Shown here piece by piece: positions 1 to 64,000 of a DNA stretch of 64,000 nucleotides. Under the pieces are notes generated by a model. That model searched no databases. It was given only the letters and a program-made list of their open reading frames with translations, and was not told where the DNA came from. The stretch is from Halomicroarcula saliterrae. Lineage in GTDB: Archaea; Halobacteriota; Halobacteria; Halobacteriales; Haloarculaceae. Numbering within the stretch: the stretch's first letter is position 1; each line of letters starts with the position of its first letter. The translations under genes were made by a program, and so were the position numbers. The stretch is from the NCBI RefSeq assembly GCF_031624395.1, contig NZ_JAMQON010000001.1:744001-808000 (forward strand). The letters run 5' to 3'.

Positions 1-2
1 CG

Positions 3-692
3 AACTACAACTCGCCGAACGTCGGCCAGGCGATGGTCCGCGTCTTCGAGCACTACGGCTACGAAGTGGTCGCGCCCGAACAGAAGTGCTCCGGGACCCC
101 GATGTTCGCCAACGGCATGCTGAAAGACGCGCGCCGCCACGCCGAGGTCAACGTCTCCTCCATGTCCGACCTCGTCGACCAGGGGTACGACGCCATCGCG
201 TCCTGTACCTCCTGTTCGATGGCGCTGCGCCAGGAGTACCCCGAGCTGTTCGACATCGAGGGCATCGAGAAGGTCGCCTCGAACACCTTCGAGTCGCTGG
301 AGTATCTCCGCATCCACGAGGACATTCAGGAGGACATTCAGGAGACCGACGTCAGCGGCGAGCTGGCCGAGGAGTTCGCCTACCACGCGCCGTGTCACGC
401 CCGCAACCAGGGGCTGGAACGGCAGTCCGTCGAGCTGTTCCGTGACCTCGACGGCGTCGGCATCGAGGACGTGGGCGAATCCTGTTCCGGCATCTCGGGA
501 ACCTACGGCTGGAAAGAGGAGAAATACGAGAAGTCCATGGAGATCGGCGAGGAGATGTTCGAGCACATGGAACACGCCGAGGGCGACGTCGGCATGACCG
601 AGTGTCCCACCTGTGCGAGCCAGATGGAACACGGCACCGGCTACGAGATTCGCCACCCGCTCGAACTGCTCGAAGCCGCGCTCGTGAAGTAA
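3..692 (+). CDS. glpC: Anaerobic glycerol-3-phosphate dehydrogenase subunit C, 3' part
   Basis: The reading frame is open from the left edge, so this is the C-terminal ~229 residues of a longer protein. GlpC is the iron-sulfur/membrane-anchoring subunit that passes electrons from GlpA to the quinone pool during glycerol catabolism. Two cysteine-rich CCG-type repeats are visible: KCSGTP followed by SCTSC, and PCHARNQGL with SCSGISGTYG followed by CPTC. Spacing and flanking residues match bacterial GlpC closely. In both repeats the usual CCG reads CSG. glpA and glpB would lie to the left, outside the window. Confidence 0.9.
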   Translation, partial: NYNSPNVGQAMVRVFEHYGYEVVAPEQKCSGTPMFANGMLKDARRHAEVNVSSMSDLVDQGYDAIASCTSCSMALRQEYPELFDIEGIEKVASNTFESLEYLRIHEDIQEDIQETDVSGELAEEFAYHAPCHARNQGLERQSVELFRDLDGVGIEDVGESCSGISGTYGWKEEKYEKSMEIGEEMFEHMEHAEGDVGMTECPTCASQMEHGTGYEIRHPLELLEAALVK

Positions 693-739
693 CTCGCGGT
701 CGCTTCTTTCTCTCGAACACGTTCGATTCCACGCCGCGA

Positions 740-1381
740 CTACGACTCGGTGCGCTCGCCGGTCCACGCCGAGGCGTCGCCTGATACTGTAAGCCGCTGC
801 CTCTCGTCGATAGTCAGCGTGAGCGTCAGCGTCGCAGTCCGCGAGCCGCCGGGCAACTCGACGTTGTCCTGGTGGTTGTATCGTCCCTGCGGGAGACAGG
901 CGGACGCTTCGGCAGCGGTGTATATGTCGTAGGCCTCGCGCAGTTCGTCTCCGGGAGCGAGCGCCCGGTATTCGAGCGAGCTCTGGACGCCGTCGATGCC
1001 GTCCTCGGGGTAGCGCCAGCAGTCGTTCGACGACTGGACCGGGTCACTGCGCAACACGCCGCGACCGTCGGGGTCGAGAACGAGGGGGTCGGCCCTGGCC
1101 AGGTCCTCGTCGGGCCCGCTGTCCGAAAAAAGCAGCGTCGGCCCGAAGCCGGGCCTGACCGTCCCGGTGCCGTCGTTCGAGAGCGTCGCCGCCACCCGGG
1201 CCGGCGCGTCGGCCGCGGACTGCCGGACGACCTCGGCTGTGAGTTTCAGGGAGGCGGGCTGGGCTGTCGTCTCTGTGGGCGATTGCTGGGGCGTCCGCCG
1301 GCTGGTGGATAGACAGCCCGCGGTGGTCCCACTCAGTACGACACCGGCCGACTGCAGAAGTGACCGCCGAGAACGTCGCAT
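740..1381 (-). CDS. Tat-type lipoprotein of unknown function
   Basis: Protein of 213 residues. It starts MRRSRRSLLQSAG and runs into a hydrophobic stretch ending TAGC, which reads as a twin-arginine signal plus lipobox, so the mature protein is probably anchored outside the membrane by its cysteine. I prefer this ATG over an in-frame start 22 codons upstream because it puts the twin arginines at the N terminus. The rest looks like a beta-rich extracellular domain. No family recognised. It faces glpC tail to tail. Confidence 0.65.
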   Translation of the reverse strand: MRRSRRSLLQSAGVVLSGTTAGCLSTSRRTPQQSPTETTAQPASLKLTAEVVRQSAADAPARVAATLSNDGTGTVRPGFGPTLLFSDSGPDEDLARADPLVLDPDGRGVLRSDPVQSSNDCWRYPEDGIDGVQSSLEYRALAPGDELREAYDIYTAAEASACLPQGRYNHQDNVELPGGSRTATLTLTLTIDERQRLTVSGDASAWTGERTES

Positions 1382-1498
1382 ACGCTGTCGGGTCGCGGGG
1401 ACGGTAAATGCTTTCTCCGTCCGCTGTTCGAACTGAACGCGACCCACGTTCTAGAGAGACAGCGAAAACAGGGGAGAACACACGGACGCAGTCGGCGG

Positions 1499-1951
1499 CT
1501 ACTCGTCGCCGCGGACGAACGTCACCGGACACGGCGCCGACAGCATCACTTCCTGGGCCACCGAGCCGAAGACGGCCTTGCCGGTCGGCGAGCGCTTGCG
1601 GCCGCCGACGACGACGAGGTCCGCTTGGGTCATGCCGGCCAGAGCCACGATTTCGCTCCCGTGGTCCCCGACTGCCCCGCGGACGCTGGTCTCGATATCG
1701 GCTTCGTCGAGCAGTTTCCGGAGCTCTCGGACTGTGGTGTGTCGGTCGGCGACCTCGTTGGGGTCGGCCTCGGCGACGGCCGAGAACTCCAGTCGGTCGA
1801 CGACCGTCTCGTACTCGTCGTCGGTGAACACGTGGGCGACGACCACGTTGGCCCCGGCGGGCCCGGCGATATCTGCGACTGTGCTGGCCAGTTCGTCGAC
1901 GCGGGTCGCGTCGTTCGGACCGACGGCGAGGAGAACGGTTTCGAGTGCCAT
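1499..1951 (-). CDS. Universal stress protein, UspA family
   Basis: Protein of 150 residues, the usual size for a single UspA domain. The C-terminal ATP-binding signature is present (GGRKRSPTGKAVFGS, then the usual SAPCPVTFVR strand), so this is the nucleotide-binding type. The promoter on the minus strand has a TTTAGG-type TATA element near 1975-1980 and a perfect 14-bp palindrome just upstream of it (1993-2006). That palindrome recurs at sugar genes in this window, so the gene may be controlled by carbon source. Specific role unknown. Confidence 0.9.
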   Translation of the reverse strand: MALETVLLAVGPNDATRVDELASTVADIAGPAGANVVVAHVFTDDEYETVVDRLEFSAVAEADPNEVADRHTTVRELRKLLDEADIETSVRGAVGDHGSEIVALAGMTQADLVVVGGRKRSPTGKAVFGSVAQEVMLSAPCPVTFVRGDE

Positions 1952-1992
1952 ACCACCTATGTCACCTACCGGAGCCTAAATCCTTCGATAGA

Positions 1993-2006
1993 ACAACAGC
2001 TGTTGT
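1993..2006. promoter_or_regulatory. ACAAC-box palindrome upstream of uspA
   Basis: Perfect palindrome ACAACAGCTGTTGT. It lies about 12 bp upstream of the TATA-like element of the leftward uspA gene, a position typical of an archaeal activator site. It is the best copy of a motif found at several sugar-gene promoters here. Confidence 0.6.
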
Positions 2007-2025
2007 AAATGAACTACGCAGGCGG

Positions 2026-4722
2026 TTACCCGGTGTTCTTCATCCCGGCGGCGATGCCCTGCACCGTCAGCCGGAGGGTCCGCTTCTCGGTCTCCGTGAG
2101 GTGGGACTGTGCGAGCAGTCGGACCTGCAGGAGGTTGAGCGGGTCGACGTACGGGTTGCGCCGTTCGAGGTTCTCTTCGAGCCAGTCGCGAGAGAGCAGC
2201 CCCTCGCGCTCCGTGATCTGCAACACGAGGTCGACGGTCTCCTCGTACTCGCTCTTGAGCCGCGGGAAGATGCGTTCGCGGAGGTCCTCGTCGGCGAGGT
2301 CGGCGTACTCTTCGGCGATGTCGAAGTCGGTGCGGGCCAGCGCCAGCGACGCGTTGTCGATTTTCGTCCGGAAGAAGGGCCACTCGTCGTACATCTCCTG
2401 GAGCGTCTCGATGTCGCCGCCGTCGTCCAGATAGGCGTTCAGCCCCGTCGCGATGGAGTACCAGCCGGGGATGATACAGCGGGCCTGCGTCCACGAGAAC
2501 ACCCACGGGATGGCCCGCAGGTCGTCGACGCTGCGGTCCTCGCTGCGGGAGGCCGGACGCGAGCCCATGTTGAGGTTCTCGATGACGGTGATGGGCGTGG
2601 CCTGCTCGAAGTAGTCGACGAAGCCGTCCGTGCCGAGGAGGTCCTGATACTCCTCGCGGGCGGCGGGGGCGGCCGTCTCCATCGCGTCGCGCCACTCGTC
2701 GGGAATCTCCTCGACGGGCTCGTCCATGGCGTTGTGCCGGGCCCGGACCTGCGCGTTCAGCATCTGTTCTAAGTTGCGCTCGGCGATGTCGTGGTTGGCG
2801 TACTTCTCGGCGATGGCCTCGCCCTGTTCGGTGAACTTGATCTGACCGGTGACGGTCTCGTTGGGGAGGGCCAGCATCGCGTCGTTCATCGGGCCGCCAC
2901 CGCGGGAGATAGAGCCGCCGCGGCCGTGGAACAGGCGCATCTCCACGTCGAAGTCGCTGGTGATGTCGGCCAGGCGCTTCTGGTTGTTGTACAGCGACCA
3001 GTTCGCGGCCAGGAACCCGTTTTCCTTGTTGGAGTCGGAGTAGCCGAGCATTATCTCCTGGACGCCGTTGCGGGCTTCCAGGGCCATCTCGTAGGCGTCG
3101 TTCTCGAAGAGGGTCCCCATGATGCGTCGGGCGCCCGAGAGCGCGTACTCGGACTCCAGCAGCGGGACGATGTCCAGCCCGCAGTAGCCCGGCAGGTCGA
3201 CGATGCCGACCTGATCGGCGAGCAAGAGCACTTCGAGCACGTGGCTCGGCTCTTCACACCAGCTGATGGCGTAGGTGTCGATGGCGTCGACGCCGAACTC
3301 GTTTTGCCAGTCGGCGGTCTTGCGGAACCGCCGGAGGACGCGGGTCGCGTCGTCCGAGAGGCCCGTCGTGTCCTCCATGTCGATGACGGGGCCGTCCTGC
3401 GTGATGGCCTCGGTGAGGAACTCGACCCGTTCCGCTTCGTCCATCCCGGCGTAGTCGATGCCCTGTCGCTCGACGGCCTCGGCGATGGCGTCGGTGTGCA
3501 TCTTGCGGTGGTCCCGCAGGTCTAGACTCGCCAGCGCGAAGCCGAAGGTGTCGACCTTCCGGACGAGCGGGTCCACGTGGGACTCGGCGACGACCTCGGC
3601 GTTGTTGTCCCGGAGGCTCTCGGCGATGGAGCGCAGGTCCTTGATGAGGTCGTCCGAACTGTCGTAGCCGCCCTGTCGCACGTCGCTGACCCGGAGGACG
3701 GACTCGCGCATCAGCTTGAGCTTCTGGCGGTAGGGCTCGTCGGGGTAGCGCTCCTCGGCCTCGCTGGCGACGCCGGGGAGACGTGTCTTGTGCTCCGAGA
3801 GGCGCTCGTCGAACGTGTCGTCGGTCGTGATGTTCGAGGCGTCCTGTGAGAGCACGCCGGAGAGCTCCTTGAGCTTGTTGCGGTACAGTGGGAGGATGGT
3901 GTCGCGCTGGCGCTCCAGGGTCTCCTCGGTCACCTCGGGGGTGACGAAGGGGTTGCCGTCGCGGTCCGAGCCAGCCCACGAGCGGAATTCGTAGAGCTTC
4001 GGCACGTCGATGTCCTCGTCGTAGCGCTCGTCGATGGCGTGTTCGAGCTCGTCGTACACCTCGTCGATGACCTCGAAGAGGACGTTCTCCAGATACCACT
4101 GGACGTTCAGGGCCTCGTCGGTGACCTCGGGGCGTCGGTCCCGCACCTGCGGGGTCTGCCAGAGGCTCGTGACCTCCGCGGCCAGGTCGCGCTCGACGCG
4201 TTCCTCCTCTCGGTCGGTGAGTCGGACCTCGTCGAGCGTCTCCAGGTCCTGTGCGACCGAGCGGAGCTTCGCTTTCACCGTCTTTCGCCGAGCTTCGGTC
4301 GGGTGTGCGGTGAAGGTCGGCTGGATGAGCACGTCGCCGAGCACCTGTTCGACCTCCTCGGGGCCGGCGTCGCGCTCGTCGAGCTGCTGGACGGCCTCCT
4401 CGACGCTGTCGGCGAGGATGCCCTCCTGGCTCCCCTCGCGGGTCTCCCGGACCCGTTCGCGCTCCTCGGCGAGGTTGATGAGCTCGAAGTAGGTGGTGAA
4501 AGCTCGCGCGACGATGTCCTGCATCTCGGGGTTGAGCCGGTCGAGAGTGCGACCGACCTCGGCACGGGTTTCGGCGTCACCCCGCCGGTATTCGATAGAG
4601 GACTTGCGCGTTCGCTCAACGATTTCGAACGCTTCGGTCGAAGATTGCGCTTCGAGAACGTCGCCCAAGAGCTCACCAAGCTCCCGCACGTCTTGGTTTA
4701 TCTCTCTGGCGTGCAAAGTCAT
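2026..4722 (-). CDS. ppc: Phosphoenolpyruvate carboxylase
   Basis: Protein of 898 residues, the normal length for bacterial-type PEPC. It fixes bicarbonate onto phosphoenolpyruvate to give oxaloacetate, refilling the TCA cycle. Diagnostic motifs are TAHPTEARRKTVK (catalytic histidine, about residue 140), FHGRGGSISRGGGP (mobile active-site loop region) and the C-terminal MKNTG, equivalent to the family's conserved NTG end. A TATA-like TTTTAGG lies about 25-30 nt before the ATG, so the mRNA is probably leaderless. No operon partner is evident; uspA follows 74 bp downstream. Confidence 0.96.
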   Translation of the reverse strand: MTLHAREINQDVRELGELLGDVLEAQSSTEAFEIVERTRKSSIEYRRGDAETRAEVGRTLDRLNPEMQDIVARAFTTYFELINLAEERERVRETREGSQEGILADSVEEAVQQLDERDAGPEEVEQVLGDVLIQPTFTAHPTEARRKTVKAKLRSVAQDLETLDEVRLTDREEERVERDLAAEVTSLWQTPQVRDRRPEVTDEALNVQWYLENVLFEVIDEVYDELEHAIDERYDEDIDVPKLYEFRSWAGSDRDGNPFVTPEVTEETLERQRDTILPLYRNKLKELSGVLSQDASNITTDDTFDERLSEHKTRLPGVASEAEERYPDEPYRQKLKLMRESVLRVSDVRQGGYDSSDDLIKDLRSIAESLRDNNAEVVAESHVDPLVRKVDTFGFALASLDLRDHRKMHTDAIAEAVERQGIDYAGMDEAERVEFLTEAITQDGPVIDMEDTTGLSDDATRVLRRFRKTADWQNEFGVDAIDTYAISWCEEPSHVLEVLLLADQVGIVDLPGYCGLDIVPLLESEYALSGARRIMGTLFENDAYEMALEARNGVQEIMLGYSDSNKENGFLAANWSLYNNQKRLADITSDFDVEMRLFHGRGGSISRGGGPMNDAMLALPNETVTGQIKFTEQGEAIAEKYANHDIAERNLEQMLNAQVRARHNAMDEPVEEIPDEWRDAMETAAPAAREEYQDLLGTDGFVDYFEQATPITVIENLNMGSRPASRSEDRSVDDLRAIPWVFSWTQARCIIPGWYSIATGLNAYLDDGGDIETLQEMYDEWPFFRTKIDNASLALARTDFDIAEEYADLADEDLRERIFPRLKSEYEETVDLVLQITEREGLLSRDWLEENLERRNPYVDPLNLLQVRLLAQSHLTETEKRTLRLTVQGIAAGMKNTG

Positions 4723-4934
4723 ACCAGTCTCTCCAAATCCGAAGCCTAAAACATTATTGAATCAGGGAGGTGTGGCGCCCCCGTCCCCTGTGGTCGTTCA
4801 TGATAGAACCCCTTTCTGAACGTGTCGAGCTGTTGGAATCATCGGCCGGTCGTGACCGTGTGACAGAGTCGCTCGGACGGCTCGCGAGCGCGCTTCGACC
4901 CACATTGAAACGGCGGGGCGCCGTAGTCGGACCT

Positions 4935-5735
4935 ATGCCCGACGCGTACCACGACGGCGTCCGCCTGTCCTACGAGGTATCGGGGCCAAGCGACGCCGAG
5001 ACCGTCGTCTTCGTCGAGGGACTGGGCTACGGCCGATGGATGTGGCGCTGGCAGCGCTCCGCACTGGCCGACTACGAGACGATTCTGTGGGACAACCGCG
5101 GGACCGGTGACTCCGACGAACCAGCGGGCCCCTACACTGTCCCGGCGATGGCGGACGACCTCGCGGCCGTGCTCGACGACGCCGGGGTGGACACCGCCCA
5201 CGTCGTCGGGGCCAGCATGGGCGGGATGATAGCCCAGCAGTTCGCAGTGGACCACGAGCGGGCCGATTCGCTGACGCTCCTCTGTACCACGCCGGGCGGC
5301 CCCGACGCGGTCCCGACGCCGGAGGCGACTCTCGACCGCATCTTCGACGTGCCCGAAGCGTACGACGAGCGCGAGCGACGCCGCTACAAGATGGAGCCGG
5401 CGATGACCGACGCGTTCCGGAGCGACCACGAGGAGCTCATCGAGCGTATCGTCGACTGGCGCCTCGATAGCGACGCCAGCGAGCAGGCCCTCGCCTGGCA
5501 GGCCGCCGCGGTCGACGCGTTCGACGTCCACGACCGCATCGACGAGATTCGGGTGCCCACACTGGTAGTACACGGCACCGCGGACCGGGTCGTCCCCGTC
5601 GAGAACGGCCGGTTGCTCGCCGACGAACTCCCGGACGCCGAGTACCACGAACTCGACGGCGCACCACACCTCCTGTTCATCGAGCGGGCCGACGCGGTCA
5701 ACGAGTACCTCCGGGGGTTCCTGACCGATGTCTGA
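4935..5735 (+). CDS. Alpha/beta-fold hydrolase
   Basis: Protein of 266 residues with the alpha/beta hydrolase pattern: oxyanion-side strand with DNRGTGDSD, nucleophile elbow GASMGG (GxSxG), acid in the HGTADRVVP strand, and catalytic histidine in GAPHLLFIE. I use the ATG at 4935 (MPDAYHDGVRLSYEV), which begins at the expected first strand; upstream in-frame starts add about 55 residues without family character. The last codons overlap the downstream acyl-CoA ligase by 8 bp, so the two are translated together. Substrate unknown; an ester or thioester linked to the acyl-CoA ligase is plausible. Confidence 0.85.
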   Translation: MPDAYHDGVRLSYEVSGPSDAETVVFVEGLGYGRWMWRWQRSALADYETILWDNRGTGDSDEPAGPYTVPAMADDLAAVLDDAGVDTAHVVGASMGGMIAQQFAVDHERADSLTLLCTTPGGPDAVPTPEATLDRIFDVPEAYDERERRRYKMEPAMTDAFRSDHEELIERIVDWRLDSDASEQALAWQAAAVDAFDVHDRIDEIRVPTLVVHGTADRVVPVENGRLLADELPDAEYHELDGAPHLLFIERADAVNEYLRGFLTDV

Positions 5736-7287
5736 GTTCGTGTCGGGCCCGCAGGCGTGGGTGGGCGCGTGGAGCGAGAAACGGGCCGAGCTATCGCCCG
5801 ACCGCGTGGGGCTGGTCGACGCGTCGACGGGTCGCCGGTTCAGCTACGCCGACCTCGACGAGCGGGCGAACCGGACGGCTCGACTGCTCCGCGCCCGCGG
5901 CGTCGACCGCGAGGACCGGGTGGCCGTCGTCTCGCGGACCCGCCCCGAAGTCGTCGACCTCTTCCTCGCGACGGCCAAGACCGGCAGCGTCCTCGCTCCG
6001 CTGTCCCACCGGCTGGCCCCGCCGGAACTGGCCGCCCTGCTCGGACGGGTCGACCCGGCGCTGCTGGTGGTCGAGGCCCCGTTTCTCGAAGGGACGCGGA
6101 CGGCGCTCGACGAGGCCGAGGGCGTCGAGACGACGGTCGTCGCGGTCGAGGCGGCGGACGACGAGGCGTCGCCGGCCGCAGACACACCGACCTACGTGGA
6201 GACGGTGCCCACCGACGACGGTCCTGTCGAGACGCCCCCGCTCTCGCCCGACGACACTCACCTCCTCCTGCACACCGGCGGGTCGACCGGGACGCCCAAG
6301 GAGACGGTCATCAGCCACCGTGCGGTCGTCTGGAACTCGCTGAACACCATCGCCTCGTGGGGGCTTCGACCCGACGACGTGACGCCGCTTACCTTCCCCA
6401 CCTTCCACACCGGCGGGTGGAACGTCGTTACGGTCCCCGTCTGGCACATTGGCGGCACCGTGGTCATCGCCCGGGAGTTCGACCCGGGGCAACTACTGGC
6501 GACGGTCGAGCGCGAGGGGGCGTCCGTGCTCGTGGCGGTGCCGGCCGTCCTCCGGATGCTGACCGACCACGACGACTGGGCCGAGACGGACCTCTCGACG
6601 CTCCGCGTCGTCAAATCCGGCGGCGGCCCCTGTCGCGACGCCGTCATGGCGGCGTGGTGGGACCGCGGCGTCGACCTCTCCCAGGGGTACGGCCTCACCG
6701 AGTGCGGGCCGAACAACTTCGCGATGCCGGACGGGTGGCCCCGCGAGAAGGCCGCGACGGTGGGCAAGCCCGCGATGCACGTCGACGCTCGCGTCGTGGC
6801 GGACGGCGAGCCGGTCGAGCCGGGGGCCGTCGGCGAACTCCAGCTCCGCTCGCCCCACGCCGCGGCCGGCTACCTCGACGACGCGGCCGAGAGCGAGGCC
6901 GCGTTCGGGTCGGGCTGGGTCGCGACGGGCGACCTCGCCAGCGTCGACGCGGACGGCTACTACACCATCGAAGGGCGGAAGAAGGACATGTTCGTCAGCG
7001 GGGGCGAGAACGTCTATCCGTCGGAGGTCGAAGCGGTCCTGGCCGAACACGACGCTGTCGACGAGGTAGTCGTCGTCCCCGTGCCGGACGACCAGTGGGG
7101 CGAGGTCGGCAAAGCGGTCCTCGAAGGCGACGAGTCGCTGACGCTCGCGGACGTCGAGTCGTTCTGTGACGGCCGGCTCGCCCCCTACAAGGTCCCGAAA
7201 CACATCGCGTTCGTCGAGTCGATGCCGACGAGCGGCCCGGAGAAGATCGACCGACAGGCGGTCGCCGACCGGTTCGGCGAGCGTTAA
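5728..7287 (+). CDS. Acyl-CoA synthetase / AMP-dependent ligase
   Basis: Protein of 519 residues of the ANL superfamily, which activates a carboxylic acid to the acyl-adenylate and then the CoA thioester. Motifs in order are the phosphate-binding loop HTGGSTGTPKE, the adenine-binding YGLTECGPNN, TGDLASVDADGYYTIEGRKKDM, and a C-terminal lysine near KIDRQ. It overlaps the hydrolase upstream and ends convergently with the GH13 gene, the two stop codons overlapping. Medium- or long-chain fatty acid is the likely substrate class, but sequence alone does not fix it. Confidence 0.88.
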   Translation: MSEFVSGPQAWVGAWSEKRAELSPDRVGLVDASTGRRFSYADLDERANRTARLLRARGVDREDRVAVVSRTRPEVVDLFLATAKTGSVLAPLSHRLAPPELAALLGRVDPALLVVEAPFLEGTRTALDEAEGVETTVVAVEAADDEASPAADTPTYVETVPTDDGPVETPPLSPDDTHLLLHTGGSTGTPKETVISHRAVVWNSLNTIASWGLRPDDVTPLTFPTFHTGGWNVVTVPVWHIGGTVVIAREFDPGQLLATVEREGASVLVAVPAVLRMLTDHDDWAETDLSTLRVVKSGGGPCRDAVMAAWWDRGVDLSQGYGLTECGPNNFAMPDGWPREKAATVGKPAMHVDARVVADGEPVEPGAVGELQLRSPHAAAGYLDDAAESEAAFGSGWVATGDLASVDADGYYTIEGRKKDMFVSGGENVYPSEVEAVLAEHDAVDEVVVVPVPDDQWGEVGKAVLEGDESLTLADVESFCDGRLAPYKVPKHIAFVESMPTSGPEKIDRQAVADRFGER

Positions 7288-9665
7288 TCCAGCGACCGGA
7301 CGAACAGCGCGACGTCGCTGTCGGCCAGTTCGAGCGGTTCGTCGGCGGCCGCTACACCGAGGCCCGGCGAGGCGAGCGCGAGTTCCCAGCCCCCGGAGTC
7401 GACGCCGGCGAGGTCGGTCGGTACCACCGTCTCGGCGACGCCCTCCATCACCGCGACGAACAGCAGCTCCTCGCCGCCGTCGGGTGCGCTGCGGTGGCCG
7501 TAGTAGAGGACGGTGCCGTCAGTCGGATAGGCGTAGTCGAGCACGTCGTCCGCGCCGAGGTCGCCGGCGACCCAGTCGTGGTCGTGACGGAACTCCCGCA
7601 CGGCGAGGTCGAAGGCGGTCCGCTCGTCGCCTTGCTCGTCGTGCCAGTGGGCGAGGTTCGCGAAGTCGGCCACGTCGCGCATCCAGTCCCGGCCGAGCTG
7701 TTCCAGCTCGTCGACGGTGAAATCGTCGCCGATTGGGGTGCCCATCGTGTTCAGCAGCGTCGCGATGTCGGCCTTCTCGTAGTCGGTCATCTCGACGGCG
7801 TCGGCGAGCAGCCCGAGGAACTCGCTCATCTCGTCGCGGCTGTCGAACCCCCACTCCCCGAGCCGCTGGAAGTGGGCGTCGTCGTCGAACTGCTCGGGCC
7901 GAACCTGCCACTGGGGGAAGTTCTCCTCCTCGGCGAGCACCTTCAGGTTCCAGACGGCGTCCGTGTCCCGGACGAACCCCCACGGCGCCCGCATGTTGGC
8001 GTGGGTGAAGTCCATCGGACAGCCCGGCATGAACGCGTGAAAGAGGACGGTCGAGGCGGGGTTGTTGTACGCCCGGTCGAGCTTCTCGGGCTCGCTGTCG
8101 CCCAGATAGCGGTTTATCTGGGGCTGGCTGAAGGGCGGTTCCGGCTCCAGCTGGGTCCCCCGGCGGATGGTGTCGTGGTTGGCCACGCCGGAAATCCAGT
8201 TCGCGCCCATGTCGGCCACCTCGCGCACACGCCACCACTTCGTCGCCCAGAACGTCTGCAGCGCGGGCGTGTTGTGCGCGAAGGTGACCGGCCCCCACTG
8301 GTAAGCGTGGGGGTGCTGGTCGATGAGCGTCCGATAGGTAGAGGCCAGTTCCCAGTCCGAGCGGGGCCACGGACGACCGTCCTCGAATATCATCCACGGC
8401 CGGTACTCGACGCCGGCCACCTCCTGTGTCACCCGGTCCATCTCGGCGAGGTACTCGTCGTCGTGCCACTCCGACTCGGCCTCGGGGTCCCAGTTCGTGA
8501 AGTCCTGGGCCCCGTCGACGCGGATACCGTCGGCGCCGAAATCCATCTTGCGCCGCTGGAGTTCGAGCAGCCCCGCCCGGACGACCGGCTGCGTGTAGTC
8601 GAGTTCCTGCCCGTACATCCCGGGGCCGGCGAGCCACGCCTCGTTCAGCAGCGGGAGCGCACCGTTGTCGGCGTGACCCAGCGCGATGTCGAAGACGACC
8701 TTCACGGGCTCGGGGAGCGTGTGCATGGTCGCGATGAAATCCACAAGCTCGTCGGGCCGTCGCGTCTCCAGAATCGCGGGGTTGACGGTCCCGAAACCGG
8801 AGATTACGATGTCGTACCCCCAGTTGACCATGTCCGGCCGGCCGACAGTCACCTGGAGGGAGTCATCGCCGACGGTCTGGGGGAGCCAGTAGCCCAGTTC
8901 GTCCTCGTTCTGTGTAATCGGTGCGAGGGGCATCAGCTGGACGGCGTCGTAGCCCGCGAAGTTCCGTTCGGCCGGTGTCAGGGTGTCGCCGTCGGCCTGT
9001 TTCTCACCGATGGTTTCGAACTGCCTCGTCAGCCCGGCCAGGGTGCCCGACTCGGTCGCAGTCCCGGGGTGGATCTCCAGCATGCTGGTCGCGGGCTCGA
9101 ACCGCGGGAGCCCGTCGTCCTCGCTGGCGTGCGGTTCGACGCCGTCCCGGCGGAGACGCTCGAAGTACTCTCGGTCCGCCCGCTCCGCGTCGAGGCGGGC
9201 CGTGTCGTACAGCTCCGGCGGCCCGTACGCACCGAAGGGGAGCGAATCGGCGAAGGGGTCCGTGACGGTCTCGCGTTCGCCGTCGCTCTCGTAGGTGAGT
9301 CGGTAGAGCGTGCCGAACTGGTCGCGCGTTCCGGGCCGTGGCCCCTCGACGGCGGCCCACGTGAACTCGCCCTCCCGCCGGGTCTCGACGACGTGGCGCT
9401 CGAACTCCACGGTCTGTTCGTCGGCGGTGAGGTCGACCCCGTCGGTGGCTGTCAACAGCTCCAGTCGGACCTCGGCCGGCCCCACGTCGTCGACGAGCTC
9501 GGGCGTCCAGAAGCCGAACGCCGCGTGCCCCTCCCGCCAGTGAGCGCCGAGGTTGGTGGTCAGTTCCTTCGCCGCCTCGAACCGGTCGTCGTGGGCGTCG
9601 AGTATCTCCCGCTGGCTCTCGACGAGCGCCTCGGTCTCCGCTGAAAGCGTTGTGTACGTGGACAT
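7284..9665 (-). CDS. gghA: GH13-like glycoside hydrolase, probable glucosylglycerol hydrolase
   Basis: Protein of 793 residues with an N-terminal beta-rich domain (to about 200), a degenerate (beta/alpha)8 barrel and a C-terminal beta domain. GH13-type catalytic elements are visible: GADGIRVDG (nucleophile Asp after R-x), MIFEDGRPW (candidate acid/base Glu) and SGVANHDT (transition-state His-Asp). Overall layout fits the family annotated as glucosylglycerol hydrolase, which splits the compatible solute glucosylglycerol, but substrate is inferred. The promoter carries a TTTATC TATA element (9714-9719) and an ACAAC box 18 bp upstream of it. It follows the dehydratase gene on the same strand after a 188-bp gap. 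Confidence 0.72.
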   Translation of the reverse strand: MSTYTTLSAETEALVESQREILDAHDDRFEAAKELTTNLGAHWREGHAAFGFWTPELVDDVGPAEVRLELLTATDGVDLTADEQTVEFERHVVETRREGEFTWAAVEGPRPGTRDQFGTLYRLTYESDGERETVTDPFADSLPFGAYGPPELYDTARLDAERADREYFERLRRDGVEPHASEDDGLPRFEPATSMLEIHPGTATESGTLAGLTRQFETIGEKQADGDTLTPAERNFAGYDAVQLMPLAPITQNEDELGYWLPQTVGDDSLQVTVGRPDMVNWGYDIVISGFGTVNPAILETRRPDELVDFIATMHTLPEPVKVVFDIALGHADNGALPLLNEAWLAGPGMYGQELDYTQPVVRAGLLELQRRKMDFGADGIRVDGAQDFTNWDPEAESEWHDDEYLAEMDRVTQEVAGVEYRPWMIFEDGRPWPRSDWELASTYRTLIDQHPHAYQWGPVTFAHNTPALQTFWATKWWRVREVADMGANWISGVANHDTIRRGTQLEPEPPFSQPQINRYLGDSEPEKLDRAYNNPASTVLFHAFMPGCPMDFTHANMRAPWGFVRDTDAVWNLKVLAEEENFPQWQVRPEQFDDDAHFQRLGEWGFDSRDEMSEFLGLLADAVEMTDYEKADIATLLNTMGTPIGDDFTVDELEQLGRDWMRDVADFANLAHWHDEQGDERTAFDLAVREFRHDHDWVAGDLGADDVLDYAYPTDGTVLYYGHRSAPDGGEELLFVAVMEGVAETVVPTDLAGVDSGGWELALASPGLGVAAADEPLELADSDVALFVRSLD

Positions 9666-9737
9666 GGTAAATCAGACCCCGGTATCGGTTGTCTCGTACC
9701 GTCGCGACACTGGGATAAAGAGCTTTCTCAAGAAGGT

Positions 9738-9751
9738 ACAACGGGTGTTAT
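9738..9751. promoter_or_regulatory. ACAAC-box upstream of the GH13 gene
   Basis: ACAACGGGTGTTAT matches the uspA palindrome at 11 of 14 positions. It sits about 18 bp upstream of the leftward TATA element at 9714-9719, the same architecture as the other copies. Confidence 0.45.
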
Positions 9752-9853
9752 TACTAATTCGGAAACAGTCGTCGACGCACCCGGACAGTGCCGGGGCTCT
9801 GTCCCGTACAGCGTGATAAAAGAAGCCTCGACCGGACGCGAGCGACCGTTCGT

Positions 9854-11104
9854 CTACGCCTCGTCGAACAGGGTGTCGCCCTCGACCATGTGCGCCTCGA
9901 CGGCGTCCATATCCAGCGTGAGGCCGAGACCGGGTTCTTCCGGGATCTCGATGTAGCCGTCCTCGATGACGGTCTCCTCGACCAGGTCCGACCACCAGCC
10001 CAGCTCGTAGGAGTGGTACTCGACGGCGAGGGAGTTGGGAACGGCCGCACCGACCTGCGCGCTGGCCATCGTCGCGACCGGCGAGGCGACGTTGTGCATC
10101 GCGACCGGGACGTAGTACTGGTTCGCGACGTCCGCGATTTTCCGGGTCTCGCGCATCCCGCCGACCTTCGGCAGGTCGGGTGCGATCATATCGACGGCCT
10201 GGCTCTCGATGAGTCGGCGCTCCTCGGTGGCCCGATAGCGGTTCTCGCCCACTGTGATGGGCGTCGTCGTGGATTTGGTGACTTCCTCTTGCACTTCGAG
10301 GTTCTCCGGCGGCACCGGGTCCTCCAGCCACCACACGTCGTAGTCCTCGATGGCGTCGGCGAGTCGCTTTGCCGAGCCACCGGAGAACGTCCAGTGACAG
10401 TCGAAAGCCACGTCGGCCTCGTCTTTGACTTCCTCGGTGACTTTCTCGACGATTTCGGCCTTGTGGCGGATCTCGCCCGGCCGGAGGTGGCGGTTCGCGC
10501 GGTCCTTCTCCAGCCCGCTCGGCACGTCGAGGTCGAACTTCAGCGCGTCGTAGCCCAGTTCGTCGACGACCCGTCGAGCTTCGGCCGCACAGGCGTCGGG
10601 GTCGGCCTCCTCTTCGGTGTGACAGTCACAGTAGACCCGCATCTCGTCGCGGTACTTCCCGCCCAGCAGCTGGTAGGCGGGCAGCTCCAGAATCTTGCCG
10701 GCCAGGTCGTGCAACGCGACCTCGATGCCGGCGATGGCGGTGACAGTGACGCCCTCGACGCTGCCCTCGCCGGACATCTTCTGGACGAGGTGCTCGTAGA
10801 GCCGGTCGATGTCCAGCGGGTTCTCGCCGACGACGAAGGGCTTCATCCGCTCGATGAGTTCGGGGACGCCCGCGCCCCAGTAGGCCTCGCCGGTCCCGAC
10901 GACACCGGCGTCGGTGTAGATACGCACCAGCGTCCACGGGAAGTTCCCGTCGACCATCGTCGTCTGCACGTCCGTGATTTCCACGTCCCGGCCGCCGCCT
11001 CGCTTGGCCGTGACCCCCATCGTCTCCGCTGACAGCTCTCGCATCGTGTACTCCGCGTTGGGGTCGTGCAGGTCGGCGTAGTCGATGTCGTTCGCTTGTC
11101 CCAT
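9854..11104 (-). CDS. Enolase-superfamily (mandelate racemase type) sugar-acid dehydratase
   Basis: Protein of 416 residues. The barrel carries the metal ligands of the galactonate/gluconate-dehydratase group: Asp in FDCHW (with the paired D-x-H), Glu in WLEDPVPPENLE and Glu in VGENRY; the later catalytic histidine is in HNVASPV. Such enzymes remove water from aldonic acids to give 2-keto-3-deoxy acids, the entry to the haloarchaeal semi-phosphorylated Entner-Doudoroff and pentose pathways. I choose the ATG at 11104; the earlier ATG at 11170 would overlap the histidine kinase gene and add unrelated residues. Exact sugar acid not determined. Confidence 0.85.
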   Translation of the reverse strand: MGQANDIDYADLHDPNAEYTMRELSAETMGVTAKRGGGRDVEITDVQTTMVDGNFPWTLVRIYTDAGVVGTGEAYWGAGVPELIERMKPFVVGENPLDIDRLYEHLVQKMSGEGSVEGVTVTAIAGIEVALHDLAGKILELPAYQLLGGKYRDEMRVYCDCHTEEEADPDACAAEARRVVDELGYDALKFDLDVPSGLEKDRANRHLRPGEIRHKAEIVEKVTEEVKDEADVAFDCHWTFSGGSAKRLADAIEDYDVWWLEDPVPPENLEVQEEVTKSTTTPITVGENRYRATEERRLIESQAVDMIAPDLPKVGGMRETRKIADVANQYYVPVAMHNVASPVATMASAQVGAAVPNSLAVEYHSYELGWWSDLVEETVIEDGYIEIPEEPGLGLTLDMDAVEAHMVEGDTLFDEA

Positions 11105-11166
11105 GGGCGGTAGCTTACTTGCCCCCTCACAAAAGTGTAGAGGATAGGGAGCTACGACCGTGGTTC

Positions 11167-12903
11167 TCAACTCGTTGACCGGATCTCGAAGCGCGCGCCA
11201 CCGCTCTCGCTCGCCGTCACCGCGGTCGCCCAGCCGTGGACCGTCGCCACCTCGTCGACGATCATCAGCCCGAGCCCGGTGCCGGCGTCAGTGCCGGAGA
11301 CGCCCTCCTCGAACAGGTTGGCTCGCGCTGCCTCGGGGATTCCGACGCCGTCGTCCTCGACGAAGAACCCGTCCGGCAGCGTTCCGATAGTCACCGTCAC
11401 CGGGTCGCGGTCGACTGCGTCGTCGGCCCCCGGTCGACTGCCCGTCGAGCCGTGCCCGACAGCGTCGTCGGACTGCGTCGGATCGCTCGTTGAACCGTGT
11501 TCCACGCAGTTCCGAAACAGGTTCTCGAACAGCTGCATGAGGAGCGTCCGCTTGGCCGAGACCGTCCCGTCCGAGGCGACCGACAGCGTCGCCCCGCCGG
11601 TGTCGACGTTGCTCCACGCCGCTTCGGCGACGGCCGAGACCGACACGGTCGTCGTCTCGATGTCTGCCCCGTCGGTCCGGGTGAGTGTGAGCACGTCGGA
11701 GATGAGCCGTTCCATCCGGTGGTGCGAGTCGTCCACGTCCGCCAGAAGCTCGTCGTCACGGGTCTGCCTGAACAGTTCGAGCTTACCCGACGCGACGGTC
11801 AGCGGGTTGCGGAGGTCGTGGCTCACGACCCGTGCGAACCGGTCGAGTTGCTCGTTGCGGTGTTCGAGCTCCCGCTGTTGTTCGACCTGCTCGGTGATGT
11901 CGTTGACGAGCACGACGCGCCCGGCGAGTACGTCCCGCTGGTCGTACAGCGGGGAGATGCGGACCGTGAAGGTGCGGTCATTGAGCGTCGTCTCGAACGA
12001 TTCGTCCGACCGGGTGGTCATGATCTTCTCGTAGAGCGCATCGGAGTCCGGGAACGGCGCCAGCAGCGGTTCGACTGGCTCCCCCGCCGCCGACCGGCCC
12101 TCCACGCCGAGGAGCCGGCGTCCCTCGTCGTTGCTATCGACGAGCCGCCCGTCGGTGTCGATGACGAACACGCCGGCCTGTAGCGTCTCGACGACGGTGT
12201 TGCGGGCCACCGGCGTGATATCGAGAAAGCCGACGGAGGTGATGGCATAGCCCAGCGAGAGGCCGGTGACGGCGAAGCCGACCTGCGAAAGGTCGTACTG
12301 GATCGGGGTGAAGATGTAGAGGACGTTCCCGAGCCACGGGACGAAGATGGCAAACAGGAACGCGACGACCTGCTTCTGGTAGAGGAAGTCAGAGCGGACG
12401 GCGAAGAGACCGATCATCACCACCGCCGCGACGAGCAGCGTGTAGGAGTACAGCGTATGGATCAGAAAGCCGACCTGAAAGGTCCGGACCACACCGTACA
12501 CCGCCGCCGGGTCCAGCGCCGTCTCCGTCCACATCAGTCCGTGCGTGCCGTTCGTGAGCACGACGGCCGTCGCGAGCACCGGTTCGACCGACAGCAACGC
12601 CAGCGACCGGCGTGTGAGATACTTCCCTCGACCGGTGTACTCCAGCGTGAACGCGAAGAGGCCGAACACGCCGACGGTGACGAAGGGGATAACCAGCCTG
12701 AGCGAGACCCACGACAGCGGTGAGGCTCCGAGAACGGTCGGGAGCAGGGTGAAAAACGTCCAGAAGACGATGCCGACGTTCATGATAGCGAGATACGCCG
12801 CCCCCGGTTCCTCGCGCTGTTGCCAGGCGCGAACGGCGACGGCGCCGGTCGCCAAACAGACCGCTCCGAGAACACCCTGATACAACAGGTGTATCGGAGT
12901 CAT
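11167..12903 (-). CDS. Membrane histidine kinase with 7TM sensor and PAS domain
   Basis: Protein of 578 residues. An N-terminal block of about seven hydrophobic helices (residues 1-220) is the histidine-kinase N-terminal 7TM sensor type. Then come a PAS domain (about 225-335), a coiled linker, HisKA with the phospho-acceptor in VVSHDLRNPL (about residue 360), and an ATPase domain with an N box (ENLFRNCVEHG), DDGVGIP and GTGLGL. No response regulator lies nearby. The gene starts about 25 nt downstream of a TTTATATATTA element (12922-12932), so it is probably leaderless, and it diverges from the sugar isomerase gene. An internal insertion in the ATPase domain is rich in Asp, Ser and Thr. Confidence 0.92.
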   Translation of the reverse strand: MTPIHLLYQGVLGAVCLATGAVAVRAWQQREEPGAAYLAIMNVGIVFWTFFTLLPTVLGASPLSWVSLRLVIPFVTVGVFGLFAFTLEYTGRGKYLTRRSLALLSVEPVLATAVVLTNGTHGLMWTETALDPAAVYGVVRTFQVGFLIHTLYSYTLLVAAVVMIGLFAVRSDFLYQKQVVAFLFAIFVPWLGNVLYIFTPIQYDLSQVGFAVTGLSLGYAITSVGFLDITPVARNTVVETLQAGVFVIDTDGRLVDSNDEGRRLLGVEGRSAAGEPVEPLLAPFPDSDALYEKIMTTRSDESFETTLNDRTFTVRISPLYDQRDVLAGRVVLVNDITEQVEQQRELEHRNEQLDRFARVVSHDLRNPLTVASGKLELFRQTRDDELLADVDDSHHRMERLISDVLTLTRTDGADIETTTVSVSAVAEAAWSNVDTGGATLSVASDGTVSAKRTLLMQLFENLFRNCVEHGSTSDPTQSDDAVGHGSTGSRPGADDAVDRDPVTVTIGTLPDGFFVEDDGVGIPEAARANLFEEGVSGTDAGTGLGLMIVDEVATVHGWATAVTASESGGARFEIRSTS

Positions 12904-12921
12904 AATCGGTAACTACTGGGA

Positions 12922-12932
12922 TAATATATAAA
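12922..12932 (-). promoter_or_regulatory. TATA element of the histidine kinase gene
   Basis: Read on the minus strand this is TTTATATATTA, about 25 nt before the ATG at 12903; the spacing predicts a leaderless mRNA. Confidence 0.6.
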
Positions 12933-12970
12933 GTCAACGTCACTGCGGTCCGAACGCCCGCCTGCCCGCA

Positions 12971-12992
12971 TTTTTATCACTTCACCTGTTGT
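12971..12992 (+). promoter_or_regulatory. TATA element and overlapping ACAAC-type site of the sugar isomerase operon
   Basis: A TTTTTATC element (12971-12978) lies about 28 nt before the ATG at 13003. Directly after it, 12979-12992 reads ACTTCACCTGTTGT, 11 of 14 positions of the ACAAC box, with the right half perfect. Here the site is downstream of TATA over the likely transcription start, a repressor-type position, unlike the other copies. Confidence 0.45.
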
Positions 12993-13002
12993 ACCCAGTC
13001 GC

Positions 13003-13971
13003 ATGGATATTGGTGTTCTGACAGTCCCGCTCGGCGACCAGCCACTGGACGAGACGCTGTCCTATCTCGACGATATCGGCGTCGACGCCGTCGAACTCGG
13101 CTGTGGCGGCTACCCCGGCAGTGACCATCTCGACCGGACGGCCCTGCTCGACGACGAGTCGGCACAGGCCGACCTGCGGGAGACGCTCTCCGCTCACGGC
13201 ATGCGAGTGAGCGCGCTGGCCACGCACAACAACCCGCTCCACCCCGACGAGGACCGCGCCGAGGCGGCGGACACGGAACTGCGCGAGGCCGTCGAACTCG
13301 CGGCCCAGCTCGACGTGAACACGGTGACCTGTTTCTCGGGACTGCCCGCCGGCGGCCCGAACGACGAGGTGCCAAACTGGGTCACGGCGCCCTGGCCGCA
13401 GGAACACGCCGACGCCCACGAGTACCAGTGGGGCGTCGCCACCGACTACTGGGCGGACCTCGCCGACCACGCCGCCGACCACGGCGTCGACGTGGCCATC
13501 GAGATGCACCCCAACATGCTCGTCTACGAGCCCCGCGGCATGCTGGAACTGCGGGAAGCGACCAACGAGCACGTCGGCGCGAACTTCGACCCCTCGCATC
13601 TGTATTGGCAGGGTATCGACGTGACCGCGGCCATCCGGCTGCTCGGTGAGGCGGACGCCATCCATCACTTCCACGCCAAGGACACGAAGGTCTACGAGGA
13701 GAACGCCCGCCAGAAAGGGGTGCTCGATACGACGGCCTACACGGACGAAGTCGACCGGTCGTGGCTGTTCCGCTCTATCGGCTACGGCCACGACGAGAGC
13801 CACTGGAAAGACGTGGTCTCGACGCTGCGGATGGTCGGCTACGACGGCGCGCTCTCCATCGAACACGAGGACTCGCTGACCAGCGCCCGCGAGGGGCTGG
13901 AGAAGGCCGTCGACGTGCTGGACCGCGCCGTCTTCGAGACGCAACCCGGTGACGCCTACTGGGCGGAGTGA
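13003..13971 (+). CDS. Sugar phosphate isomerase/epimerase, xylose-isomerase-like TIM barrel
   Basis: Protein of 322 residues with AP-endonuclease-2/xylose-isomerase-like features: GVDAVELGCGGYPG near the N terminus, AIEMHPNM (Glu metal ligand), NFDPSHLYW (Asp/His) and HHFHAKDTKV (His/Asp), ending with a SIEHEDS strand (Glu). These residues normally bind one divalent metal. Family members isomerise or epimerise sugars or inositols and are often paired with Gfo/Idh/MocA dehydrogenases, as here. An oxidoreductase gene fragment begins 9 bp after its stop, so they probably form an operon. Confidence 0.88.
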   Translation: MDIGVLTVPLGDQPLDETLSYLDDIGVDAVELGCGGYPGSDHLDRTALLDDESAQADLRETLSAHGMRVSALATHNNPLHPDEDRAEAADTELREAVELAAQLDVNTVTCFSGLPAGGPNDEVPNWVTAPWPQEHADAHEYQWGVATDYWADLADHAADHGVDVAIEMHPNMLVYEPRGMLELREATNEHVGANFDPSHLYWQGIDVTAAIRLLGEADAIHHFHAKDTKVYEENARQKGVLDTTAYTDEVDRSWLFRSIGYGHDESHWKDVVSTLRMVGYDGALSIEHEDSLTSAREGLEKAVDVLDRAVFETQPGDAYWAE

Positions 13972-13980
13972 ACGAGACCG

Positions 13981-14148
13981 ATGACAGATACACCCCTCGA
14001 CATCGGCGTCCTCGGCTACCGTTTCATGCGAAACCACCTTTTTCAGCGTCGGGTTCGCGCGCTGCGCTCACCGCTCCTCGAAAAACGTGGGCGAAAAAGG
14101 CCGCTCGCGAGCCTACGGCTCGCTCGCGGTACCACGGAGGCACGATGA
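13981..14148 (+). pseudogene. Duplicated 5' fragment of the oxidoreductase gene followed by a short insert
   Basis: The first 16 codons (MTDTPLDIGVLGYRFM) copy the start of the true gene at 14145 (MTAPLDIGVLGYRFM); a 33-bp stretch is identical (13996-14028 versus 14157-14189). The frame then runs through unrelated, Arg-rich translation (RNHLFQRRVRALRS) and stops in an ATGA overlap with the real start codon. The piece between the copies looks like a non-coding intergenic repeat with a hairpin, so I read this as a broken gene start left by insertion or recombination, though a 55-residue peptide could in principle be made. Confidence 0.65.
14029..14144. repeat. Short intergenic element with hairpin between two copies of a gene start
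   Basis: This 116-bp segment separates the duplicated gene starts. It contains a perfect 7-bp stem with a 3-nt loop (14107-14123, GCGAGCC-TAC-GGCTCGC) within a larger run of self-complementary CTCGCG sequence. It ends in GGAGGCACG just before the ATG, which supplies a Shine-Dalgarno. It resembles dispersed haloarchaeal intergenic repeats as I remember them, but that identity is not checked. Confidence 0.4.
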
Positions 14149-15251
14149 CAGCACCGCTCGACATCGGCGTCCTCGGCTACCGTTTCATGGGGAAAGCACA
14201 CGCTAACGCGTTCGCCCGCCTCCCCATGTTCTTCGAGGACGCCCCCGAGCTGAACCGCGAGGTCATCGTGGGCCGCGACGAGGCCGCCCTCGACGACGCG
14301 GCCGACCGACTGGGCTTTGCCCGCACCGCGACCGACTGGCGCGACGTGGTCGACGAGGTCGACGTGTTCTACAACCTCGGTCCGAACCACGTCCACGCCG
14401 AGCCCTCCATCGCCGCGCTCGAAGCGGGCACGCCGGTGTTCTGCGAGAAGCCGCTGGCCCCGACCCTCTCCGACGCCGAGTCGATGGCCGCGGCGGCCGA
14501 GGAGGCCGGAGTCCCCGCCGGTATCGCGTTCAACTACCGGTTCGTCCCGGCAATCCAGTACGCCAAGGAGCTCATCGAGAACGGCGAACTGGGCGAGATT
14601 CACCACTTCCGCGGGCGCTATCTGCAGGACTGGCTCGTCGACCCGGAGGCGCCCTGGTCGTGGCGCAACGACGCCGAGATGGCCGGCAGCGGCGCGCTCG
14701 GCGACCTCGGCGCCCACACCATCGACCTCGCCCGGTTCCTCGTCGGCGACGTCGCCGAGGTGTCCGGCCAGCTCCGAACGTTCGTCGACGAGCGCCCCGT
14801 CGACGGCGAGGACGAGCGCTGGGCGGTCACCGTCGACGACGCCTACAGCGCACAGGTCGCCTTCGATAACGGCGTGATGGGGACGCTGGAGGCGTCGCGG
14901 TTCGCCAGCGGTCACAAGAACGACCACACCATCGAAATCGAGGGTTCGAAGGGTGGACTGCGGTTCTCGCTGGAGCGGCTGAACGAACTCGAACTCCTGC
15001 GGGAAGGCTCTCGTGGGTACGAGACCGTTCTGATGACGGACCCGGACGACCCCTACCTCGACCACTGGTGGCCGCCGGGCCATGTCATCGGCTGGGAGCA
15101 CACGTTCGTCCACGAGAACTACGAGTTTCTACGTTCAGTGTCAACAGGAAATGAGTACCACCCTGACTTTGGCGATGGGCTAGCCGTCCAGCGCGTTCTT
15201 GACGCAATCCAGCGAAGTGATGAACAAGGAGAGCGGATTAGTGTTGACTAG
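14145..15251 (+). CDS. Gfo/Idh/MocA oxidoreductase, with 3' end supplied by an integrated element
   Basis: Protein of 368 residues with an N-terminal Rossmann fold (GVLGYRFMGKAHANAF) and the family's EKPLA motif (CEKPLAPTLSDAE), followed by the C-terminal dehydrogenase domain (GSGALGDLGAHTIDL). It should oxidise or reduce a sugar or inositol with NAD(P), working with the isomerase upstream. Its start at 14145 has GGAGG just before it. The last ~43 codons, from 15119 on, are AT-richer and come from the element inserted here; the native tail is stranded at 23438-23567. The hybrid tail keeps the family's VQRVLDA motif and ends SVD, so the enzyme is probably still functional. Confidence 0.9.
   Translation: MTAPLDIGVLGYRFMGKAHANAFARLPMFFEDAPELNREVIVGRDEAALDDAADRLGFARTATDWRDVVDEVDVFYNLGPNHVHAEPSIAALEAGTPVFCEKPLAPTLSDAESMAAAAEEAGVPAGIAFNYRFVPAIQYAKELIENGELGEIHHFRGRYLQDWLVDPEAPWSWRNDAEMAGSGALGDLGAHTIDLARFLVGDVAEVSGQLRTFVDERPVDGEDERWAVTVDDAYSAQVAFDNGVMGTLEASRFASGHKNDHTIEIEGSKGGLRFSLERLNELELLREGSRGYETVLMTDPDDPYLDHWWPPGHVIGWEHTFVHENYEFLRSVSTGNEYHPDFGDGLAVQRVLDAIQRSDEQGERISVD
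15119..15127. other. Left attachment site core
   Basis: CTACGAGTT, identical to 23438-23446. On its left the sequence is host-like and GC-rich; on its right it becomes AT-rich while keeping the reading frame of the oxidoreductase. Confidence 0.6.
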
Positions 15252-15304
15252 GGATTAAATCCATCTACCGCGAGCAAATCTACAAGTTCGGCGTCTGAAA
15301 TCTG

Positions 15305-15475
15305 CTACCCGTTGTTTTCTTGTGCTTCAGCCATCTGTCTCAAATGTTCTTGTTCCTGTTCTTTCGCCTTCTCTTTCTGTCTCGCCTTCCACCAAAACAC
15401 CGCACCAAGCGGGATTCCGATGACTGTCAGACAGCACAACGCCGCTAATATTCTTAATCCGGTAGCATATGCCAT
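15305..15475 (-). CDS. Small single-span membrane protein of the element
   Basis: Protein of 56 residues beginning MAYATGLRIL: one hydrophobic helix (ILAALCCLTVIGIPLGAVFWW) followed by a charged tail rich in Lys, Glu and Gln. I prefer this ATG to one 21 codons upstream, whose extra cysteine-rich residues would run across an inverted repeat. It diverges from the lipoprotein gene. No family recognised. Confidence 0.5.
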   Translation of the reverse strand: MAYATGLRILAALCCLTVIGIPLGAVFWWKARQKEKAKEQEQEHLRQMAEAQENNG

Positions 15476-15513
15476 GTCATGACAACATGATTTGTCAATG
15501 AAAAAGCTGCCGC

Positions 15514-15553
15514 TTAACCAACAGTCACACCAACACATCCGATTGTTGGTTAA
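15514..15553. repeat. Inverted repeat between divergent genes of the element
   Basis: Perfect 10-bp arms TTAACCAACA (15514-15523) and TGTTGGTTAA (15544-15553) with a 20-nt spacer. It lies in the divergent promoter region of the small membrane protein and the lipoprotein, so an operator shared by both is likely; a hairpin is the alternative. Confidence 0.5.
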
Positions 15554-15590
15554 TACGAAAAATCTATACTACTTGAAATATTGTTAAAAT

Positions 15591-16142
15591 ATGATGATTA
15601 CTAGAAAATCACTGATTACACTCTGTGTTGGGCTTATGCTAGTCGTCGCTGGCTGTTCGGCTTCGTCTCCCAATAGTGGCACTCCCTCTAATACAGAACA
15701 ATCCTCCGCCACTGATACACCTTCTAACACAGAACAGCCCTCCGCCAGTAGCAATTTCATCACATACAGATATCAAAATGGGAGCCTCACACATACTGTG
15801 AGAGTCTATCCCGGAAATGACACCTATGATACTATACTTGAGAGCAATCTGGAGCCTCCGTATGGCAACTTTAGCACCAATATCACTCTCGGGATACTCT
15901 GTGAAGGGAATGAACAACTGGTATACAACCGGACTGGTAGCCAAAATGGGGTTACTGATAACGCGAGTACCTACATGAGAACCGATGAATCGGGCGGAAC
16001 AAGTACCGTTCAGGGTGTTCCAAATCGCATTTACAATACTTACACACCGCGAAGGGTAGAAGCGGCTGTTTATACAGAGAACGGAACCACAGTTCTTGAA
16101 AGCTGTACTGTTGACGGGAAAGGCTCATGGGAATTTGATTAG
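15591..16142 (+). CDS. Element-encoded lipoprotein
   Basis: Protein of 183 residues with an N-terminal signal (MMITRKSLITLCVGLMLVV) ending in the lipobox VAGC, so it is probably lipid-anchored outside the cell membrane. A Ser/Thr/Pro-rich linker with a repeated SNTEQ(S/P)SA unit follows, then a beta-rich domain with two cysteines and several N-x-S/T sites. No homologue recognised. A surface protein of a mobile element could act in exclusion or contact between cells, but that is only a guess. Confidence 0.7.
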   Translation: MMITRKSLITLCVGLMLVVAGCSASSPNSGTPSNTEQSSATDTPSNTEQPSASSNFITYRYQNGSLTHTVRVYPGNDTYDTILESNLEPPYGNFSTNITLGILCEGNEQLVYNRTGSQNGVTDNASTYMRTDESGGTSTVQGVPNRIYNTYTPRRVEAAVYTENGTTVLESCTVDGKGSWEFD

Positions 16143-16164
16143 TTCTTTTCTCTCCAAAATCAAT

Positions 16165-16386
16165 TCACTCCTCAGACAGTTCCCACACTGTATTAATCAA
16201 ATCGGGCGGAATGTGAAACGTTCTGTCGTCCTCTTCGCACCGATACAGGTCTTCAGACGTATCAACACACTCCCAATCATGACTTAGCAACCCAGCCACA
16301 GTATCGATTACAGGATACTCGCCTGAGTCAGCCTGTTCCATCGATTCAACTTTCTGCGCAATCTCGCGTTTACTCTTCCGGGTCAT
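16165..16386 (-). CDS. Small protein with MTRKSKREI N terminus, copy A
   Basis: Protein of 73 residues, acidic overall, with a basic start MTRKSKREIAQKVESMEQ that repeats in the gene directly upstream. Two cysteines lie in the middle (WECVD, YRCEED). It is the last gene of a leftward operon; its start overlaps the previous gene by 17 bp, implying translational coupling. Function unknown. Confidence 0.6.
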   Translation of the reverse strand: MTRKSKREIAQKVESMEQADSGEYPVIDTVAGLLSHDWECVDTSEDLYRCEEDDRTFHIPPDLINTVWELSEE

Positions 16387-16552
16387 TGTCAGGTTGTAAG
16401 GCTTCGGCCCATGCGTCGCCTAATTCGTCGTTTGACGGGTCCGCGTATTCGTCTGAAAAATACTGTTCTATCGGCCCAACGTTGTCAGGAACGTCTGTCT
16501 GTTCAATCTCATTCAGTGTGGTCTCAATCTCTCGCTTAGATTTCCGTGTCAT
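16370..16552 (-). CDS. Small protein with MTRKSKREI N terminus, copy B
   Basis: Protein of 60 residues whose first nine residues equal those of the next gene, while the codons differ and the remainder (DVPDNVGPIEQYFSDE) diverges. Probably an old tandem duplication. Very acidic C terminus. It overlaps the upstream gene by 4 bp and the downstream one by 17 bp. Confidence 0.58.
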   Translation of the reverse strand: MTRKSKREIETTLNEIEQTDVPDNVGPIEQYFSDEYADPSNDELGDAWAEALQPDNDPEE

Positions 16553-16806
16553 TCTGATTCAAGTTCATCAAGCCGCTGGGATAGTTCCTCAAGGTCCCTG
16601 TCGTTCTGCATTTGCCGATGCACGTTCGCTGCATAGGCTAACGCGCGTATCCACTTGATTCGGACCTTCTCATTCTCAGGGTCGTACACTCGCCCCTCTT
16701 CGACTTTCCTGTGAGCCTCGCGGATTCCGTCCTCTAGCAGCTCAAGAATCTCGTCACGATTCGGTAATTCCCGCGCGGGCGCACTCGCTGTCTCGGCGTC
16801 AGACAT
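16549..16806 (-). CDS. Small coiled-coil protein of the element
   Basis: Protein of 85 residues from the ATG at 16806 (MSDAETASAP). The sequence is largely helical and charged, ending in a heptad-like stretch (RDLEELSQRLDELESE). It heads a three-gene leftward operon with overlapping starts. No family recognised. Confidence 0.58.
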   Translation of the reverse strand: MSDAETASAPARELPNRDEILELLEDGIREAHRKVEEGRVYDPENEKVRIKWIRALAYAANVHRQMQNDRDLEELSQRLDELESE

Positions 16807-17042
16807 GGCTACCACCGGGGGGTGCAACCCGAAAACTGGCGTTAGAAGGGTTTTGAGAGCGATACATCACGTTCGGAAGCGTAATTGGGAGTTGCTTAGT
16901 CACGGTTACATCACCGTTGTAGTCCCGGCCAAAACACCGCTACCGGGATACGAAAATGAAACTGCAACCGAAGACTCAGAGGAGACAATTACCTCGCCGG
17001 TGTCTAATCCGGGTCATTGGCAGTTTGATTACTGGCCTTCTC

Positions 17043-17552
17043 TTACAGGGACAGCTCCTCGCTCTTGCGAAGATAGTTCACAAACTCTTCCTGACGGCCA
17101 ATACCCCCAAGCGACCGGAGGTATCCCGCCTCATCGTCGTGGCCTTCGCTTAGGAGAGTTTCGTACATTTTCACCGCTTTCATGCGCTTGTCGTTGTTCG
17201 GACTGTCAGTAGCAGGGTCGAACCCTTCAGTTGGGTCAAGCGTCTGACTTCCGAAGTCACCTTGTTTCGCAGCAAAGGCCTCACACACTGCACTCCCTGC
17301 GAAGTCAAACTGTTCTGACTGTGCTTTCTGTACGGCCTTCGCACTCGGCGCTTTCTCTGCGAACTGCCGGCGGCTGCTACTGTCCACAATATACTTCGCG
17401 CTATCTGGCCGGTCTACCTCAATCACACCGCCTCGCTTGTCGTCGTGGGGTTCAATTTCGTGTTGCTCGCCAGTTACCGGGTCCTCGATGTGGCCGGCAC
17501 TCGTCTTAGTTTCAATTCGATACGTCTGTTCGTTGTCTAGAATTGCACTCAT
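17043..17552 (-). CDS. Unknown element protein, 169 residues
   Basis: Acidic protein without membrane spans or recognised motif. The N-terminal half looks like a small beta domain (TYRIETKTSAGHIEDPVTGE) and the C-terminal half is helical (MYETLLSEGHDDEAGYLRSL). It reads leftward, as do most genes of the element. The 215 bp between its stop and the next gene hold no well-supported gene. Confidence 0.6.
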   Translation of the reverse strand: MSAILDNEQTYRIETKTSAGHIEDPVTGEQHEIEPHDDKRGGVIEVDRPDSAKYIVDSSSRRQFAEKAPSAKAVQKAQSEQFDFAGSAVCEAFAAKQGDFGSQTLDPTEGFDPATDSPNNDKRMKAVKMYETLLSEGHDDEAGYLRSLGGIGRQEEFVNYLRKSEELSL

Positions 17553-17643
17553 AGCTATGAAGTGTCTCTGTGGTCGGATTCCGCCGACCGTCCGTTACGC
17601 TCCTACCAAGTTGCTCGCCGTCTCCGGGTCATCGCCCACACTG

Positions 17644-17826
17644 CTACTCGGCTGTTCTGTCCGTTCTATAGCCGTCGACCACTGCCGGAACCGTATGCAC
17701 CGACCCAATCACCAACACGGACAAGGAACCGTCTGCATGGCCCGACAGAACCAACACTGCGATAATCACCGACACAAGAATCGACTCAGATACGACCCAT
17801 CGACAAAACTCTTTCAGTGAAATCAT
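17644..17826 (-). CDS. Small membrane protein of the element
   Basis: Protein of 60 residues with one or two hydrophobic helices (ILVSVIIAVLVLSG and LSVLVIGSVHTVPAVV) and short polar ends. It lies between the primase gene and the 169-residue protein, on the same strand. No family recognised; short length keeps confidence modest. Confidence 0.45.
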   Translation of the reverse strand: MISLKEFCRWVVSESILVSVIIAVLVLSGHADGSLSVLVIGSVHTVPAVVDGYRTDRTAE

Positions 17827-17900
17827 GCTGATTTCTCAAGTCATGCTCGCCCATACTGGGGTCATCGCACCAAATGACGGCAATAGCCTCCTACTGTTCC

Positions 17901-17994
17901 AAGTGTTCCATGTATTTTCCAATGTGGCTATTATTCACAGACGGTCTATTCTTTCTGTAAATAGCTACCACTCTGGCGATAAGGTGGAACACTT
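17901..17994. repeat. Inverted repeat beside the primase gene, possible origin or terminator
   Basis: Arms AAGTGTTCCA (17901-17910) and TGGAACACTT (17985-17994) flank an AT-rich stretch. The left arm is preceded by a partial direct copy of TGTTCCA. The site is in a gene-free gap of 174 bp just downstream of the primase-helicase gene. Confidence 0.35.
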
Positions 17995-18000
17995 AGAACG

Positions 18001-20577
18001 CTACTTGAAAGAGTCAATGCCAGCGTTCCGGCTGGAATTTTCTTGTGGGTCGGACCCACCGGGCGCGTCGTCTGTAAGAACGAATCCGTTGTAGCCATAC
18101 CGGAGTGTTCCATCAATCCGGCGTCGGGTCTTGCTCACACCGTCACGACGCTTTAGCTCAGACGTGAATTTGCTATCAGTTTCCACCTCTAAGCCGTTCT
18201 GTCGGGCATAGGCCACGTATGAGTCATACGCACCAAGAGCCTCACCCGTGGATTCCTTCGGTGTGAATCCATCTGGTTCCTCTTCGGTGCAACGGTCGAA
18301 CCATTGGGAGATACTATTCCCGTACCGTTCCCATTTCTCCCGGTTCTGATACGGGAGTGGTTCGTTCGTAAACCGACCTTGCTCCTCTAATCGCTGGTAG
18401 CCTTCAATCGCCCAGTTCAGGATTCCGGGTAGCTCTTCGAGGAGTTGTTCATCAAGGTCGTCAATCTGTTCATCGTTCGGTATCGCTTGCGGGAATACCA
18501 CAGTCAGCCAGCGGTTCCAGAACGCCTCATCATCGACACTCCGGTTCGGGGCGCGGTTGGCCGCGAAGATATGTTTCGCCGTGGGCTTGAACTGGAACAC
18601 TGGCTTTCGCTTCCGTTCCGCATCAAGACTGTCACCGGCGATTAGCTCTTTCACCTTCCCTGTGTTCTCAATTGAACCTTCGCCCAAGTCGCTCCGAGTA
18701 TTCAGGGCCGTGTTGACCAACCGGGCCGGTCCCCATCGCTCATTGGCGAGATATTGGACGCTTGTGCTACTCGTCGCCGCACTATCTTCCCCACCGAATA
18801 GGGCTTCTATCACGTCAACAAAGACGGATTTACCGGCGTCGGTCGGCCCCAATAGCATTAGCGCCTTCTTGCGTTTCACGTCCCAATGCCGAAGGCAATA
18901 GCCGATGTACTCTTGGAGTAGGGGAATGTCGCTTGCTTCGACCACTTCCCCAAGAAACTCCCGCCACTTCGGACAGTCAGCAGTGGGGTCATGTTCCGTT
19001 GCTAGTGTCCATCGGATATGGTCGGACGGTTGTATCTCCCGCGTAATCTCACCGGCGTCTAGGTCAATCAAGCCATTCTCTGCCGCAATCTGCCCGGGTG
19101 GACCACCGCCGAACCGTTGCTCTTTGACTTGGCTCCTCGCTTGGAGTTGGTCCATTACTTCCCGCCGAATGTGGCCGGAGTAGTACGGCCCCAGATACTC
19201 GTCTAGCCATTTCCGAATCTCGCCGTCACCATTGAGATTCCATACCCCATCATCACACCATAGCCATATCTCCCGCTTCGGAAGATAGGCGATTCGGTGG
19301 GTGGGCAACTCGGCTAGAGCTGTGTTTTTGATTTCGCGGGTAGACAGTGGCTCAAGGTGCGCGTATGCATCTTCTTTACCGGCTTCGACCGTCCAACCGT
19401 CCCCGGCGTCGTCTAGGAACTGTCCACCGGCGTCAATTTCACCAATTGCCCGAATAGCCTCATGCCCACAGGCTTCGAGGATATTACTGGGGTTCTGGAA
19501 CACGTCGGCTAGTTCACCCGCCGGGTAGCTTTCAACTGGTTGGACAGTGACGGTCTTATCCGACTTGTCGAACCAACTGCTATCAATGGCTTCAACTAAC
19601 GGTTTTGTAGGTGTGTTCTGTCGGGTTCCACCCTTGGGGTTAGACCGATTAGGAACGTCCCAACCAGCTTCTTTAGCGGAATGAACCAGTGTCCCCACAG
19701 TTACACCGTCGCCTTCGCTTGCGGTCGACCAGATGGCCTCAATATTCCGCATCGCTTGAGTATCCCACTTACTCCCGCCCTTCGACCACTGCTCGAAGAG
19801 CCGCTTTCCGCTTGGACCACTATCCCAGTCATGGACCGCGAAGCCAAGTTTCAGCCAGTGGTCATATCCACAGTCGGGTTTGATATGGCTTAGTGCATCC
19901 TCAATATCAGATTCATCAAGCCATTCGTCGCCGTCGTAATCAACACTCTCGGCGTCACCGCTCGGGGAGAGACTAGGCGCTTCGCCGTTTATCTCCTGAT
20001 ATGCGTCAAACAGGAATTGCGTGGGGTCGGCTTCCGTTGCGCTGTCGCCAGATACCGATAGCTGATTCCCGGTAAAGGCACAGAACTTGTTTGTGAGAAC
20101 ATCAACCCCTTCATGTTCTCCAAGTTGACAGTCGGCCCACCACTCCGGTATCTCATGCCCGACAAAGGGAATGTGCAACCCTTCACCGCTGGCACTATAC
20201 TCAATGTATGCCCCACTGTCAGTGAATTTCTGAATCTCTGGAAGCCAGTCTTTCGGCTTCTCTTGGTGGGCTTCTCTCAGACACCCATCAAGGTCTAAGC
20301 AGCCGTATAGACCGCGCGGGTAATCATCATTCTCCAAGGCCATTACATAGCCAATGCCCCAACTCTCGCGTTCCTTGGCGGCTTCAATAGCCTCCTCGAA
20401 GGTGTGCCAGTCGTCTGGGTCGGACCAACTAATTCCAAAGTCACCGTTCCAGTGTGGACGGCGCGGAGTGTCGGCTGATTCGTCCCACATGAGCCACTGT
20501 GGCCGGTCTTGCAACTCTTCGGGGATTGAATCATATTCTCCATCAAGGTCGTCAGAAACCGTCTGTGTTCGGCTCAT
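18001..20577 (-). CDS. Primase-helicase, phage/plasmid P4 type
   Basis: Protein of 858 residues. The N-terminal ~200 residues resemble the archaeo-eukaryotic primase fold of mobile elements (CLDLDGCL acidic motif, GLHIPF region), followed by a PriCT-like helical segment (DALSHIKPDCGYDHWLKLGF). The C-terminal half has a D5-N-like region and an SF3 helicase domain with Walker A LLGPTDAGKS (about residue 575) and sensor-1 Asn in HIFAANRAP. It should start and unwind DNA for replication of the element. It is the last gene of a leftward operon whose upstream genes overlap it or one another. Confidence 0.88.
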   Translation of the reverse strand: MSRTQTVSDDLDGEYDSIPEELQDRPQWLMWDESADTPRRPHWNGDFGISWSDPDDWHTFEEAIEAAKERESWGIGYVMALENDDYPRGLYGCLDLDGCLREAHQEKPKDWLPEIQKFTDSGAYIEYSASGEGLHIPFVGHEIPEWWADCQLGEHEGVDVLTNKFCAFTGNQLSVSGDSATEADPTQFLFDAYQEINGEAPSLSPSGDAESVDYDGDEWLDESDIEDALSHIKPDCGYDHWLKLGFAVHDWDSGPSGKRLFEQWSKGGSKWDTQAMRNIEAIWSTASEGDGVTVGTLVHSAKEAGWDVPNRSNPKGGTRQNTPTKPLVEAIDSSWFDKSDKTVTVQPVESYPAGELADVFQNPSNILEACGHEAIRAIGEIDAGGQFLDDAGDGWTVEAGKEDAYAHLEPLSTREIKNTALAELPTHRIAYLPKREIWLWCDDGVWNLNGDGEIRKWLDEYLGPYYSGHIRREVMDQLQARSQVKEQRFGGGPPGQIAAENGLIDLDAGEITREIQPSDHIRWTLATEHDPTADCPKWREFLGEVVEASDIPLLQEYIGYCLRHWDVKRKKALMLLGPTDAGKSVFVDVIEALFGGEDSAATSSTSVQYLANERWGPARLVNTALNTRSDLGEGSIENTGKVKELIAGDSLDAERKRKPVFQFKPTAKHIFAANRAPNRSVDDEAFWNRWLTVVFPQAIPNDEQIDDLDEQLLEELPGILNWAIEGYQRLEEQGRFTNEPLPYQNREKWERYGNSISQWFDRCTEEEPDGFTPKESTGEALGAYDSYVAYARQNGLEVETDSKFTSELKRRDGVSKTRRRIDGTLRYGYNGFVLTDDAPGGSDPQENSSRNAGIDSFK

Positions 20578-20750
20578 TAGCTACTCACCCGAAAATACGC
20601 TTTCCGGTGGGTCCGGCAGAGATTCACACCGTTTACCTCAGTCACGGCTTTGTGCCAGCAGGTATCACAGAACGGACCGGTGTTGTTAACTTTCTCCGGT
20701 GTGTTGTTAACAACAGACGGCCCCAGACCGTCTTTCTCCCATCCCTTCAT
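20577..20750 (-). CDS. 57-residue zinc-finger-like protein upstream of the primase
   Basis: The reading frame begins MKGWEKDGLG and ends AYFRVSS. It has C-D-T-C and a later C-R-T-H group (FCDTCWHK, LCRTHRK), so a small zinc-binding fold is likely. Its stop codon shares one base with the primase start (TAATG), and its own start overlaps the previous gene's stop. This tight coupling and element-like codon use support a real gene despite its length. A duplicated VNNT motif is present in the N-terminal half. Confidence 0.6.
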   Translation of the reverse strand: MKGWEKDGLGPSVVNNTPEKVNNTGPFCDTCWHKAVTEVNGVNLCRTHRKAYFRVSS

Positions 20751-20884
20751 TCGTTGACAACCTCCAGCAGAGCTTCGGCCACAGGTGCCACAGGAAGGTC
20801 GGAGTTGGCCGCCCGTTCAATTTCCTCGCGCCGGTTTTCTATCTTAGCGATACCACTATCTTTCGTAGTTTGTGTAACAGCCAT
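20747..20884 (-). CDS. 45-residue protein in the primase operon
   Basis: Begins MAVTQTTKDSGIAKIENR and ends LLEVVNE; charged and helical. It overlaps the zinc-finger-like gene by 4 bp (ATGA arrangement). No family recognised; supported mainly by the overlap with its neighbour. Confidence 0.45.
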   Translation of the reverse strand: MAVTQTTKDSGIAKIENRREEIERAANSDLPVAPVAEALLEVVNE

Positions 20885-20929
20885 ATTAGTAACAATATCA
20901 GCAGTCGGATTCCGCCCGATAGACCGCCG

Positions 20930-21049
20930 TCACTCGTCAAGAAGCCGGGTAATCACACTATCATATGTGTCGTTCGGCCCCTCTTTTTGTTCAAATAACT
21001 TTTCGCGCGTCTCTGGTCGGATGGCGATTTGTGCTTCGCTCTTTGACAT
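20930..21049 (-). CDS. 39-residue ribbon-helix-helix-like protein
   Basis: Begins MSKSEAQIAIRPETREKLFE and ends DSVITRLLDE. The pattern of a short beta strand with Ile-Arg, two helices and a Thr-Tyr-Asp turn (GPNDTYDSVITRL) is that of small antitoxin-like or CopG/DUF7557-type proteins. I start it at 21049 because the longer in-frame version adds unrelated residues. As first gene of the replication operon it may regulate copy number or be an orphan antitoxin; no toxin is adjacent. Confidence 0.6.
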   Translation of the reverse strand: MSKSEAQIAIRPETREKLFEQKEGPNDTYDSVITRLLDE

Positions 21050-21357
21050 AATCTGAAATCTTCTGGCTCGCTGGTTTTGTGTCGATACACCATTGCGACC
21101 TGTGGACACCTTCGACTGTTCGCCTCGGGTCCCCACCTACCACCTACTCCCGTTTCGCCGGTGGCTCATTTCGCAAAACGCGGCTACGTTTTGACCTTCG
21201 CCTCCACCCTGTTTGGCTTCACTGGCTAACCGCGATAGCTTATATCAGATTCCATCTTGACGGCGGACCGCAGGGGTGGAATCCTCACAATCTTCTGTTT
21301 GTTCGGTACTTTATTAGGCATGGCTGTACTACACAGTGTGTAGTCAAACACTTCACA
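21050..21357. other. Divergent intergenic region inside the element
   Basis: These 308 bp separate the leftward replication operon from a rightward gene. The right end holds a TTTATTA TATA element (21310-21316) and the 17-bp palindrome. The remainder is GC-richer than the rest of the element and shows no supported gene. An origin or an RNA could lie here, but nothing specific is visible. Confidence 0.4.
21328..21344. promoter_or_regulatory. 17-bp palindromic operator
   Basis: ACTACACAGTGTGTAGT is a perfect palindrome around a central G. It lies 11 bp after the TATA element and ends 13 bp before the ATG at 21358, so it covers the expected transcription start. A bound protein would block the promoter; autoregulation by the gene it precedes, or control by the ribbon-helix-helix protein, is likely. 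Confidence 0.6.
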
Positions 21358-22005
21358 ATGTCCGAAGACTCAAATTCAGAACGTAGTCGTGCGATGCTCG
21401 CCCCGCAAGACCGGAATTATCTACGAGGAGTGTCGGAATATCTTGATGGACTTAGCAGGAAAGCCAAGTACAATCGCCGGGTTGCAATCATTGAGCGGGT
21501 TACTGGCGCTGTTGAGGATTTCAAAACGACTCACCGCGAAATGAGTGAAAAGATATGGTCTAACCTCATTGATTTGGAACGTGAAGAAGAACGCCGGTTC
21601 AAAAATGGCATGATAGCAACAATCGCTTTCTTCTATGAATACTGTGAGACGAAAGGGTGGGATTTTGAATATATCCTTGAGCGTGGTGTCGAAGAGGCGT
21701 ACTGCTATGGGACCAAGCGAGATATGCCACGACGAACTGTTGATGATGTCCGATTTGAAGTTGATGCGTCCGAGGCGGATGTAACCAGAGATGCACAATC
21801 CCGGATTGAAGAAAAAATTGAGCGTGGTGATAAATTGACTCTTCAAGAGAAGGGCATTGTCTACGAAATGGGTGGGACCCTTTTGGAAAAGTTTGAAGCC
21901 GCCAAATCAGATAGGGACCGCCGTCATAGCCTGCAAAAGCGTGAGCAAGAGGCTCTTAAACGGGTTAACAAAGACCTTGAAATGCACGGCGAGCCAGACG
22001 AATAG
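21358..22005 (+). CDS. Unknown element protein, helical, 215 residues
   Basis: Begins MSEDSNSERSRAMLAPQDRNYLRGV, a start pattern (R-x-M-L-x-P-x-D-R-x-Y-L-x-G) that I remember from haloarchaeal mobile-element proteins of unknown function. The rest is highly charged and helical (RVAIIERVTGAVEDFKTT; EEERRFKNGMIATIAFFY) with no catalytic motif. It is the only long rightward gene between the primase operon and the integrase. Its promoter has a strong palindrome, so tight control is likely; a regulator of integration or replication is plausible but unproven. Confidence 0.65.
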   Translation: MSEDSNSERSRAMLAPQDRNYLRGVSEYLDGLSRKAKYNRRVAIIERVTGAVEDFKTTHREMSEKIWSNLIDLEREEERRFKNGMIATIAFFYEYCETKGWDFEYILERGVEEAYCYGTKRDMPRRTVDDVRFEVDASEADVTRDAQSRIEEKIERGDKLTLQEKGIVYEMGGTLLEKFEAAKSDRDRRHSLQKREQEALKRVNKDLEMHGEPDE

Positions 22006-22054
22006 ACTGATATTGTATTACTAGATTCTGGCTTTAGCCAGCGAAGTAACGTCT

Positions 22055-23389
22055 CTATTTATCCAACCTATCGGCCACTCTGTCAGCCACCTTATCGACC
22101 ACCTCATCATTCTCAAGCAACTTATCTAACACGTCAGGGTTATCAAGCGCCTCATCAACCGCCTGCACCGCTTCGACCTGTTCCGGGTTGGTTGGGTCAA
22201 CTTGTTTGTACGATTCTCTCACACTGTCCTCCATGTCCTCTCGAAGCCCCTCAGCGTCAGGGGAGTAGACCGTCCCACAACTAGGGCAGGCTTTGGCCGA
22301 CCCGGGGAGTGGTTCATCACAGGTATGGCAGGTCGGCGGAGTAAACGCCGATTCCTCTTCAACCTCATACCCCACCTTGGCTTCGACGTTCCGCGCCACT
22401 TCGGTATCAGACAGATGCGAATACGTTGTTTCCATCACACGGGAATCCGGCCCGTGGCCGATAAGGTGCTTAATCTCGGAATCTTCAAGCTCGTAATCAC
22501 GCTTACAGGTGGTTACGAAAAAGTGCCGGAAAGCGTGGGGGTTCACGTCTTTGTCCACGCCAGCAGTATCAGCGATGCGAGATAGCCGAACGTGGATTGA
22601 TGAACGGTCTAGGGAGTCACCCGGTGTAAGTCCACCCGGGGCCGTAGCAGTCGGGAGAGACGTTAGTAGATAGTCGTCAGGCTCGCCGGTTGGGTGCGCT
22701 CGAAGCCACTCCCGAACAGCCTTCTGAGCGCCAAGAAGTGGGCGCGTCGTCGCCGTCTTATCAGCGCCCTTCAACCCTTCCACGCTATCGTTTAGTTGGT
22801 AACTGCCCGATGCGCCAGCGTCAGGGTCTACGTCTTTCACACGTAGCGTTTGGATAGCGCGGATACGCTGGCCCGTGTAGGCCAGCAGGTCGACAAGACA
22901 CCTATCACGGTCGTTAGAACAGGCATCACGTAGCGCGTTCACGTCGTCGCCCGTGAGAACAGTATCAGGGTCTAATGAAGAGCTTGTATCGACGTTCACA
23001 AGCACTATCCCCTCGGTATCAGCAGCAGCGTCAGAGTGATAGCGTAGGAATTTCAGCAGGGCGCTTTGTCGTTGTTTCACCGTCTGGCCGGACAAGTCGT
23101 CGCTCCACTTGTCGAAAATCTCATTGAACCTGTCGGTTGGGGTATCAAGCAACGGGTCGTCAATTTCCTTAGCTAACAACCGAAGGGCGCGGCCATACGA
23201 GGTTAGTGATGAAACGGCGAGCGTCTGCTGTTCGCCGTCAACCACATGGTTCGTAGTGTGGTCCTCCGCATCTAAGGCCCGCAATAGTTCTTTAACAGGG
23301 CGAGCGTTCGGTTCGCCCATGTTATCAAGACGTTCGTGTTCACGTCGATACCGGGCGCGGGGGTCGTCAGATTTCACCATACATACCAA
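22055..23389 (-). CDS. Tyrosine-type site-specific integrase with C-terminal zinc ribbon
   Basis: Protein of 444 residues. An N-terminal SAM-like core-binding domain (about 30-125) precedes the catalytic domain with Arg175 (TGQRIRAI), His285-x-x-Arg288 (HAFRHFF), His312 (LIGHGPDS) and nucleophile Tyr323 (TTYSHLS). A zinc ribbon (CHTCDEPLPGSAKACPSCG, about 365-385) and an acidic helical tail follow. The gene starts 49 bp from the right att core and reads inward, the usual place for an integrase. It should catalyse integration and excision between the CTACGAGTT cores. Confidence 0.93.
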   Translation of the reverse strand: MVCMVKSDDPRARYRREHERLDNMGEPNARPVKELLRALDAEDHTTNHVVDGEQQTLAVSSLTSYGRALRLLAKEIDDPLLDTPTDRFNEIFDKWSDDLSGQTVKQRQSALLKFLRYHSDAAADTEGIVLVNVDTSSSLDPDTVLTGDDVNALRDACSNDRDRCLVDLLAYTGQRIRAIQTLRVKDVDPDAGASGSYQLNDSVEGLKGADKTATTRPLLGAQKAVREWLRAHPTGEPDDYLLTSLPTATAPGGLTPGDSLDRSSIHVRLSRIADTAGVDKDVNPHAFRHFFVTTCKRDYELEDSEIKHLIGHGPDSRVMETTYSHLSDTEVARNVEAKVGYEVEEESAFTPPTCHTCDEPLPGSAKACPSCGTVYSPDAEGLREDMEDSVRESYKQVDPTNPEQVEAVQAVDEALDNPDVLDKLLENDEVVDKVADRVADRLDK

Positions 23390-23437
23390 TGCATCACCAA
23401 GTCCCTTGTATTTTTTCGTTAACGGTGTTCTGCATAT

Positions 23438-23446
23438 CTACGAGTT
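23438..23446. other. Right attachment site core
   Basis: CTACGAGTT, the partner of 15119-15127. Immediately left is AT-rich element sequence; immediately right the GC-rich host sequence resumes in the frame of the oxidoreductase tail. Confidence 0.6.
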
Positions 23447-23567
23447 CCTCTCGGCCGTCGCCGGCGACGGGAGCTACGAGCCGAACTTCGCGGACGGGCT
23501 CGCGGTCCAGCGCGTCCTCGATGCCGTCGAACGCAGCGACGAGCGCGGCGAGCGCGTGTCGCTGTAG
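23438..23567 (+). pseudogene. Stranded native 3' end of the Gfo/Idh/MocA gene
   Basis: Translation reads YEFLSAVAGDG, then YEPNFADGLAVQRVLDAVERS and stops at 23565-23567. It aligns with the element-supplied tail at 15119-15251 (about 27 of 42 residues equal, the centre being DGLAVQRVLDA in both). It has host base composition and no start of its own, so it is the original end of the interrupted gene. Confidence 0.85.
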
Positions 23568-23629
23568 CGGGCGGTGCTCCGGCCCACCTTATCGCGCGGC
23601 TTTAACGGCCACCCCTCCGTTGGGCCGGT

Positions 23630-24736
23630 ATGTCACTCACTGCTCGACTGGACGCGTATCTCGCGAGTAACGACCTCGACGCGGTGTGGTTCGCCCGCCC
23701 CGGGAGCTTCGCCTGGCTGACGGGCGGCGTCGATGCCAGCGGTGCCGAGTCCGGCGACAACGTCGTCGACCGGGGCGGCGATATCGGCGTCGCGGCCGCG
23801 GGCTACGACGGGGACGGGGTGACAGTCGTCACCGACAACATCGAGGCGCCGCGGCTGCGCGACGAGGAGCTCGCCGACGGCGTCGATATCGAGACGTTCC
23901 CCTGGTACGACGGGTCGCTCGCCGCGACCGTCGCGGCCGTGAGCCCGTCGCCCGCCGCGGCTGATTTCGACGTTCCCGGGCTCGATTCGCTCGACGCCAC
24001 GCCGCTCCGGCAGCCGCTGACCGACCGACAGCAGACGCGGTATCGGGACTTCGCGACCGGTGTCGCCGAGGCGGTGGAGACGGTCGCCCGCCGGGCCCAC
24101 AGCACGGACCGCGAACGTGAGGTCGCCGCGGAGTTGCGCGGGGAGCTGGCGGCTATCGACGCCAGCGCGCCGGTCGTCCTCGTCGGCGGCAGCGAGCGCG
24201 CTCAGCGGTACCGCCACTACACGCCGAAAGCAGCACCGCTGGACGAGTACGCCCTGCTGTCGGTGACGGCCGAACGCGACGGGCTCTACACCAGCTGTAC
24301 CCGGACGGTCGCGTTCGACGCGCCGGAGTGGCTCCGCGAGCGGACCCGCGCCGCGATGCGCGTGGAGGCGACGGCGCTGGCCGCGACGCGAGCGGTCGGT
24401 GCCGACAGTGGCACCGCCGGCGACGTGTTCGACGCGATTCAGCGGGCCTACGACGCCGTCGGCTGGGACGGCGAGTGGCAGAACCACCATCAGGGCGGTG
24501 CCGCGGGCTACGCCGGTCGCGAGTGGATTGCGACCCCGGAGAGCGACGCTCCGGTCGCGGTGCCCCAGGGGTACGCCTGGAATCCCACGGTCCGGGGCGC
24601 AAAGAGCGAGGACACCCAGCTGGTGACTGAAGACGATATCACGCTGCTTTCGGGGACGGGCGAGTGGCCGACGGAGACGGTAGCGGCCGTCGGGTACGAC
24701 TGTTCGATGGAGCGCCACAGCGTCCTCGACCGCTGA
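23630..24736 (+). CDS. M24-family (Xaa-Pro peptidase-like) protein lacking metal ligands
   Basis: Protein of 368 residues with the creatinase-like N-terminal domain and the pita-bread C-terminal fold of M24 peptidases. Compared with active prolidase/aminopeptidase P, the first Asp ligand region reads VTAERDG, the second reads SCTRT instead of SDxTRT, and the fourth reads AWNPTVRG instead of an IEPG-type Glu. The His (HHQGG) and last Glu (KSEDTQLVTED) remain. Three of five ligands are therefore missing, and peptidase activity is doubtful. It follows the native oxidoreductase tail by 62 bp and would originally have been in the same cluster as the sugar isomerase. Confidence 0.8.
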   Translation: MSLTARLDAYLASNDLDAVWFARPGSFAWLTGGVDASGAESGDNVVDRGGDIGVAAAGYDGDGVTVVTDNIEAPRLRDEELADGVDIETFPWYDGSLAATVAAVSPSPAAADFDVPGLDSLDATPLRQPLTDRQQTRYRDFATGVAEAVETVARRAHSTDREREVAAELRGELAAIDASAPVVLVGGSERAQRYRHYTPKAAPLDEYALLSVTAERDGLYTSCTRTVAFDAPEWLRERTRAAMRVEATALAATRAVGADSGTAGDVFDAIQRAYDAVGWDGEWQNHHQGGAAGYAGREWIATPESDAPVAVPQGYAWNPTVRGAKSEDTQLVTEDDITLLSGTGEWPTETVAAVGYDCSMERHSVLDR

Positions 24737-24760
24737 CTGGCCACCGGCCGGCCTTCATTT

Positions 24761-24774
24761 ACAACACCTGTTGT
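24761..24774. promoter_or_regulatory. ACAAC-box upstream of the alpha-glucosidase operon
   Basis: ACAACACCTGTTGT has perfect ACAACA/TGTTGT half-sites and matches the uspA copy at 13 of 14 positions. It ends 15 bp before the TTTAAG element at 24790-24795. Confidence 0.6.
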
Positions 24775-24789
24775 TGCCGCTGACATAGA

Positions 24790-24795
24790 TTTAAG
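24790..24795 (+). promoter_or_regulatory. TATA element of the alpha-glucosidase operon
   Basis: TTTAAG, about 30 nt before the ATG at 24822. The distance predicts a leaderless transcript and favours this ATG over an in-frame GTG at 24795, which lies inside the element. Confidence 0.55.
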
Positions 24796-24821
24796 TGACG
24801 GTTCCCACAACCGTCCTGTAT

Positions 24822-26480
24822 ATGCACGAGGAGCGTTCCTGGTGGAAGGAAGCGGTCGTCTACCAGATCTATCCCCGGAGTTTTGCCGACAGCGACGGCG
24901 ACGGCGTCGGCGACTTGCAGGGGATTATCGACCGGCTGGACCACGTCGCATCGCTGGGTGTCGACGTCATCTGGCTCAACCCTGTCTACGAGTCGCCACA
25001 GGCCGACAACGGCTACGATATCAGCGACTACCGGGCCATCCACGACGAGTACGGCACGATGGCCGACTGGGAGGCGCTGCTGGAAGCGGTCCACGACCGC
25101 GACATGAAGCTCATCATGGACCTCGTGGTCAACCACACCGCCACCGACCACGAGTGGTTCCAGCGGTCCCGGCGCGACGAGGACGGCTACCGGGAGTACT
25201 ACTACTGGCACGACGGCGAGGAGCCGCCAAACAACTGGGAGAGCGGGTTCGGCGGGTCGGCCTGGGCCGACGACTCCGAGGCCGGACTGCAGTATCTCCA
25301 CCTCTTCGACGAGACCCAGGCCGACCTGAACTGGGACAACGACGACGTCCGCGAGGACGTCTACGAGATGATGAACTGGTGGCTGGAGAAGGGCATCGAC
25401 GGGTTCCGGATGGACGTTATCAACCTCGTCTCGAAGCCCGATGGGCTACCCGACGGCGACCCCGACAGCGACTGGGTCGGCATCGAGCAGTTCGCCAACG
25501 GCCCCGACGCCGAGACGTACCTCTCGGAGATGGCCGCGGCCACCTACGACGACTACGACACGATGACCGTCGGGGAGTGTCTCGACGTCGACCCGGAGAC
25601 GGCCGGCGACTACGTGAGCGAGGACGGACCGCTCGATATGCTGTTTCACTTCGAGCATATGTTCGTCGACGCCGCCGACGGCTGGCTCTCGCCCGCCGAG
25701 TGGGACCTCCCCGACCTCAAGGCCGTGCTGTCGAAGTGGCAGACGGAGCTCGACGGCTGGAACTCGCTGTACCTGACGAACCACGACCAGCCCCGCATCG
25801 TCTCGCGCTTCGGCGACGACGGCGAGTACCGCCGCGAGTCCGGCAAACTGCTCGGTACGCTCCTCTTTACCCTCTCCGGGACGCCCTACGTCTACCAGGG
25901 CCAGGAGATCGGGATGACGAACTACCCGTGGTCGAGCCTCGACGAACTCGACGACCTCCAGTCCATCGGGAAGGTCGAGGCGGCCATCGAGGCCGGCGAG
26001 ATAGACGGGTTCGAGGACGTACGGGAGATTGTCAGGGCCCGCTCGCGGGACAACGCCCGGACGCCGATGCAGTGGTCGGACGACGAAAACGCCGGCTTCA
26101 CCGACGGCGAGCCGTGGCTCCCGGTCAACCCCGAGTACGAATCGGTCAACGTGGCCGCCGCCGAGTCCGACGAGGACTCGATACTCCACTACTATCGGGA
26201 GCTCGTGGCACTGCGGGAGCGCCACGAGACACTGGTTTACGGGACGTATAACCTTCTCCTTCCGGACCACGAATCGGTATGGGCCTACCGGATGGAGCTG
26301 GACGGCGACGCCGTCCTCGTGACCCTGAACGTCGACGACAGCGAGACGACGGTGACCCTGGAGGACGCCGCCGGGACCACGGAACTGCTGCTCTCGAACT
26401 ACGCCGAGCCGACGGAGACGGGCGCCACGCTGACGCTTCGGCCCTACGAGGCGCGTGTCTACGAACTGGAGGCACAATGA
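24822..26480 (+). CDS. GH13 alpha-glucosidase, copy 1
   Basis: Protein of 552 residues of the oligo-1,6-glucosidase/alpha-glucosidase group, cytoplasmic since it has no signal. Motifs are WWKEAVVYQIYPRSFADS, DLVVNH, GFRMDVINL (nucleophile Asp), MTVGECLDV (acid/base Glu) and NHDQPR (third Asp), then a C-terminal beta domain. It should release glucose from the end of imported alpha-glucosides. Its stop overlaps the start of copy 2 (ATGA). The start is chosen from the TATA spacing. Confidence 0.93.
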   Translation: MHEERSWWKEAVVYQIYPRSFADSDGDGVGDLQGIIDRLDHVASLGVDVIWLNPVYESPQADNGYDISDYRAIHDEYGTMADWEALLEAVHDRDMKLIMDLVVNHTATDHEWFQRSRRDEDGYREYYYWHDGEEPPNNWESGFGGSAWADDSEAGLQYLHLFDETQADLNWDNDDVREDVYEMMNWWLEKGIDGFRMDVINLVSKPDGLPDGDPDSDWVGIEQFANGPDAETYLSEMAAATYDDYDTMTVGECLDVDPETAGDYVSEDGPLDMLFHFEHMFVDAADGWLSPAEWDLPDLKAVLSKWQTELDGWNSLYLTNHDQPRIVSRFGDDGEYRRESGKLLGTLLFTLSGTPYVYQGQEIGMTNYPWSSLDELDDLQSIGKVEAAIEAGEIDGFEDVREIVRARSRDNARTPMQWSDDENAGFTDGEPWLPVNPEYESVNVAAAESDEDSILHYYRELVALRERHETLVYGTYNLLLPDHESVWAYRMELDGDAVLVTLNVDDSETTVTLEDAAGTTELLLSNYAEPTETGATLTLRPYEARVYELEAQ

Positions 26481-28189
26481 CCGACACACAGCAACAGACC
26501 GGTCGGCTCGTCCCGGAGGACGAGCGCACGTGGTGGAAGGAGTCGGTCGTCTACCAGATTTACCCGCGGAGTTTCGCGGACAGCAACGGCGACGGCGTCG
26601 GCGACATCCCTGGTATCATCGACCGGCTGGACCACGTCGCGGACCTGGGCGTCGACGTCATCTGGCTCAACCCGGTCTACGAGTCGCCCCAGCGTGACAA
26701 CGGCTACGATATCAGCGACTACCGGGCCATCCACGACGAGTACGGGACGATGGCCGACTGGGAGGCGCTGCTGGAAGCGGTTCACGACCGCGGGATGAAA
26801 CTCGTGATGGACCTCGTGGTCAACCACACCTCCGTCGACCACGACTGGTTCCAGCGGTCCCGGGCCCGCGACCCCGAGTACGAGGACTACTACATCTGGC
26901 GCGAGGGCGACGGCGACGGGCCGCCCAACAACTGGGAGTCCTTCTTCGGTGGCTCCGCCTGGGAGTACGACGAGAAGCGGGGCGAGTACTACCTCCACCT
27001 CTACGACACGTCCCAGCCCGACCTGAACTGGCGCAACCCCGCGGTCCGGCAGGACATCTTCGACACCATCGAGTGGTGGCTGGAGAAGGGTATCGACGGC
27101 TTCCGGATGGACGTCATCAACCTGCTCTCGAAGGCGCCGGGACTCCCGGACGGCGACCCGGACGGCGAGTGGGTGGGGTCGGAGCACTTCGTCGACGGGC
27201 CGGAGATGCTGCCCTATCTCGAAGCGCTCGACGAGCAGGTGCTCTCGAACTACGACATCCTGACCGTCGGCGAGATGCCCCAGCTGACCGTCGAGACGGC
27301 CCGCCGGTACGCCGGCGAGGACGGGCCGCTGGACATGGCCTTTCACTTCCAGCACACGAAACTGGACTACGACGGCGGGGAGCGGTGGGCCGTCGGCGAC
27401 TGGGAGCTCCCGGAGCTCAAGGAGATAACCCGCCGCTGGCACCGGGGGCTCGACGACGACGGCTGGAACGCCCTGTACTGGGAGAATCACGACCAGCCCC
27501 GGGTCGTCTCCCGGTACGGCGACCCCGAGAACTACCGCCACGAGTCGGCGACACTGCTCGGCACCTTCATGCTGACCCGCTCGGGGACGCCCTACGTCTA
27601 CCAGGGCCAGGAGCTGGGCATGACCAACGCCGACTGGGAGTCCATGGAGAGCCTGCAGGACGTGGACGCCCAGAACCACGCCCGGAAGCTCCTCGACAGC
27701 GGCGACCACGACGAGTTCGACGATATCGCGGACGTCGTCGGCTACCGGTCGCGGGACAACGCCCGGACGCCGATGCAGTGGTCGGACGACGAAAACGCCG
27801 GCTTCACCGACGGCGAGCCGTGGCTCTCGGTCAACGCGAACTACGAGACCGTCAACGCCGCCGCGGACGGCGGCGATTCGGTCACGGAGTACTACCGGTC
27901 GCTCATCGACCTGCGAGACCAGTACGACTCGTTCGTCTACGGCCGGTACGACGACCTCCACCCGGACCACGAGCGCCTCTACGCGTACACGCAGACGCTG
28001 GACGACGCCGACGGCAGGGTCCACGAGCAGATGCTCTCCGTGTTGAACTTCTCGGAGACGACGGCGACGGTCGACCTCCCCACGACCGTCGACGGGGCGT
28101 CGCTGTTGCTCTCGAACTACGACCGCGATGCGGTGGCGCCGACGACGGACCACGAGCCCTACGAGGCCCGAGTCTTCCAGTTGGAGTAG
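26477..28189 (+). CDS. GH13 alpha-glucosidase, copy 2
   Basis: Protein of 570 residues, closely related to copy 1; its first 150 residues are nearly the same and long DNA stretches are identical. Catalytic elements are GFRMDVINL, LTVGEMPQL and NHDQPR. After the acid/base motif and in the sugar-contact loops the two copies differ (GECLDV against GEMPQL; NYPWSSL against NADWESM), so they may prefer different linkages or chain lengths. The start codon overlaps the stop of copy 1. The gene runs convergent to gfcR. Confidence 0.93.
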   Translation: MTDTQQQTGRLVPEDERTWWKESVVYQIYPRSFADSNGDGVGDIPGIIDRLDHVADLGVDVIWLNPVYESPQRDNGYDISDYRAIHDEYGTMADWEALLEAVHDRGMKLVMDLVVNHTSVDHDWFQRSRARDPEYEDYYIWREGDGDGPPNNWESFFGGSAWEYDEKRGEYYLHLYDTSQPDLNWRNPAVRQDIFDTIEWWLEKGIDGFRMDVINLLSKAPGLPDGDPDGEWVGSEHFVDGPEMLPYLEALDEQVLSNYDILTVGEMPQLTVETARRYAGEDGPLDMAFHFQHTKLDYDGGERWAVGDWELPELKEITRRWHRGLDDDGWNALYWENHDQPRVVSRYGDPENYRHESATLLGTFMLTRSGTPYVYQGQELGMTNADWESMESLQDVDAQNHARKLLDSGDHDEFDDIADVVGYRSRDNARTPMQWSDDENAGFTDGEPWLSVNANYETVNAAADGGDSVTEYYRSLIDLRDQYDSFVYGRYDDLHPDHERLYAYTQTLDDADGRVHEQMLSVLNFSETTATVDLPTTVDGASLLLSNYDRDAVAPTTDHEPYEARVFQLE

Positions 28190-28249
28190 CCCCGCCCACG
28201 ACGCCCACCTGAGCCGGTCAGCGGTCGACTGTGCGCCGTTTCCGGTCGC

Positions 28250-28891
28250 TCAGGCCGACGACTGTTCGCTGCCGACCCGGATGACCTGCAGCAGCGAGTA
28301 CACGGGGACGCCGTTGATGTCCTCGATGCCGCGTTTGTCGGCGAGCACCACGCAGGCGATGGGGTTTCCGCCCTGCTGCTGGATGGCCTCGACGGTCTCG
28401 GTCATCGTGTTGCCGCTGGTGATGGTGTCGTCGACGACGTAGCAGTCGCGGTCCCGAATCTGGGCGAAGTTCCGGGAGAAGGAGCCGTCGGAGGTGTCGC
28501 TCTCGTCGTCGTCCCACTGGTGTTTCGACGGCGCGTAGGTGCCGAGGTCGGTGTCCAGTTCCCGGGCGACCGTCGTCGCGAGCGGCGCGCCGGCTTTCTC
28601 GATGCCGATGGTGAGGTCCACGCCCTCGCCCTGTTTCGAGAGCAGGTCGGCCATCGCACAGCCGATGTGGTGGAGGCGGTTGCTGTCACGGCCCAGCGCG
28701 GACCAGTCGACGTGGATGTCGTGGGGGCCGCTCTGGGGGACTTCCTTGGGCGTCGTGCCGGTACCGCTGCGCTCGACCAGCCAGCTCGCGGTCTCGCGGG
28801 AGACGTTCAGTTCGTCGGCGATCTCACCTTTCGAGAGCCCTCGCTCGGCGAGGTCCGCAGCACTCTCGACGAGGTCGTCGATGTTCTTCAT
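28250..28891 (-). CDS. gfcR: Sugar-catabolism regulator GfcR (HTH plus phosphoribosyltransferase-like domain)
   Basis: Protein of 213 residues. An N-terminal helix-turn-helix (GLSKGEIADELNVSRETASWL, about 18-40) is joined to a type I phosphoribosyltransferase-like domain with the PRPP loop VVDDTITSGNT (about 165). This combination was once named PyrE-like and is known in Haloferax as GfcR, an activator of glucose and fructose catabolism. Its place between alpha-glucosidases and a sugar transporter fits that role. It is one of three candidates for the protein that binds the ACAAC box. Its own promoter shows no copy of the box. Confidence 0.9.
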   Translation of the reverse strand: MKNIDDLVESAADLAERGLSKGEIADELNVSRETASWLVERSGTGTTPKEVPQSGPHDIHVDWSALGRDSNRLHHIGCAMADLLSKQGEGVDLTIGIEKAGAPLATTVARELDTDLGTYAPSKHQWDDDESDTSDGSFSRNFAQIRDRDCYVVDDTITSGNTMTETVEAIQQQGGNPIACVVLADKRGIEDINGVPVYSLLQVIRVGSEQSSA

Positions 28892-28948
28892 ACATCGATA
28901 TCTGTCCGGCAGGGCTTAATAGGCAATGTCTTTCCCCGGGGTGTCCGC

Positions 28949-29743
28949 TCAGTTCGGGAACGTATAGAGTCGCTGTTCGCAGGTGGGACAGACGAGCAGG
29001 TCGTCGGGCTCGGTCTGTGGGTCGGTGTAGCCGCCACAGCAGGACACCTCCGAGGACTGGGTCAGCGCCGTTGCACACACCGGACAGCTGTCGAGGAACA
29101 TCCGGAACGCGCGGGCGCCGGCGAGTCGGACCCGCTGGTCGGTCACCGGGTCGGACAGCGCCCGGTAGGCCGCGAGTTCCGCCACGGCGACGGGACGAGC
29201 GATGAGCGCTCCCTCCACGGCGAGCCACTCGCTATTGCCGTCCTCGAAGGGGTCTGCCGTCGGGATGGTCGGGACGGTCGCAGCCGTTTCCTTGGCGAGT
29301 GCGGCCAGCGGGAGCTCGGCCAGTCGGTCCATCTCCCGGTGCCAGGCGTCGTCGACCGGCTCCGCCGGCCGTATCACCTCGCCGTCGGCTTCGATAGCGC
29401 CGGCCGTGGCCAGTTCACCCAGTATCGTCTCGCCGTCGAGGTCCGTCGCAGTCAGCGACGCCCGTTCGAGGCGCGGCGAATCCGGCTCCTTCTCGAAGGG
29501 AGCCGTCGGGACGGGGAGGGCGGCGACGAGTTTCGGCGCGAACGCCGGCGTGTACGGCACCACGTAGCCACGCAACGCGACGGCCAGGGACCCGGCGACC
29601 ACCGCGGCCAGGCTCGCCAGCCGCCGGTCGCGCCGGTAGAGCCACAGCGCCAGCAGCCCGACGAGCCCCATGTTCACCGTCGTACACGGCCAGCATCTGT
29701 TCGAGCCGGTGTGGGCCGGCCGGCGGAAATCGTCCAACTTCAT
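28949..29743 (-). CDS. Membrane protein with C-terminal zinc ribbon
   Basis: Protein of 264 residues starting MKLDDFRRPAHTGSNRCWPCT. Two hydrophobic helices follow (about 25-65), then a mostly hydrophilic region and a C-terminal cluster of metal-ligand type (CPVCATAL, SCCGG, CPTCEQRLY). I chose this ATG since the longer frame crosses the ACAAC box and upstream promoter-like sequence. No function recognised; the pattern is common in haloarchaea. Confidence 0.7.
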   Translation of the reverse strand: MKLDDFRRPAHTGSNRCWPCTTVNMGLVGLLALWLYRRDRRLASLAAVVAGSLAVALRGYVVPYTPAFAPKLVAALPVPTAPFEKEPDSPRLERASLTATDLDGETILGELATAGAIEADGEVIRPAEPVDDAWHREMDRLAELPLAALAKETAATVPTIPTADPFEDGNSEWLAVEGALIARPVAVAELAAYRALSDPVTDQRVRLAGARAFRMFLDSCPVCATALTQSSEVSCCGGYTDPQTEPDDLLVCPTCEQRLYTFPN

Positions 29744-29786
29744 CGGACACCTCCGGGGCACTGCGAGCGACCTGTCACTGTGGGAT

Positions 29787-29832
29787 ACAACGGGTGGACG
29801 TTCATGCACTAGTATTTTACAACAGGCATTGT
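29787..29832. promoter_or_regulatory. Pair of ACAAC-type sites
   Basis: A half-site ACAACGGGTGG starts at 29787, and ACAACAGGCATTGT (11 of 14) lies at 29819-29832, 32 bp apart start to start. They sit upstream of the leftward membrane-protein gene (start 29743), and 195-240 bp before the rightward TrmB gene. The pair spacing resembles that at the transporter promoter (35 bp). Confidence 0.35.
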
Positions 29833-30026
29833 TATTGAATCGCACGGCTTCCCGCCACGACTACCAAGGGACGTGGACGACGACCCCACCGCTGGGGCCG
29901 GTAATCGACGGGCTTTCGGTACCGAAGTACGGAAGTACCCGCAATCACGTCTCAAAAATAACTGCACAGGGTGTGAAATATGCAACTACGAACCAGTAAC
30001 CGGACGACAGAGGAGCACAGAGAGGA

Positions 30027-31103
30027 ATGGACGACGACGAACTGACCACAGTACTGGAAGACGCCGGGCTCTCGCCCTATCAGGCGGAGGCCTACGTCGC
30101 ACTGCTCGGTCTCGGGACGGCCTCGGCGACAGACATCGCCGATGCGTGTGACGTTCCGGACCCGCGTATCTACGACGTCCTCCGGGACCTCGAATCGAAG
30201 GGATACATCGAGACCTTCCAGCAGGACTCCCTGACTGCCCGCGCCCACGACCCACAGGGTGTCCTCGAAAATCTCCGGTCCCGGTCGAGCAGGTATCTCG
30301 ACGCCGCGTCGGACATCGAGGACCGGTGGAACCAGCCGGAGATAACCGACCACGAAGTGAGTATCGTAAAGCGGTTCGATACGGTGCTCAAGCGGGCGAA
30401 AGAGCTCATCTCCTCGGCCGAACACCAGATACAGCTCGGCGTCGACACCGAGCAGTTCCGGGCGCTCCGGTCGGCGCTGGAGGCGGCTCACGAGCGAGGG
30501 GTGAACATCAAGCTCAGCATCTGTACCGAGCCCGACGACGACATCCCGGACGCAGCGGAGATAGAGGGGACGTGTACGGAGGCGCGCCACCGTGACATCC
30601 CGTCGCCGTTCCTCGTGCTGGTCGACCGGCGGTGGACCTGCTTTGCCCCCCACCGCCAGTCCGTCAACGAGTACGGCGTGCTCGTCAACGACCGCACGCA
30701 TACGTATCTGTTCCACTGGTTCTTCCTCACCTGTCTGTGGGAGATCTGGGAGACAGTGTACACGGTCCGGACGCCCGAGACGCCGACGACGTACGTGGAC
30801 CTGCGCCACGCCGTCCGCGACCTCGAACCGATTCTGGCCAAGGGCGCGACCGTCGAGGCCCGCATCGTGGGCTACGAGACGGAGACGAACGAGCCGGTCG
30901 ACCTGACCGGGCGGGTCGCCGATATCGACTACACCGGAAGCTCGATGGGGCGCCAGGAGCCCGTCCCGCTGGCCCAGCTGGCCGGCCGCATCACCCTCAC
31001 ACTCGACGTCGACGGCGAACTGTACGATATCGGCGGCTGGGGGGCCGTCATCGAGGCCATCGAGGCCACGGAGATCACGATTACCGACGTTCGCTACGAG
31101 TAG
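30027..31103 (+). CDS. TrmB-family sugar-responsive transcription regulator, copy 1
   Basis: Protein of 358 residues, the full-length TrmB architecture. A winged helix (LSPYQAEAYVALLGLG to RIYDVLRDLESKGYIE, about 10-75) is followed by a short coiled coil, then a PLD-like sugar-binding region and a beta-rich C-terminal domain. GAGAGGA before the ATG is a plausible Shine-Dalgarno. Members bind maltose, trehalose or glucose and control transporter and glycolysis/gluconeogenesis genes. It sits directly upstream of the sugar ABC transporter whose promoter has two ACAAC boxes, making it a strong candidate for their binding protein. Confidence 0.9.
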   Translation: MDDDELTTVLEDAGLSPYQAEAYVALLGLGTASATDIADACDVPDPRIYDVLRDLESKGYIETFQQDSLTARAHDPQGVLENLRSRSSRYLDAASDIEDRWNQPEITDHEVSIVKRFDTVLKRAKELISSAEHQIQLGVDTEQFRALRSALEAAHERGVNIKLSICTEPDDDIPDAAEIEGTCTEARHRDIPSPFLVLVDRRWTCFAPHRQSVNEYGVLVNDRTHTYLFHWFFLTCLWEIWETVYTVRTPETPTTYVDLRHAVRDLEPILAKGATVEARIVGYETETNEPVDLTGRVADIDYTGSSMGRQEPVPLAQLAGRITLTLDVDGELYDIGGWGAVIEAIEATEITITDVRYE

Positions 31104-31271
31104 TGAACACGGCAGTTATTTGATGTTTCCCCGCCCGTCAGCGGCGCCCGCGTGCCGGTGAATAAACAGTAACTCAGTTTGCGCGTTTGAGCTTTTCCAA
31201 CTCGGAAACACCGCGTACCGTTCCAGTGCCTTTATATAATGATTGTTGGGTTCAAACGGCAAATATCAGTA

Positions 31272-31285
31272 ACAATAGTTGTTGT
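31272..31285. promoter_or_regulatory. ACAAC-box, distal site of the transporter promoter
   Basis: ACAATAGTTGTTGT, 12 of 14 positions of the perfect palindrome. It lies 35 bp upstream of the proximal copy, start to start. Confidence 0.5.
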
Positions 31286-31306
31286 ACCCGGATATGGAAC
31301 TCATTA

Positions 31307-31320
31307 ACAACGGCTGTGGT
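31307..31320. promoter_or_regulatory. ACAAC-box, proximal site of the transporter promoter
   Basis: ACAACGGCTGTGGT, 12 of 14 positions. It ends about 14 bp before the TATTTAAG element near 31335-31341, the same spacing as at the alpha-glucosidase promoter. Confidence 0.5.
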
Positions 31321-31334
31321 AAATTATGGACAAT

Positions 31335-31341
31335 ATTTAAG
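31335..31341 (+). promoter_or_regulatory. TATA element of the sugar transporter operon
   Basis: ATTTAAG, about 30 nt before the ATG at 31370, which predicts an essentially leaderless mRNA. A second TATA-like run (TTTATATAA, about 31232) lies farther upstream with no obvious gene of its own. Confidence 0.5.
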
Positions 31342-31369
31342 TAGTGCCCCATAGGACGACTGAACAGAC

Positions 31370-32851
31370 ATGTCGGATAATGACACGCGCGACACACGCT
31401 CGTCCGGAGTATCACGACGGCGGTTCGTTCAGGCCGCCGGGATATCTGGTGTCACAGCCGGGTTGGCCGGCTGTGCGGACCTCATCGGTGGCGGCGGGGG
31501 GAGCGGACCGGGCCGGACGGTCACGTGGGGCTTCGACCCCGTCGCCGTCCAGAACAACGGCGATGCCATCAAACAGGCGCTGCACGACAACGGGCTCTCG
31601 GAGGACATCTCCATCGAGTTCGTCCCGCGGGACCAGGATACGGGCGCGGCCCGAGCGAACTACAACCGCCTCCTGAACGCCGGGGAGACCGACCCCGATA
31701 TGTTCCTGATGGACAACGGCTGGGCGAACATCTTCGTGCAGCGCGGCCAGCTCCAGAACCTCTCGGAGACGCTGCCCGAGGACATGCTCACCGACGTCAA
31801 CGACAACTACTTCAGTGCCTTCACGGACACTATCCGCGACCCGAGTAGCGGGAACCTCTTCGGCGTGCCGGTGTTCCCGGACTTCCCGACGATGCAGTAC
31901 CGCAAGGACCTCGTCGAGGAAGCGGGCTACAATCCGGACTCGAACAACTGGGCCACGGAGCCGATGACGTGGGAGGAGTGGTCGAACATCGCGGAAGACG
32001 TCAACGACAACGCCGACACCGACTACGGCTTCACGACCCAGTGGGACATCTACGAGGGGACCGCCTGCTGTACGTTCAACGAGGTCATGTCCTCGTGGGG
32101 TGGCGCCTACTTCGGCGGCCCCGACAACCTCTTTGGGCCCATCGGCGACCGGCCGATAACAGTGGACCAGCCCGAGACCATCAGCGCGCTGAACATGATG
32201 CGGAAGTTCGTCCACGACGAGGACGCGGAGAGCCAGTTCAGCAGCTACGGTGGGGGCTTTACTCCGACCAACATCCTCGGCTGGATCGAAGAGGCCTCCC
32301 GCGCGCCCTTCGCGGAGGGCAACTCCGTCTTCCACCGCAACTGGCCCTACTCGCTCGCGCTCACCGGGCGGAACCCGGACAACACGGACGACCCGGCGCT
32401 GGGTCAGGACCTCGGCGCCATGCCGATGCCCTACGCCGTCCCCGAAAGCGAGGCGGCCCAGCCCGGCACCGGCGGCACCACGGCCGCGCTCGGTGGCTGG
32501 CACATGACGGTCAATCCGAACATCCAGAACCAGGAGGACGTCATCGCCGTCATGCGGGCCGCGATGCAGCCGGACTTCCAGCTCGAACTCCTGTCCATTC
32601 AGGGATGGCTGCCGCCGCGGCCTGAGCTGTTCAACTCCAGCGACGCCCAGAACGTCGACGTCGTCGGCCGGTACATGGACACGCTCAAAGTCGCCGGCGA
32701 CAACACGATGGCCCGCCCGGTGACCGCCGTCTGGAGCAACCAGTCGAGCAACATCGCACAGCAGGCCAACCGCGCCGTCGGCCAGGAGACCTCCTCGGCC
32801 GACGCGATGGCGACTCTCCAGAGCGCGCTCGAAGACACCGAGTCCCAGTAA
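31370..32851 (+). CDS. Sugar ABC transporter substrate-binding lipoprotein
   Basis: Protein of 493 residues of the family-1 extracellular solute-binding type (MalE/UgpB-like). A Tat signal (SRRRFVQAAGISG) ends in the lipobox LAGC, followed by a Gly-rich linker. The body has the expected features, for example DMFLMDNGWANIF and an FGVPVFPDFPTMQYRKDLVEEAGY segment. It should capture a sugar, perhaps an alpha-glucoside such as maltose, trehalose or glucosylglycerol given its neighbours, and hand it to the two permeases downstream. First gene of a long operon. Confidence 0.9.
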   Translation: MSDNDTRDTRSSGVSRRRFVQAAGISGVTAGLAGCADLIGGGGGSGPGRTVTWGFDPVAVQNNGDAIKQALHDNGLSEDISIEFVPRDQDTGAARANYNRLLNAGETDPDMFLMDNGWANIFVQRGQLQNLSETLPEDMLTDVNDNYFSAFTDTIRDPSSGNLFGVPVFPDFPTMQYRKDLVEEAGYNPDSNNWATEPMTWEEWSNIAEDVNDNADTDYGFTTQWDIYEGTACCTFNEVMSSWGGAYFGGPDNLFGPIGDRPITVDQPETISALNMMRKFVHDEDAESQFSSYGGGFTPTNILGWIEEASRAPFAEGNSVFHRNWPYSLALTGRNPDNTDDPALGQDLGAMPMPYAVPESEAAQPGTGGTTAALGGWHMTVNPNIQNQEDVIAVMRAAMQPDFQLELLSIQGWLPPRPELFNSSDAQNVDVVGRYMDTLKVAGDNTMARPVTAVWSNQSSNIAQQANRAVGQETSSADAMATLQSALEDTESQ

Positions 32852-32916
32852 CGCTCAAGGCATAAAGAAACACAATTAATGATTATGGTGTCGAACCATC
32901 ACAGAGGGTCACGCCG

Positions 32917-33897
32917 ATGAGCACCGAGACCGGACGGGAGTCACGCCGCTCGGGCGTCCTCGTCAACGTCATGCGATGGATGGAGAACCTCAGCGATACG
33001 CAGTACGCGTATCTGCTGCTCGGCCCCGTCTTCGTTCTCCTCGGTGTCGTCGCGCTGTACCCGCTGCTTCGGACCTTCGAGCTGTCGCTGTACGCCGTAT
33101 CGCTGGATCTCACGAGTTCGAGTTTCGTCGGGATAGATAACTACGTTCAGCTGTTCACCGGGGGCAAGAACCGGTTCCTGCCGGGCGGGACGACGTTCGT
33201 CCCGTCGTCGCTGTCGTTCGAGGCCCTGCTGAACAGCGCGCTCGTGGTGACGATTATCTTCGCCGTGGTGAGCGTCCTCTTCGAGACCCTCATCGGACTG
33301 GGACAGGCGCTCATCCTCGACCAGGACTTCTACGGGCGACGGTGGGTCCGTGCGGCCATCATCATCCCGTGGGCGGTGCCTATCGTCATTCAGGGGATGA
33401 TCTTCTTCCTGATGTTCAACTCGAACGTCGGCTTCGCGACGCCGCCACTGGCCGACCTCGGCATCCTGGCCCCGACGAACACGCTGAACGACACCGCGAG
33501 CGCGACGTTCATCATCATCGTCGCCGACATCTGGAAGACGTCGGCCTTCATGGCCCTGCTCATCCTCGCCGGGCTCCAGAGCATCGACCGCGGCCTCTAC
33601 GACGTGGCCAAGGTCGCGGGCGCGAGCAAGTGGCAGCAGTTCAAGCTCATCACGTTCCCGCTCATCCTGCCGACCATCGGCGTCGCCGTGCTGTTCCGGT
33701 CCGTGCAGGCGATGCGTGTCTACGGCATCATCGACACCGTGTCGAGCTGTGCCGTGGTCCCGTCGCTTTCCTGCATGGTCGTCGCGACGTTCAACACACG
33801 TCAGGGAACCGCCGCGGCCATCGCCTTCGTCACGGCCGCCATCATCGGCATCGCCGTGATGGGACTCATCGCCTGGCAAGGGGAGGACGCGATATAA
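32917..33897 (+). CDS. Sugar ABC transporter permease, MalF type
   Basis: Protein of 326 residues with about six membrane helices and the inner-membrane permease loop that docks on the ATPase (DVAKVAGASKWQQFKLITFPLILP, EAA motif near residue 230-255). It follows the binding protein by 65 bp and is directly followed by the second permease (1 bp). Confidence 0.92.
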   Translation: MSTETGRESRRSGVLVNVMRWMENLSDTQYAYLLLGPVFVLLGVVALYPLLRTFELSLYAVSLDLTSSSFVGIDNYVQLFTGGKNRFLPGGTTFVPSSLSFEALLNSALVVTIIFAVVSVLFETLIGLGQALILDQDFYGRRWVRAAIIIPWAVPIVIQGMIFFLMFNSNVGFATPPLADLGILAPTNTLNDTASATFIIIVADIWKTSAFMALLILAGLQSIDRGLYDVAKVAGASKWQQFKLITFPLILPTIGVAVLFRSVQAMRVYGIIDTVSSCAVVPSLSCMVVATFNTRQGTAAAIAFVTAAIIGIAVMGLIAWQGEDAI

Positions 33898-33898
33898 C

Positions 33899-34891
33899 AT
33901 GGCAACCACAACTGAAGACGACTCGAAGGGACCGCTCGAACGGTGGACACAGAGCGCCATCCAGAACCCGGAACGGGTGTACAGAGGCCTGTTCTACGCG
34001 GCGATGGCCTTCTTCCTCGTGACGACGCTGTTCCCCTTCTACTGGCTGCTCGTGCTGGCGGTGACACCGGAGGGGAACCTGCTCGCGGGGAGCTTCCTGC
34101 CCACGATCAACCTCTTTGGCGTCAGCGGGACGTTCCCGCTGCCTGTCCCCAAGGGGTTCAATCCGGCGGCGTTTATCACCGTCTTCGAGCAGGTGCCGTT
34201 CCACCTCTACATGTTGAACAGCTTCGCGCTGGCGGTGACGACGACCGTCATCGTCATCGTGGTGGCGAGTCTGGCCGGCTACGTCTTCGGCCGACTCCGC
34301 TTCCCCGGTCGGGCGTTCCTGATGCTCGCCATTCTGGCTATCAGCTACTTCCCGCCGGCGGCCTTCGTCATCCCGCTGTTCCAGGCCTTCGCCGGGAACG
34401 CCCCGATAACGCTCCCCTTCACCCAGATTCCGCTGTTCACGCCGCCGCGGCTGCTGAACACGCCGGGGTCGATGGTGCTGCCGTTCAGCGCGCTGTTCAT
34501 GCCGCTGTCTATCTTCATCCTCACGACGTTCTACGGCCAGATTCCGGACGGCTTAGAGGACGCCGCACGCGTCGAAGGGACGACCCGACTGGGCGCCCTG
34601 TTCCGCGTCATCATGCCGCTTTCGGCCCCCGGTGTGGCCACGGCGGCGGTCCTGACCTTTATCGCCGTCTACAACGAGTACTTCTTCAGCTCGATCATGG
34701 CGACCTCGACCGAAGCCGCGAAGTGGTCGCCCATCGTCGGCGGTATCCTCAGTTACCAGACCCAGTACACCACGCAGTACAACCTCATGGCGGCCGCGAG
34801 CATCATCGGGGTCCTCCCCGTCGTCATCCTCGTCATCGTCGCCCAAGAACGCATCGTCAGCGGGCTCACCTCAGGGGCACTCAAGGAGTAA
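33899..34891 (+). CDS. Sugar ABC transporter permease, MalG type
   Basis: Protein of 330 residues, six helices, with the EAA-loop (GLEDAARVEGTTRLGALFRVIMPLS, about residue 220-245). It pairs with the upstream permease to form the channel. A loop between helices near residues 50-85 is longer than in classical MalG. Confidence 0.92.
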   Translation: MATTTEDDSKGPLERWTQSAIQNPERVYRGLFYAAMAFFLVTTLFPFYWLLVLAVTPEGNLLAGSFLPTINLFGVSGTFPLPVPKGFNPAAFITVFEQVPFHLYMLNSFALAVTTTVIVIVVASLAGYVFGRLRFPGRAFLMLAILAISYFPPAAFVIPLFQAFAGNAPITLPFTQIPLFTPPRLLNTPGSMVLPFSALFMPLSIFILTTFYGQIPDGLEDAARVEGTTRLGALFRVIMPLSAPGVATAAVLTFIAVYNEYFFSSIMATSTEAAKWSPIVGGILSYQTQYTTQYNLMAAASIIGVLPVVILVIVAQERIVSGLTSGALKE

Positions 34892-34895
34892 CACA

Positions 34896-36092
34896 ATGGC
34901 AAAAGTCAAACTCGAACACGTGACGAAACGCTACGACGACCAGGGTGAGGTAGTCACCGCGGTCGACGACATGAACCTCGACATCGACCACGGGGAGTTC
35001 ATCTGCTTCGTTGGTCCCTCCGGCTGTGGGAAGTCGACCACGATGGAGACTATCGCCGGACTGACCATCCCCAGCGAGGGGAACGTCATCATCGGCGACC
35101 GGGACGTGACGGACCTCCCGCCGAAGGACCGCGGCATCGCGATGGTGTTCCAGAACATCGCGCTGTTTCCCCACATGGACGTCTACGACAACATCAGCTT
35201 CGGCCTGCGCCTGCGGGACTACCCGCAGGACGAGATCGACCGGCGGGTCGAACGGGCCGCCGACATCGTCCAGCTGGAGGGGATGCTCGGTCGCATGCCC
35301 GAGGAGATGTCCGGCGGGCAGCGCCAGCGCGTCGCCATCGCCCGCGCCATCGTCCGGGAGCCCGACGTGTTCCTGATGGACGAGCCGCTGGCGAACCTCG
35401 ACGCCAAACTCAAGGTCCACATGCGGACGGAGCTCCAGCGCCTGCACAAGGAACTGGACACGACCATCATCTACGTCACCCACGACCAGGAGGAGGCGAT
35501 GACGCTCTCGGACCGCATCGCCGTCCTCAACAGCGGGAGCCTCCAGCAGATAGACCCGCCGCTGACCTGCTACAACGAGCCCGACAACCTCTTTGTCGCC
35601 GGCTTCATCGGCTCGCCGTCGATGAACTTCGTCGAGGGAACCATCGAGACCGAGGCCATCGAGACCAAGAACTTCTCGCTCTCGTTCGACCCGTCGAGCG
35701 TCGACGGTGTCGGCGTCGGCGACGAGGTGACCATCGGTATCCGGCCCGAGGACATCTACCCCGGCGAGCTCCGCGACGAGATCGCGGACCCGTCGTCGCT
35801 CATCGACGCCCGGACGGATATCCTCGAACCGATGGGCGACGAGATATTCGCCTACATGTTACTCGGTGAGGGCGAAACGTCGATGTCCCAGGAGCAGGCG
35901 ACCAACGACCAGCTGCTGATGAGCGTCGACCCCGACTCCGACATCGACGAGGACGAGAACATCCAGGTCGCTATCGACCGCCGGAACGTCCACCTGTTCG
36001 ACACCGCCTCGGGGAACGCGATAACTCACCGGCTCGGCCCGGTGTTCAGCGGGAAAGACGTCTCCGGGAGCGAGGCCGAATCGGACGACTGA
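34896..36092 (+). CDS. Sugar ABC transporter ATPase, MalK/UgpC type
   Basis: Protein of 398 residues. The ATPase core has Walker A GPSGCGKST (about residue 44), Q loop, signature MSGGQRQRV and Walker B VFLMDEP, then a TOBE-type C-terminal domain that reads GIRPEDIYP. An acidic stretch (DPDSDIDEDEN) in the C-terminal domain is typical haloarchaeal padding. It powers import by the two permeases upstream. Confidence 0.95.
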   Translation: MAKVKLEHVTKRYDDQGEVVTAVDDMNLDIDHGEFICFVGPSGCGKSTTMETIAGLTIPSEGNVIIGDRDVTDLPPKDRGIAMVFQNIALFPHMDVYDNISFGLRLRDYPQDEIDRRVERAADIVQLEGMLGRMPEEMSGGQRQRVAIARAIVREPDVFLMDEPLANLDAKLKVHMRTELQRLHKELDTTIIYVTHDQEEAMTLSDRIAVLNSGSLQQIDPPLTCYNEPDNLFVAGFIGSPSMNFVEGTIETEAIETKNFSLSFDPSSVDGVGVGDEVTIGIRPEDIYPGELRDEIADPSSLIDARTDILEPMGDEIFAYMLLGEGETSMSQEQATNDQLLMSVDPDSDIDEDENIQVAIDRRNVHLFDTASGNAITHRLGPVFSGKDVSGSEAESDD

Positions 36093-36094
36093 CC

Positions 36095-36301
36095 ATGGCA
36101 TCCACACTCGTCGCGACGGTCTACTGGGGCGGTCTGTTAGTCCTGTTTTTCTTCTGGGCGTACGGCATCGGCTCGTTCGCTCTGGACCTGAAGAACAAGA
36201 TCATCCCCGGCATCGTCCGGTATCGCCGCGGTCGGCGGGCCGAAGCGGCCGAGAGCGAACGCGAACAGGAGCGCGAAGAGCGCGAACAGCAGCTGTACTA
36301 A
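36095..36301 (+). CDS. Small membrane protein of the sugar transporter operon
   Basis: Protein of 68 residues with one N-terminal helix (ATVYWGGLLVLFFFWAYGIG) and a basic-then-acidic cytoplasmic tail ending in Glu/Arg repeats. It begins 2 bp after the ATPase gene, so it is part of the operon. The role is unknown; an accessory subunit of the transporter is the natural guess. Confidence 0.75.
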   Translation: MASTLVATVYWGGLLVLFFFWAYGIGSFALDLKNKIIPGIVRYRRGRRAEAAESEREQEREEREQQLY

Positions 36302-36339
36302 CCGGAAAAATATCTGTCTCCGGTACCTCTACTAACATA

Positions 36340-37413
36340 ATGAACGAGGAACATTCAATAGATCTGGGTTTTATCGGCCTCGGGAACATCGCCAGGCTCC
36401 ACTGTGACCGCCTCCAGAAGGCGGGCCACGGCGACCTGGTCACCGCCGGGCTCGACGTAGAGCCCGAAGCCCGGGCCCGGTTTGCGGCCCAGTACGACAC
36501 CACAGTGTACGAAGAACAGTCGGAACTGTACGACGCCGTCGACGCCGTCCTCGTGACGACGCCGAACAAGTTCCACGAGGAGTACGTCGTCAGCGCGCTG
36601 GAAGCCGGGCTGGACGTGTTCGTCGAGAAACCGCTCGCCCACACCGTCGGGAGCGCCGAGCGCATCGCGGCGGCCGCACGCGACGCCGAGGGATTCTGCA
36701 TGGTCGGGTTTCACAACCGCTTCCGGAACCCGGTCCAGGCGCTGCTTGGCTACCGCGACGACGGGACGATGGGCGATATCGGCCACATCGAAGCGAACTA
36801 CATCCGCCGACGCGGGGTGCCCGGCCGCGGGTCGTGGTTCACCCGGAAAGCCCTCGCCGGCGGCGGCTCGCTCATCGACATCGGCGTCCACGCCATCGAC
36901 CTCTCGCTGTTTCTGCTTGGCTTCCCCGAGGTCGTCGAGGTGTCCGGACAGACCCGAGCCAACTTCGGGAGCCGCACGGAGTACTCCTACGTCACGATGT
37001 GGGGCGAGGACCACGGGTCGGCCGGCTTCGACGTCGACGACTCCGCGTCGGCGCTCATCCGCTGTGCGAACGGCGTCACTATCTCGCTGGAGGTGGCCTG
37101 GGCCACCAACCGGCCGGACAGCCAGGAGTACGTCGTCCGCGGCTCGGAGGCCGGGGCCAGACTCGACCTGAGCGACGACAAGATGGAGCTGTACGAGACC
37201 GTCTCGACCGGCGTGGACCACCACCGGACCAGCGAGATAGAGACCGCCGGCGACGACGCCCACGGTATCGAACTGGAGCGGTTCGTCGACAGCGTGGCCG
37301 CGGGCGAACCGCCCGGCGTCAACACCGTCGAGCAGGCGCTGACGGTCCAGCGGGTGCTGGACGCTATCTACCGGTCGAGCACGCAGGGGCGGGCCGTGAC
37401 CCTCGAGGAATAG
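36340..37413 (+). CDS. Gfo/Idh/MocA oxidoreductase, second copy
   Basis: Protein of 357 residues with Rossmann motif GFIGLGNIARLH, the EKPLAH motif and a C-terminal domain with GGGSLIDIGVHAIDL. It is a distant paralogue of the enzyme at 14145 and shows the same C-terminal pattern (TVQRVLDAIYRSS). It follows the transporter genes by 38 bp with its own TATA-like AAATATC, so it may also be transcribed separately. It probably oxidises a sugar delivered by the transporter. Confidence 0.9.
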   Translation: MNEEHSIDLGFIGLGNIARLHCDRLQKAGHGDLVTAGLDVEPEARARFAAQYDTTVYEEQSELYDAVDAVLVTTPNKFHEEYVVSALEAGLDVFVEKPLAHTVGSAERIAAAARDAEGFCMVGFHNRFRNPVQALLGYRDDGTMGDIGHIEANYIRRRGVPGRGSWFTRKALAGGGSLIDIGVHAIDLSLFLLGFPEVVEVSGQTRANFGSRTEYSYVTMWGEDHGSAGFDVDDSASALIRCANGVTISLEVAWATNRPDSQEYVVRGSEAGARLDLSDDKMELYETVSTGVDHHRTSEIETAGDDAHGIELERFVDSVAAGEPPGVNTVEQALTVQRVLDAIYRSSTQGRAVTLEE

Positions 37414-37461
37414 CCAGCAAGCAAGCCTTTAACCATCTTACCAAGGAGATTTAGATAGACA

Positions 37462-38526
37462 ATGCAAGCCATCGGAGTCACTCGCAGCGGGGACGAACCG
37501 GAGTTACTCGACGTCGAGCGACCGGAGCCGGCGCCGGGAGAAGCTCTGGTCAGGACGCTCCGTGTCGGCGTCGACGGGACCGACCACGAGGTCATCGCGG
37601 GCTCACACGGCGGCTACCCCGAGGGCGAGGACTACATGATACTGGGCCACGAGGCCGTCGGGGTCGTCGAGGACGGGAACGGCTCGGGGTTAGAAGCCGG
37701 GCAGGTCGTCGTGCCGACAGTCCGGCGCAAACCCGACGGCGAGACGAACGAGTACTTCCGTCGCGGGGAGCCGGACATGGCGCCCGAGGGGGAGTACGTC
37801 GAACGCGGTATCGTCGGCGACCACGGGTTCATGGCGGAGTATTTCACCTCGCCCGCCGACAATCTGGTGCCGATTCCGCCCCACCTGGCCGAATACGGGA
37901 TGCTGGTCGAACCCGTCTCCATCGCCGAGAAGGCGAACGACCACGCCTTCGCCACCAGGGAGCCGTTCCAGTGGCGGCCCGACGCCGCCTGCGTCCTCGG
38001 TAACGGCTCGCTGGGCCTACTGACGCTGTGGATGCTCGAACAGCGGTTCGACCGGACCTACTGTGTCGGCCGCCGCGACCGGCCCGACCCGACCATCGAT
38101 ATCATCGACGAACTGGGCGCGACGTACGTCGACTCCCGCGAGACCGCCGTCGACGAGATTCCCGACGCCCACGAGGCCGTCGACTACGTCTTCGAGGCGA
38201 CCGGATACGCGCCCCACGCAGTCCAGACCGTCCACGCGCTGGCGCCCAACGGCGTCGGCGCGCTGCTCGGCATCCCGGGCCCCTGGGAGTTCGAGATAGA
38301 CGGCGGGCGGCTCCACCAGGAGATCGTCCTCCACAACAAGTGTCTCATCGGGACCGTCAACTCCCACGTCGAGCACTTCGAGGACGCCGTCGAAACGCTG
38401 GACTCGATGCCCGACTGGCTGCTCGATGCCCTCGTGACGACGGTCGCGACGCCGGAAGAGGCCACACCGGCCTTCGAGGACGACGACGACCAGATCAAGG
38501 GCGTCGTCCAGTTCGACACGCTGTGA
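37462..38526 (+). CDS. gdh: Glucose 1-dehydrogenase
   Basis: Protein of 354 residues of the zinc-dependent medium-chain dehydrogenase family. The N-terminal section (RTLRVGVDGTDHEVIAG and PEGEDYMILGHEAVG) agrees closely with the haloarchaeal glucose dehydrogenase. The nucleotide-binding strand is CVLGNGSLGLLTLWML. It oxidises glucose to gluconolactone with NAD(P), the first step of the haloarchaeal semi-phosphorylated Entner-Doudoroff route. Placement after a glucoside transporter, with alpha-glucosidases nearby, gives a complete path from alpha-glucoside to gluconate, and the dehydratase at 9854 could supply the next step. Confidence 0.9.
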   Translation: MQAIGVTRSGDEPELLDVERPEPAPGEALVRTLRVGVDGTDHEVIAGSHGGYPEGEDYMILGHEAVGVVEDGNGSGLEAGQVVVPTVRRKPDGETNEYFRRGEPDMAPEGEYVERGIVGDHGFMAEYFTSPADNLVPIPPHLAEYGMLVEPVSIAEKANDHAFATREPFQWRPDAACVLGNGSLGLLTLWMLEQRFDRTYCVGRRDRPDPTIDIIDELGATYVDSRETAVDEIPDAHEAVDYVFEATGYAPHAVQTVHALAPNGVGALLGIPGPWEFEIDGGRLHQEIVLHNKCLIGTVNSHVEHFEDAVETLDSMPDWLLDALVTTVATPEEATPAFEDDDDQIKGVVQFDTL

Positions 38527-38570
38527 GTCGGGTGCGAACTTCTTTGTAGCGCTCCGGCCAACCCTCTCCC

Positions 38571-39623
38571 ATGCCACCTGACGACCTGGAGGCGTCTCTC
38601 GAACAGGTCATCTCGCGGTTCAACCTCGGGGAGTACGAGATAACCGCGTATCTGGCGGTCCTGCGACACGGGGAGCTGACGGCCTCGGAGATCGCGGAGC
38701 GGACCGACATCCCACAGCCCCGCGTCTACGACACCGTCCGGAGCCTCGGCGAGGTGGGGCTGGTCGAGCTCAAGGAGTCACGGCCGATGAAGATACTCGC
38801 CATCGACCCGCGCGAGGCCTTCGGCGACATCCAGAGCTCGCTCGACGAACTGGTAGAGGACCTCTCGACGCGGTACACGGCTCCGGCCCGCGAGCCCGAA
38901 GCCGTCTCGTTGGTCAAGTCCCGGCCGACCATCCTCCGCTATCTGGAGGACATCGTCGACGCGGCCGAGTACGAACTCCTGTTGTCGCTGACGCCGTCGC
39001 TGCTCGACCGCTTCGAGAGCAAACTTCGGAGCCGACGCGAGGCCGGTATCGCGACGGAGATACTGCTGTCGCCGGCCGCGGACGCTCCCGACCCGGCGGC
39101 CTTCGAGTACGACGCGGTCGCGGCCACAGTGAGGGGCCGTCGGGGCATCACCACGCCGGTGGTAGCCGTCGCCGACGGGAACTACTCGATGTACGCCACC
39201 CGCGAGTCCGTCCGCGGCGACACGGACCGCTACGGCGTCATCTTCAACCGCTCGGAGCTGGGCTTTCTCGTCTCGGCGTTTCTCAACACCGTCCTCTGGA
39301 CGACGGCCGAACCCATCGCCAGCGACGACTCCGAGCTCTCCTTCCCGCGCCGCTACGGGACCATCCGCCGGTGCATCTCGGACCTCGAGTCGCTGGCGGG
39401 CGACTTCTACGCGACTATCGAGGGACGGCACGTGGAGAGCGGCGACAGCTGGGTGGTCCAGGGGCGGGTCGGCGAGGTCTCTTTCGGCCCGAACCGCGAG
39501 GTGGCGACGCTGGTCGTCGAGACCGACGACGGCCCCGTCGACGTGGGCGGGCAGGTCGCCGCCTACGAGGACATCGAGGCCTACGAGATTCAGGTCGGCC
39601 GCGACGCCCCGCCGAGCGCCTGA
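38571..39623 (+). CDS. TrmB-family transcription regulator, copy 2
   Basis: Protein of 350 residues with the same domain order as the copy at 30027: winged helix (YEITAYLAVLRHGELTASEIAE to PQPRVYDTVRSLGEVGLVE), coiled coil, PLD-like middle and beta C-terminal domain. Sequence similarity between the two is clear but moderate, so they probably sense different sugars. It closes the transporter-gdh cluster, 44 bp after gdh, and is likely co-transcribed. Confidence 0.88.
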   Translation: MPPDDLEASLEQVISRFNLGEYEITAYLAVLRHGELTASEIAERTDIPQPRVYDTVRSLGEVGLVELKESRPMKILAIDPREAFGDIQSSLDELVEDLSTRYTAPAREPEAVSLVKSRPTILRYLEDIVDAAEYELLLSLTPSLLDRFESKLRSRREAGIATEILLSPAADAPDPAAFEYDAVAATVRGRRGITTPVVAVADGNYSMYATRESVRGDTDRYGVIFNRSELGFLVSAFLNTVLWTTAEPIASDDSELSFPRRYGTIRRCISDLESLAGDFYATIEGRHVESGDSWVVQGRVGEVSFGPNREVATLVVETDDGPVDVGGQVAAYEDIEAYEIQVGRDAPPSA

Positions 39624-39701
39624 GCCACCGGTCCGGCAGCGCGGTTTCGGTGTCGGCGCGTGCCTCGGGAGAGGCCGAGAATGTCAGTTCAAGCCACATA
39701 T

Positions 39702-39717
39702 TTTTGGCGAACCTAAA
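39702..39717. promoter_or_regulatory. Iron box upstream of the glycosyltransferase
   Basis: TTTTGGCGAACCTAAA, one mismatch from TTTAGG-N4-CCTAAA, 32 bp before the start codon and close to an ATATTTTT TATA-like run. Haloarchaeal DtxR-family regulators recognise this type of site. Confidence 0.55.
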
Positions 39718-39749
39718 AATACAAAACCCCGGGGCAGAGAGATAGCGTA

Positions 39750-40460
39750 ATGAGTACACAGCAGACCCGAGACGGTAGTTCGGCGTACACGTTCGACGAC
39801 CTCGCCGTGGTGATGGGAACCTACAACGAGGAAGACGCCATCGGAACCGTCCTCGAAGATATCGCCGCGGTAACCGACGACCGGGCCGAGGTGGTCTGTG
39901 TCGACGGCTCAAGCGACCGGACGCCCGACATCGCCCGCGAGCACGGCGCGACGGTCGTCGAACAGGAGCCACAGGGGTACGGCGTCGCGGTCCGCGAGGC
40001 CGTCCTGACGCCGGAGCGGCCGGTCGTCGTCACCACCGACTGTGACGACACCTACCCGATGGATCGCCTGCCCGATTTCCTCGACGAGGTAAACGACGGG
40101 GCCGACGTGGTCAGCGGCGACCGCCTCTACTTCGGCGCCGAGGAGATGCCCGACATGAACAAACTCGGCAACGAGCTCTTCGCCCTGCTGGCCTCCGTCG
40201 CGATGGGCAAGCGCGTCCACGACACGACGACGGGGATGCGGGCCTACCGCCGCGAGGTCCTCCAGAAGATCCAGTGGACCGAGAACACCGGCCTCTCGGC
40301 CGAACTGCTGATGCGCCCGCTGATGCGTGGCTACGACGTGCGCGAACGGCCGATTGAGTACGACGAACGAAAGGGAGAGACCAAGCTGGACCCCTTCGAG
40401 GGCGGCGCGGCTATCGCGAAGTCCATCGTGAAAGTGGCCGTCGAAGAGCGGCTCCGGTGA
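39750..40460 (+). CDS. Family 2 glycosyltransferase, DPM1-like
   Basis: Protein of 236 residues with a GT-A fold: VVMGTYNEEDAIG, VCVDGSSDRTPDIA and the metal-binding acidic motif TTDCDDTYPMD (about residue 97). This is the dolichol-phosphate sugar synthase pattern, and there is no membrane helix at the C terminus. It should move a sugar from a nucleotide donor to a polyprenol phosphate used in glycosylation. It is unusual in having an iron-type box in its promoter. Confidence 0.85.
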   Translation: MSTQQTRDGSSAYTFDDLAVVMGTYNEEDAIGTVLEDIAAVTDDRAEVVCVDGSSDRTPDIAREHGATVVEQEPQGYGVAVREAVLTPERPVVVTTDCDDTYPMDRLPDFLDEVNDGADVVSGDRLYFGAEEMPDMNKLGNELFALLASVAMGKRVHDTTTGMRAYRREVLQKIQWTENTGLSAELLMRPLMRGYDVRERPIEYDERKGETKLDPFEGGAAIAKSIVKVAVEERLR

Positions 40461-40519
40461 GCGACCGGACCGCCCGGTCGTGGCAGAAACGATATGTGAA
40501 GTGATGCGCCACGTTCGGT

Positions 40520-40696
40520 ATGGTCTCCCGCGAGAACAAAGTCATCGCCGCCTATCTGGTGGCCACCCTCCTGGTCCTGTTCGTCGTTCTCGAAACGTTG
40601 TCACCCCCGTTGTGGGTCAGTAGCGCCCTCGTACTCGGTCTGGGCGTCGTCGCACCGACACTGACCAACGAGTACCTCGACAGGCGGGCAGCATGA
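40520..40696 (+). CDS. 58-residue two-helix membrane protein
   Basis: Begins MVSRENKVIAAYLVATLLVL and ends NEYLDRRAA. Two hydrophobic helices are separated by ETLSPPLWVS. Host-like codon use and a complete reading frame with charged ends of the right polarity support it. It lies 59 bp after the glycosyltransferase. Function unknown. Confidence 0.6.
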   Translation: MVSRENKVIAAYLVATLLVLFVVLETLSPPLWVSSALVLGLGVVAPTLTNEYLDRRAA

Positions 40697-40757
40697 GAGC
40701 GCGATACAACGGCGCGACCACCTGAACGTCTTTCAACCAAGCCGCCCAAGCGAGTCC

Positions 40758-41078
40758 ATGCTCGTCACGGAACACGACGGCCGCCTGCTCGCCCGCATCG
40801 AGACTGACGAGATGGTCTTCGAGGTCAACTTCGACCGGCTGGAGGCGACGGACGTGACGCTCCGATTTCTGCGTGACGGCGAGAAAGTCGGGAGTATCTA
40901 CAACGACGACGGGACCGAGCGGACCATGGCCCGGCTGGTCGTCGGCGACGACACGCCGGATTTCATCAGCGTCGCGGTCCCGAAGGCGTTCGTCACGGAG
41001 ATACTGGACACCGCCGTCGACGCCGGTCGCGTGGCCGACGAGACGGCAATCGAGGGGTACCGACTCCGGGTGCTGTAG
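40758..41078 (+). CDS. Conserved-type hypothetical protein, 106 residues
   Basis: Begins MLVTEHDGRLLARIETDEMVFEVNF; soluble, acidic, with alternating beta-type sequence and a C-terminal helix (AFVTEILDTAVDAGRV). No membrane span or catalytic motif. It runs convergent to the 41086 gene with a 7-bp gap. No function recognised. Confidence 0.7.
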   Translation: MLVTEHDGRLLARIETDEMVFEVNFDRLEATDVTLRFLRDGEKVGSIYNDDGTERTMARLVVGDDTPDFISVAVPKAFVTEILDTAVDAGRVADETAIEGYRLRVL

Positions 41079-41085
41079 CGGCCGG

Positions 41086-41616
41086 TCACTCGCGTCCCGG
41101 CGGCTGCCGATAGCTCTCGGTCCCGCCGGGGTGGCCCTGCGGGTTCTCGATACCCACGAGGGTCCCGCCGGTCGGTGAGCTGTAGAGGCCGTACAGCAGT
41201 TCGTTGACCAGATAGTACCGGACCCGTTCCCGCGGCGCCCCGTCGGGCACCGGGTCGGCCGTGTCGACGCCCATCGACCGCAGCGCCGCGTCCTGCGTCT
41301 CGGGACCGAGCTCGGCGAAGTCGCTGCCCTCCCACTCTCGGGCGTAGCTGTCGAGCGCGTCCACGGCCTCCAAGATGCCGTCGGCGCGCTCCGGGTCGGC
41401 CCCTATCCGCCGGGACACGAACCCGTCGACGAACGACCCGACGCCGTCGACTTCGCTGGGATAGACGGTCTCGGCGACCGCCCGCAGCGTCCGTCGCTGG
41501 CGCTCGTCGACTGAGTCGCTCTTCTCGCTCCATTCGAGCAGCGCTGCGCCGCCGCCGACGGCGATGCCGGCCGCCCCGAGCGCCTTCAGTACGTCGCGTC
41601 TGTCTAGTGCTGTCAT
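41086..41616 (-). CDS. Gluconate 2-dehydrogenase subunit 3-like protein
   Basis: Protein of 176 residues. A Tat-like signal (LDRRDVLKALGAAGIAVGGG) precedes a helical domain with LRAVAETVYPSEVDGVG, the pattern of the small membrane-bound gluconate dehydrogenase subunit. No large FAD or cytochrome subunit is adjacent. Its start overlaps the stop of the glycosyltransferase upstream by 4 bp, placing it at the end of the ferric-iron transporter operon. Confidence 0.72.
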   Translation of the reverse strand: MTALDRRDVLKALGAAGIAVGGGAALLEWSEKSDSVDERQRRTLRAVAETVYPSEVDGVGSFVDGFVSRRIGADPERADGILEAVDALDSYAREWEGSDFAELGPETQDAALRSMGVDTADPVPDGAPRERVRYYLVNELLYGLYSSPTGGTLVGIENPQGHPGGTESYRQPPGRE

Positions 41617-43628
41617 CCTGTTGTCTCCACTGTCGCGTTGAGTTGCACGCCGTCCCGGTGGGTCCCGGGGACGTACGCGGCCTTCCCGCCACAGAACCGC
41701 TCCGACCAGCAGACCTCCAGCCGCGGCGTCAGTGCCCGGACGCCGGTCGCTGTCTCGGTCACCGGGAGCTCCCAGCGGTACTTGACCGCGCGGTCGGCGC
41801 CGAAATCGACGAACGCGACGACGGTCACCGTCCCGCGTCTCGGCGTCGGGACGGAGACGGCCTCGTCGACGCCGTCACCGGTCAGCCGCGTCCGGTTGGC
41901 GTCGGTCCGGAGCCCCAGCGAGAGCTCCGTCGGGTCGCCGACGGTCGTGTAGTTGCTCGAACTGGTGTTCGCCGTCCCGTTCGTCAGCCGGACGGTGACC
42001 GACTCCGCCGACTCGGGCACCGTCGCCGAGATGTCGGTGGTCACGCTGTCGCCGCTGGCGACGGTCACCGGCTGGAGACGGGGCTCGACCGGTCTGTCGA
42101 GGAACGGCGCCCACTCGCCCCGGAACACGTACCGGTAGTACGTCCGGTCGGGGTAGCTGTCGACGACGGCGAACTGCTGGCGCTGCATCGCGTACACTGT
42201 CTGGCCGTCGTAACCGGGGTCGTTGCGCAGCAGCTGGAACGGGTGGTTCAGCCAGTCCCCGTAGGTCCGGGGGAGAAAGACGACGCTGTCGTCCAGCGCA
42301 CGGCCCTCGAAGGGCTCGTAGGCCTGTTCGTACTGCTGGGTCACGTCGTAGTTCTCCGCGACCGGACTCCCGACCGCGGCGACGGCCGACCCGCCGCCGA
42401 CCGTCGCGGCGACGAGCAACAGGGCCGCCAGCGCCGGACGCGCGCGGTCGTCGGGGAGCCGTCTCGGAACCGCTTCTCGGCTCCACTCGACGGCCGCCAG
42501 CAGGCCCACGGCCCCGAACGCCACCGTCGGAACGAGCAGGTCCGTGTGGTAGTACGGCCCGAAGAACGCGATGAGGCCGTCCGAGGGGTCGGACAGCTCG
42601 CCCAGGATGTTCAGGTTCCCCCAGAAGAGGACGTTCCCGAGCGGTATCGTCAGCCCGACGCCGGCGAGAGCGAGCTGGCGGTCGTCGAAGCCGCGCTGCC
42701 GGACGGTCCAGACACCGACCAGCGCAGCGAGCGTCCCCAGCGGGCCGGCGACGACCCACTCGGTCGCGTACACCCAGAGCACCTCCGCGTTGGCCCGCAG
42801 GGAGAGCGAGGGCGTAAACGTCCGGGAGTAGCCGGCAATCTCGCGCCTGCCGAAACCGAGCCCGTCCAGCGGCGCGAACGCCTGATACGGGAACAGGAAC
42901 GGGTCGCCGGTGACGACGGCGTTGTACCCGAGCGTCGCCGCGACGCCGACGAGACCCAGCGCCGCGGTCAGCCCCAGCCGTTCGACCGCCGGTCGGTGCA
43001 ACTCCCGCAGCGACCACAGCGCGTGGAGGATGAAGGGCGTCGCGAACAGCACCGCCGTGTAGGGCCGGGCGAAGAAGGCGATGCCGACGGCGAGACCGGA
43101 CAGCGCCGCCGTCTTTCGGCTCCCCGTCCGGTCGGCGTGGAGATACGACGCCGCGAAGACGAGGTTCCAGAACATCGTCGGCACGTACGAGAGGAACACG
43201 GACGCCTCCAGCAGGAACAGCGGCGACGCGAACATGAGGGCGCTGGCGACGACGCCGGTCCGGGCGTCGAACGCTTCACGGACCGTGTGGTAGGTGCCGG
43301 CGAGCGCGCCGGCCGCGACGAGTCCCAGCGCCACCCGGTAGCCGCCCAGCAGCTTGCCGACGGCGAACATCGCCGCCGTGGGCGGCGTGTACTTCGAGTA
43401 CAGCCCCCGTCCGCTCTCGACGAAGAACCACGGCCGGAACGGGCCGTCGACCGGCGGGCGGAGGAACAGCTGTCCCTCCAGCAACATCGCGGCCTGCTGG
43501 AGATACACCGCCTCGTCGTGGTTACTGGTGTGGTACGGAAAGACGACGTGTGCGAGAGCGTAGACGACGAGACCGCCCATAACTGCGACGACAGCCGCCT
43601 GCGTGCGAGGCTGTCGCAGGCGGTTCAT
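41613..43628 (-). CDS. Multi-span membrane glycosyltransferase, GT39/ArnT-like
   Basis: Protein of 671 residues. About ten N-terminal membrane helices carry the family's acidic loop in the first extracellular segment (SNHDEAVYLQQ), and about 250 residues at the C terminus form an extracellular beta-rich domain. Such enzymes transfer a sugar from a polyprenol-phosphate donor on the outer face. It overlaps its neighbours by 4 bp at both ends, within an operon led by iron-transport genes; that association is odd and recurs with the glycosyltransferases at 39750 and 47573. Confidence 0.75.
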   Translation of the reverse strand: MNRLRQPRTQAAVVAVMGGLVVYALAHVVFPYHTSNHDEAVYLQQAAMLLEGQLFLRPPVDGPFRPWFFVESGRGLYSKYTPPTAAMFAVGKLLGGYRVALGLVAAGALAGTYHTVREAFDARTGVVASALMFASPLFLLEASVFLSYVPTMFWNLVFAASYLHADRTGSRKTAALSGLAVGIAFFARPYTAVLFATPFILHALWSLRELHRPAVERLGLTAALGLVGVAATLGYNAVVTGDPFLFPYQAFAPLDGLGFGRREIAGYSRTFTPSLSLRANAEVLWVYATEWVVAGPLGTLAALVGVWTVRQRGFDDRQLALAGVGLTIPLGNVLFWGNLNILGELSDPSDGLIAFFGPYYHTDLLVPTVAFGAVGLLAAVEWSREAVPRRLPDDRARPALAALLLVAATVGGGSAVAAVGSPVAENYDVTQQYEQAYEPFEGRALDDSVVFLPRTYGDWLNHPFQLLRNDPGYDGQTVYAMQRQQFAVVDSYPDRTYYRYVFRGEWAPFLDRPVEPRLQPVTVASGDSVTTDISATVPESAESVTVRLTNGTANTSSSNYTTVGDPTELSLGLRTDANRTRLTGDGVDEAVSVPTPRRGTVTVVAFVDFGADRAVKYRWELPVTETATGVRALTPRLEVCWSERFCGGKAAYVPGTHRDGVQLNATVETTG

Positions 43629-44758
43629 TCTGCGGGGTACCAGGCGAGTTCGTGGTCGGCCGCCAGGTCCACTTCGACCGGCTGGCCGGCCTCGAAGGTC
43701 TCGACGTGGTTGTGCATGCAGTGGACCACGTCGCCGCTGTGCAGCTCGACACGGTAGATGAAGGAGGGGCCGTTGTACTGGCGGTGGACGACGTAGCCGT
43801 CGGCCTTGGCTTCGGTCGTCGGCATCGCCTGCAGGTCGTCCGGTCGGACGAGCACGTCTATCATCGCGCCGTCGTAGGCCTCGATGGGGCCGTTCAGCAG
43901 TTCGAGGGGGAACGGACCCAGCCCGGTTTCGAGCTTGTCCGTCACGCGCGCCGAGAGGAAGCTGGCCTGCCCGAGGAAGCTCGCGACGAAGCGGCTCTCG
44001 GGGTTCTCGAACACCTCGCCGGGGTTGCCTATCTGGGCGATGGCCCCGTCGTTCATGATAGCGACCCGGTCGCTGATAGAGAGGGCCTCCTCCTGGTCGT
44101 GAGTCACCGAGATAGCGGTGACGCCGGCCCGTTTGAGGATGCGTCGGACCTCCTCGCGCATCTCGACGCGCAGGCGCACGTCCAGATTCGAGAACGGCTC
44201 GTCCAGCAACAACACGTCGGGTTCGGGGGCCAGCGACCGGGCCAGCGCGACGCGCTGTTGCTGGCCGCCCGAGAGCTGGCTCGGCATCTTCTCGTCGTGC
44301 GCTTCGAGGTCGACGAGTTCGAGCAGCTCGGCGACCCGCTCGCCGGTCTCGACGTCGTCCATCTCGTCGAGGCCGAAGGCGATGTTCTCGGCGACGGTGA
44401 GATGGGGAAAGAGGGCGTAGTCCTGAAAGACGATGCCCACGTCGCGCTCTTCGGGTTTGCGGAAGGCGCCGTCGTCGGCGGCGGTCACCGTCTCGCCGGC
44501 GATGGTGATGGTCCCCTCGCTTGGCGCTTCGAGGCCGGCGATCATACGCAGCGTCGTCGTCTTCCCACAGCCCGAGGGCCCCAGCAGCGTCAGGAGCTCG
44601 CCGTCGTTGACCGACAGCGAGAGCTCCTCGACCGCGAGCTCGGCGCCGTAGTCTTTCGAGACGCCGTCTATCGAGAGGACGGTCTCCTCGGGGTCGTCGA
44701 CCGCCGTCTCTATCGTTTCGAACTCGGAAATCCGCTGTGATGGTTCCTGGTTTGCCAT
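43625..44758 (-). CDS. Ferric-iron ABC transporter ATPase, FbpC-like
   Basis: Protein of 377 residues from the ATG at 44758 (MANQEPSQRISEF). Walker A is LLGPSGCGKTTT, signature LSGGQQQRV and Walker B VLLLDEPFSNLD; the C-terminal TOBE-like domain reads DVLVRPDDLQ. A longer in-frame extension upstream is out-of-frame translation of the permease and is not used. It energises the permease upstream. Confidence 0.9.
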   Translation of the reverse strand: MANQEPSQRISEFETIETAVDDPEETVLSIDGVSKDYGAELAVEELSLSVNDGELLTLLGPSGCGKTTTLRMIAGLEAPSEGTITIAGETVTAADDGAFRKPEERDVGIVFQDYALFPHLTVAENIAFGLDEMDDVETGERVAELLELVDLEAHDEKMPSQLSGGQQQRVALARSLAPEPDVLLLDEPFSNLDVRLRVEMREEVRRILKRAGVTAISVTHDQEEALSISDRVAIMNDGAIAQIGNPGEVFENPESRFVASFLGQASFLSARVTDKLETGLGPFPLELLNGPIEAYDGAMIDVLVRPDDLQAMPTTEAKADGYVVHRQYNGPSFIYRVELHSGDVVHCMHNHVETFEAGQPVEVDLAADHELAWYPAE

Positions 44759-44760
44759 AA

Positions 44761-46374
44761 TTACCCCTCCTGTCTGAGGATGACGAGCATCGAGAGCCCC
44801 GAGACGCCGACGAGAATCAGCGCCGGGACGGCTGCCTGTCCTTGGTATGCTGCTCCGCGGACCAGCCAGATGTACGTTACGATGGTCTCGAAGCCGATGG
44901 GGCGAAGCATGAGCGTCGCCGGCAGCTCTTTCATCGTCGTCAGGAAGACCAGCGCCGCCCCGGCGGCGATGCCCGGCGCGACCAGCGGGAGGACGACCTT
45001 CCGGAACGACGTTATCGGCCCGTAGCCCAGCGAGCGGGCCGCCTCGATGTAGCTCGGGTCGACCTGCAGAATCGAGGACTCGGTCGTGCCGACGGCCTGT
45101 GGCAGGAAGCGCACGACGTAGGCGAACACGAGCACGAAGAGGCTCTGGTAGAGGAACGGGACGAAGCGGAGCGCGAGGTAGATGAGCGAGAGACCGATGA
45201 CGACGCCGGGGACGGCGTAGCCGACGTAGGACACCCGCTCGGGCAGCGAGGAGAGCTTGCCGTCCCCGCGGGCCGAGAGATACGCTATCGGCAGCGCGAC
45301 GACGACACAGAGGCCCGCGGCCCCGGCGGCCAGTCCGACGGAGTTGACGACGTGGGTCGCGGTGAACTGAAAGCCCGACGGGGCGCTCTCGCTCGCCCGG
45401 AGCAGCCACTGCGTGAGGATGCCGACAGGGAGCGCGAGACAGAGCGTCGCGATGGCGGCACAGAAGGCCATCGCGGGGTACTTCCAGTAGCCGAGCTCGA
45501 TCTCGCCCGCCCGGCGGTCACCGCTGGCGACGTACGCGCCGTCGCGGCTCGCGCCGATACGCGACTCGACGGCCAGTATCGCCATCGCGAGTACGAGCAA
45601 GAGCAAGGAGAGGACGGCGGCGGCGTCCAGATTCCGGGCCTGTTCCTCGACGAATATCATCCGCGTGAACACGTCGTAGCGCATGATAGCGGGCGTCCCG
45701 AAATCCGAGAGCGCGTACAGGGCCACCAGCAGGGCGCCGGCGGCGATACCCGGGGCGATCTGGGGGAGCGTGACACGTTTGAACGCCTGCCAGCGCGTGT
45801 GGTTCAGGGTGCGGGCGGCCTCGACGACGGTCCCGTCGAAGGAGATGAGCGACGCCCGCGTGGTCAGGAAGACGTAGGGGTACGTAAACAGCGTCAACAC
45901 GAGGACCGCGCCGTGGAGCCCGTAGATAGTCGGAATCTGCTCGACGCCCAGCGGCGCGAGCAGGTCCGCGAGCTCGCCGCGGGGACCGAACGCCGAGACG
46001 AACGCGAAGGCGCCGATGTAGCTCGGCACGACCAGCGGCAGGGCGGACGTTATCGTCCAGAACCGCTTGAACGGGAGGTCGGTCTGGACGGTGAGAATCG
46101 CCAGTGGAACGCCGACGAGCACTGACATCGCGGTGACGGTGGCGACGAGCACGACCGTGTTCACCGTGACCGTGGTCGTCGTCTCGCTGAGGACGAGTTC
46201 GACGAGGCGACCGGTCGGCATCTCGCTCGCCGTGATGAGAACCCACGCTATCGGCGAGACAAGCAGGAGCGAGATGGCGAGGACGACGACTGCGAGCACC
46301 GTCGGCTCGCTGGCGTCGCGGCCGCCGACGCCCGCTTGCTCGCGGAGCCGTTCCAGTCGGTCGCTCGTCCCCAT
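44761..46374 (-). CDS. Ferric-iron ABC transporter permease, FbpB-like
   Basis: Protein of 537 residues with about twelve helices, a fusion of two permease halves. Each half has an EAA loop: VEAARTLNHTRWQAFKRVTLP (about residue 200) and IEAARSLGYGPITSFRKVVLP (about 455). This is the standard layout for Fbp/Sfu-type iron permeases. It starts 1 bp after the binding-protein gene ends and is 2 bp from the ATPase gene. Confidence 0.92.
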   Translation of the reverse strand: MGTSDRLERLREQAGVGGRDASEPTVLAVVVLAISLLLVSPIAWVLITASEMPTGRLVELVLSETTTTVTVNTVVLVATVTAMSVLVGVPLAILTVQTDLPFKRFWTITSALPLVVPSYIGAFAFVSAFGPRGELADLLAPLGVEQIPTIYGLHGAVLVLTLFTYPYVFLTTRASLISFDGTVVEAARTLNHTRWQAFKRVTLPQIAPGIAAGALLVALYALSDFGTPAIMRYDVFTRMIFVEEQARNLDAAAVLSLLLLVLAMAILAVESRIGASRDGAYVASGDRRAGEIELGYWKYPAMAFCAAIATLCLALPVGILTQWLLRASESAPSGFQFTATHVVNSVGLAAGAAGLCVVVALPIAYLSARGDGKLSSLPERVSYVGYAVPGVVIGLSLIYLALRFVPFLYQSLFVLVFAYVVRFLPQAVGTTESSILQVDPSYIEAARSLGYGPITSFRKVVLPLVAPGIAAGAALVFLTTMKELPATLMLRPIGFETIVTYIWLVRGAAYQGQAAVPALILVGVSGLSMLVILRQEG

Positions 46375-46375
46375 C

Positions 46376-47527
46376 TCAGATGGTGAGGCCGGCCTCGCGC
46401 ATCAGGTCGACGGTGCCCGAGATGTCGGCCAGCTCGGTGAGGTCGATATCCGGCGGATTCAGGTCGTCGATGCGCGGGAGTCCGCCGACCGGCTGTACCC
46501 CGGAGATCATCGGGTAGGCGTAGGCTCGGGTGGCGAAGAACTCCTGAGCCTCGGAGGAGAGGACGTGCCGGACGAAGTTCGCCGCGAGGTCGGCCTTGCT
46601 CGTCCCGTCGAGGATTTCCAGCCCGGAGACGTTGACCAGCGCGCCCGCGTCGCCCTCGGTGAAGGCCAGTTCCAGCGGCGCGTTCGGTCGGCCAGAGCGG
46701 ACCCGCAGAGAGTAGTAGTGGTTGGCGAAGCCGGCCGCGAGCTCGCCGTCGGCCGCGCTGTTCGAGATAGCGAACTCGTTGCCGTACTCGGTGACCCCGT
46801 GGTCCTGCATCGACTGCAGCCACGATCTCGCGGCGTCGTCGCCGCGGTTGAGCCGCATCGCAGTGATGAACGACTGGAACGCGCCGTAGGTCGGCGCCCA
46901 GCCCATGGCCCCCTCCAGAGCGGCGGTGTTCGGGAACTCCTGAACGGAGCTGGGGATGTCCGATTCGGAGAGTCGGTCGCTGTTGTACGGAATCGCCCGC
47001 GCTCGGCCCGCGAACCCGACCCAGCGCCCGTCCCCGTCCTGGAAGCTGCCGGGCACGGCGTCGAGGGCTTCGCTCGGCAGGGACCGGGTCGCACCGGCGT
47101 TCGCCACCGCGCCCAGCGACCCCGCGTCGACGGACATGAACACGTCGGCCCGTGTCGCGTCGTTCTCGTACTCCGAGACGATGGTGTTTGCGAGGCTGCT
47201 CGACCCCTCGACCTTGTGGTTGACGGTGAAGCCGCTGTAGGCCTGCTCGAACAGCGAGAGGAGGTCGAGGTAGAGCCCGCCTTCGCCGCCGCCGACGTAG
47301 ACGGTCAGGTCGCCTTCCAGGGGCGGGAGGTCAGTGATAGAGGTGCCGCCGGGCTGGCCGCGCTGTTCGACCAGCGGACCGGAGCCGCGGAAATCGGACA
47401 GCGAGACGCCGACCTGAGTGTTGTCGTTGTTGAACAGTCCGAAACAGCCCGCCAGCGAGCCGGCAGCGGTGGCGCCACCCAGCGCCAGGAACCGCCGACG
47501 TGAGGAACCGCCTGTGGAATCAGTCAT
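46376..47527 (-). CDS. Ferric-iron ABC transporter binding lipoprotein
   Basis: Protein of 383 residues with a Tat signal (SSRRRFLALGGATAAGSLAGC) ending in a lipobox, then a family-1-like iron-binding protein body (TVYVGGGEGGLYLDLLSLFEQAY). It is the first gene of a leftward operon with permease, ATPase, GT39-like glycosyltransferase and a gluconate-dehydrogenase-like small protein. A perfect iron box lies 17-32 nt before its ATG and overlaps the probable TATA element, so iron should repress it. Confidence 0.88.
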   Translation of the reverse strand: MTDSTGGSSRRRFLALGGATAAGSLAGCFGLFNNDNTQVGVSLSDFRGSGPLVEQRGQPGGTSITDLPPLEGDLTVYVGGGEGGLYLDLLSLFEQAYSGFTVNHKVEGSSSLANTIVSEYENDATRADVFMSVDAGSLGAVANAGATRSLPSEALDAVPGSFQDGDGRWVGFAGRARAIPYNSDRLSESDIPSSVQEFPNTAALEGAMGWAPTYGAFQSFITAMRLNRGDDAARSWLQSMQDHGVTEYGNEFAISNSAADGELAAGFANHYYSLRVRSGRPNAPLELAFTEGDAGALVNVSGLEILDGTSKADLAANFVRHVLSSEAQEFFATRAYAYPMISGVQPVGGLPRIDDLNPPDIDLTELADISGTVDLMREAGLTI

Positions 47528-47543
47528 CGTTGGTTGAGTATGT

Positions 47544-47559
47544 TTTAGGTTTACCTAAA
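47544..47559. promoter_or_regulatory. Iron box of the ferric-iron transporter operon
   Basis: TTTAGGTTTACCTAAA, a perfect 6-4-6 palindrome 17 nt before the ATG at 47527. It overlaps a CATTTA-type TATA element read leftward. Confidence 0.7.
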
Positions 47560-47572
47560 TGGCTTGCGTTTT

Positions 47573-48742
47573 TCAGTCGTCCGCCGCGGGCGCGGTCGGT
47601 TTCGCCGTCCGCGCGGCCGCCACTTCGTCCAGGCAGTCGAGCCAGTCGCGCATGTACTCCCCGCAGTGGTTGAGGAAGGCGCCGTTCTCCCAGTCCTCGT
47701 AGTCGCCCTCGGCCAGACGGTCGGCCATCGCACGGAACACCGCTTCGTAGGAGTCGGCGTCGTCGCCGACAGCGTCGACCTCTTCCCAGACGTGTTCGTT
47801 CAGTTCGAGGCCGTGGACTTCGTTCGTGAGGTCCGAGAACGTCGACCGCGGGGCCTTGTTGTGTTCACAGAGCGGGTCGCCGTTGTATATCTTCCCGCCC
47901 AGCACGTCACAGGCCCGTTTGAGGAACAGGCCCGACCAGATGTCGTCGAAGCGACCCACGTCCCACTCGTTGTCGTCCATGGGCAGCTGGTAGAACGCGG
48001 GGACGACCTCCCGGCGGAAGGCGAGGTTCATCGAGCAGACGGTCAGGTAGTGCCCGTCGGCGGCGACGAAATCGCCGTCGAAGTCCGCGTCCGAGGTCCG
48101 GGTCTGCGCCTGGCCCTGCAGGTCGCCGTCCATCAGGATGCGGACGGCGTCGAGGTCGGGCACGTTCGTCCAGAGGCCCTGCGAGGCGACCACGCGCTCG
48201 ACTTCGGTGGTGTCCATCTCGACGGTCTCGTCCATCGCCGCGTAGGGATAGCCACGCGGGTAGAGGCCGTGGTCCTCCTCGTTCTGGTAGAGGACGTTCA
48301 CCCAGTTCTCGTCGGAACGGACCCGCTCGATTTCGCCCTCGAAGGCGAGATTGTCCATGTGGGTCCCGAAGAAGTCGACCGAGTCGTGGGGCGCGGTGTC
48401 GTCGTCGATGAAGACGCCGTACTCGAACTCGTGGGCCCACAGATACAGCAGTCCGAACGAGGTCTGGGCGTGGCTGGCCGCGGGGACCAGATGCGAGAAC
48501 TCCTCGATGCCCTGTTCGGCGTACCACTCGCTGCGGGCCTCGCCGTCGAAGACCGTCCCGTCGACGCCTTCCGCGTCGAGCATCGCCTGCATCGACTCGG
48601 CGTCACAGAAGTCTTCGGTGACGAGAACGACGAACAGCCGGTCCAGGTCGAACCCGTGCTCGCGGGCGTTCTCGAAGTATTCGGTCATGCATTCGGGGTT
48701 CCGAATCGTCGGAACCATCACGCAGATGTCCTGCTCTGTCAT
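47573..48742 (-). CDS. RGP-family protein (alpha-1,4-glucan-protein synthase-like)
   Basis: Protein of 389 residues of the reversibly glycosylated polypeptide family, best known in plants as UDP-arabinopyranose mutase or self-glycosylating proteins. The nucleotide-sugar motif GVFIDDDTAP (about residue 115) and the NLAFRREVVPAFYQLP region are typical. No signal or membrane helix, so cytoplasmic. In archaea its role is not settled; it may prepare a UDP-sugar for surface glycans. Two iron boxes precede the start, suggesting induction in low iron. Confidence 0.78.
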   Translation of the reverse strand: MTEQDICVMVPTIRNPECMTEYFENAREHGFDLDRLFVVLVTEDFCDAESMQAMLDAEGVDGTVFDGEARSEWYAEQGIEEFSHLVPAASHAQTSFGLLYLWAHEFEYGVFIDDDTAPHDSVDFFGTHMDNLAFEGEIERVRSDENWVNVLYQNEEDHGLYPRGYPYAAMDETVEMDTTEVERVVASQGLWTNVPDLDAVRILMDGDLQGQAQTRTSDADFDGDFVAADGHYLTVCSMNLAFRREVVPAFYQLPMDDNEWDVGRFDDIWSGLFLKRACDVLGGKIYNGDPLCEHNKAPRSTFSDLTNEVHGLELNEHVWEEVDAVGDDADSYEAVFRAMADRLAEGDYEDWENGAFLNHCGEYMRDWLDCLDEVAAARTAKPTAPAADD

Positions 48743-48753
48743 GGTGCGGAATC

Positions 48754-48796
48754 TTTAGGCCACCCTAAAGAATGTTCTGTTTTAGGTTGGCCAAAC
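48754..48796. promoter_or_regulatory. Tandem iron boxes upstream of the RGP-family gene
   Basis: TTTAGGCCACCCTAAA (48754-48769) is perfect and extends to CTTTAGG/CCTAAAG; TTTAGGTTGGCCAAAC (48781-48796) has a weaker right half. Starts are 27 bp apart, close to two and a half DNA turns, and the first box is 12 nt from the ATG. Confidence 0.65.
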
Positions 48797-48959
48797 AATT
48801 TCGCGCTTTCGTCGAATCCGTCAATATAATTCCTACGTGAGAACCAGTCGGGACGGCAATTGACAACATTCGACACGATAATAATATTTGCGCGTCCGCC
48901 CTTACCCTCGTTTAAGGCGAACTATTATCTGGCTGTGCTTTGGCTCACTAGTCGAGCAA

Positions 48960-48998
48960 TGAGTACACGAATCGACGGGGGTCGTCCCACGGGATGAA
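48960..48998 (+). CDS. Possible 12-codon leader ORF before the reductase gene
   Basis: ATG at 48960 opens a short frame (MSTRIDGGRPTG) whose stop TGA overlaps the ATG of the reductase (ATGA). It could couple translation or act as an upstream ORF; chance is quite possible. Confidence 0.25.
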
Positions 48999-49737
48999 CC
49001 TCGAAAACCAGACCTGCGTGGTGACGGGCTCGTCGCGCGGGATCGGCCGCGGGATCGCGACCGACCTCGGCGACCACGGGGCGAACGTCGTGGTCAACTA
49101 CCGCTCCTCGGAGGCAGAGGCCAACGCCGTCGTAGAGCAGATCCGCGAGAGCGGGGGCGACGCCATCGCCGCCCAGGCCGACGTCGCCAAAGCCGACGAA
49201 GTGCGGGCGATGCGCCGGGAGGTCTCCGACGAGTTCGGCAACGTCGACGTGCTCGTCAACAACGCCGGCATCACCATCGACAAGAAGTTCGAGAAGATGA
49301 CCCGGGAGGACTGGGACACGGTGATGAACGTCAACCTCGGGGGCGTGTTCAACTGTACCGACATCTTCTACGAGGACCTCAAACGCGCGGACCACGGGCG
49401 ACTCATCAACATATCGAGCGTCGTGGGCCAGCAGGGCAACATCGGGCAGGCGAACTACGCCACGACGAAGTCGGGGCTGTTCGGATTCACGCGCACGCTC
49501 GCGCTCGAACTCGCCCACACCGGCGCGACGGCCAACTGCGTGGCGCCGGGCTTCGTGGAGACGGACATGCTCGACGAGGTCCCGGAACGCGTCCAGGAGA
49601 AGATTCTGCGCGAGATACCGCTCGACCGGTTCGCCACCGTCGAGGACATCGCCGGCATCGTGCGCTTCGTCGCCAGCGAAGAGTCGAGCTACATGACCGG
49701 ACAGGTACTCGGGGTCAACGGCGGGATGGAGTGGTAA
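48994..49737 (+). CDS. Acetoacetyl-CoA reductase-like short-chain dehydrogenase
   Basis: Protein of 247 residues. NAD(P) motif TGSSRGIGRGIA, NNAGITIDKKF, and the catalytic Ser-Tyr-Lys in NISSVVGQQG and NYATTK; the C terminus VNGGMEW is typical of PhaB/FabG enzymes. It should reduce 3-ketoacyl-CoA to 3-hydroxyacyl-CoA, as in haloarchaeal polyhydroxyalkanoate synthesis, although FabG-type activity cannot be excluded. It is 1 bp from the carboxylase gene downstream. Confidence 0.85.
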   Translation: MNLENQTCVVTGSSRGIGRGIATDLGDHGANVVVNYRSSEAEANAVVEQIRESGGDAIAAQADVAKADEVRAMRREVSDEFGNVDVLVNNAGITIDKKFEKMTREDWDTVMNVNLGGVFNCTDIFYEDLKRADHGRLINISSVVGQQGNIGQANYATTKSGLFGFTRTLALELAHTGATANCVAPGFVETDMLDEVPERVQEKILREIPLDRFATVEDIAGIVRFVASEESSYMTGQVLGVNGGMEW

Positions 49738-49738
49738 C

Positions 49739-51316
49739 ATGAGCAAACAGGAAGAAGACGAGACCGAGGCGATTGACGACCCCATCGAGGAGCTCCGCGA
49801 GAAACGCCGCGAGGCCGAACTCGGCGGGGGCGAGTCCCGCATCGAGTCCCAACACGAGAAAGGGAAGATGACCGCCCGCGAGCGCATCGACTTCCTCGTC
49901 GACGAGGGGTCGTTCAGGGAGGTCGACACCTTCGTCGAACACCGCTCGACGAACTTCGGGATGGAGGAGAAGCGCTTCCCCGGCGACGCCGTCGTCACCG
50001 GCTACGGCGAGGTCGACGGCCGCAAGGTGTTCCTCTTCGCCCACGACTTCACCGTCCTCGGGGGCTCCGTCGGGGAGGTCGTCGCCGACAAGATCTGCAA
50101 AGTGATGGACAAGGCCATCGAGAACGGCGTCCCCGTCATCGGACTGAACGACTCCGGCGGGGCCCGGATTCAGGAGGGCGTGGACTCGCTCGTCGGCTTC
50201 GCGAAGATTTTCGAGCGCAACACCAAGGCCAGCGGCCTCATTCCCCAGATTTCGGCCATCATGGGCCCCTGTGCCGGCGGCGCGACCTACTCGCCGGCGC
50301 TGACTGACTTTACGTTCATGGTGCAAGACACCAGCCACATGTTCATCACCGGGCCCAACGTCATCGAGACGGTCACCGGCGAGCAGGTGTCGAAGGAGGA
50401 ACTCGGCGGGGCCAGCTCTCACTCGACGAAGTCTGGGGTCGCCCACTTCTCGTACCCCTCCGAGGAGGAGGCCTTGGAGAACATCCGCCGCCTCCTGTCG
50501 TACCTGCCCCAGAACAACATGGAGGAGCCCCCGCGGGTCGAGCCCTGGGACGAGCCCGACCGCGAGGTCCCGGAGGTCACGGACATCGTCCCGTCGGCCC
50601 CGCGGAAACCCTACGACATGTCACAGGTCGTCGGGCGCATCGTCGACGAGGAGTCGCTGTTCGAGGTCCACAGCAACTGGGCGCGCAACGTCATCACCGG
50701 CTTCGCCCGGATGGACGGCCAGTCGGTCGGTATCGTCGCCAACCAGCCCCGCGTGAGCGCGGGCACGCTCGATATCGACGCCGCCGAGAAGGGCGCCCGC
50801 TTCGTCCGGTTCTGTGACTCGTTTAACATCCCCATCCTCACCTTCGTCGACGTCCCGGGCTTCATGCCCGGCACCGACCAGGAGCACAACGGCATCATCC
50901 GCCGCGGCGCGAAGCTCATCTACGCCTACGCCGAGGCGACGGTGCCGCTGCTGTCGGTCGTCGTGCGTAAGGCCTACGGCGGCGCCTACATCGTGATGTC
51001 GTCGAAGTTCCTGGGCAGCGACGTGAACTACGCCTGGCCCGGCTCCGAGATGGCCGTGCTGGGTCCGCGCGGGGCGGTCAACATCCTCTATCGCAACGAG
51101 ATAGCCGAGGCCGACGACCCCGACGCCAGACGGCAGGAGCTGATGGACGACTTCCGCGAGGAGTTCGCCCATCCCTACGGTCCGGCCAAACGCGGTTATC
51201 TCGACGACGTCATCGAACCCAAGGAGACGCGCAAACGGCTCATCGACGACCTGGACCTGCTCCAGCGCAAGCGCGAGGACAGCCCGCCGAAAGACCACGG
51301 CAACATCCCACTGTAA
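49739..51316 (+). CDS. pccB: Acyl-CoA (propionyl-CoA) carboxylase, carboxyltransferase subunit
   Basis: Protein of 525 residues, the normal length for this subunit. Two crotonase-fold halves are present with the oxyanion-hole Gly-rich motifs [12 protein letters not shown] (about residue 180) and [18 protein letters not shown] (about 405). It transfers a carboxyl group from biotin to acetyl- or propionyl-CoA. The biotin-carboxylase/biotin-carrier subunit is not in the window. The stop overlaps the start of the small subunit by 1 bp. Confidence 0.93.
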
Positions 51317-51639
51317 TGTCATCACTCGAACAGACCGACGACGGGACCGACGGCACGGAGGCGGACGCGCCAGCGGAGGCGGCCGCCCAGACGGAGATTC
51401 GGGTCAGTATCCCGGACGACGCGAGCGAGGCCGAGGCGGCGGCTATCTCGGCGGCGGTCAGCGCCCACATCACGGACCGTCAGCGGGCCGCCGCGGCGGC
51501 GGCAGCGGCGAGTGAATCCGCGGAGTACGTCGACGAGTGGACGATGGCCGGGCGGCTGGCCAGGTTCGGCAAGCGGCGTCGGCCCCGGAACGTAGAGCGG
51601 GGCGAGGAGTGGAAGGCGGCGGCGCGAGCACGGTACTGA
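51316..51639 (+). CDS. Small subunit of acyl-CoA carboxylase, PccX-like
   Basis: Protein of 107 residues: acidic N terminus, a short beta strand ([10 protein letters not shown]), an Ala-rich helix, and a basic end with [16 protein letters not shown]. The size, position directly after pccB and the W-x-x-A/M-G-R-L pattern match the small PccX subunit described for Haloferax propionyl-CoA carboxylase, related in spirit to bacterial epsilon subunits. It probably holds the holoenzyme together. Confidence 0.75.
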
Positions 51640-51705
51640 CTGCGATCCCCGATTGTCAGGCCTAATTCAACAGAGTTTTACGCGATATTTGGGATAGTAG
51701 CGGCC

Positions 51706-52563
51706 ATGGCAACGATTCGGTCGTTAACGGAGTCGTTCGGCGTGTTGAAACGTAATCCCGTGGTGTTCGCGGTGGGGCTGCTGTACGCGGTTATCGTTCT
51801 CCCACAGACGGCGATGTCGTTGATGGGTATCCCGCTCGTCCCGCGGCTGTTCCAGATTGTCACCTTCTTCATTACGCCGTTCGTTCTCGCCGGTCTGCTG
51901 GGGATGACCTACGAGGGGCGAGTCAGGGCGACGGGCTTCGGGACGTTCACCAAGATAGGGAAAAAGAAGTACGTCTCGGTGCTGGCCGGGAACCTGATCA
52001 ACTTCGTCATCACCGCGGTCTTCGGCTTCGTCACCTTCATCGTGGTGGTTTTCACTATCGGTCTCACCTTCTCGGCGGCCCAGAGCGAATCGGTGCTCAG
52101 TTCCATCGGTATCGTCTTCGTCGCGGTGTTGGCCGGGCTGGGACTCGTCTACCTGCTCGTCATGTTTTTCCTGCAGTTCTACGCGCCAGCCATCGTCACC
52201 GACAACGTCGGTGTCATCGAGGGATACCGGCGCAGCGTCGGGCTCGTGAAACGCAACATCGTCCAGACGCTCGGTTTCGGTGTCCTGAACCTCCTGCTGG
52301 GGCTGTTGCTCCTGTTGCCCGCTATCGCGCTCGTCGTGGTCACCATCTTCGGCGCGGGCGCACTCGGCGCCGGGGCAACTGCCGGAGCCGGGAGCACCGG
52401 TGCGAGCGGCATCTCCGGGTCGACGGGCGGGACCGGACTCAGCCTGGTCCTGATAGCCGGCATCATCGGGTACTCCTTTATCACGACGGTACTGATGACA
52501 CCGTTCCGGGCGGCCTTTTCGGTGTCGTTCTACGACAATCACCGCCCTGCCCAGTGGGAGTAA
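51706..52563 (+). CDS. Multi-span membrane protein of unknown function
   Basis: Protein of 285 residues with about six hydrophobic helices and a Gly/Ser/Thr-rich loop (AGAGSTGASGISGSTGGTG) before the last one. The start MATIRSLTESFGVLKRNPVVF and repeated GYRRSVGLVKRNIVQTL pattern suggest an internally duplicated glycerophosphodiester-phosphodiesterase-like membrane domain. No catalytic residue recognised. Confidence 0.7.
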   Translation: MATIRSLTESFGVLKRNPVVFAVGLLYAVIVLPQTAMSLMGIPLVPRLFQIVTFFITPFVLAGLLGMTYEGRVRATGFGTFTKIGKKKYVSVLAGNLINFVITAVFGFVTFIVVVFTIGLTFSAAQSESVLSSIGIVFVAVLAGLGLVYLLVMFFLQFYAPAIVTDNVGVIEGYRRSVGLVKRNIVQTLGFGVLNLLLGLLLLLPAIALVVVTIFGAGALGAGATAGAGSTGASGISGSTGGTGLSLVLIAGIIGYSFITTVLMTPFRAAFSVSFYDNHRPAQWE

Positions 52564-52568
52564 CCGAG

Positions 52569-52751
52569 CTACGCGTGGAACTCCCGCAGTAGTTCGAGGT
52601 CGCGAGTCGTCTTCATGAACTCGGACAGCGACCGCTCCGCGCCACAGTCGTCACAGGTGTACCGCGTGTCGGGGCTGGGGAGATCGGTCGGCGCCGCTTC
52701 CCAGAGTTTGTCGCAGTCGGGACAGTGGAGCTGAAGCCAGGCCTCCTGCAT
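52569..52751 (-). CDS. Small zinc-ribbon protein
   Basis: Protein of 60 residues with two CxxC pairs (LHCPDCDKLWEA and YTCDDCGAERS) about 20 residues apart, a single zinc ribbon common in haloarchaea. Soluble. It faces the membrane protein gene tail to tail with a 5-bp gap. Role unknown. Confidence 0.8.
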   Translation of the reverse strand: MQEAWLQLHCPDCDKLWEAAPTDLPSPDTRYTCDDCGAERSLSEFMKTTRDLELLREFHA

Positions 52752-52862
52752 GTGTAGGTGTCACAATGGCACGTCTATATATCTTGTGTCGGCCACGGAC
52801 GACGTCGTATATAATGAACAATCGTGATTTATAATTGTCTGAAAATGGGAAGCTTTTTCAGT

Positions 52863-52878
52863 ATTAGGTGGCCCTAAA
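52863..52878. promoter_or_regulatory. Iron box of the siderophore-type transporter operon
   Basis: ATTAGGTGGCCCTAAA, one mismatch from the perfect palindrome, 6 nt before the ATG at 52885. Confidence 0.6.
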
Positions 52879-52884
52879 AATGAT

Positions 52885-53985
52885 ATGCAACGACGCGATT
52901 TCGTGGCGGCCAGCGGGGTAGCAGCTGTAAGCGCGCTCGCCGGGTGTGACGAGATGGATTCCGGTTCGGCACCGACTGGGGACCAGTACTCGGTGACCAT
53001 GGAACCGGTGGGCGAGGTCACTTTCGACAGTGTTCCGGAGACGTGGGCGACGTACACTCCCGGCTACGCTGAGATGGGACTCGCTCTGGGGCAGGCCGAT
53101 GGGCTTCAGAGCATCGGTAACAAGCCCCGGTTCCACACTGACTGGTACACGCAGTTCGGCGTCGACATCGACAAGAGCTCGCTGCAACAGCTCTACGATG
53201 GCGGTGTCGGCAAGGAGCAGTTCATCAACATGGGCTCCGACGTCCACCTCATCGACCCCAACTGGCTCATCAACAACTTCAAAGGGTGGGAACAGTCGGA
53301 TATCGATAACATCGTCCAGACCAGCGGTCCGTTCGTCGGGAACGTCATCTTCCGGCAGACGGACGGCTGGCACGATTACCCGTACTACAGCCTGTACGAG
53401 GCCTTCGAGAAGGTCGCTGCGGTGTTCCAGCAACAAGAGCGCTACGAGGCCTTCGCCTCCTTGCATGAGGAGTACGTCGAGGGCCGGGTCGGGGACAATC
53501 TGCCGCCACAGTCAGAGCGGCCCGAGGTCATGCTCGTGTTCGGTGCCGGCAACGAACCGGCGGAGTTCTCGCCCTACCGTCTCAACGAGGGCGGCACCGG
53601 GACCAAGCACCTCGACGACCTCGGTGTGCAGGACGCACTCGAAGGGAGCGACGTCGAGGGGCTCAGTTCCAGCAACCGCGAGAAGATCGATTTCGAGACG
53701 ATGCTCGACGTCGACCCCGACGTCGTTCTCATGAAGGGCCACGAGAGCCAGTCGGCGGCGGAGTTCCGGGACACCGTCGTCTCGTATATGGAGTCCGACG
53801 ACGTCGCGAGCGAACTCACCGCCGTCCAGAACGGCCGTGTCTACCGCGGTGGACCGGTGTATCAGGGCCCGCTGTCGAACTTCCTGCTCGTCGAACGGAC
53901 CGCCAAAGACCTCTACCCGGAGACCTTCTCCGGGGAGCTGTTCGACCGCGACCGAGTGACGGACATCATCGCCGGGAACAACTGA
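52885..53985 (+). CDS. Iron-siderophore/heme-type ABC binding lipoprotein
   Basis: Protein of 366 residues. A short signal with twin arginines (MQRRDFVAASG) ends in the lipobox LAGC. The body has the two-domain layout of class III binding proteins: PETWATYTPGYAEMGLALGQ, a long central helix and MLDVDPDVVLMKGHES in the second lobe. It should bind a metal chelate and deliver it to the permease that follows 7 bp later. The iron box argues for a ferric siderophore rather than cobalamin. Confidence 0.87.
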   Translation: MQRRDFVAASGVAAVSALAGCDEMDSGSAPTGDQYSVTMEPVGEVTFDSVPETWATYTPGYAEMGLALGQADGLQSIGNKPRFHTDWYTQFGVDIDKSSLQQLYDGGVGKEQFINMGSDVHLIDPNWLINNFKGWEQSDIDNIVQTSGPFVGNVIFRQTDGWHDYPYYSLYEAFEKVAAVFQQQERYEAFASLHEEYVEGRVGDNLPPQSERPEVMLVFGAGNEPAEFSPYRLNEGGTGTKHLDDLGVQDALEGSDVEGLSSSNREKIDFETMLDVDPDVVLMKGHESQSAAEFRDTVVSYMESDDVASELTAVQNGRVYRGGPVYQGPLSNFLLVERTAKDLYPETFSGELFDRDRVTDIIAGNN

Positions 53986-53992
53986 ACCGGGC

Positions 53993-55288
53993 ATGGCGAG
54001 AGAGACCACGAGCCACAGCCGGCAGGAGTCGGGCTTTGGAGGGTGGATAGACGCGTCGCTGGTCTCACTCATCGGCGTGAGCGTCGTCGTGACAGTCGTC
54101 GCTGGACTCGTGCAGGTCAGCTACGGTCCGTTCAAGATGACTCTGTCCGAGACCTGGCGAGCCGTGTTCAATCCTGCGGTCATCTTCGACCTCGGTGCTT
54201 GGCGGGCGTTTCTGCTCGGCGGGGACGTCCCGGACGTCGGGCGGCGCTCTATCGTGGTCTGGCTCCTCCGACTCCCCCGCGTCTTCACCGGCGTGCTCGT
54301 CGGCGCGAACCTGGCGATAGCGGGCGCGATATTTCAGGCGGTCACGCGCAACGAACTCGCCAGCTCGCAGACGCTGGGGGTCAACGCGGGCGCCGGGCTT
54401 GCCGTCCTCCTGACGCTGGTCGTCTACACCGAACTCGCGCCCCTGCTCCCGTTCGTCGCCGCGCTGGGTGGCGCTCTCGCCTTCGTCGTCGTCTACGCGA
54501 TATCGTGGGACGGCGGGACGAGTCCAGTCCGCCTGATTCTGGCCGGTATCATCGTCGCGACGGTGTTCAACTCGCTCCAGACAGCCCTGTTCTTCTACGC
54601 CGATAACCTCGGGGTAGTCCAGTCCGCGCTCCAGTGGACGACCGGCTCACTGACCGGGGTCGACTGGGAGCAGGTTCGCACCGTCCTCCCGTGGACGGCC
54701 GTTCTCGTGCCGGTCGCGCTCGTGGGCGGCCGACATCTCAACGTGCTCGTGCTCGGCGAAGACACCGCACAGTCACTGGGGATGAACGTAGAGCGGATGC
54801 GCTTTGGACTCTCCGGGGTCGCTATCCTCGCCGCGAGCTCCGCCATCGCCGTCGCCGGCGTCGTCGGGTTCGTCGGCCTCATCGTCCCGCATCTGGTCCG
54901 GACTATCGTCGGGAGCGACTACCGGCGGGTCCTGTTAGGGTCGGTGTTCGTCGGCCCCGCGCTGATGACGGTCGCCGACGTGGGAGCGCGACTGGGTCCC
55001 GCGATTCTGGGCTTCGGTGTCGGGGTCGGCGCCGTTCTCGTCGGTGTCGCGACCTTCGTCGGCGGCAGGGCGGGCCGGCGCCGTATCCGGGTCACGCTGG
55101 GTGAGGGCTACACGCGGTTCACGGCTCTCAGCGTCGGTATCGGAGCCGTCGCCCTCGCGGTAACGCTCGCCACTGGCGGGCCGACGGTCACAGACACACA
55201 GCTCCCGGTCGGCGTGGTGACGGGGCTCGTCGGTGGACCCTACTTCCTCTACCTGATGCGACGACGGCAGAAACTGGGTGATATCTGA
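53993..55288 (+). CDS. Siderophore-type ABC transporter permease, FecCD/BtuC family
   Basis: Protein of 431 residues with about ten helices. Family motifs are LRLPRVFTGVLVGANLAIAG, ITWTTG-like LQWTTGSLTG, GVVGFVGLIVPHLVR and the final GGPYFLYLMRR. The last 130 residues before the end contain extra helices that make it longer than the usual ~340. It overlaps the ATPase start by 1 bp. Confidence 0.92.
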   Translation: MARETTSHSRQESGFGGWIDASLVSLIGVSVVVTVVAGLVQVSYGPFKMTLSETWRAVFNPAVIFDLGAWRAFLLGGDVPDVGRRSIVVWLLRLPRVFTGVLVGANLAIAGAIFQAVTRNELASSQTLGVNAGAGLAVLLTLVVYTELAPLLPFVAALGGALAFVVVYAISWDGGTSPVRLILAGIIVATVFNSLQTALFFYADNLGVVQSALQWTTGSLTGVDWEQVRTVLPWTAVLVPVALVGGRHLNVLVLGEDTAQSLGMNVERMRFGLSGVAILAASSAIAVAGVVGFVGLIVPHLVRTIVGSDYRRVLLGSVFVGPALMTVADVGARLGPAILGFGVGVGAVLVGVATFVGGRAGRRRIRVTLGEGYTRFTALSVGIGAVALAVTLATGGPTVTDTQLPVGVVTGLVGGPYFLYLMRRRQKLGDI

Positions 55289-56136
55289 TGGCAACACAGC
55301 AAACAGACGGAACGGAGGACAGCACTGCTGAGGCGGTGTCGGGCGTGTCCGCGTCGGACAGCGCTCTCTTGGCGACCGATATCGAGCTCAGCTACCCGAG
55401 CAGCGACGGTCCGGTGGTCAGTGTCGACCGCCTCGACATCCCCGAGGGCGAGATAACGGCACTCGTCGGGCCAAACGGCAGCGGGAAGAGCACCGTCATC
55501 AAGGCGCTCGCAGACCAGCTGGGTCCCGACAGCGGCGAGATACTGCTGGACGGCGAGGACATCGCGAGCTACGGCGGAAAGGAGCTGGCCCGGGAGCTGG
55601 GCCATCTCTCACAGGAGAACGACGCCCCGGGGTCGGTCAGCGTCGAGGACCTCGTCTACCACGGTCGCTACCCGTACCGGAGCTTCTTCGGCGCCGTCGG
55701 TGACGACGACCGTCGGGCAGTGGAGCGGGCCATCGACCTCGCCGGCGTCGACCATCTCCGCGAGGAGAACGTCGGCAATCTCTCGGGCGGCCAGAAACAG
55801 CTCGCCTTCATCGCGATGGTCCTGGCACAGGAGACTGACGTGCTCTTGCTCGACGAGCCGACGACCTATCTGGACCTCCACCACCAGCTCCGCGTGATGG
55901 AGACCGTCGAACGACTCAACGACGAGCGCGATGTCACGGTCGCCGTCGTGCTCCACGACATCGCGCAGGCGGCCCGCTTTGCCGACTACATCGTCGCGCT
56001 GGACGGCGGCGAACTGTACGACTGGGGGCCGCCGACGGACGTGGTCACCGAGGAACTGCTCAGGGACGTCTTCGACGTGGAGGCGGCCGTGCGCTACACG
56101 CCCGAACCGGAGATAACGCCCGAGCGCTCGCTGTGA
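55288..56136 (+). CDS. Siderophore-type ABC transporter ATPase, FecE family
   Basis: Protein of 282 residues with an acidic N-terminal extension of about 30 residues, Walker A LVGPNGSGKST, signature LSGGQKQLAFIA and Walker B VLLLDEPTTYLD, followed by the H loop in VLHDIAQAARFAD. The set of binding protein, permease and ATPase forms a complete importer. Confidence 0.94.
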   Translation: MATQQTDGTEDSTAEAVSGVSASDSALLATDIELSYPSSDGPVVSVDRLDIPEGEITALVGPNGSGKSTVIKALADQLGPDSGEILLDGEDIASYGGKELARELGHLSQENDAPGSVSVEDLVYHGRYPYRSFFGAVGDDDRRAVERAIDLAGVDHLREENVGNLSGGQKQLAFIAMVLAQETDVLLLDEPTTYLDLHHQLRVMETVERLNDERDVTVAVVLHDIAQAARFADYIVALDGGELYDWGPPTDVVTEELLRDVFDVEAAVRYTPEPEITPERSL

Positions 56137-56251
56137 CAGGTCGCGTCGGCCGGACTGTCGGATTTCTGTCGCCCGGTCGAGCGGTTGATATTACGCCGGT
56201 GAGAGCCGCCCGACCGTAACGAATACACGACAGCCACGAGAGCACCGAGTT

Positions 56252-57403
56252 ATGGGAGTCGCAGTAATCGGCGCGTCGATGACGAAGTTCGGCCAGCGCG
56301 ACGCCTGGCTCCGGGAGCTCCTCTCACAGGCGGGCGAGGAGTGTCTCGACGACGCCGGCGTGACACCGACGGATGTAGAGCACCTGTACGTCTCGAACAT
56401 GGCCAGCGGCGAGTTCGAGGGCCAGACGGGCGTGATGAACATGCTGGCCCACGACCTGGGCGTGTTGCCCGCGTACAGCGAGCGGGTCGACCAGACCTCC
56501 TCCTCCGGCGGGGCGGGCATCTACGAGGCCTGGCAGTCGGTCGCCTCCGGCGCCAGCGAAATGACGCTGCTCGTCGGCGGGGAGAAGATGACCCACAAGA
56601 CCACCGGACAGGCGACGGACATCATCGCCTCCATCACCCACCCGGCCGAGTACAAGCACGGTATCACCCTCCCCTCCTTTGCCGGCATGACCGCCCGGCA
56701 CTATCTGGAGCGGTTCGACGCCCCCCGGGAGTCGCTGGCCCGCGTGGCCGTGAAGAACCACAGGAACGGCGTGGACAATCCCCACGCGCAGTTCCAGAAG
56801 GAGATAACGATGGAGGAGGCACTGGAGTCGCCCATCATCGCGGACCCGCTGCGCCTCTATGACTTCTGTCCAATCACGGACGGCAGCGCCGCCATGCTGT
56901 TCACGACCGAGGAGCGCGCAGCGGAGATGACGGACGAGTACGCCGTCGTCTCCGGCATCGGCGGGGCGACGGACACCCACGTCGTCCACGAGCGCGACGA
57001 CCCGACCGTCATGGGCGGCGTCGTCGAGTCCAGCAAGGAGGCTTACGGGATGGCCGGCCTCGGTCCCGACGACCTGGACGTGGCCGAGCTCCACGACATG
57101 TTCACCATTCTGGAGTTCCTCCAGCTGGAGGGTATCGGCGTCGCCGACCAGGGGACCGCCTGGGAGCTGGCGGTGGACGGTACCACGGCGAAGGACGGCG
57201 ACCTGCCCATCAACACCTCGGGCGGGCTCAAGTCCAAGGGCCACCCGCTGGGTGCCAGCGGCGTCGCACAGGGCGTCGAGATTTACGAACAGCTCGTCGG
57301 CGAGGCCGGGCCGCGGCAGGTCGAGGCCGACACCGCGCTCGCGTGTAACGTCGGCGGCTTTGGCAACTGTGTCATCACCACCATCATGGAGGCAGCAGAA
57401 TGA
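56252..57403 (+). CDS. Thiolase-fold protein without the usual nucleophilic cysteine
   Basis: Protein of 383 residues with the thiolase fold of the SCP-x/archaeal type. The N-terminal active-site segment reads RVDQTSSSGGAG, where typical thiolases have VExACASG, so the nucleophilic Cys position is Ser. The GHPLGASG histidine motif and a late Cys (LACNVGGFGN) are kept. It overlaps the DUF35 gene by 4 bp, as in archaeal thiolase/HMG-CoA-synthase complexes where the DUF35 protein bridges subunits. Activity in acyl-CoA condensation or cleavage is uncertain. Confidence 0.82.
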   Translation: MGVAVIGASMTKFGQRDAWLRELLSQAGEECLDDAGVTPTDVEHLYVSNMASGEFEGQTGVMNMLAHDLGVLPAYSERVDQTSSSGGAGIYEAWQSVASGASEMTLLVGGEKMTHKTTGQATDIIASITHPAEYKHGITLPSFAGMTARHYLERFDAPRESLARVAVKNHRNGVDNPHAQFQKEITMEEALESPIIADPLRLYDFCPITDGSAAMLFTTEERAAEMTDEYAVVSGIGGATDTHVVHERDDPTVMGGVVESSKEAYGMAGLGPDDLDVAELHDMFTILEFLQLEGIGVADQGTAWELAVDGTTAKDGDLPINTSGGLKSKGHPLGASGVAQGVEIYEQLVGEAGPRQVEADTALACNVGGFGNCVITTIMEAAE

Positions 57404-57783
57404 CCCTCGAGGCCGGTATCTGTCCGAACGGGCACGTGTCGTACCCCACGCATCCGCGCTGTCCGGAGTGTGGCGAACCGCAGGAGGAGACGATGGACCT
57501 CTCCGACGAGCGGGCGGAGGTCGTCACCTGGACCACCTCGACGGCGACGCCGCCCGGCGTTCGCGAGCCAAACACCATGGCCATCGTCGAGTTCGACATC
57601 TCGCACCTGGACCTCGAAGACACGTTCGTCCGAGCGCTGGGCCAGGTGACGAGCGACGACGTGGAGACCGGCGACGTCGTCGAGCCGGTGTACGTCGAGG
57701 AGCTCCGTGACCCCGACGTAGGGCTCAAGAGCGGGAACCCGGAGAGTCAGGAGTGGGGCGGCTACCGCTGGGACCCCGTCTGA
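57400..57783 (+). CDS. Zn-ribbon OB-fold protein, DUF35 type
   Basis: Protein of 127 residues. A zinc ribbon (CPNGHVSYPTHPRCPECG, residues 7-24) precedes an OB fold (about 45-110). These proteins bind thiolases and present acyl-CoA. The final codons and stop form the first unit of a 38-bp tandem repeat. Confidence 0.87.
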   Translation: MTLEAGICPNGHVSYPTHPRCPECGEPQEETMDLSDERAEVVTWTTSTATPPGVREPNTMAIVEFDISHLDLEDTFVRALGQVTSDDVETGDVVEPVYVEELRDPDVGLKSGNPESQEWGGYRWDPV

Positions 57784-57875
57784 GCCAGCGGTCGGACGAC
57801 TACCGCTAGGCCCCCGTGTGAGCCAGCGGTTGGACGACTACCGCTAGGCCCCCGTGTGCGCCAGCGGTTCGCCGC
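57762..57875. repeat. 38-bp tandem repeat, three copies, at the junction of convergent genes
   Basis: Units start at 57762, 57800 and 57838 (CTACCGCTGGGACCCCGT or CTACCGCTAGGCCCCCGT, then a GCCAGCGGT segment). Copy 1 encodes the end and stop of the DUF35 protein; copy 3 encodes the end and stop of the convergent gene. Copies 1 and 2 each also contain a spare C-terminal PLA(H/Q)TG reading on the minus strand. Confidence 0.8.
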
Positions 57876-58302
57876 TGCGTAGCGCCGATTCGACTCTGTC
57901 GAGCCCGTCGGCGACGGTACAGTGGCCACACGGGCCGACGTGCGGGAAGACCCCGCGGAGTTCGTCGTCCTCCCAGTAGGCCACACAGACGACCGGAAGC
58001 GTCACGACGGAGTCGCTCCCGAGGAACACGCTGTGTCGGTCGTGACGGTCGAGCGTCGGCGCGAGCGTACAGCCGTTGTCGGCGGCCCACCGTTCCAGCG
58101 CTTCGATGTCCGAGCTCTCCTTCGGGTCGACCCCCGTCGACAGGCGCTGCCAGTACGTGACCGCGACCTCGTCGACGAACGCCTGCCGGCGGAGCGAATC
58201 GACCCGCCCGAGAACGCTGTTTTGACGCTGTTCGGTCCCTTCAGGGACCGGCGAGCGGAGATACACCGACAACTTCGTGTTGTGACTCATGATACTGTAC
58301 AC
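57844..58302 (-). CDS. Uncharacterised haloarchaeal protein, paralogue A
   Basis: Protein of 152 residues (148 if it starts at the second Met, 58290). It has an N-terminal helical part with LRSPVPEGTEQRQNSVLGRVDSL and a second part with TLPVVCVAYWEDDELRGVFPHVGPCGHCTVADGLD. It is clearly related to the gene at 58363. Conserved features in both are the x-R-S-x-x-P start, W-A-x-D/A-x-G and Y-x-D-D-E-L. Possibly a small regulator, but no DNA-binding motif is certain. Confidence 0.65.
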   Translation of the reverse strand: MYSIMSHNTKLSVYLRSPVPEGTEQRQNSVLGRVDSLRRQAFVDEVAVTYWQRLSTGVDPKESSDIEALERWAADNGCTLAPTLDRHDRHSVFLGSDSVVTLPVVCVAYWEDDELRGVFPHVGPCGHCTVADGLDRVESALRSGEPLAHTGA

Positions 58303-58362
58303 CTGATGAGTGTCCTACGACGGTCCCGGAGATAGCCGTATCGGTGTACATGACAGATATCC

Positions 58363-58869
58363 TCAGTCCGCGGTCGAAAAGGTCATTCCGCCGGCCGGCA
58401 TCGGTGCCCCGCTCGCATCGAGGTCGTCGAGACAGTCCTCGATGGAGTGTGGCGTGCCGCCGCGGGCGAAGGGGGCGACCTGAACTAGTTCGTCGTCCTC
58501 GTAGATGGCCAGACACAGCGCCGGCATGACGAGTTCGGTGCGCTTCCGGCCGGTCTCCCAGCTGTAACAGAGGCGGGTGTCGAAGAAGGGCGCCAGCGAG
58601 GCCCCGGCGTCGGTGGCCCAGTCGACGAACTCGTCGTAGCGGCCCCGCTCCGGGCAGTCCTCGTCCCCGACCGGGACGCGCTTTGCCCAGACGGTCGTCC
58701 CGAACTCGTCGATGGCACTCACGTCCCGGAGCTGGGACAGTCGGTTCTCGATGGCTGCTCGGCGTTGCTCCGACGGTGTCGGCAGGTCCGACCTGACGAA
58801 CAGTTCCGCTCGGCGCGTCTGTGGACACTCTGTGGTGGGCATCTGTACCGAGTGAAGTACCTCGGACAT
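58363..58869 (-). CDS. Uncharacterised haloarchaeal protein, paralogue B
   Basis: Protein of 168 residues related to the gene at 57844 over nearly the whole length (LFVRSDLPTPSEQRRAAIENRLSQL; VMPALCLAIYEDDELVQVAPFA). It lacks the paired CGHC of paralogue A. Separated from paralogue A by 60 bp on the same strand, so a local duplication with divergence. An AT-rich TATA-like run (AAACATTATGTTTATTA) lies just before it. Confidence 0.68.
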   Translation of the reverse strand: MSEVLHSVQMPTTECPQTRRAELFVRSDLPTPSEQRRAAIENRLSQLRDVSAIDEFGTTVWAKRVPVGDEDCPERGRYDEFVDWATDAGASLAPFFDTRLCYSWETGRKRTELVMPALCLAIYEDDELVQVAPFARGGTPHSIEDCLDDLDASGAPMPAGGMTFSTAD

Positions 58870-58925
58870 AATAAAACATTATGTTTATTAGATTATATTC
58901 CTCGCCCGAGCCGTCCGACCGCGGC

Positions 58926-59480
58926 TCAGTCGCCGGTGTCGTCGGGTCCGTCACTCACGTCGTCGATGTCGTCCTTTATCGACTGGAGCTCCGCGTCGAC
59001 GTCCACCGGAACCTCCGTCCCCTCCGTTGGGACTGAATTATCCCCGTCGCTGGACAGTTGCTCGGCGAGGTCCGCCCGGAGCTGGCGCGCTTCCGATAGG
59101 AGCTCGCGGGCCTCCTCGTCGTCCGGTCGGCCCTCGACGGCCCCCTGAATGTCGGTGAGCGCGTCGTCCAGCCGAGCGAGTGTCGCCCGGCTCAGGTCCG
59201 ACGCGCGCTCCTGTACTCCCTTCGGGGTCGACGCCGTCGCCGGCCGCCCCTCGGCGAGCCTGAGCGCCCGGCGGAGCAGCTTCAGCGCCTCGATGTTGGT
59301 CTTCAACACGAGAATGGCGGCCGGAATCGTCACGTCGCTGGTAAAGCGGAGCAACTCCCCGGGTGTCGGCGGCCGCGGGCGGCCGCTGTCGGTCCGTGGC
59401 TCGACCTCCGTCTGCAGGTCCTGTAGCGTCCTGACGAGTTCCCCCAGCAGGGCAGTGACGTCGTCCTCTGCGTCGCTCAT
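58926..59480 (-). CDS. Helical haloarchaeal protein, DUF7547-like
   Basis: Protein of 184 residues from the ATG at 59480 (MSDAEDDVTALL). Long amphipathic helices with one hydrophobic stretch (FTSDVTIPAAILVLKTNIEALKLLRRALRL), then a helical, very acidic tail. The pattern resembles a haloarchaeal family I remember as DUF7547, function unknown. Its upstream region leads into the twin iron boxes at 59522-59563, but those point toward the gene on the other strand. Confidence 0.6.
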   Translation of the reverse strand: MSDAEDDVTALLGELVRTLQDLQTEVEPRTDSGRPRPPTPGELLRFTSDVTIPAAILVLKTNIEALKLLRRALRLAEGRPATASTPKGVQERASDLSRATLARLDDALTDIQGAVEGRPDDEEARELLSEARQLRADLAEQLSSDGDNSVPTEGTEVPVDVDAELQSIKDDIDDVSDGPDDTGD

Positions 59481-59521
59481 ACTCCCCCTTGCGCGGTCGG
59501 ACACAAAAGCCCGCCGCGGGA

Positions 59522-59563
59522 ATTAGGTAGACCAAAACCCTTTTTGCTTTAGGCAGACCTAAT
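59522..59563. promoter_or_regulatory. Tandem iron boxes before a small gene
   Basis: ATTAGGTAGACCAAAA (59522-59537) and TTTAGGCAGACCTAAT (59548-59563), starts 26 bp apart. The second box ends 8 nt before the ATG at 59572. The arrangement is like the pair at 48754-48796. Confidence 0.65.
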
Positions 59564-59571
59564 CGACAGTA

Positions 59572-59733
59572 ATGGCAACACAGGGCGAGAGAGTTTCGGT
59601 CCCTGACGAGGAATCGGAGGAGCGACCGACCGTGACGGCACACGAGAGCCGCACAGACCGGACGGTGTTCACCGAGTCCGGCAACAAAGAAGGGTGGATT
59701 GCGACCGACCTCACTATCGAGCGCTGGCGCTGA
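59572..59733 (+). CDS. 53-residue iron-regulated protein
   Basis: Begins MATQGERVSVPDEESEERP and ends DLTIERWR, with a core TVFTESGNKEGWIATDL. It is too small to have been an obvious candidate by length, but two iron boxes lie immediately before it and its codon use is host-like. It is convergent to dpsA, with a T-rich terminator-like run between. Function unknown; a protein made in iron shortage is the inference. Confidence 0.65.
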   Translation: MATQGERVSVPDEESEERPTVTAHESRTDRTVFTESGNKEGWIATDLTIERWR

Positions 59734-59757
59734 CCGACGCCGCTGCTTTTCTCTTCT

Positions 59758-60291
59758 CTAGTCCATCACGAGCGTGTCGCCCGCGAGGTAGTGCTCGATG
59801 TGGTGGGCGTCCTCTTCGACCTGAACCAGAATCTCCCGGAGTATCTGGGCCGTCGCGTGGTCCCCGAGGTTCTCGGCGAGTTCGATGTGGTCGCGCGTCG
59901 ATTCGATGATGTCGCCGTACACTCCGAGGTCGTGTTCGAGCGACGTGCGGATGTCGTAGATGTCCTGGCCCTCGTACTCGACCGAGGCGTGTTCTTCCTG
60001 TGCGGCCGGGCCGGAGATGGGCGTTCCGCCGAGCGCCTGTGCGCGTTCCGCGAGTTCGTCGGCACCTTCTTCGAGGTGTTCGGCCGCCTCACCGAGGAAC
60101 AGGTGGAGGTCGCGGAACTCCGCGCCCTCGACGTTCCAGTGGTGCTTTTTCACCTGATGGTAGAGGACGTAGGTGTCCGCCAGGTCCTGGTTCAGGGCGT
60201 CGATAACCTGCTCTGCCTTCTCTACGTCGAGCCGGAGGTCGTTCTCTTCGACGGTTCCGAACTCGCGACTGACGTGTTCTTGCGTAGCCAT
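59758..60291 (-). CDS. dpsA: DNA-protecting ferritin-like protein DpsA
   Basis: Protein of 177 residues, the usual size of haloarchaeal DpsA. The ferroxidase ligands characteristic of Dps are visible (KKHHWNVEG with His, and FRDLHLFLGEAAEHLEEGADELAERAQ with Asp/Glu). It oxidises and stores iron in a 12-subunit shell and guards DNA from peroxide. A CTTAAA element (TTTAAG on the minus strand, 60320-60325) lies about 30 nt before its ATG. No clear iron box was seen in its promoter. Confidence 0.95.
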   Translation of the reverse strand: MATQEHVSREFGTVEENDLRLDVEKAEQVIDALNQDLADTYVLYHQVKKHHWNVEGAEFRDLHLFLGEAAEHLEEGADELAERAQALGGTPISGPAAQEEHASVEYEGQDIYDIRTSLEHDLGVYGDIIESTRDHIELAENLGDHATAQILREILVQVEEDAHHIEHYLAGDTLVMD

Positions 60292-60415
60292 TGTCGTTCT
60301 ATCGTACTCGCGGAACCCACTTAAAACTTCGCTTGCTGAAAAACTATTTTACGAAAGAAAAAACCAAGTTTCCGATATGGCCATGCATCTGGTCGCCACT
60401 GCAAAACTGTCGGGG

Positions 60416-60796
60416 TCAGTGACGGCCGGCGACGAGGGCGGTGTGGCCCTCGGGTATCGCCGAGACGTCGACGGCATCGGTCCTGATAGTCTGTTCCTGA
60501 TGGACGGCGGAGACGGCGGCCAGACGGTCCGGCTCGAAATCGAGGTACTCGCCGTACTCCTCCCAGACGGTCGGTGTCACTGCGACGACGAACAGGTCCG
60601 GAGTGCGGACCAGAACGGGGTCGTCGTACTGCTTGCGCCACTCGTAGACGAGGTCCTCGACGCCCGGATTCTCCCGCATCGTCCGCTGGTGGTCGGCCAC
60701 GGCGTTCTGGAGGGCTTCGAAGTCGATATCGTTGGCCGCGGCGACCTGCCTGAAGACGTCGTCGTCGAAGGGAGCGAGCAGCGTGTCGTCTGTCAT
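60416..60796 (-). CDS. Unknown soluble protein, 126 residues
   Basis: From the ATG at 60796 (MTDDTLLAPFDDDVFRQVAAANDI). Acidic, with a helical first half (ALQNAVADHQRTMRENPG) and a beta-rich second half containing VLVRTPDLFVVAVTPTVWEEYG. I chose the inner ATG since the upstream Met lies in promoter-like sequence. No family recognised. Confidence 0.7.
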   Translation of the reverse strand: MTDDTLLAPFDDDVFRQVAAANDIDFEALQNAVADHQRTMRENPGVEDLVYEWRKQYDDPVLVRTPDLFVVAVTPTVWEEYGEYLDFEPDRLAAVSAVHQEQTIRTDAVDVSAIPEGHTALVAGRH

Positions 60797-60946
60797 GGGG
60801 CCGCCTTCGACGGCCACCCCCAAAACACCCGCTCTCTGCAGTGCCCCGTTCTATCACGAACGATAGTTATTATGCGGGATTAAGCCTGTCAATCCCCGTG
60901 CTTCGGCAGCTATTTCCACGCGGAATCGCAATTTCAAGCGAGAGGA

Positions 60947-63052
60947 ATGGGACGATTATCGACGCTGTTTGGGCCGGAACGGGTCGCCGTGATCGGCGCG
61001 TCAGAATCCGAGGGTTCTGTCGGTCGCGCCATCACGGAAAACCTGCTTGCATCGTACGACGGCGAGGTTCTCGCGGTCAATCCGAACGCCGACGAGGTCC
61101 TCGGACTCCCGTGTCACGACGATATCGGAGACGTCGACTCCCCCGGGAGCATCGACGTGGCCGTCGTCGTCGTGCCGCCACACATCGCCGTCGATGCCAT
61201 CCGCCAGTCGGGCGAGGTCGGCATCGGGAACGTCGTCGTCATCACCGCCGGGTTCGGCGAGACCGGTAGCGACGGGGCCGCCCGCGAGCGGGAACTCCGC
61301 GAGGTGGCAGAGGAGTACGACCTCAACCTCGTCGGTCCCAACAGCCTCGGCGTCATGTCGACGCCGAAAGGACTCAACGCTACCTTCGGCAACGAGATGG
61401 CCACCGAGGGGGACGTCTCCTTCATGAGCCAGTCCGGGGCCTTCGTGACGGCCGTGCTGGACTGGGCCGCCGAACGCGACGTGGGATTCAAGGATATCGT
61501 CTCGCTCGGCAACAAGGCCATTCTCGACGAGGGCGACTTCGTCGCCGAGTGGGGGGACGACCCGGACACCGACGTGATTCTGGGCTATCTGGAAGATATC
61601 GACGACGGCGAGGAGTTCATCCGCACCGCGCGCGAGGTGACACAGGACACGCCCATCGTCCTCGTCAAGTCCGGCCGGACCGACGCGGGTGCCTCCGCCG
61701 CCGCTTCCCACACGGGCGCGATGGCCGGCTCCGAACGCGCCTACGAGGCCGGGCTCGAACAGGCCGGCACCCTCCGCGTCGAATCGGTCCAGGAGCTGTT
61801 CGACTACGCCCAGATACTGTCGGGCCAGCCCCTGCCCGACGGCGAGGAGATCGCCATCGTCACGAACGCCGGCGGCCCGGGCGTGATGACGACCGACGCC
61901 GTCGGCGACTCCGACCTGTCGCTCGCGGAGTTCACCGACGAGACCTTCGAGGAGCTCCGCGAGACGATGCCCGAAGCGGCGAACATCTACAACCCGGTCG
62001 ACATCATCGGCGACGCGCCGGCCGAGCGCTTCGAGCAGGCACTGGAGACGGTGCTTTCCGACGAGAACGTCTCGATGGCCGTCGTCGTCGCCTGCCCGAC
62101 CGCCGTGCTCTCCTTCGAGAAGCTCGCGGAGGTCGTCGTCGAGCAGCAACAGGAAAGCGGTCTGCCGGTCGCGACGACGCTGATGGGCGGGAAGTCCGTC
62201 GGCGCCGGCCAGGAGATACTCACCGAGGCCGGTATCCCGCAGTACTTCGACCCCGCCCGCGCCGTCGGGAGCCTAGACGCCCTGACCGAGTATCGGAACA
62301 TCTCGGAACGCGAGTTCGAGGCGCCCGAGCGCTTCGACGTGGACCGCGACCGCGCCCGGGAGATACTCCAGTCAGCGAGCCGTCGAGAGACGAACCGTCT
62401 GGGCGTCGAGGCGATGGACCTGCTCGACGCCTACGGCATCCCGACCCCGCAGGGGGCCGTCGTGGACTCCCCGGGCGAAGCGGCGGCCGTCGCCGAGGAG
62501 ATCGGCGAGGAAGTCGTGATGAAAATCGTCAGCCCGGATATCCTCCACAAGTCCGACATCGGCGGCGTGGAGGTCGGCGTCCCGCCCGAGGAGGTCCGGG
62601 ACACCTACGAGGACCTCGTCGTCCGCGCGCGGAACTACCAGTCTGACGCCACTATCCTGGGCGTGCAGGTCCAGGAGATGGTCGACCTCGACTCGGGGAC
62701 CGAGACCATCCTCGGCATGAACCGGGACCCGCAGTTCGGCCCGCTACTGCTCTTTGGCCTCGGTGGTATTTTCGTGGAGGTGCTCGAAGACACGACCGTC
62801 AGGGTCGCACCAGTCAGCGAACCCGAAGCCAGAGAGATGCTCGACGATATCGAATCCGCGCCGCTGCTGCAGGGAGCTCGCGGCCGTGACCCGGTCGACG
62901 AGACGGCCCTCGTCGAGACGGTCCAGCGGCTCTCACAGCTCGTCACGGACTTCCCGGCTATCGTCGAACTGGACATCAACCCGCTCGTCGCGACGCCAGA
63001 CGGCGTGCAGGCGGTCGACCTGCGGCTCACGCTCGACCAGGAGGAACTATGA
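60947..63052 (+). CDS. acd: Acetate-CoA ligase (ADP-forming), alpha-beta fusion
   Basis: Protein of 701 residues, the fused type of archaeal ADP-forming acetyl-CoA synthetase. The alpha part has a CoA-binding Rossmann domain (VAVIGASESEGSVGRA) and ligase domain with the phosphohistidine segment ASHTGAMAGSE; the beta part is an ATP-grasp domain (VVMKIVSPDILHKSDIGGV). It makes acetate and ATP from acetyl-CoA during sugar or peptide growth. A GAGAGGA ribosome-binding site precedes the ATG; the stop overlaps the next start (ATGA). Confidence 0.93.
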   Translation: MGRLSTLFGPERVAVIGASESEGSVGRAITENLLASYDGEVLAVNPNADEVLGLPCHDDIGDVDSPGSIDVAVVVVPPHIAVDAIRQSGEVGIGNVVVITAGFGETGSDGAARERELREVAEEYDLNLVGPNSLGVMSTPKGLNATFGNEMATEGDVSFMSQSGAFVTAVLDWAAERDVGFKDIVSLGNKAILDEGDFVAEWGDDPDTDVILGYLEDIDDGEEFIRTAREVTQDTPIVLVKSGRTDAGASAAASHTGAMAGSERAYEAGLEQAGTLRVESVQELFDYAQILSGQPLPDGEEIAIVTNAGGPGVMTTDAVGDSDLSLAEFTDETFEELRETMPEAANIYNPVDIIGDAPAERFEQALETVLSDENVSMAVVVACPTAVLSFEKLAEVVVEQQQESGLPVATTLMGGKSVGAGQEILTEAGIPQYFDPARAVGSLDALTEYRNISEREFEAPERFDVDRDRAREILQSASRRETNRLGVEAMDLLDAYGIPTPQGAVVDSPGEAAAVAEEIGEEVVMKIVSPDILHKSDIGGVEVGVPPEEVRDTYEDLVVRARNYQSDATILGVQVQEMVDLDSGTETILGMNRDPQFGPLLLFGLGGIFVEVLEDTTVRVAPVSEPEAREMLDDIESAPLLQGARGRDPVDETALVETVQRLSQLVTDFPAIVELDINPLVATPDGVQAVDLRLTLDQEEL

Positions 63053-64000
63053 CCGACACGCTACTCGTCACATCAATCGAAGAAGGAATCGGCAAGACAG
63101 CTATCACCCTCGCTCTGGGTAAAGCAGCGAAGGAGGCCGGCAAGACGGTCGGCTACATGAAACCGAAGGGGACCCGGCTCCAGAGCGCGGTCGGGAAGAC
63201 GCGCGACGAGGACCCGATGCTCGCCCGCGAGCTACTCGACCTCGACGCCGAGATGCACGAGATGGAGCCCATCGTCTACTCGCCGACGTTCATCAGCGAG
63301 GCCGTCCGGGGCCGCGAGAACCCGGCCGAGCTTCGCGAGCGGGTCGTCGAGAACTTCGAGGCGCTGTCGGCCGACACCGACCTCATGATGGTCGAGGGCA
63401 GCGACCGGCTCGACACCGGCGGTATCGTCGACCTCACGGACGCCGACATCGCCGAGGCGCTCGACGCCCGCGTGATGCTCGTCTGTGGCTACGGGACGAC
63501 CGGCGACGCGGACAAGGTGCTGGCCGCGGCCGACCAGCTCGGCGACCGCCTCGACGGCGTGCTGTTCAACGGCGTCACCGACTCGGCGATGGACGAACTC
63601 GTCGACGACGTCATGCCGTTCCTGGAGAGCCACGACGTTCCCGTCTACGGCGCGCTGCCGCGGGTTCAGGACCTCGCCGGTATCACCATCGGGGAGCTCG
63701 CCCGGAGCCTCGGTGCGGACGTGCTCACGAACGAGGCGTCGACGGACACCCACATCGAGCGGTTCACCGTCGGCGCGATGGGCGGCAACAAGGCGCTGGA
63801 CCAGTTCCGCCGGACCCGGGACGCCGTGATGGTCAGCGGCGGCGACCGCTCGGAGGTCCAGACCGCCGCGCTGGAGGCGTCGGGTATCAAGGCGCTCCTG
63901 CTCACCGGTGGGTTCCGCCCGGCCAGCGCCGTGCTGGGCCGCGCCGAGGAGGAGAACGTCCCCATCCTGCTCGTCCAGTCGGACACCCGGACCACCATCG
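63049..64000 (+). CDS. Phosphotransacetylase-family protein (BioD-like plus DRTGG), 5' part
   Basis: At least 317 residues, continuing past the right edge. The N-terminal domain is a BioD-like P-loop (SIEEGIGKTAITLALGKA), and a DRTGG-type domain starts near residue 220 (IERFTVGAMGGNKALDQF). This matches the N-terminal part of long phosphotransacetylases and is annotated as a phosphotransacetylase family protein in haloarchaea. Coupling to acd suggests a sensing or regulatory role in acetyl-CoA/acetate metabolism; the catalytic transferase domain is not visible here. Confidence 0.82.
   Translation, partial: MTDTLLVTSIEEGIGKTAITLALGKAAKEAGKTVGYMKPKGTRLQSAVGKTRDEDPMLARELLDLDAEMHEMEPIVYSPTFISEAVRGRENPAELRERVVENFEALSADTDLMMVEGSDRLDTGGIVDLTDADIAEALDARVMLVCGYGTTGDADKVLAAADQLGDRLDGVLFNGVTDSAMDELVDDVMPFLESHDVPVYGALPRVQDLAGITIGELARSLGADVLTNEASTDTHIERFTVGAMGGNKALDQFRRTRDAVMVSGGDRSEVQTAALEASGIKALLLTGGFRPASAVLGRAEEENVPILLVQSDTRTTI

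Follow-up and report, generated by a model that had tools for sequence, protein, structure and literature searches.

The window, by which we mean the whole 64-kb stretch of DNA analysed, contains an 8.3 kb element (15119-23437) situated inside a gene for an oxidoreductase of the Gfo/Idh/MocA family. The element encodes a tyrosine integrase and a primase-helicase. Its GC content is mostly 44-57%, compared with 60-74% in the DNA outside. The core repeat CTACGAGTT is present in two exact copies, at 15119-15127 (attL) and 23438-23446 (attR), neither being assigned a strand. These are direct repeats within one gene, for which relatives have an uninterrupted attB. There is no tRNA gene at the att site, nor anywhere else in the 64-kb window. 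An earlier note had described an AT-richer 8.3 kb block with an integrase and a primase-helicase, bounded by these repeats and splitting a Gfo/Idh/MocA gene. The base composition, the exact repeats and the Pfam assignments (PF00589 for the integrase, PriCT-2, D5_N and DUF5906 for the primase-helicase, and PF01408, PF02894 and PF22725 in the oxidoreductase) all agree with that description.

The integrase (22055-23380, minus strand, 441 aa) matches PF00589 with E = 4e-15 and a PHROG integrase family with E = 1.4e-22, and its gene starts about 60 bp from attR. It has a C-terminal zinc ribbon. The match to the DZR/zinc ribbon families is weak, and the zinc-ribbon cysteines are invariant across the alignment of the integrase family. 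The reading frame is complete between the att sites, as for the classical (type II, pNOB8-like) archaeal integrases. The layout of the suicidal type I (SSV-like) integrases, where attP splits the integrase gene, is absent, as both att cores lie outside the gene. The primase-helicase (18001-20577, minus strand, 858 aa) contains PriCT_2, D5_N and DUF5906 domains, and its best phage match is in a Halorubrum tailed virus (38% over 94%). The other reading frames are less informative. Those of 215 aa (21358-22005, plus strand) and 169 aa (17043-17552, minus strand) have no family match. The small frames of 85 aa (16549-16806, minus strand) and 73 aa (16165-16386, minus strand) both have homologues in one element of Halobellus captivus, where that of the 85 aa frame adjoins a related integrase and a primase. 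A protein of 183 aa (15591-16142, plus strand) has a lipoprotein-like N-terminus and a weak, below cut-off match to DUF7537, and one of 77 aa (15305-15538, minus strand) is membrane-like by eye and belongs to no firm family. Searching the element for virion genes gave no family match beyond one marginal 'tail' PHROG (the 85 aa frame, E = 0.0015), and it is therefore best called a plasmid-like integrative element. PADLOC found no defence match.

The hybrid oxidoreductase gene

The oxidoreductase gene at the left end (14145-15251, plus strand) is a hybrid. It comprises the N-terminal part of the host gene up to about 15127, followed by a C-terminal tail borne by the element, LRSVSTGNEYHPDFGDGLAVQRVLDAIQRSDEQGERISVD and a stop codon (15128-15251, plus strand). 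The native 3' end of the gene is stranded at the right of the element, at 23447-23567 on the plus strand (23438-23567 with the core), and orthologs are closer to this native tail. The oxidoreductase is 82-87% identical to the closer congeneric orthologs. In-frame alignment of the element and native tails gives 61-64% amino-acid and 55-58% nucleotide identity, and the likeness is far above chance (E = 2e-15 in a local tblastx comparison). The claim that the left end carries a diverged, in-frame copy of the end of the gene is thus borne out.

The two tails differ at synonymous sites to the point of saturation (pS = 0.89) with pN = 0.27-0.30, and GC3 is about 0.4 in the element tail compared with 0.95 in the native tail. 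Saturation at synonymous sites with a conserved protein indicates that the element-borne tail has been maintained as coding sequence. Taken with the contrast in GC3, it also indicates that the tail is an old, separately evolving copy, and not a recent duplicate of the host sequence.

It is very probable that a plasmid-like element has integrated here by site-specific recombination of the tyrosine recombinase type, using an attP in which a diverged copy of the 3' end of the gene is maintained by selection. The attP of the element would recombine with a host attB situated close to codon 325 in the Gfo/Idh/MocA gene. The element tail would thereby be joined to the N-terminal part of the host gene, and the native tail left stranded beyond the integrase gene. 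As a consequence of that joining the gene would still encode a full-length protein. The integrase presumably performed the integration itself, the hybrid enzyme would be expected to work and the element may still be capable of excision. An AlphaFold model of the hybrid protein has a mean pLDDT of 62.9, which is too weak for use.

The tail differs from the native sequence at more than a third of its residues, as might be expected if it were a gene fragment captured passively, with the host gene becoming a pseudogene on insertion. Yet its frame, length and stop codon are all preserved, and synonymous sites are saturated with a conserved protein both here and in all the other native/element comparisons presented below. 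We therefore regard passive capture as very improbable. Still less probable is regulated gene integrity, in which the gene would be off until excision to the benefit of host or element. Some integrases are known to act in this way, and these bring no replacement sequence with them (PMC10111431). Here the element supplies a replacement end and leaves the gene open; the hybrid reading frame is complete, with no disruption of that kind. Integration with replacement of the 3' end is thus our preferred reading.

The empty site and the same gene in Halorubrum

Joining the flanks of the element at the repeat generates a protein ending in EFLSAVAGDGSYEPNFADGLAVQRVLDAVERSDERGERVSL, a form that is found in congeneric genomes. 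The restored C-terminus is ortholog-like, as expected from the proposal in the earlier note that the native end is stranded at the right. That note had suggested looking for the uninterrupted gene in related genomes, and it is present in congeneric relatives. In several congeners the oxidoreductase gene is contiguous with the same two neighbours, upstream and downstream. The downstream neighbour (23630-24736, plus strand) lies directly 3' of the uninterrupted gene in these syntenic regions. For each of the 28 orthologous ends examined the native tail is the better match, with a mean amino-acid identity of 0.77 as against 0.58 for the element tail. An ortholog ending like the version at 15119-15251, which had been put forward as evidence to the contrary, was found in 0 of the 28. 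Conservation of the att core is good among the orthologs, and the core codes there for a conserved Tyr-Glu-Phe.

No intact element was found at the oxidoreductase gene in the other genomes of the family searched. There were two partial matches, both degraded. One (L129, in genome G107) matches in the tail only and is a decayed remnant, and the other (L128, in genome G050) is a degraded copy. Neither has a related integrase, and both were rejected as elements.

Single-sequence pattern scans of genome and viral contigs gave no match, and the closest integrases were found by scanning with an alignment of the integrase. The closest of all is in Halorubrum sp. Hd13 (L179), with 59% identity over the full length, and it is inserted in the ortholog of the same oxidoreductase gene. 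Here the native stub (9698-9516), the integrase (9702-11030) and the hybrid gene (12271-11108) lie side by side. The element consists of the integrase only, occupying about 1.5 kb between native stub and hybrid gene, and the match at the crossover core falls short of the exact 9 bp seen in the window. Halorubrum sp. Boch-26 (L195) has a similar layout with a truncated integrase. These two elements at the same gene answer the further suggestion of the earlier note, that similar tails be sought elsewhere. The three element tails share the motif R(S/A)VSTGN, which is RSVSTGN in the window and Hd13 and RAVSTGN in Boch-26. In host tails SAVA or SAAA stands at this position. This suggests that the element tails form a separate lineage, and a motif common to the elements of three genomes and absent from their hosts is a further argument against passive capture.

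Target genes of the integrase family

We examined 40 relatives of the integrase from the family and order, with about 35-49% identity, together with their surroundings. Homologous gene ends are present on both sides in 21 of the 40, in two of these across two contigs. At least eight protein-coding genes serve as targets of related haloarchaeal integrases, and the replacement is a homologous 3' tail, 5' head or whole gene. A 3' tail is carried for a gene of the carboxymuconolactone decarboxylase (CMD) family (L065), a glutathione-S-transferase (GST)-family gene similar to glutathionyl-hydroquinone reductase (L068, L072), MsrA (L084) and the final codons of the large subunit DP2 of PolD (L074, L078, L079, L080, L081, L122, L125). 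In TYW1 (L066, L109, L108) it is the 5' head that is replaced, the element supplying a new start and N-terminus. For DUF309 (L069, L110, L111, L112, L116, L118) and a gene of no known family (L123) there is a complete copy on the element, and both native stubs are left. A stub only is found at L071 and L117. At sdhA (L106, L107) and rpa (L070, L073) the integrase adjoins the start of the gene, with no copied head in the stretches read. No target gene was identified for 13 of the 40. Pfam confirmed the identities of TYW1, MsrA, CMD, GST and DUF309, and the names DP2, rpa, sdhA and hydroquinone reductase were read off the sequences without a dedicated family search.

In all 12 native/element comparisons (eleven loci) pN is lower than pS, the ratio lying between 0.05 and 0.63, and GC3 is lower in the element copy. 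A tree of 42 integrases has 11 target labels and requires 10 changes, which is the minimum, with one clade per gene. The position of the window integrase in this tree has moderate support (85/98). The hosts of these integrases span different families, and each clade has therefore kept its target while moving between hosts. As read from the sequences, each clade of this haloarchaeal family targets one protein-coding gene wherever the target is readable, mostly carrying a matching replacement.

Over roughly the first 30 bp beyond the core, the elements of the window and of Hd13 closely resemble each other, as would be expected of a binding arm. The tail might then be conserved only as an att arm bound by the integrase, and not as protein code. 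However, the rest of the tail diverges mostly at synonymous sites, and in DUF309 the conservation spans the whole gene and in TYW1 a head that bears the start codon. An explanation as a binding arm alone is therefore most unlikely, and selection for coding is the reading that we retain. At DUF309 and in the gene of L123, one C-terminal copy is inverted with respect to the other, and we considered an invertible switch whereby the N-terminal part flips between two C-termini. But at the far end there is a native N-terminal stub, and it runs in the same direction as the native C-terminal one. We have therefore dropped the switch, to which we attach scarcely any probability. The common orientation of the native stubs indicates that a complete element-borne gene has replaced the interrupted one.

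The C-terminus of DP2 has a PCNA-binding-like motif NKQSGIADFM. Its conserved Gln is replaced by Pro or Ala in all seven element-borne tails, and is kept in all seven stranded native tails and in the four unoccupied genomes checked. It could be imagined that swapped C- or N-termini alter the functions of host proteins instead of being neutral repairs, and we consider that unlikely. The carried gene ends probably serve to spare the host on integration.

An isolated virus, Halorubrum tailed virus 27 (HRTV-27), has an integrase of the same family (38.6%). Beside it on the opposite strand is a short gene corresponding to the C-terminal end of a family M3 peptidase (residues 388-456 of 457 in PF01432), up to 58% identical to the C-termini of haloarchaeal PepF proteins. 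A PepF tail beside the integrase is what would be predicted of an attP able to replace a 3' end. As in the window element, an integrase of this family lies directly beside the tail of a host gene. HRTV-27 differs in that its target would be PepF and that it is a full tailed virus, known here without a provirus form. Integrases have been reported in the family to which HRTV-27 belongs, in passages that make no mention of the gene tail (PMC8651126). Separately, a second PepF tail was observed at L147 in genome G218, with no related integrase nearby.

One haloarchaeal integrase family has thus repeatedly adopted protein-coding genes as attachment sites, some of them, such as PolD DP2, apparently essential. 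Damage would be avoided because the elements carry gene ends, heads or whole genes that evolve separately under selection. The family is a ready natural source of attB/attP pairs that differ in specificity, and allows a direct test of co-evolution between integrase specificity and the gene fragment carried. Replacement ends also provide a way to locate the boundaries of elements that are missed by tRNA-based searches. Annotators should be aware that small downstream reading frames, and differences between strains at the C-terminus, may be scars of integration.

Comparison with known systems

At icd in E. coli, e14 and phage 21 have highly similar tails. Like the window element, these integrate within a gene and bring a homologous 3' end (PMC10111431). 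The present case differs in its archaeal host, its strongly diverged tail, and a family with many targets that also include 5' ends and whole genes. For integrases that target genes, it is a stated rule that the attP usually brings a replacement for the end of the gene, with icd as the bacterial example (PMC10111431). In helper-embedded PICIs, as in the haloarchaeal family, one integrase clade repeatedly uses protein-coding genes, but unlike the window element they carry no replacement sequence and the gene is disrupted (PMC10111431).

Among archaea, 14 of 68 thaumarchaeal elements lie in the 3' ends of protein-coding genes (PMC6563490). One of these, NitEve-E2, resembles the window element in occupying the 3' part of a protein-coding gene with the reading frame reconstituted. 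There 8 nt including the stop codon are replaced by non-homologous sequence, whereas in the window element the replacement comprises about 40 homologous codons. The Halorubrum virus BJ1 is also haloarchaeal, with its att in the HMG-CoA reductase gene, and no replacement end is described (PMC8371274); BJ1 is not among the phage matches of the window integrase. The described HF1-group haloviruses and pleolipovirus proviruses are haloarchaeal and have an integrase adjoining attP as here, but theirs use tRNA genes (PMC7230728, PMC7911831). Most of the attachment sites that we found described for haloarchaea are of this tRNA kind.

In an incomplete coverage of the literature, we met neither an account of archaeal elements that replace gene ends with homologous sequence, though the supplementary tables of PMC8651126 may record such sites, nor one of an archaeal integrase family with so many coding targets. 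The earlier note had seen here a new attachment strategy. In-gene integration with replacement of the 3' end stands, but the strategy as such is preceded by those already described (PMC6563490, PMC8371274, PMC10111431). The mechanism is therefore known in kind, and what appears to be new is the archaeal family, its scale and breadth, and the replacement of 5' ends and whole genes.

Element-borne and native ends of PolD DP2

The C-termini of DP2 were compared in L156, L157, L159, L161, L162, L163 and L165, together with the integrase-side stubs of L074, L078-L081, L122 and L125. All seven tails brought in by elements have Pro or Ala in place of a Gln that belongs to a C-terminal motif resembling those that bind PCNA (NKQSGIADFM or NKQGSIADFM). 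The Gln is kept at the same position in the stranded native tails and in four unoccupied genomes.

Multiple and small members of the integrase family

A single genome, that of Halapricum hydrolyticum (G033), carries three integrases of the family (L066, L074 and L076), and targets were identified for two of them, the 5' end of TYW1 and the 3' end of PolD DP2. Several members are only about 1.5-2.5 kb in size, i.e. L074 (G033 C7), L084 (G017), L069, L116, L118 and L179 (Halorubrum sp. Hd13), and contain an integrase and a replacement gene end or gene, with little else. These could be either minimal mobile units or deletion remnants.

Gene starts

In both L070 and L073 the start codon of a replication-protein-A-like gene has a related integrase a short distance upstream. 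This may be a 5'-flank variant that lacks a copied coding end. The start of the oxidoreductase gene in the window is near-duplicated 161 bp upstream (43 bp, 93% alike; 13991-14033 and 14152-14194), with other sequence in between. The extra copy may be a scar that a separate event left at the gene's 5' end.

PepF ends

Two PepF C-terminal ends, one of them in a short frame, lie 1.8 kb apart in L147 (G218; 4787-5017 and 6575-6802). No related integrase was found between them, and the double end possibly reflects a similar event mediated by a different integrase. In the isolated halovirus HRTV-27 the integrase gene adjoins gp035 (L140, 3285-3539), which is annotated as a hypothetical protein and encodes the C-terminal end of the host peptidase PepF. 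From this juxtaposition pepF is predicted to be the integration site of the virus.
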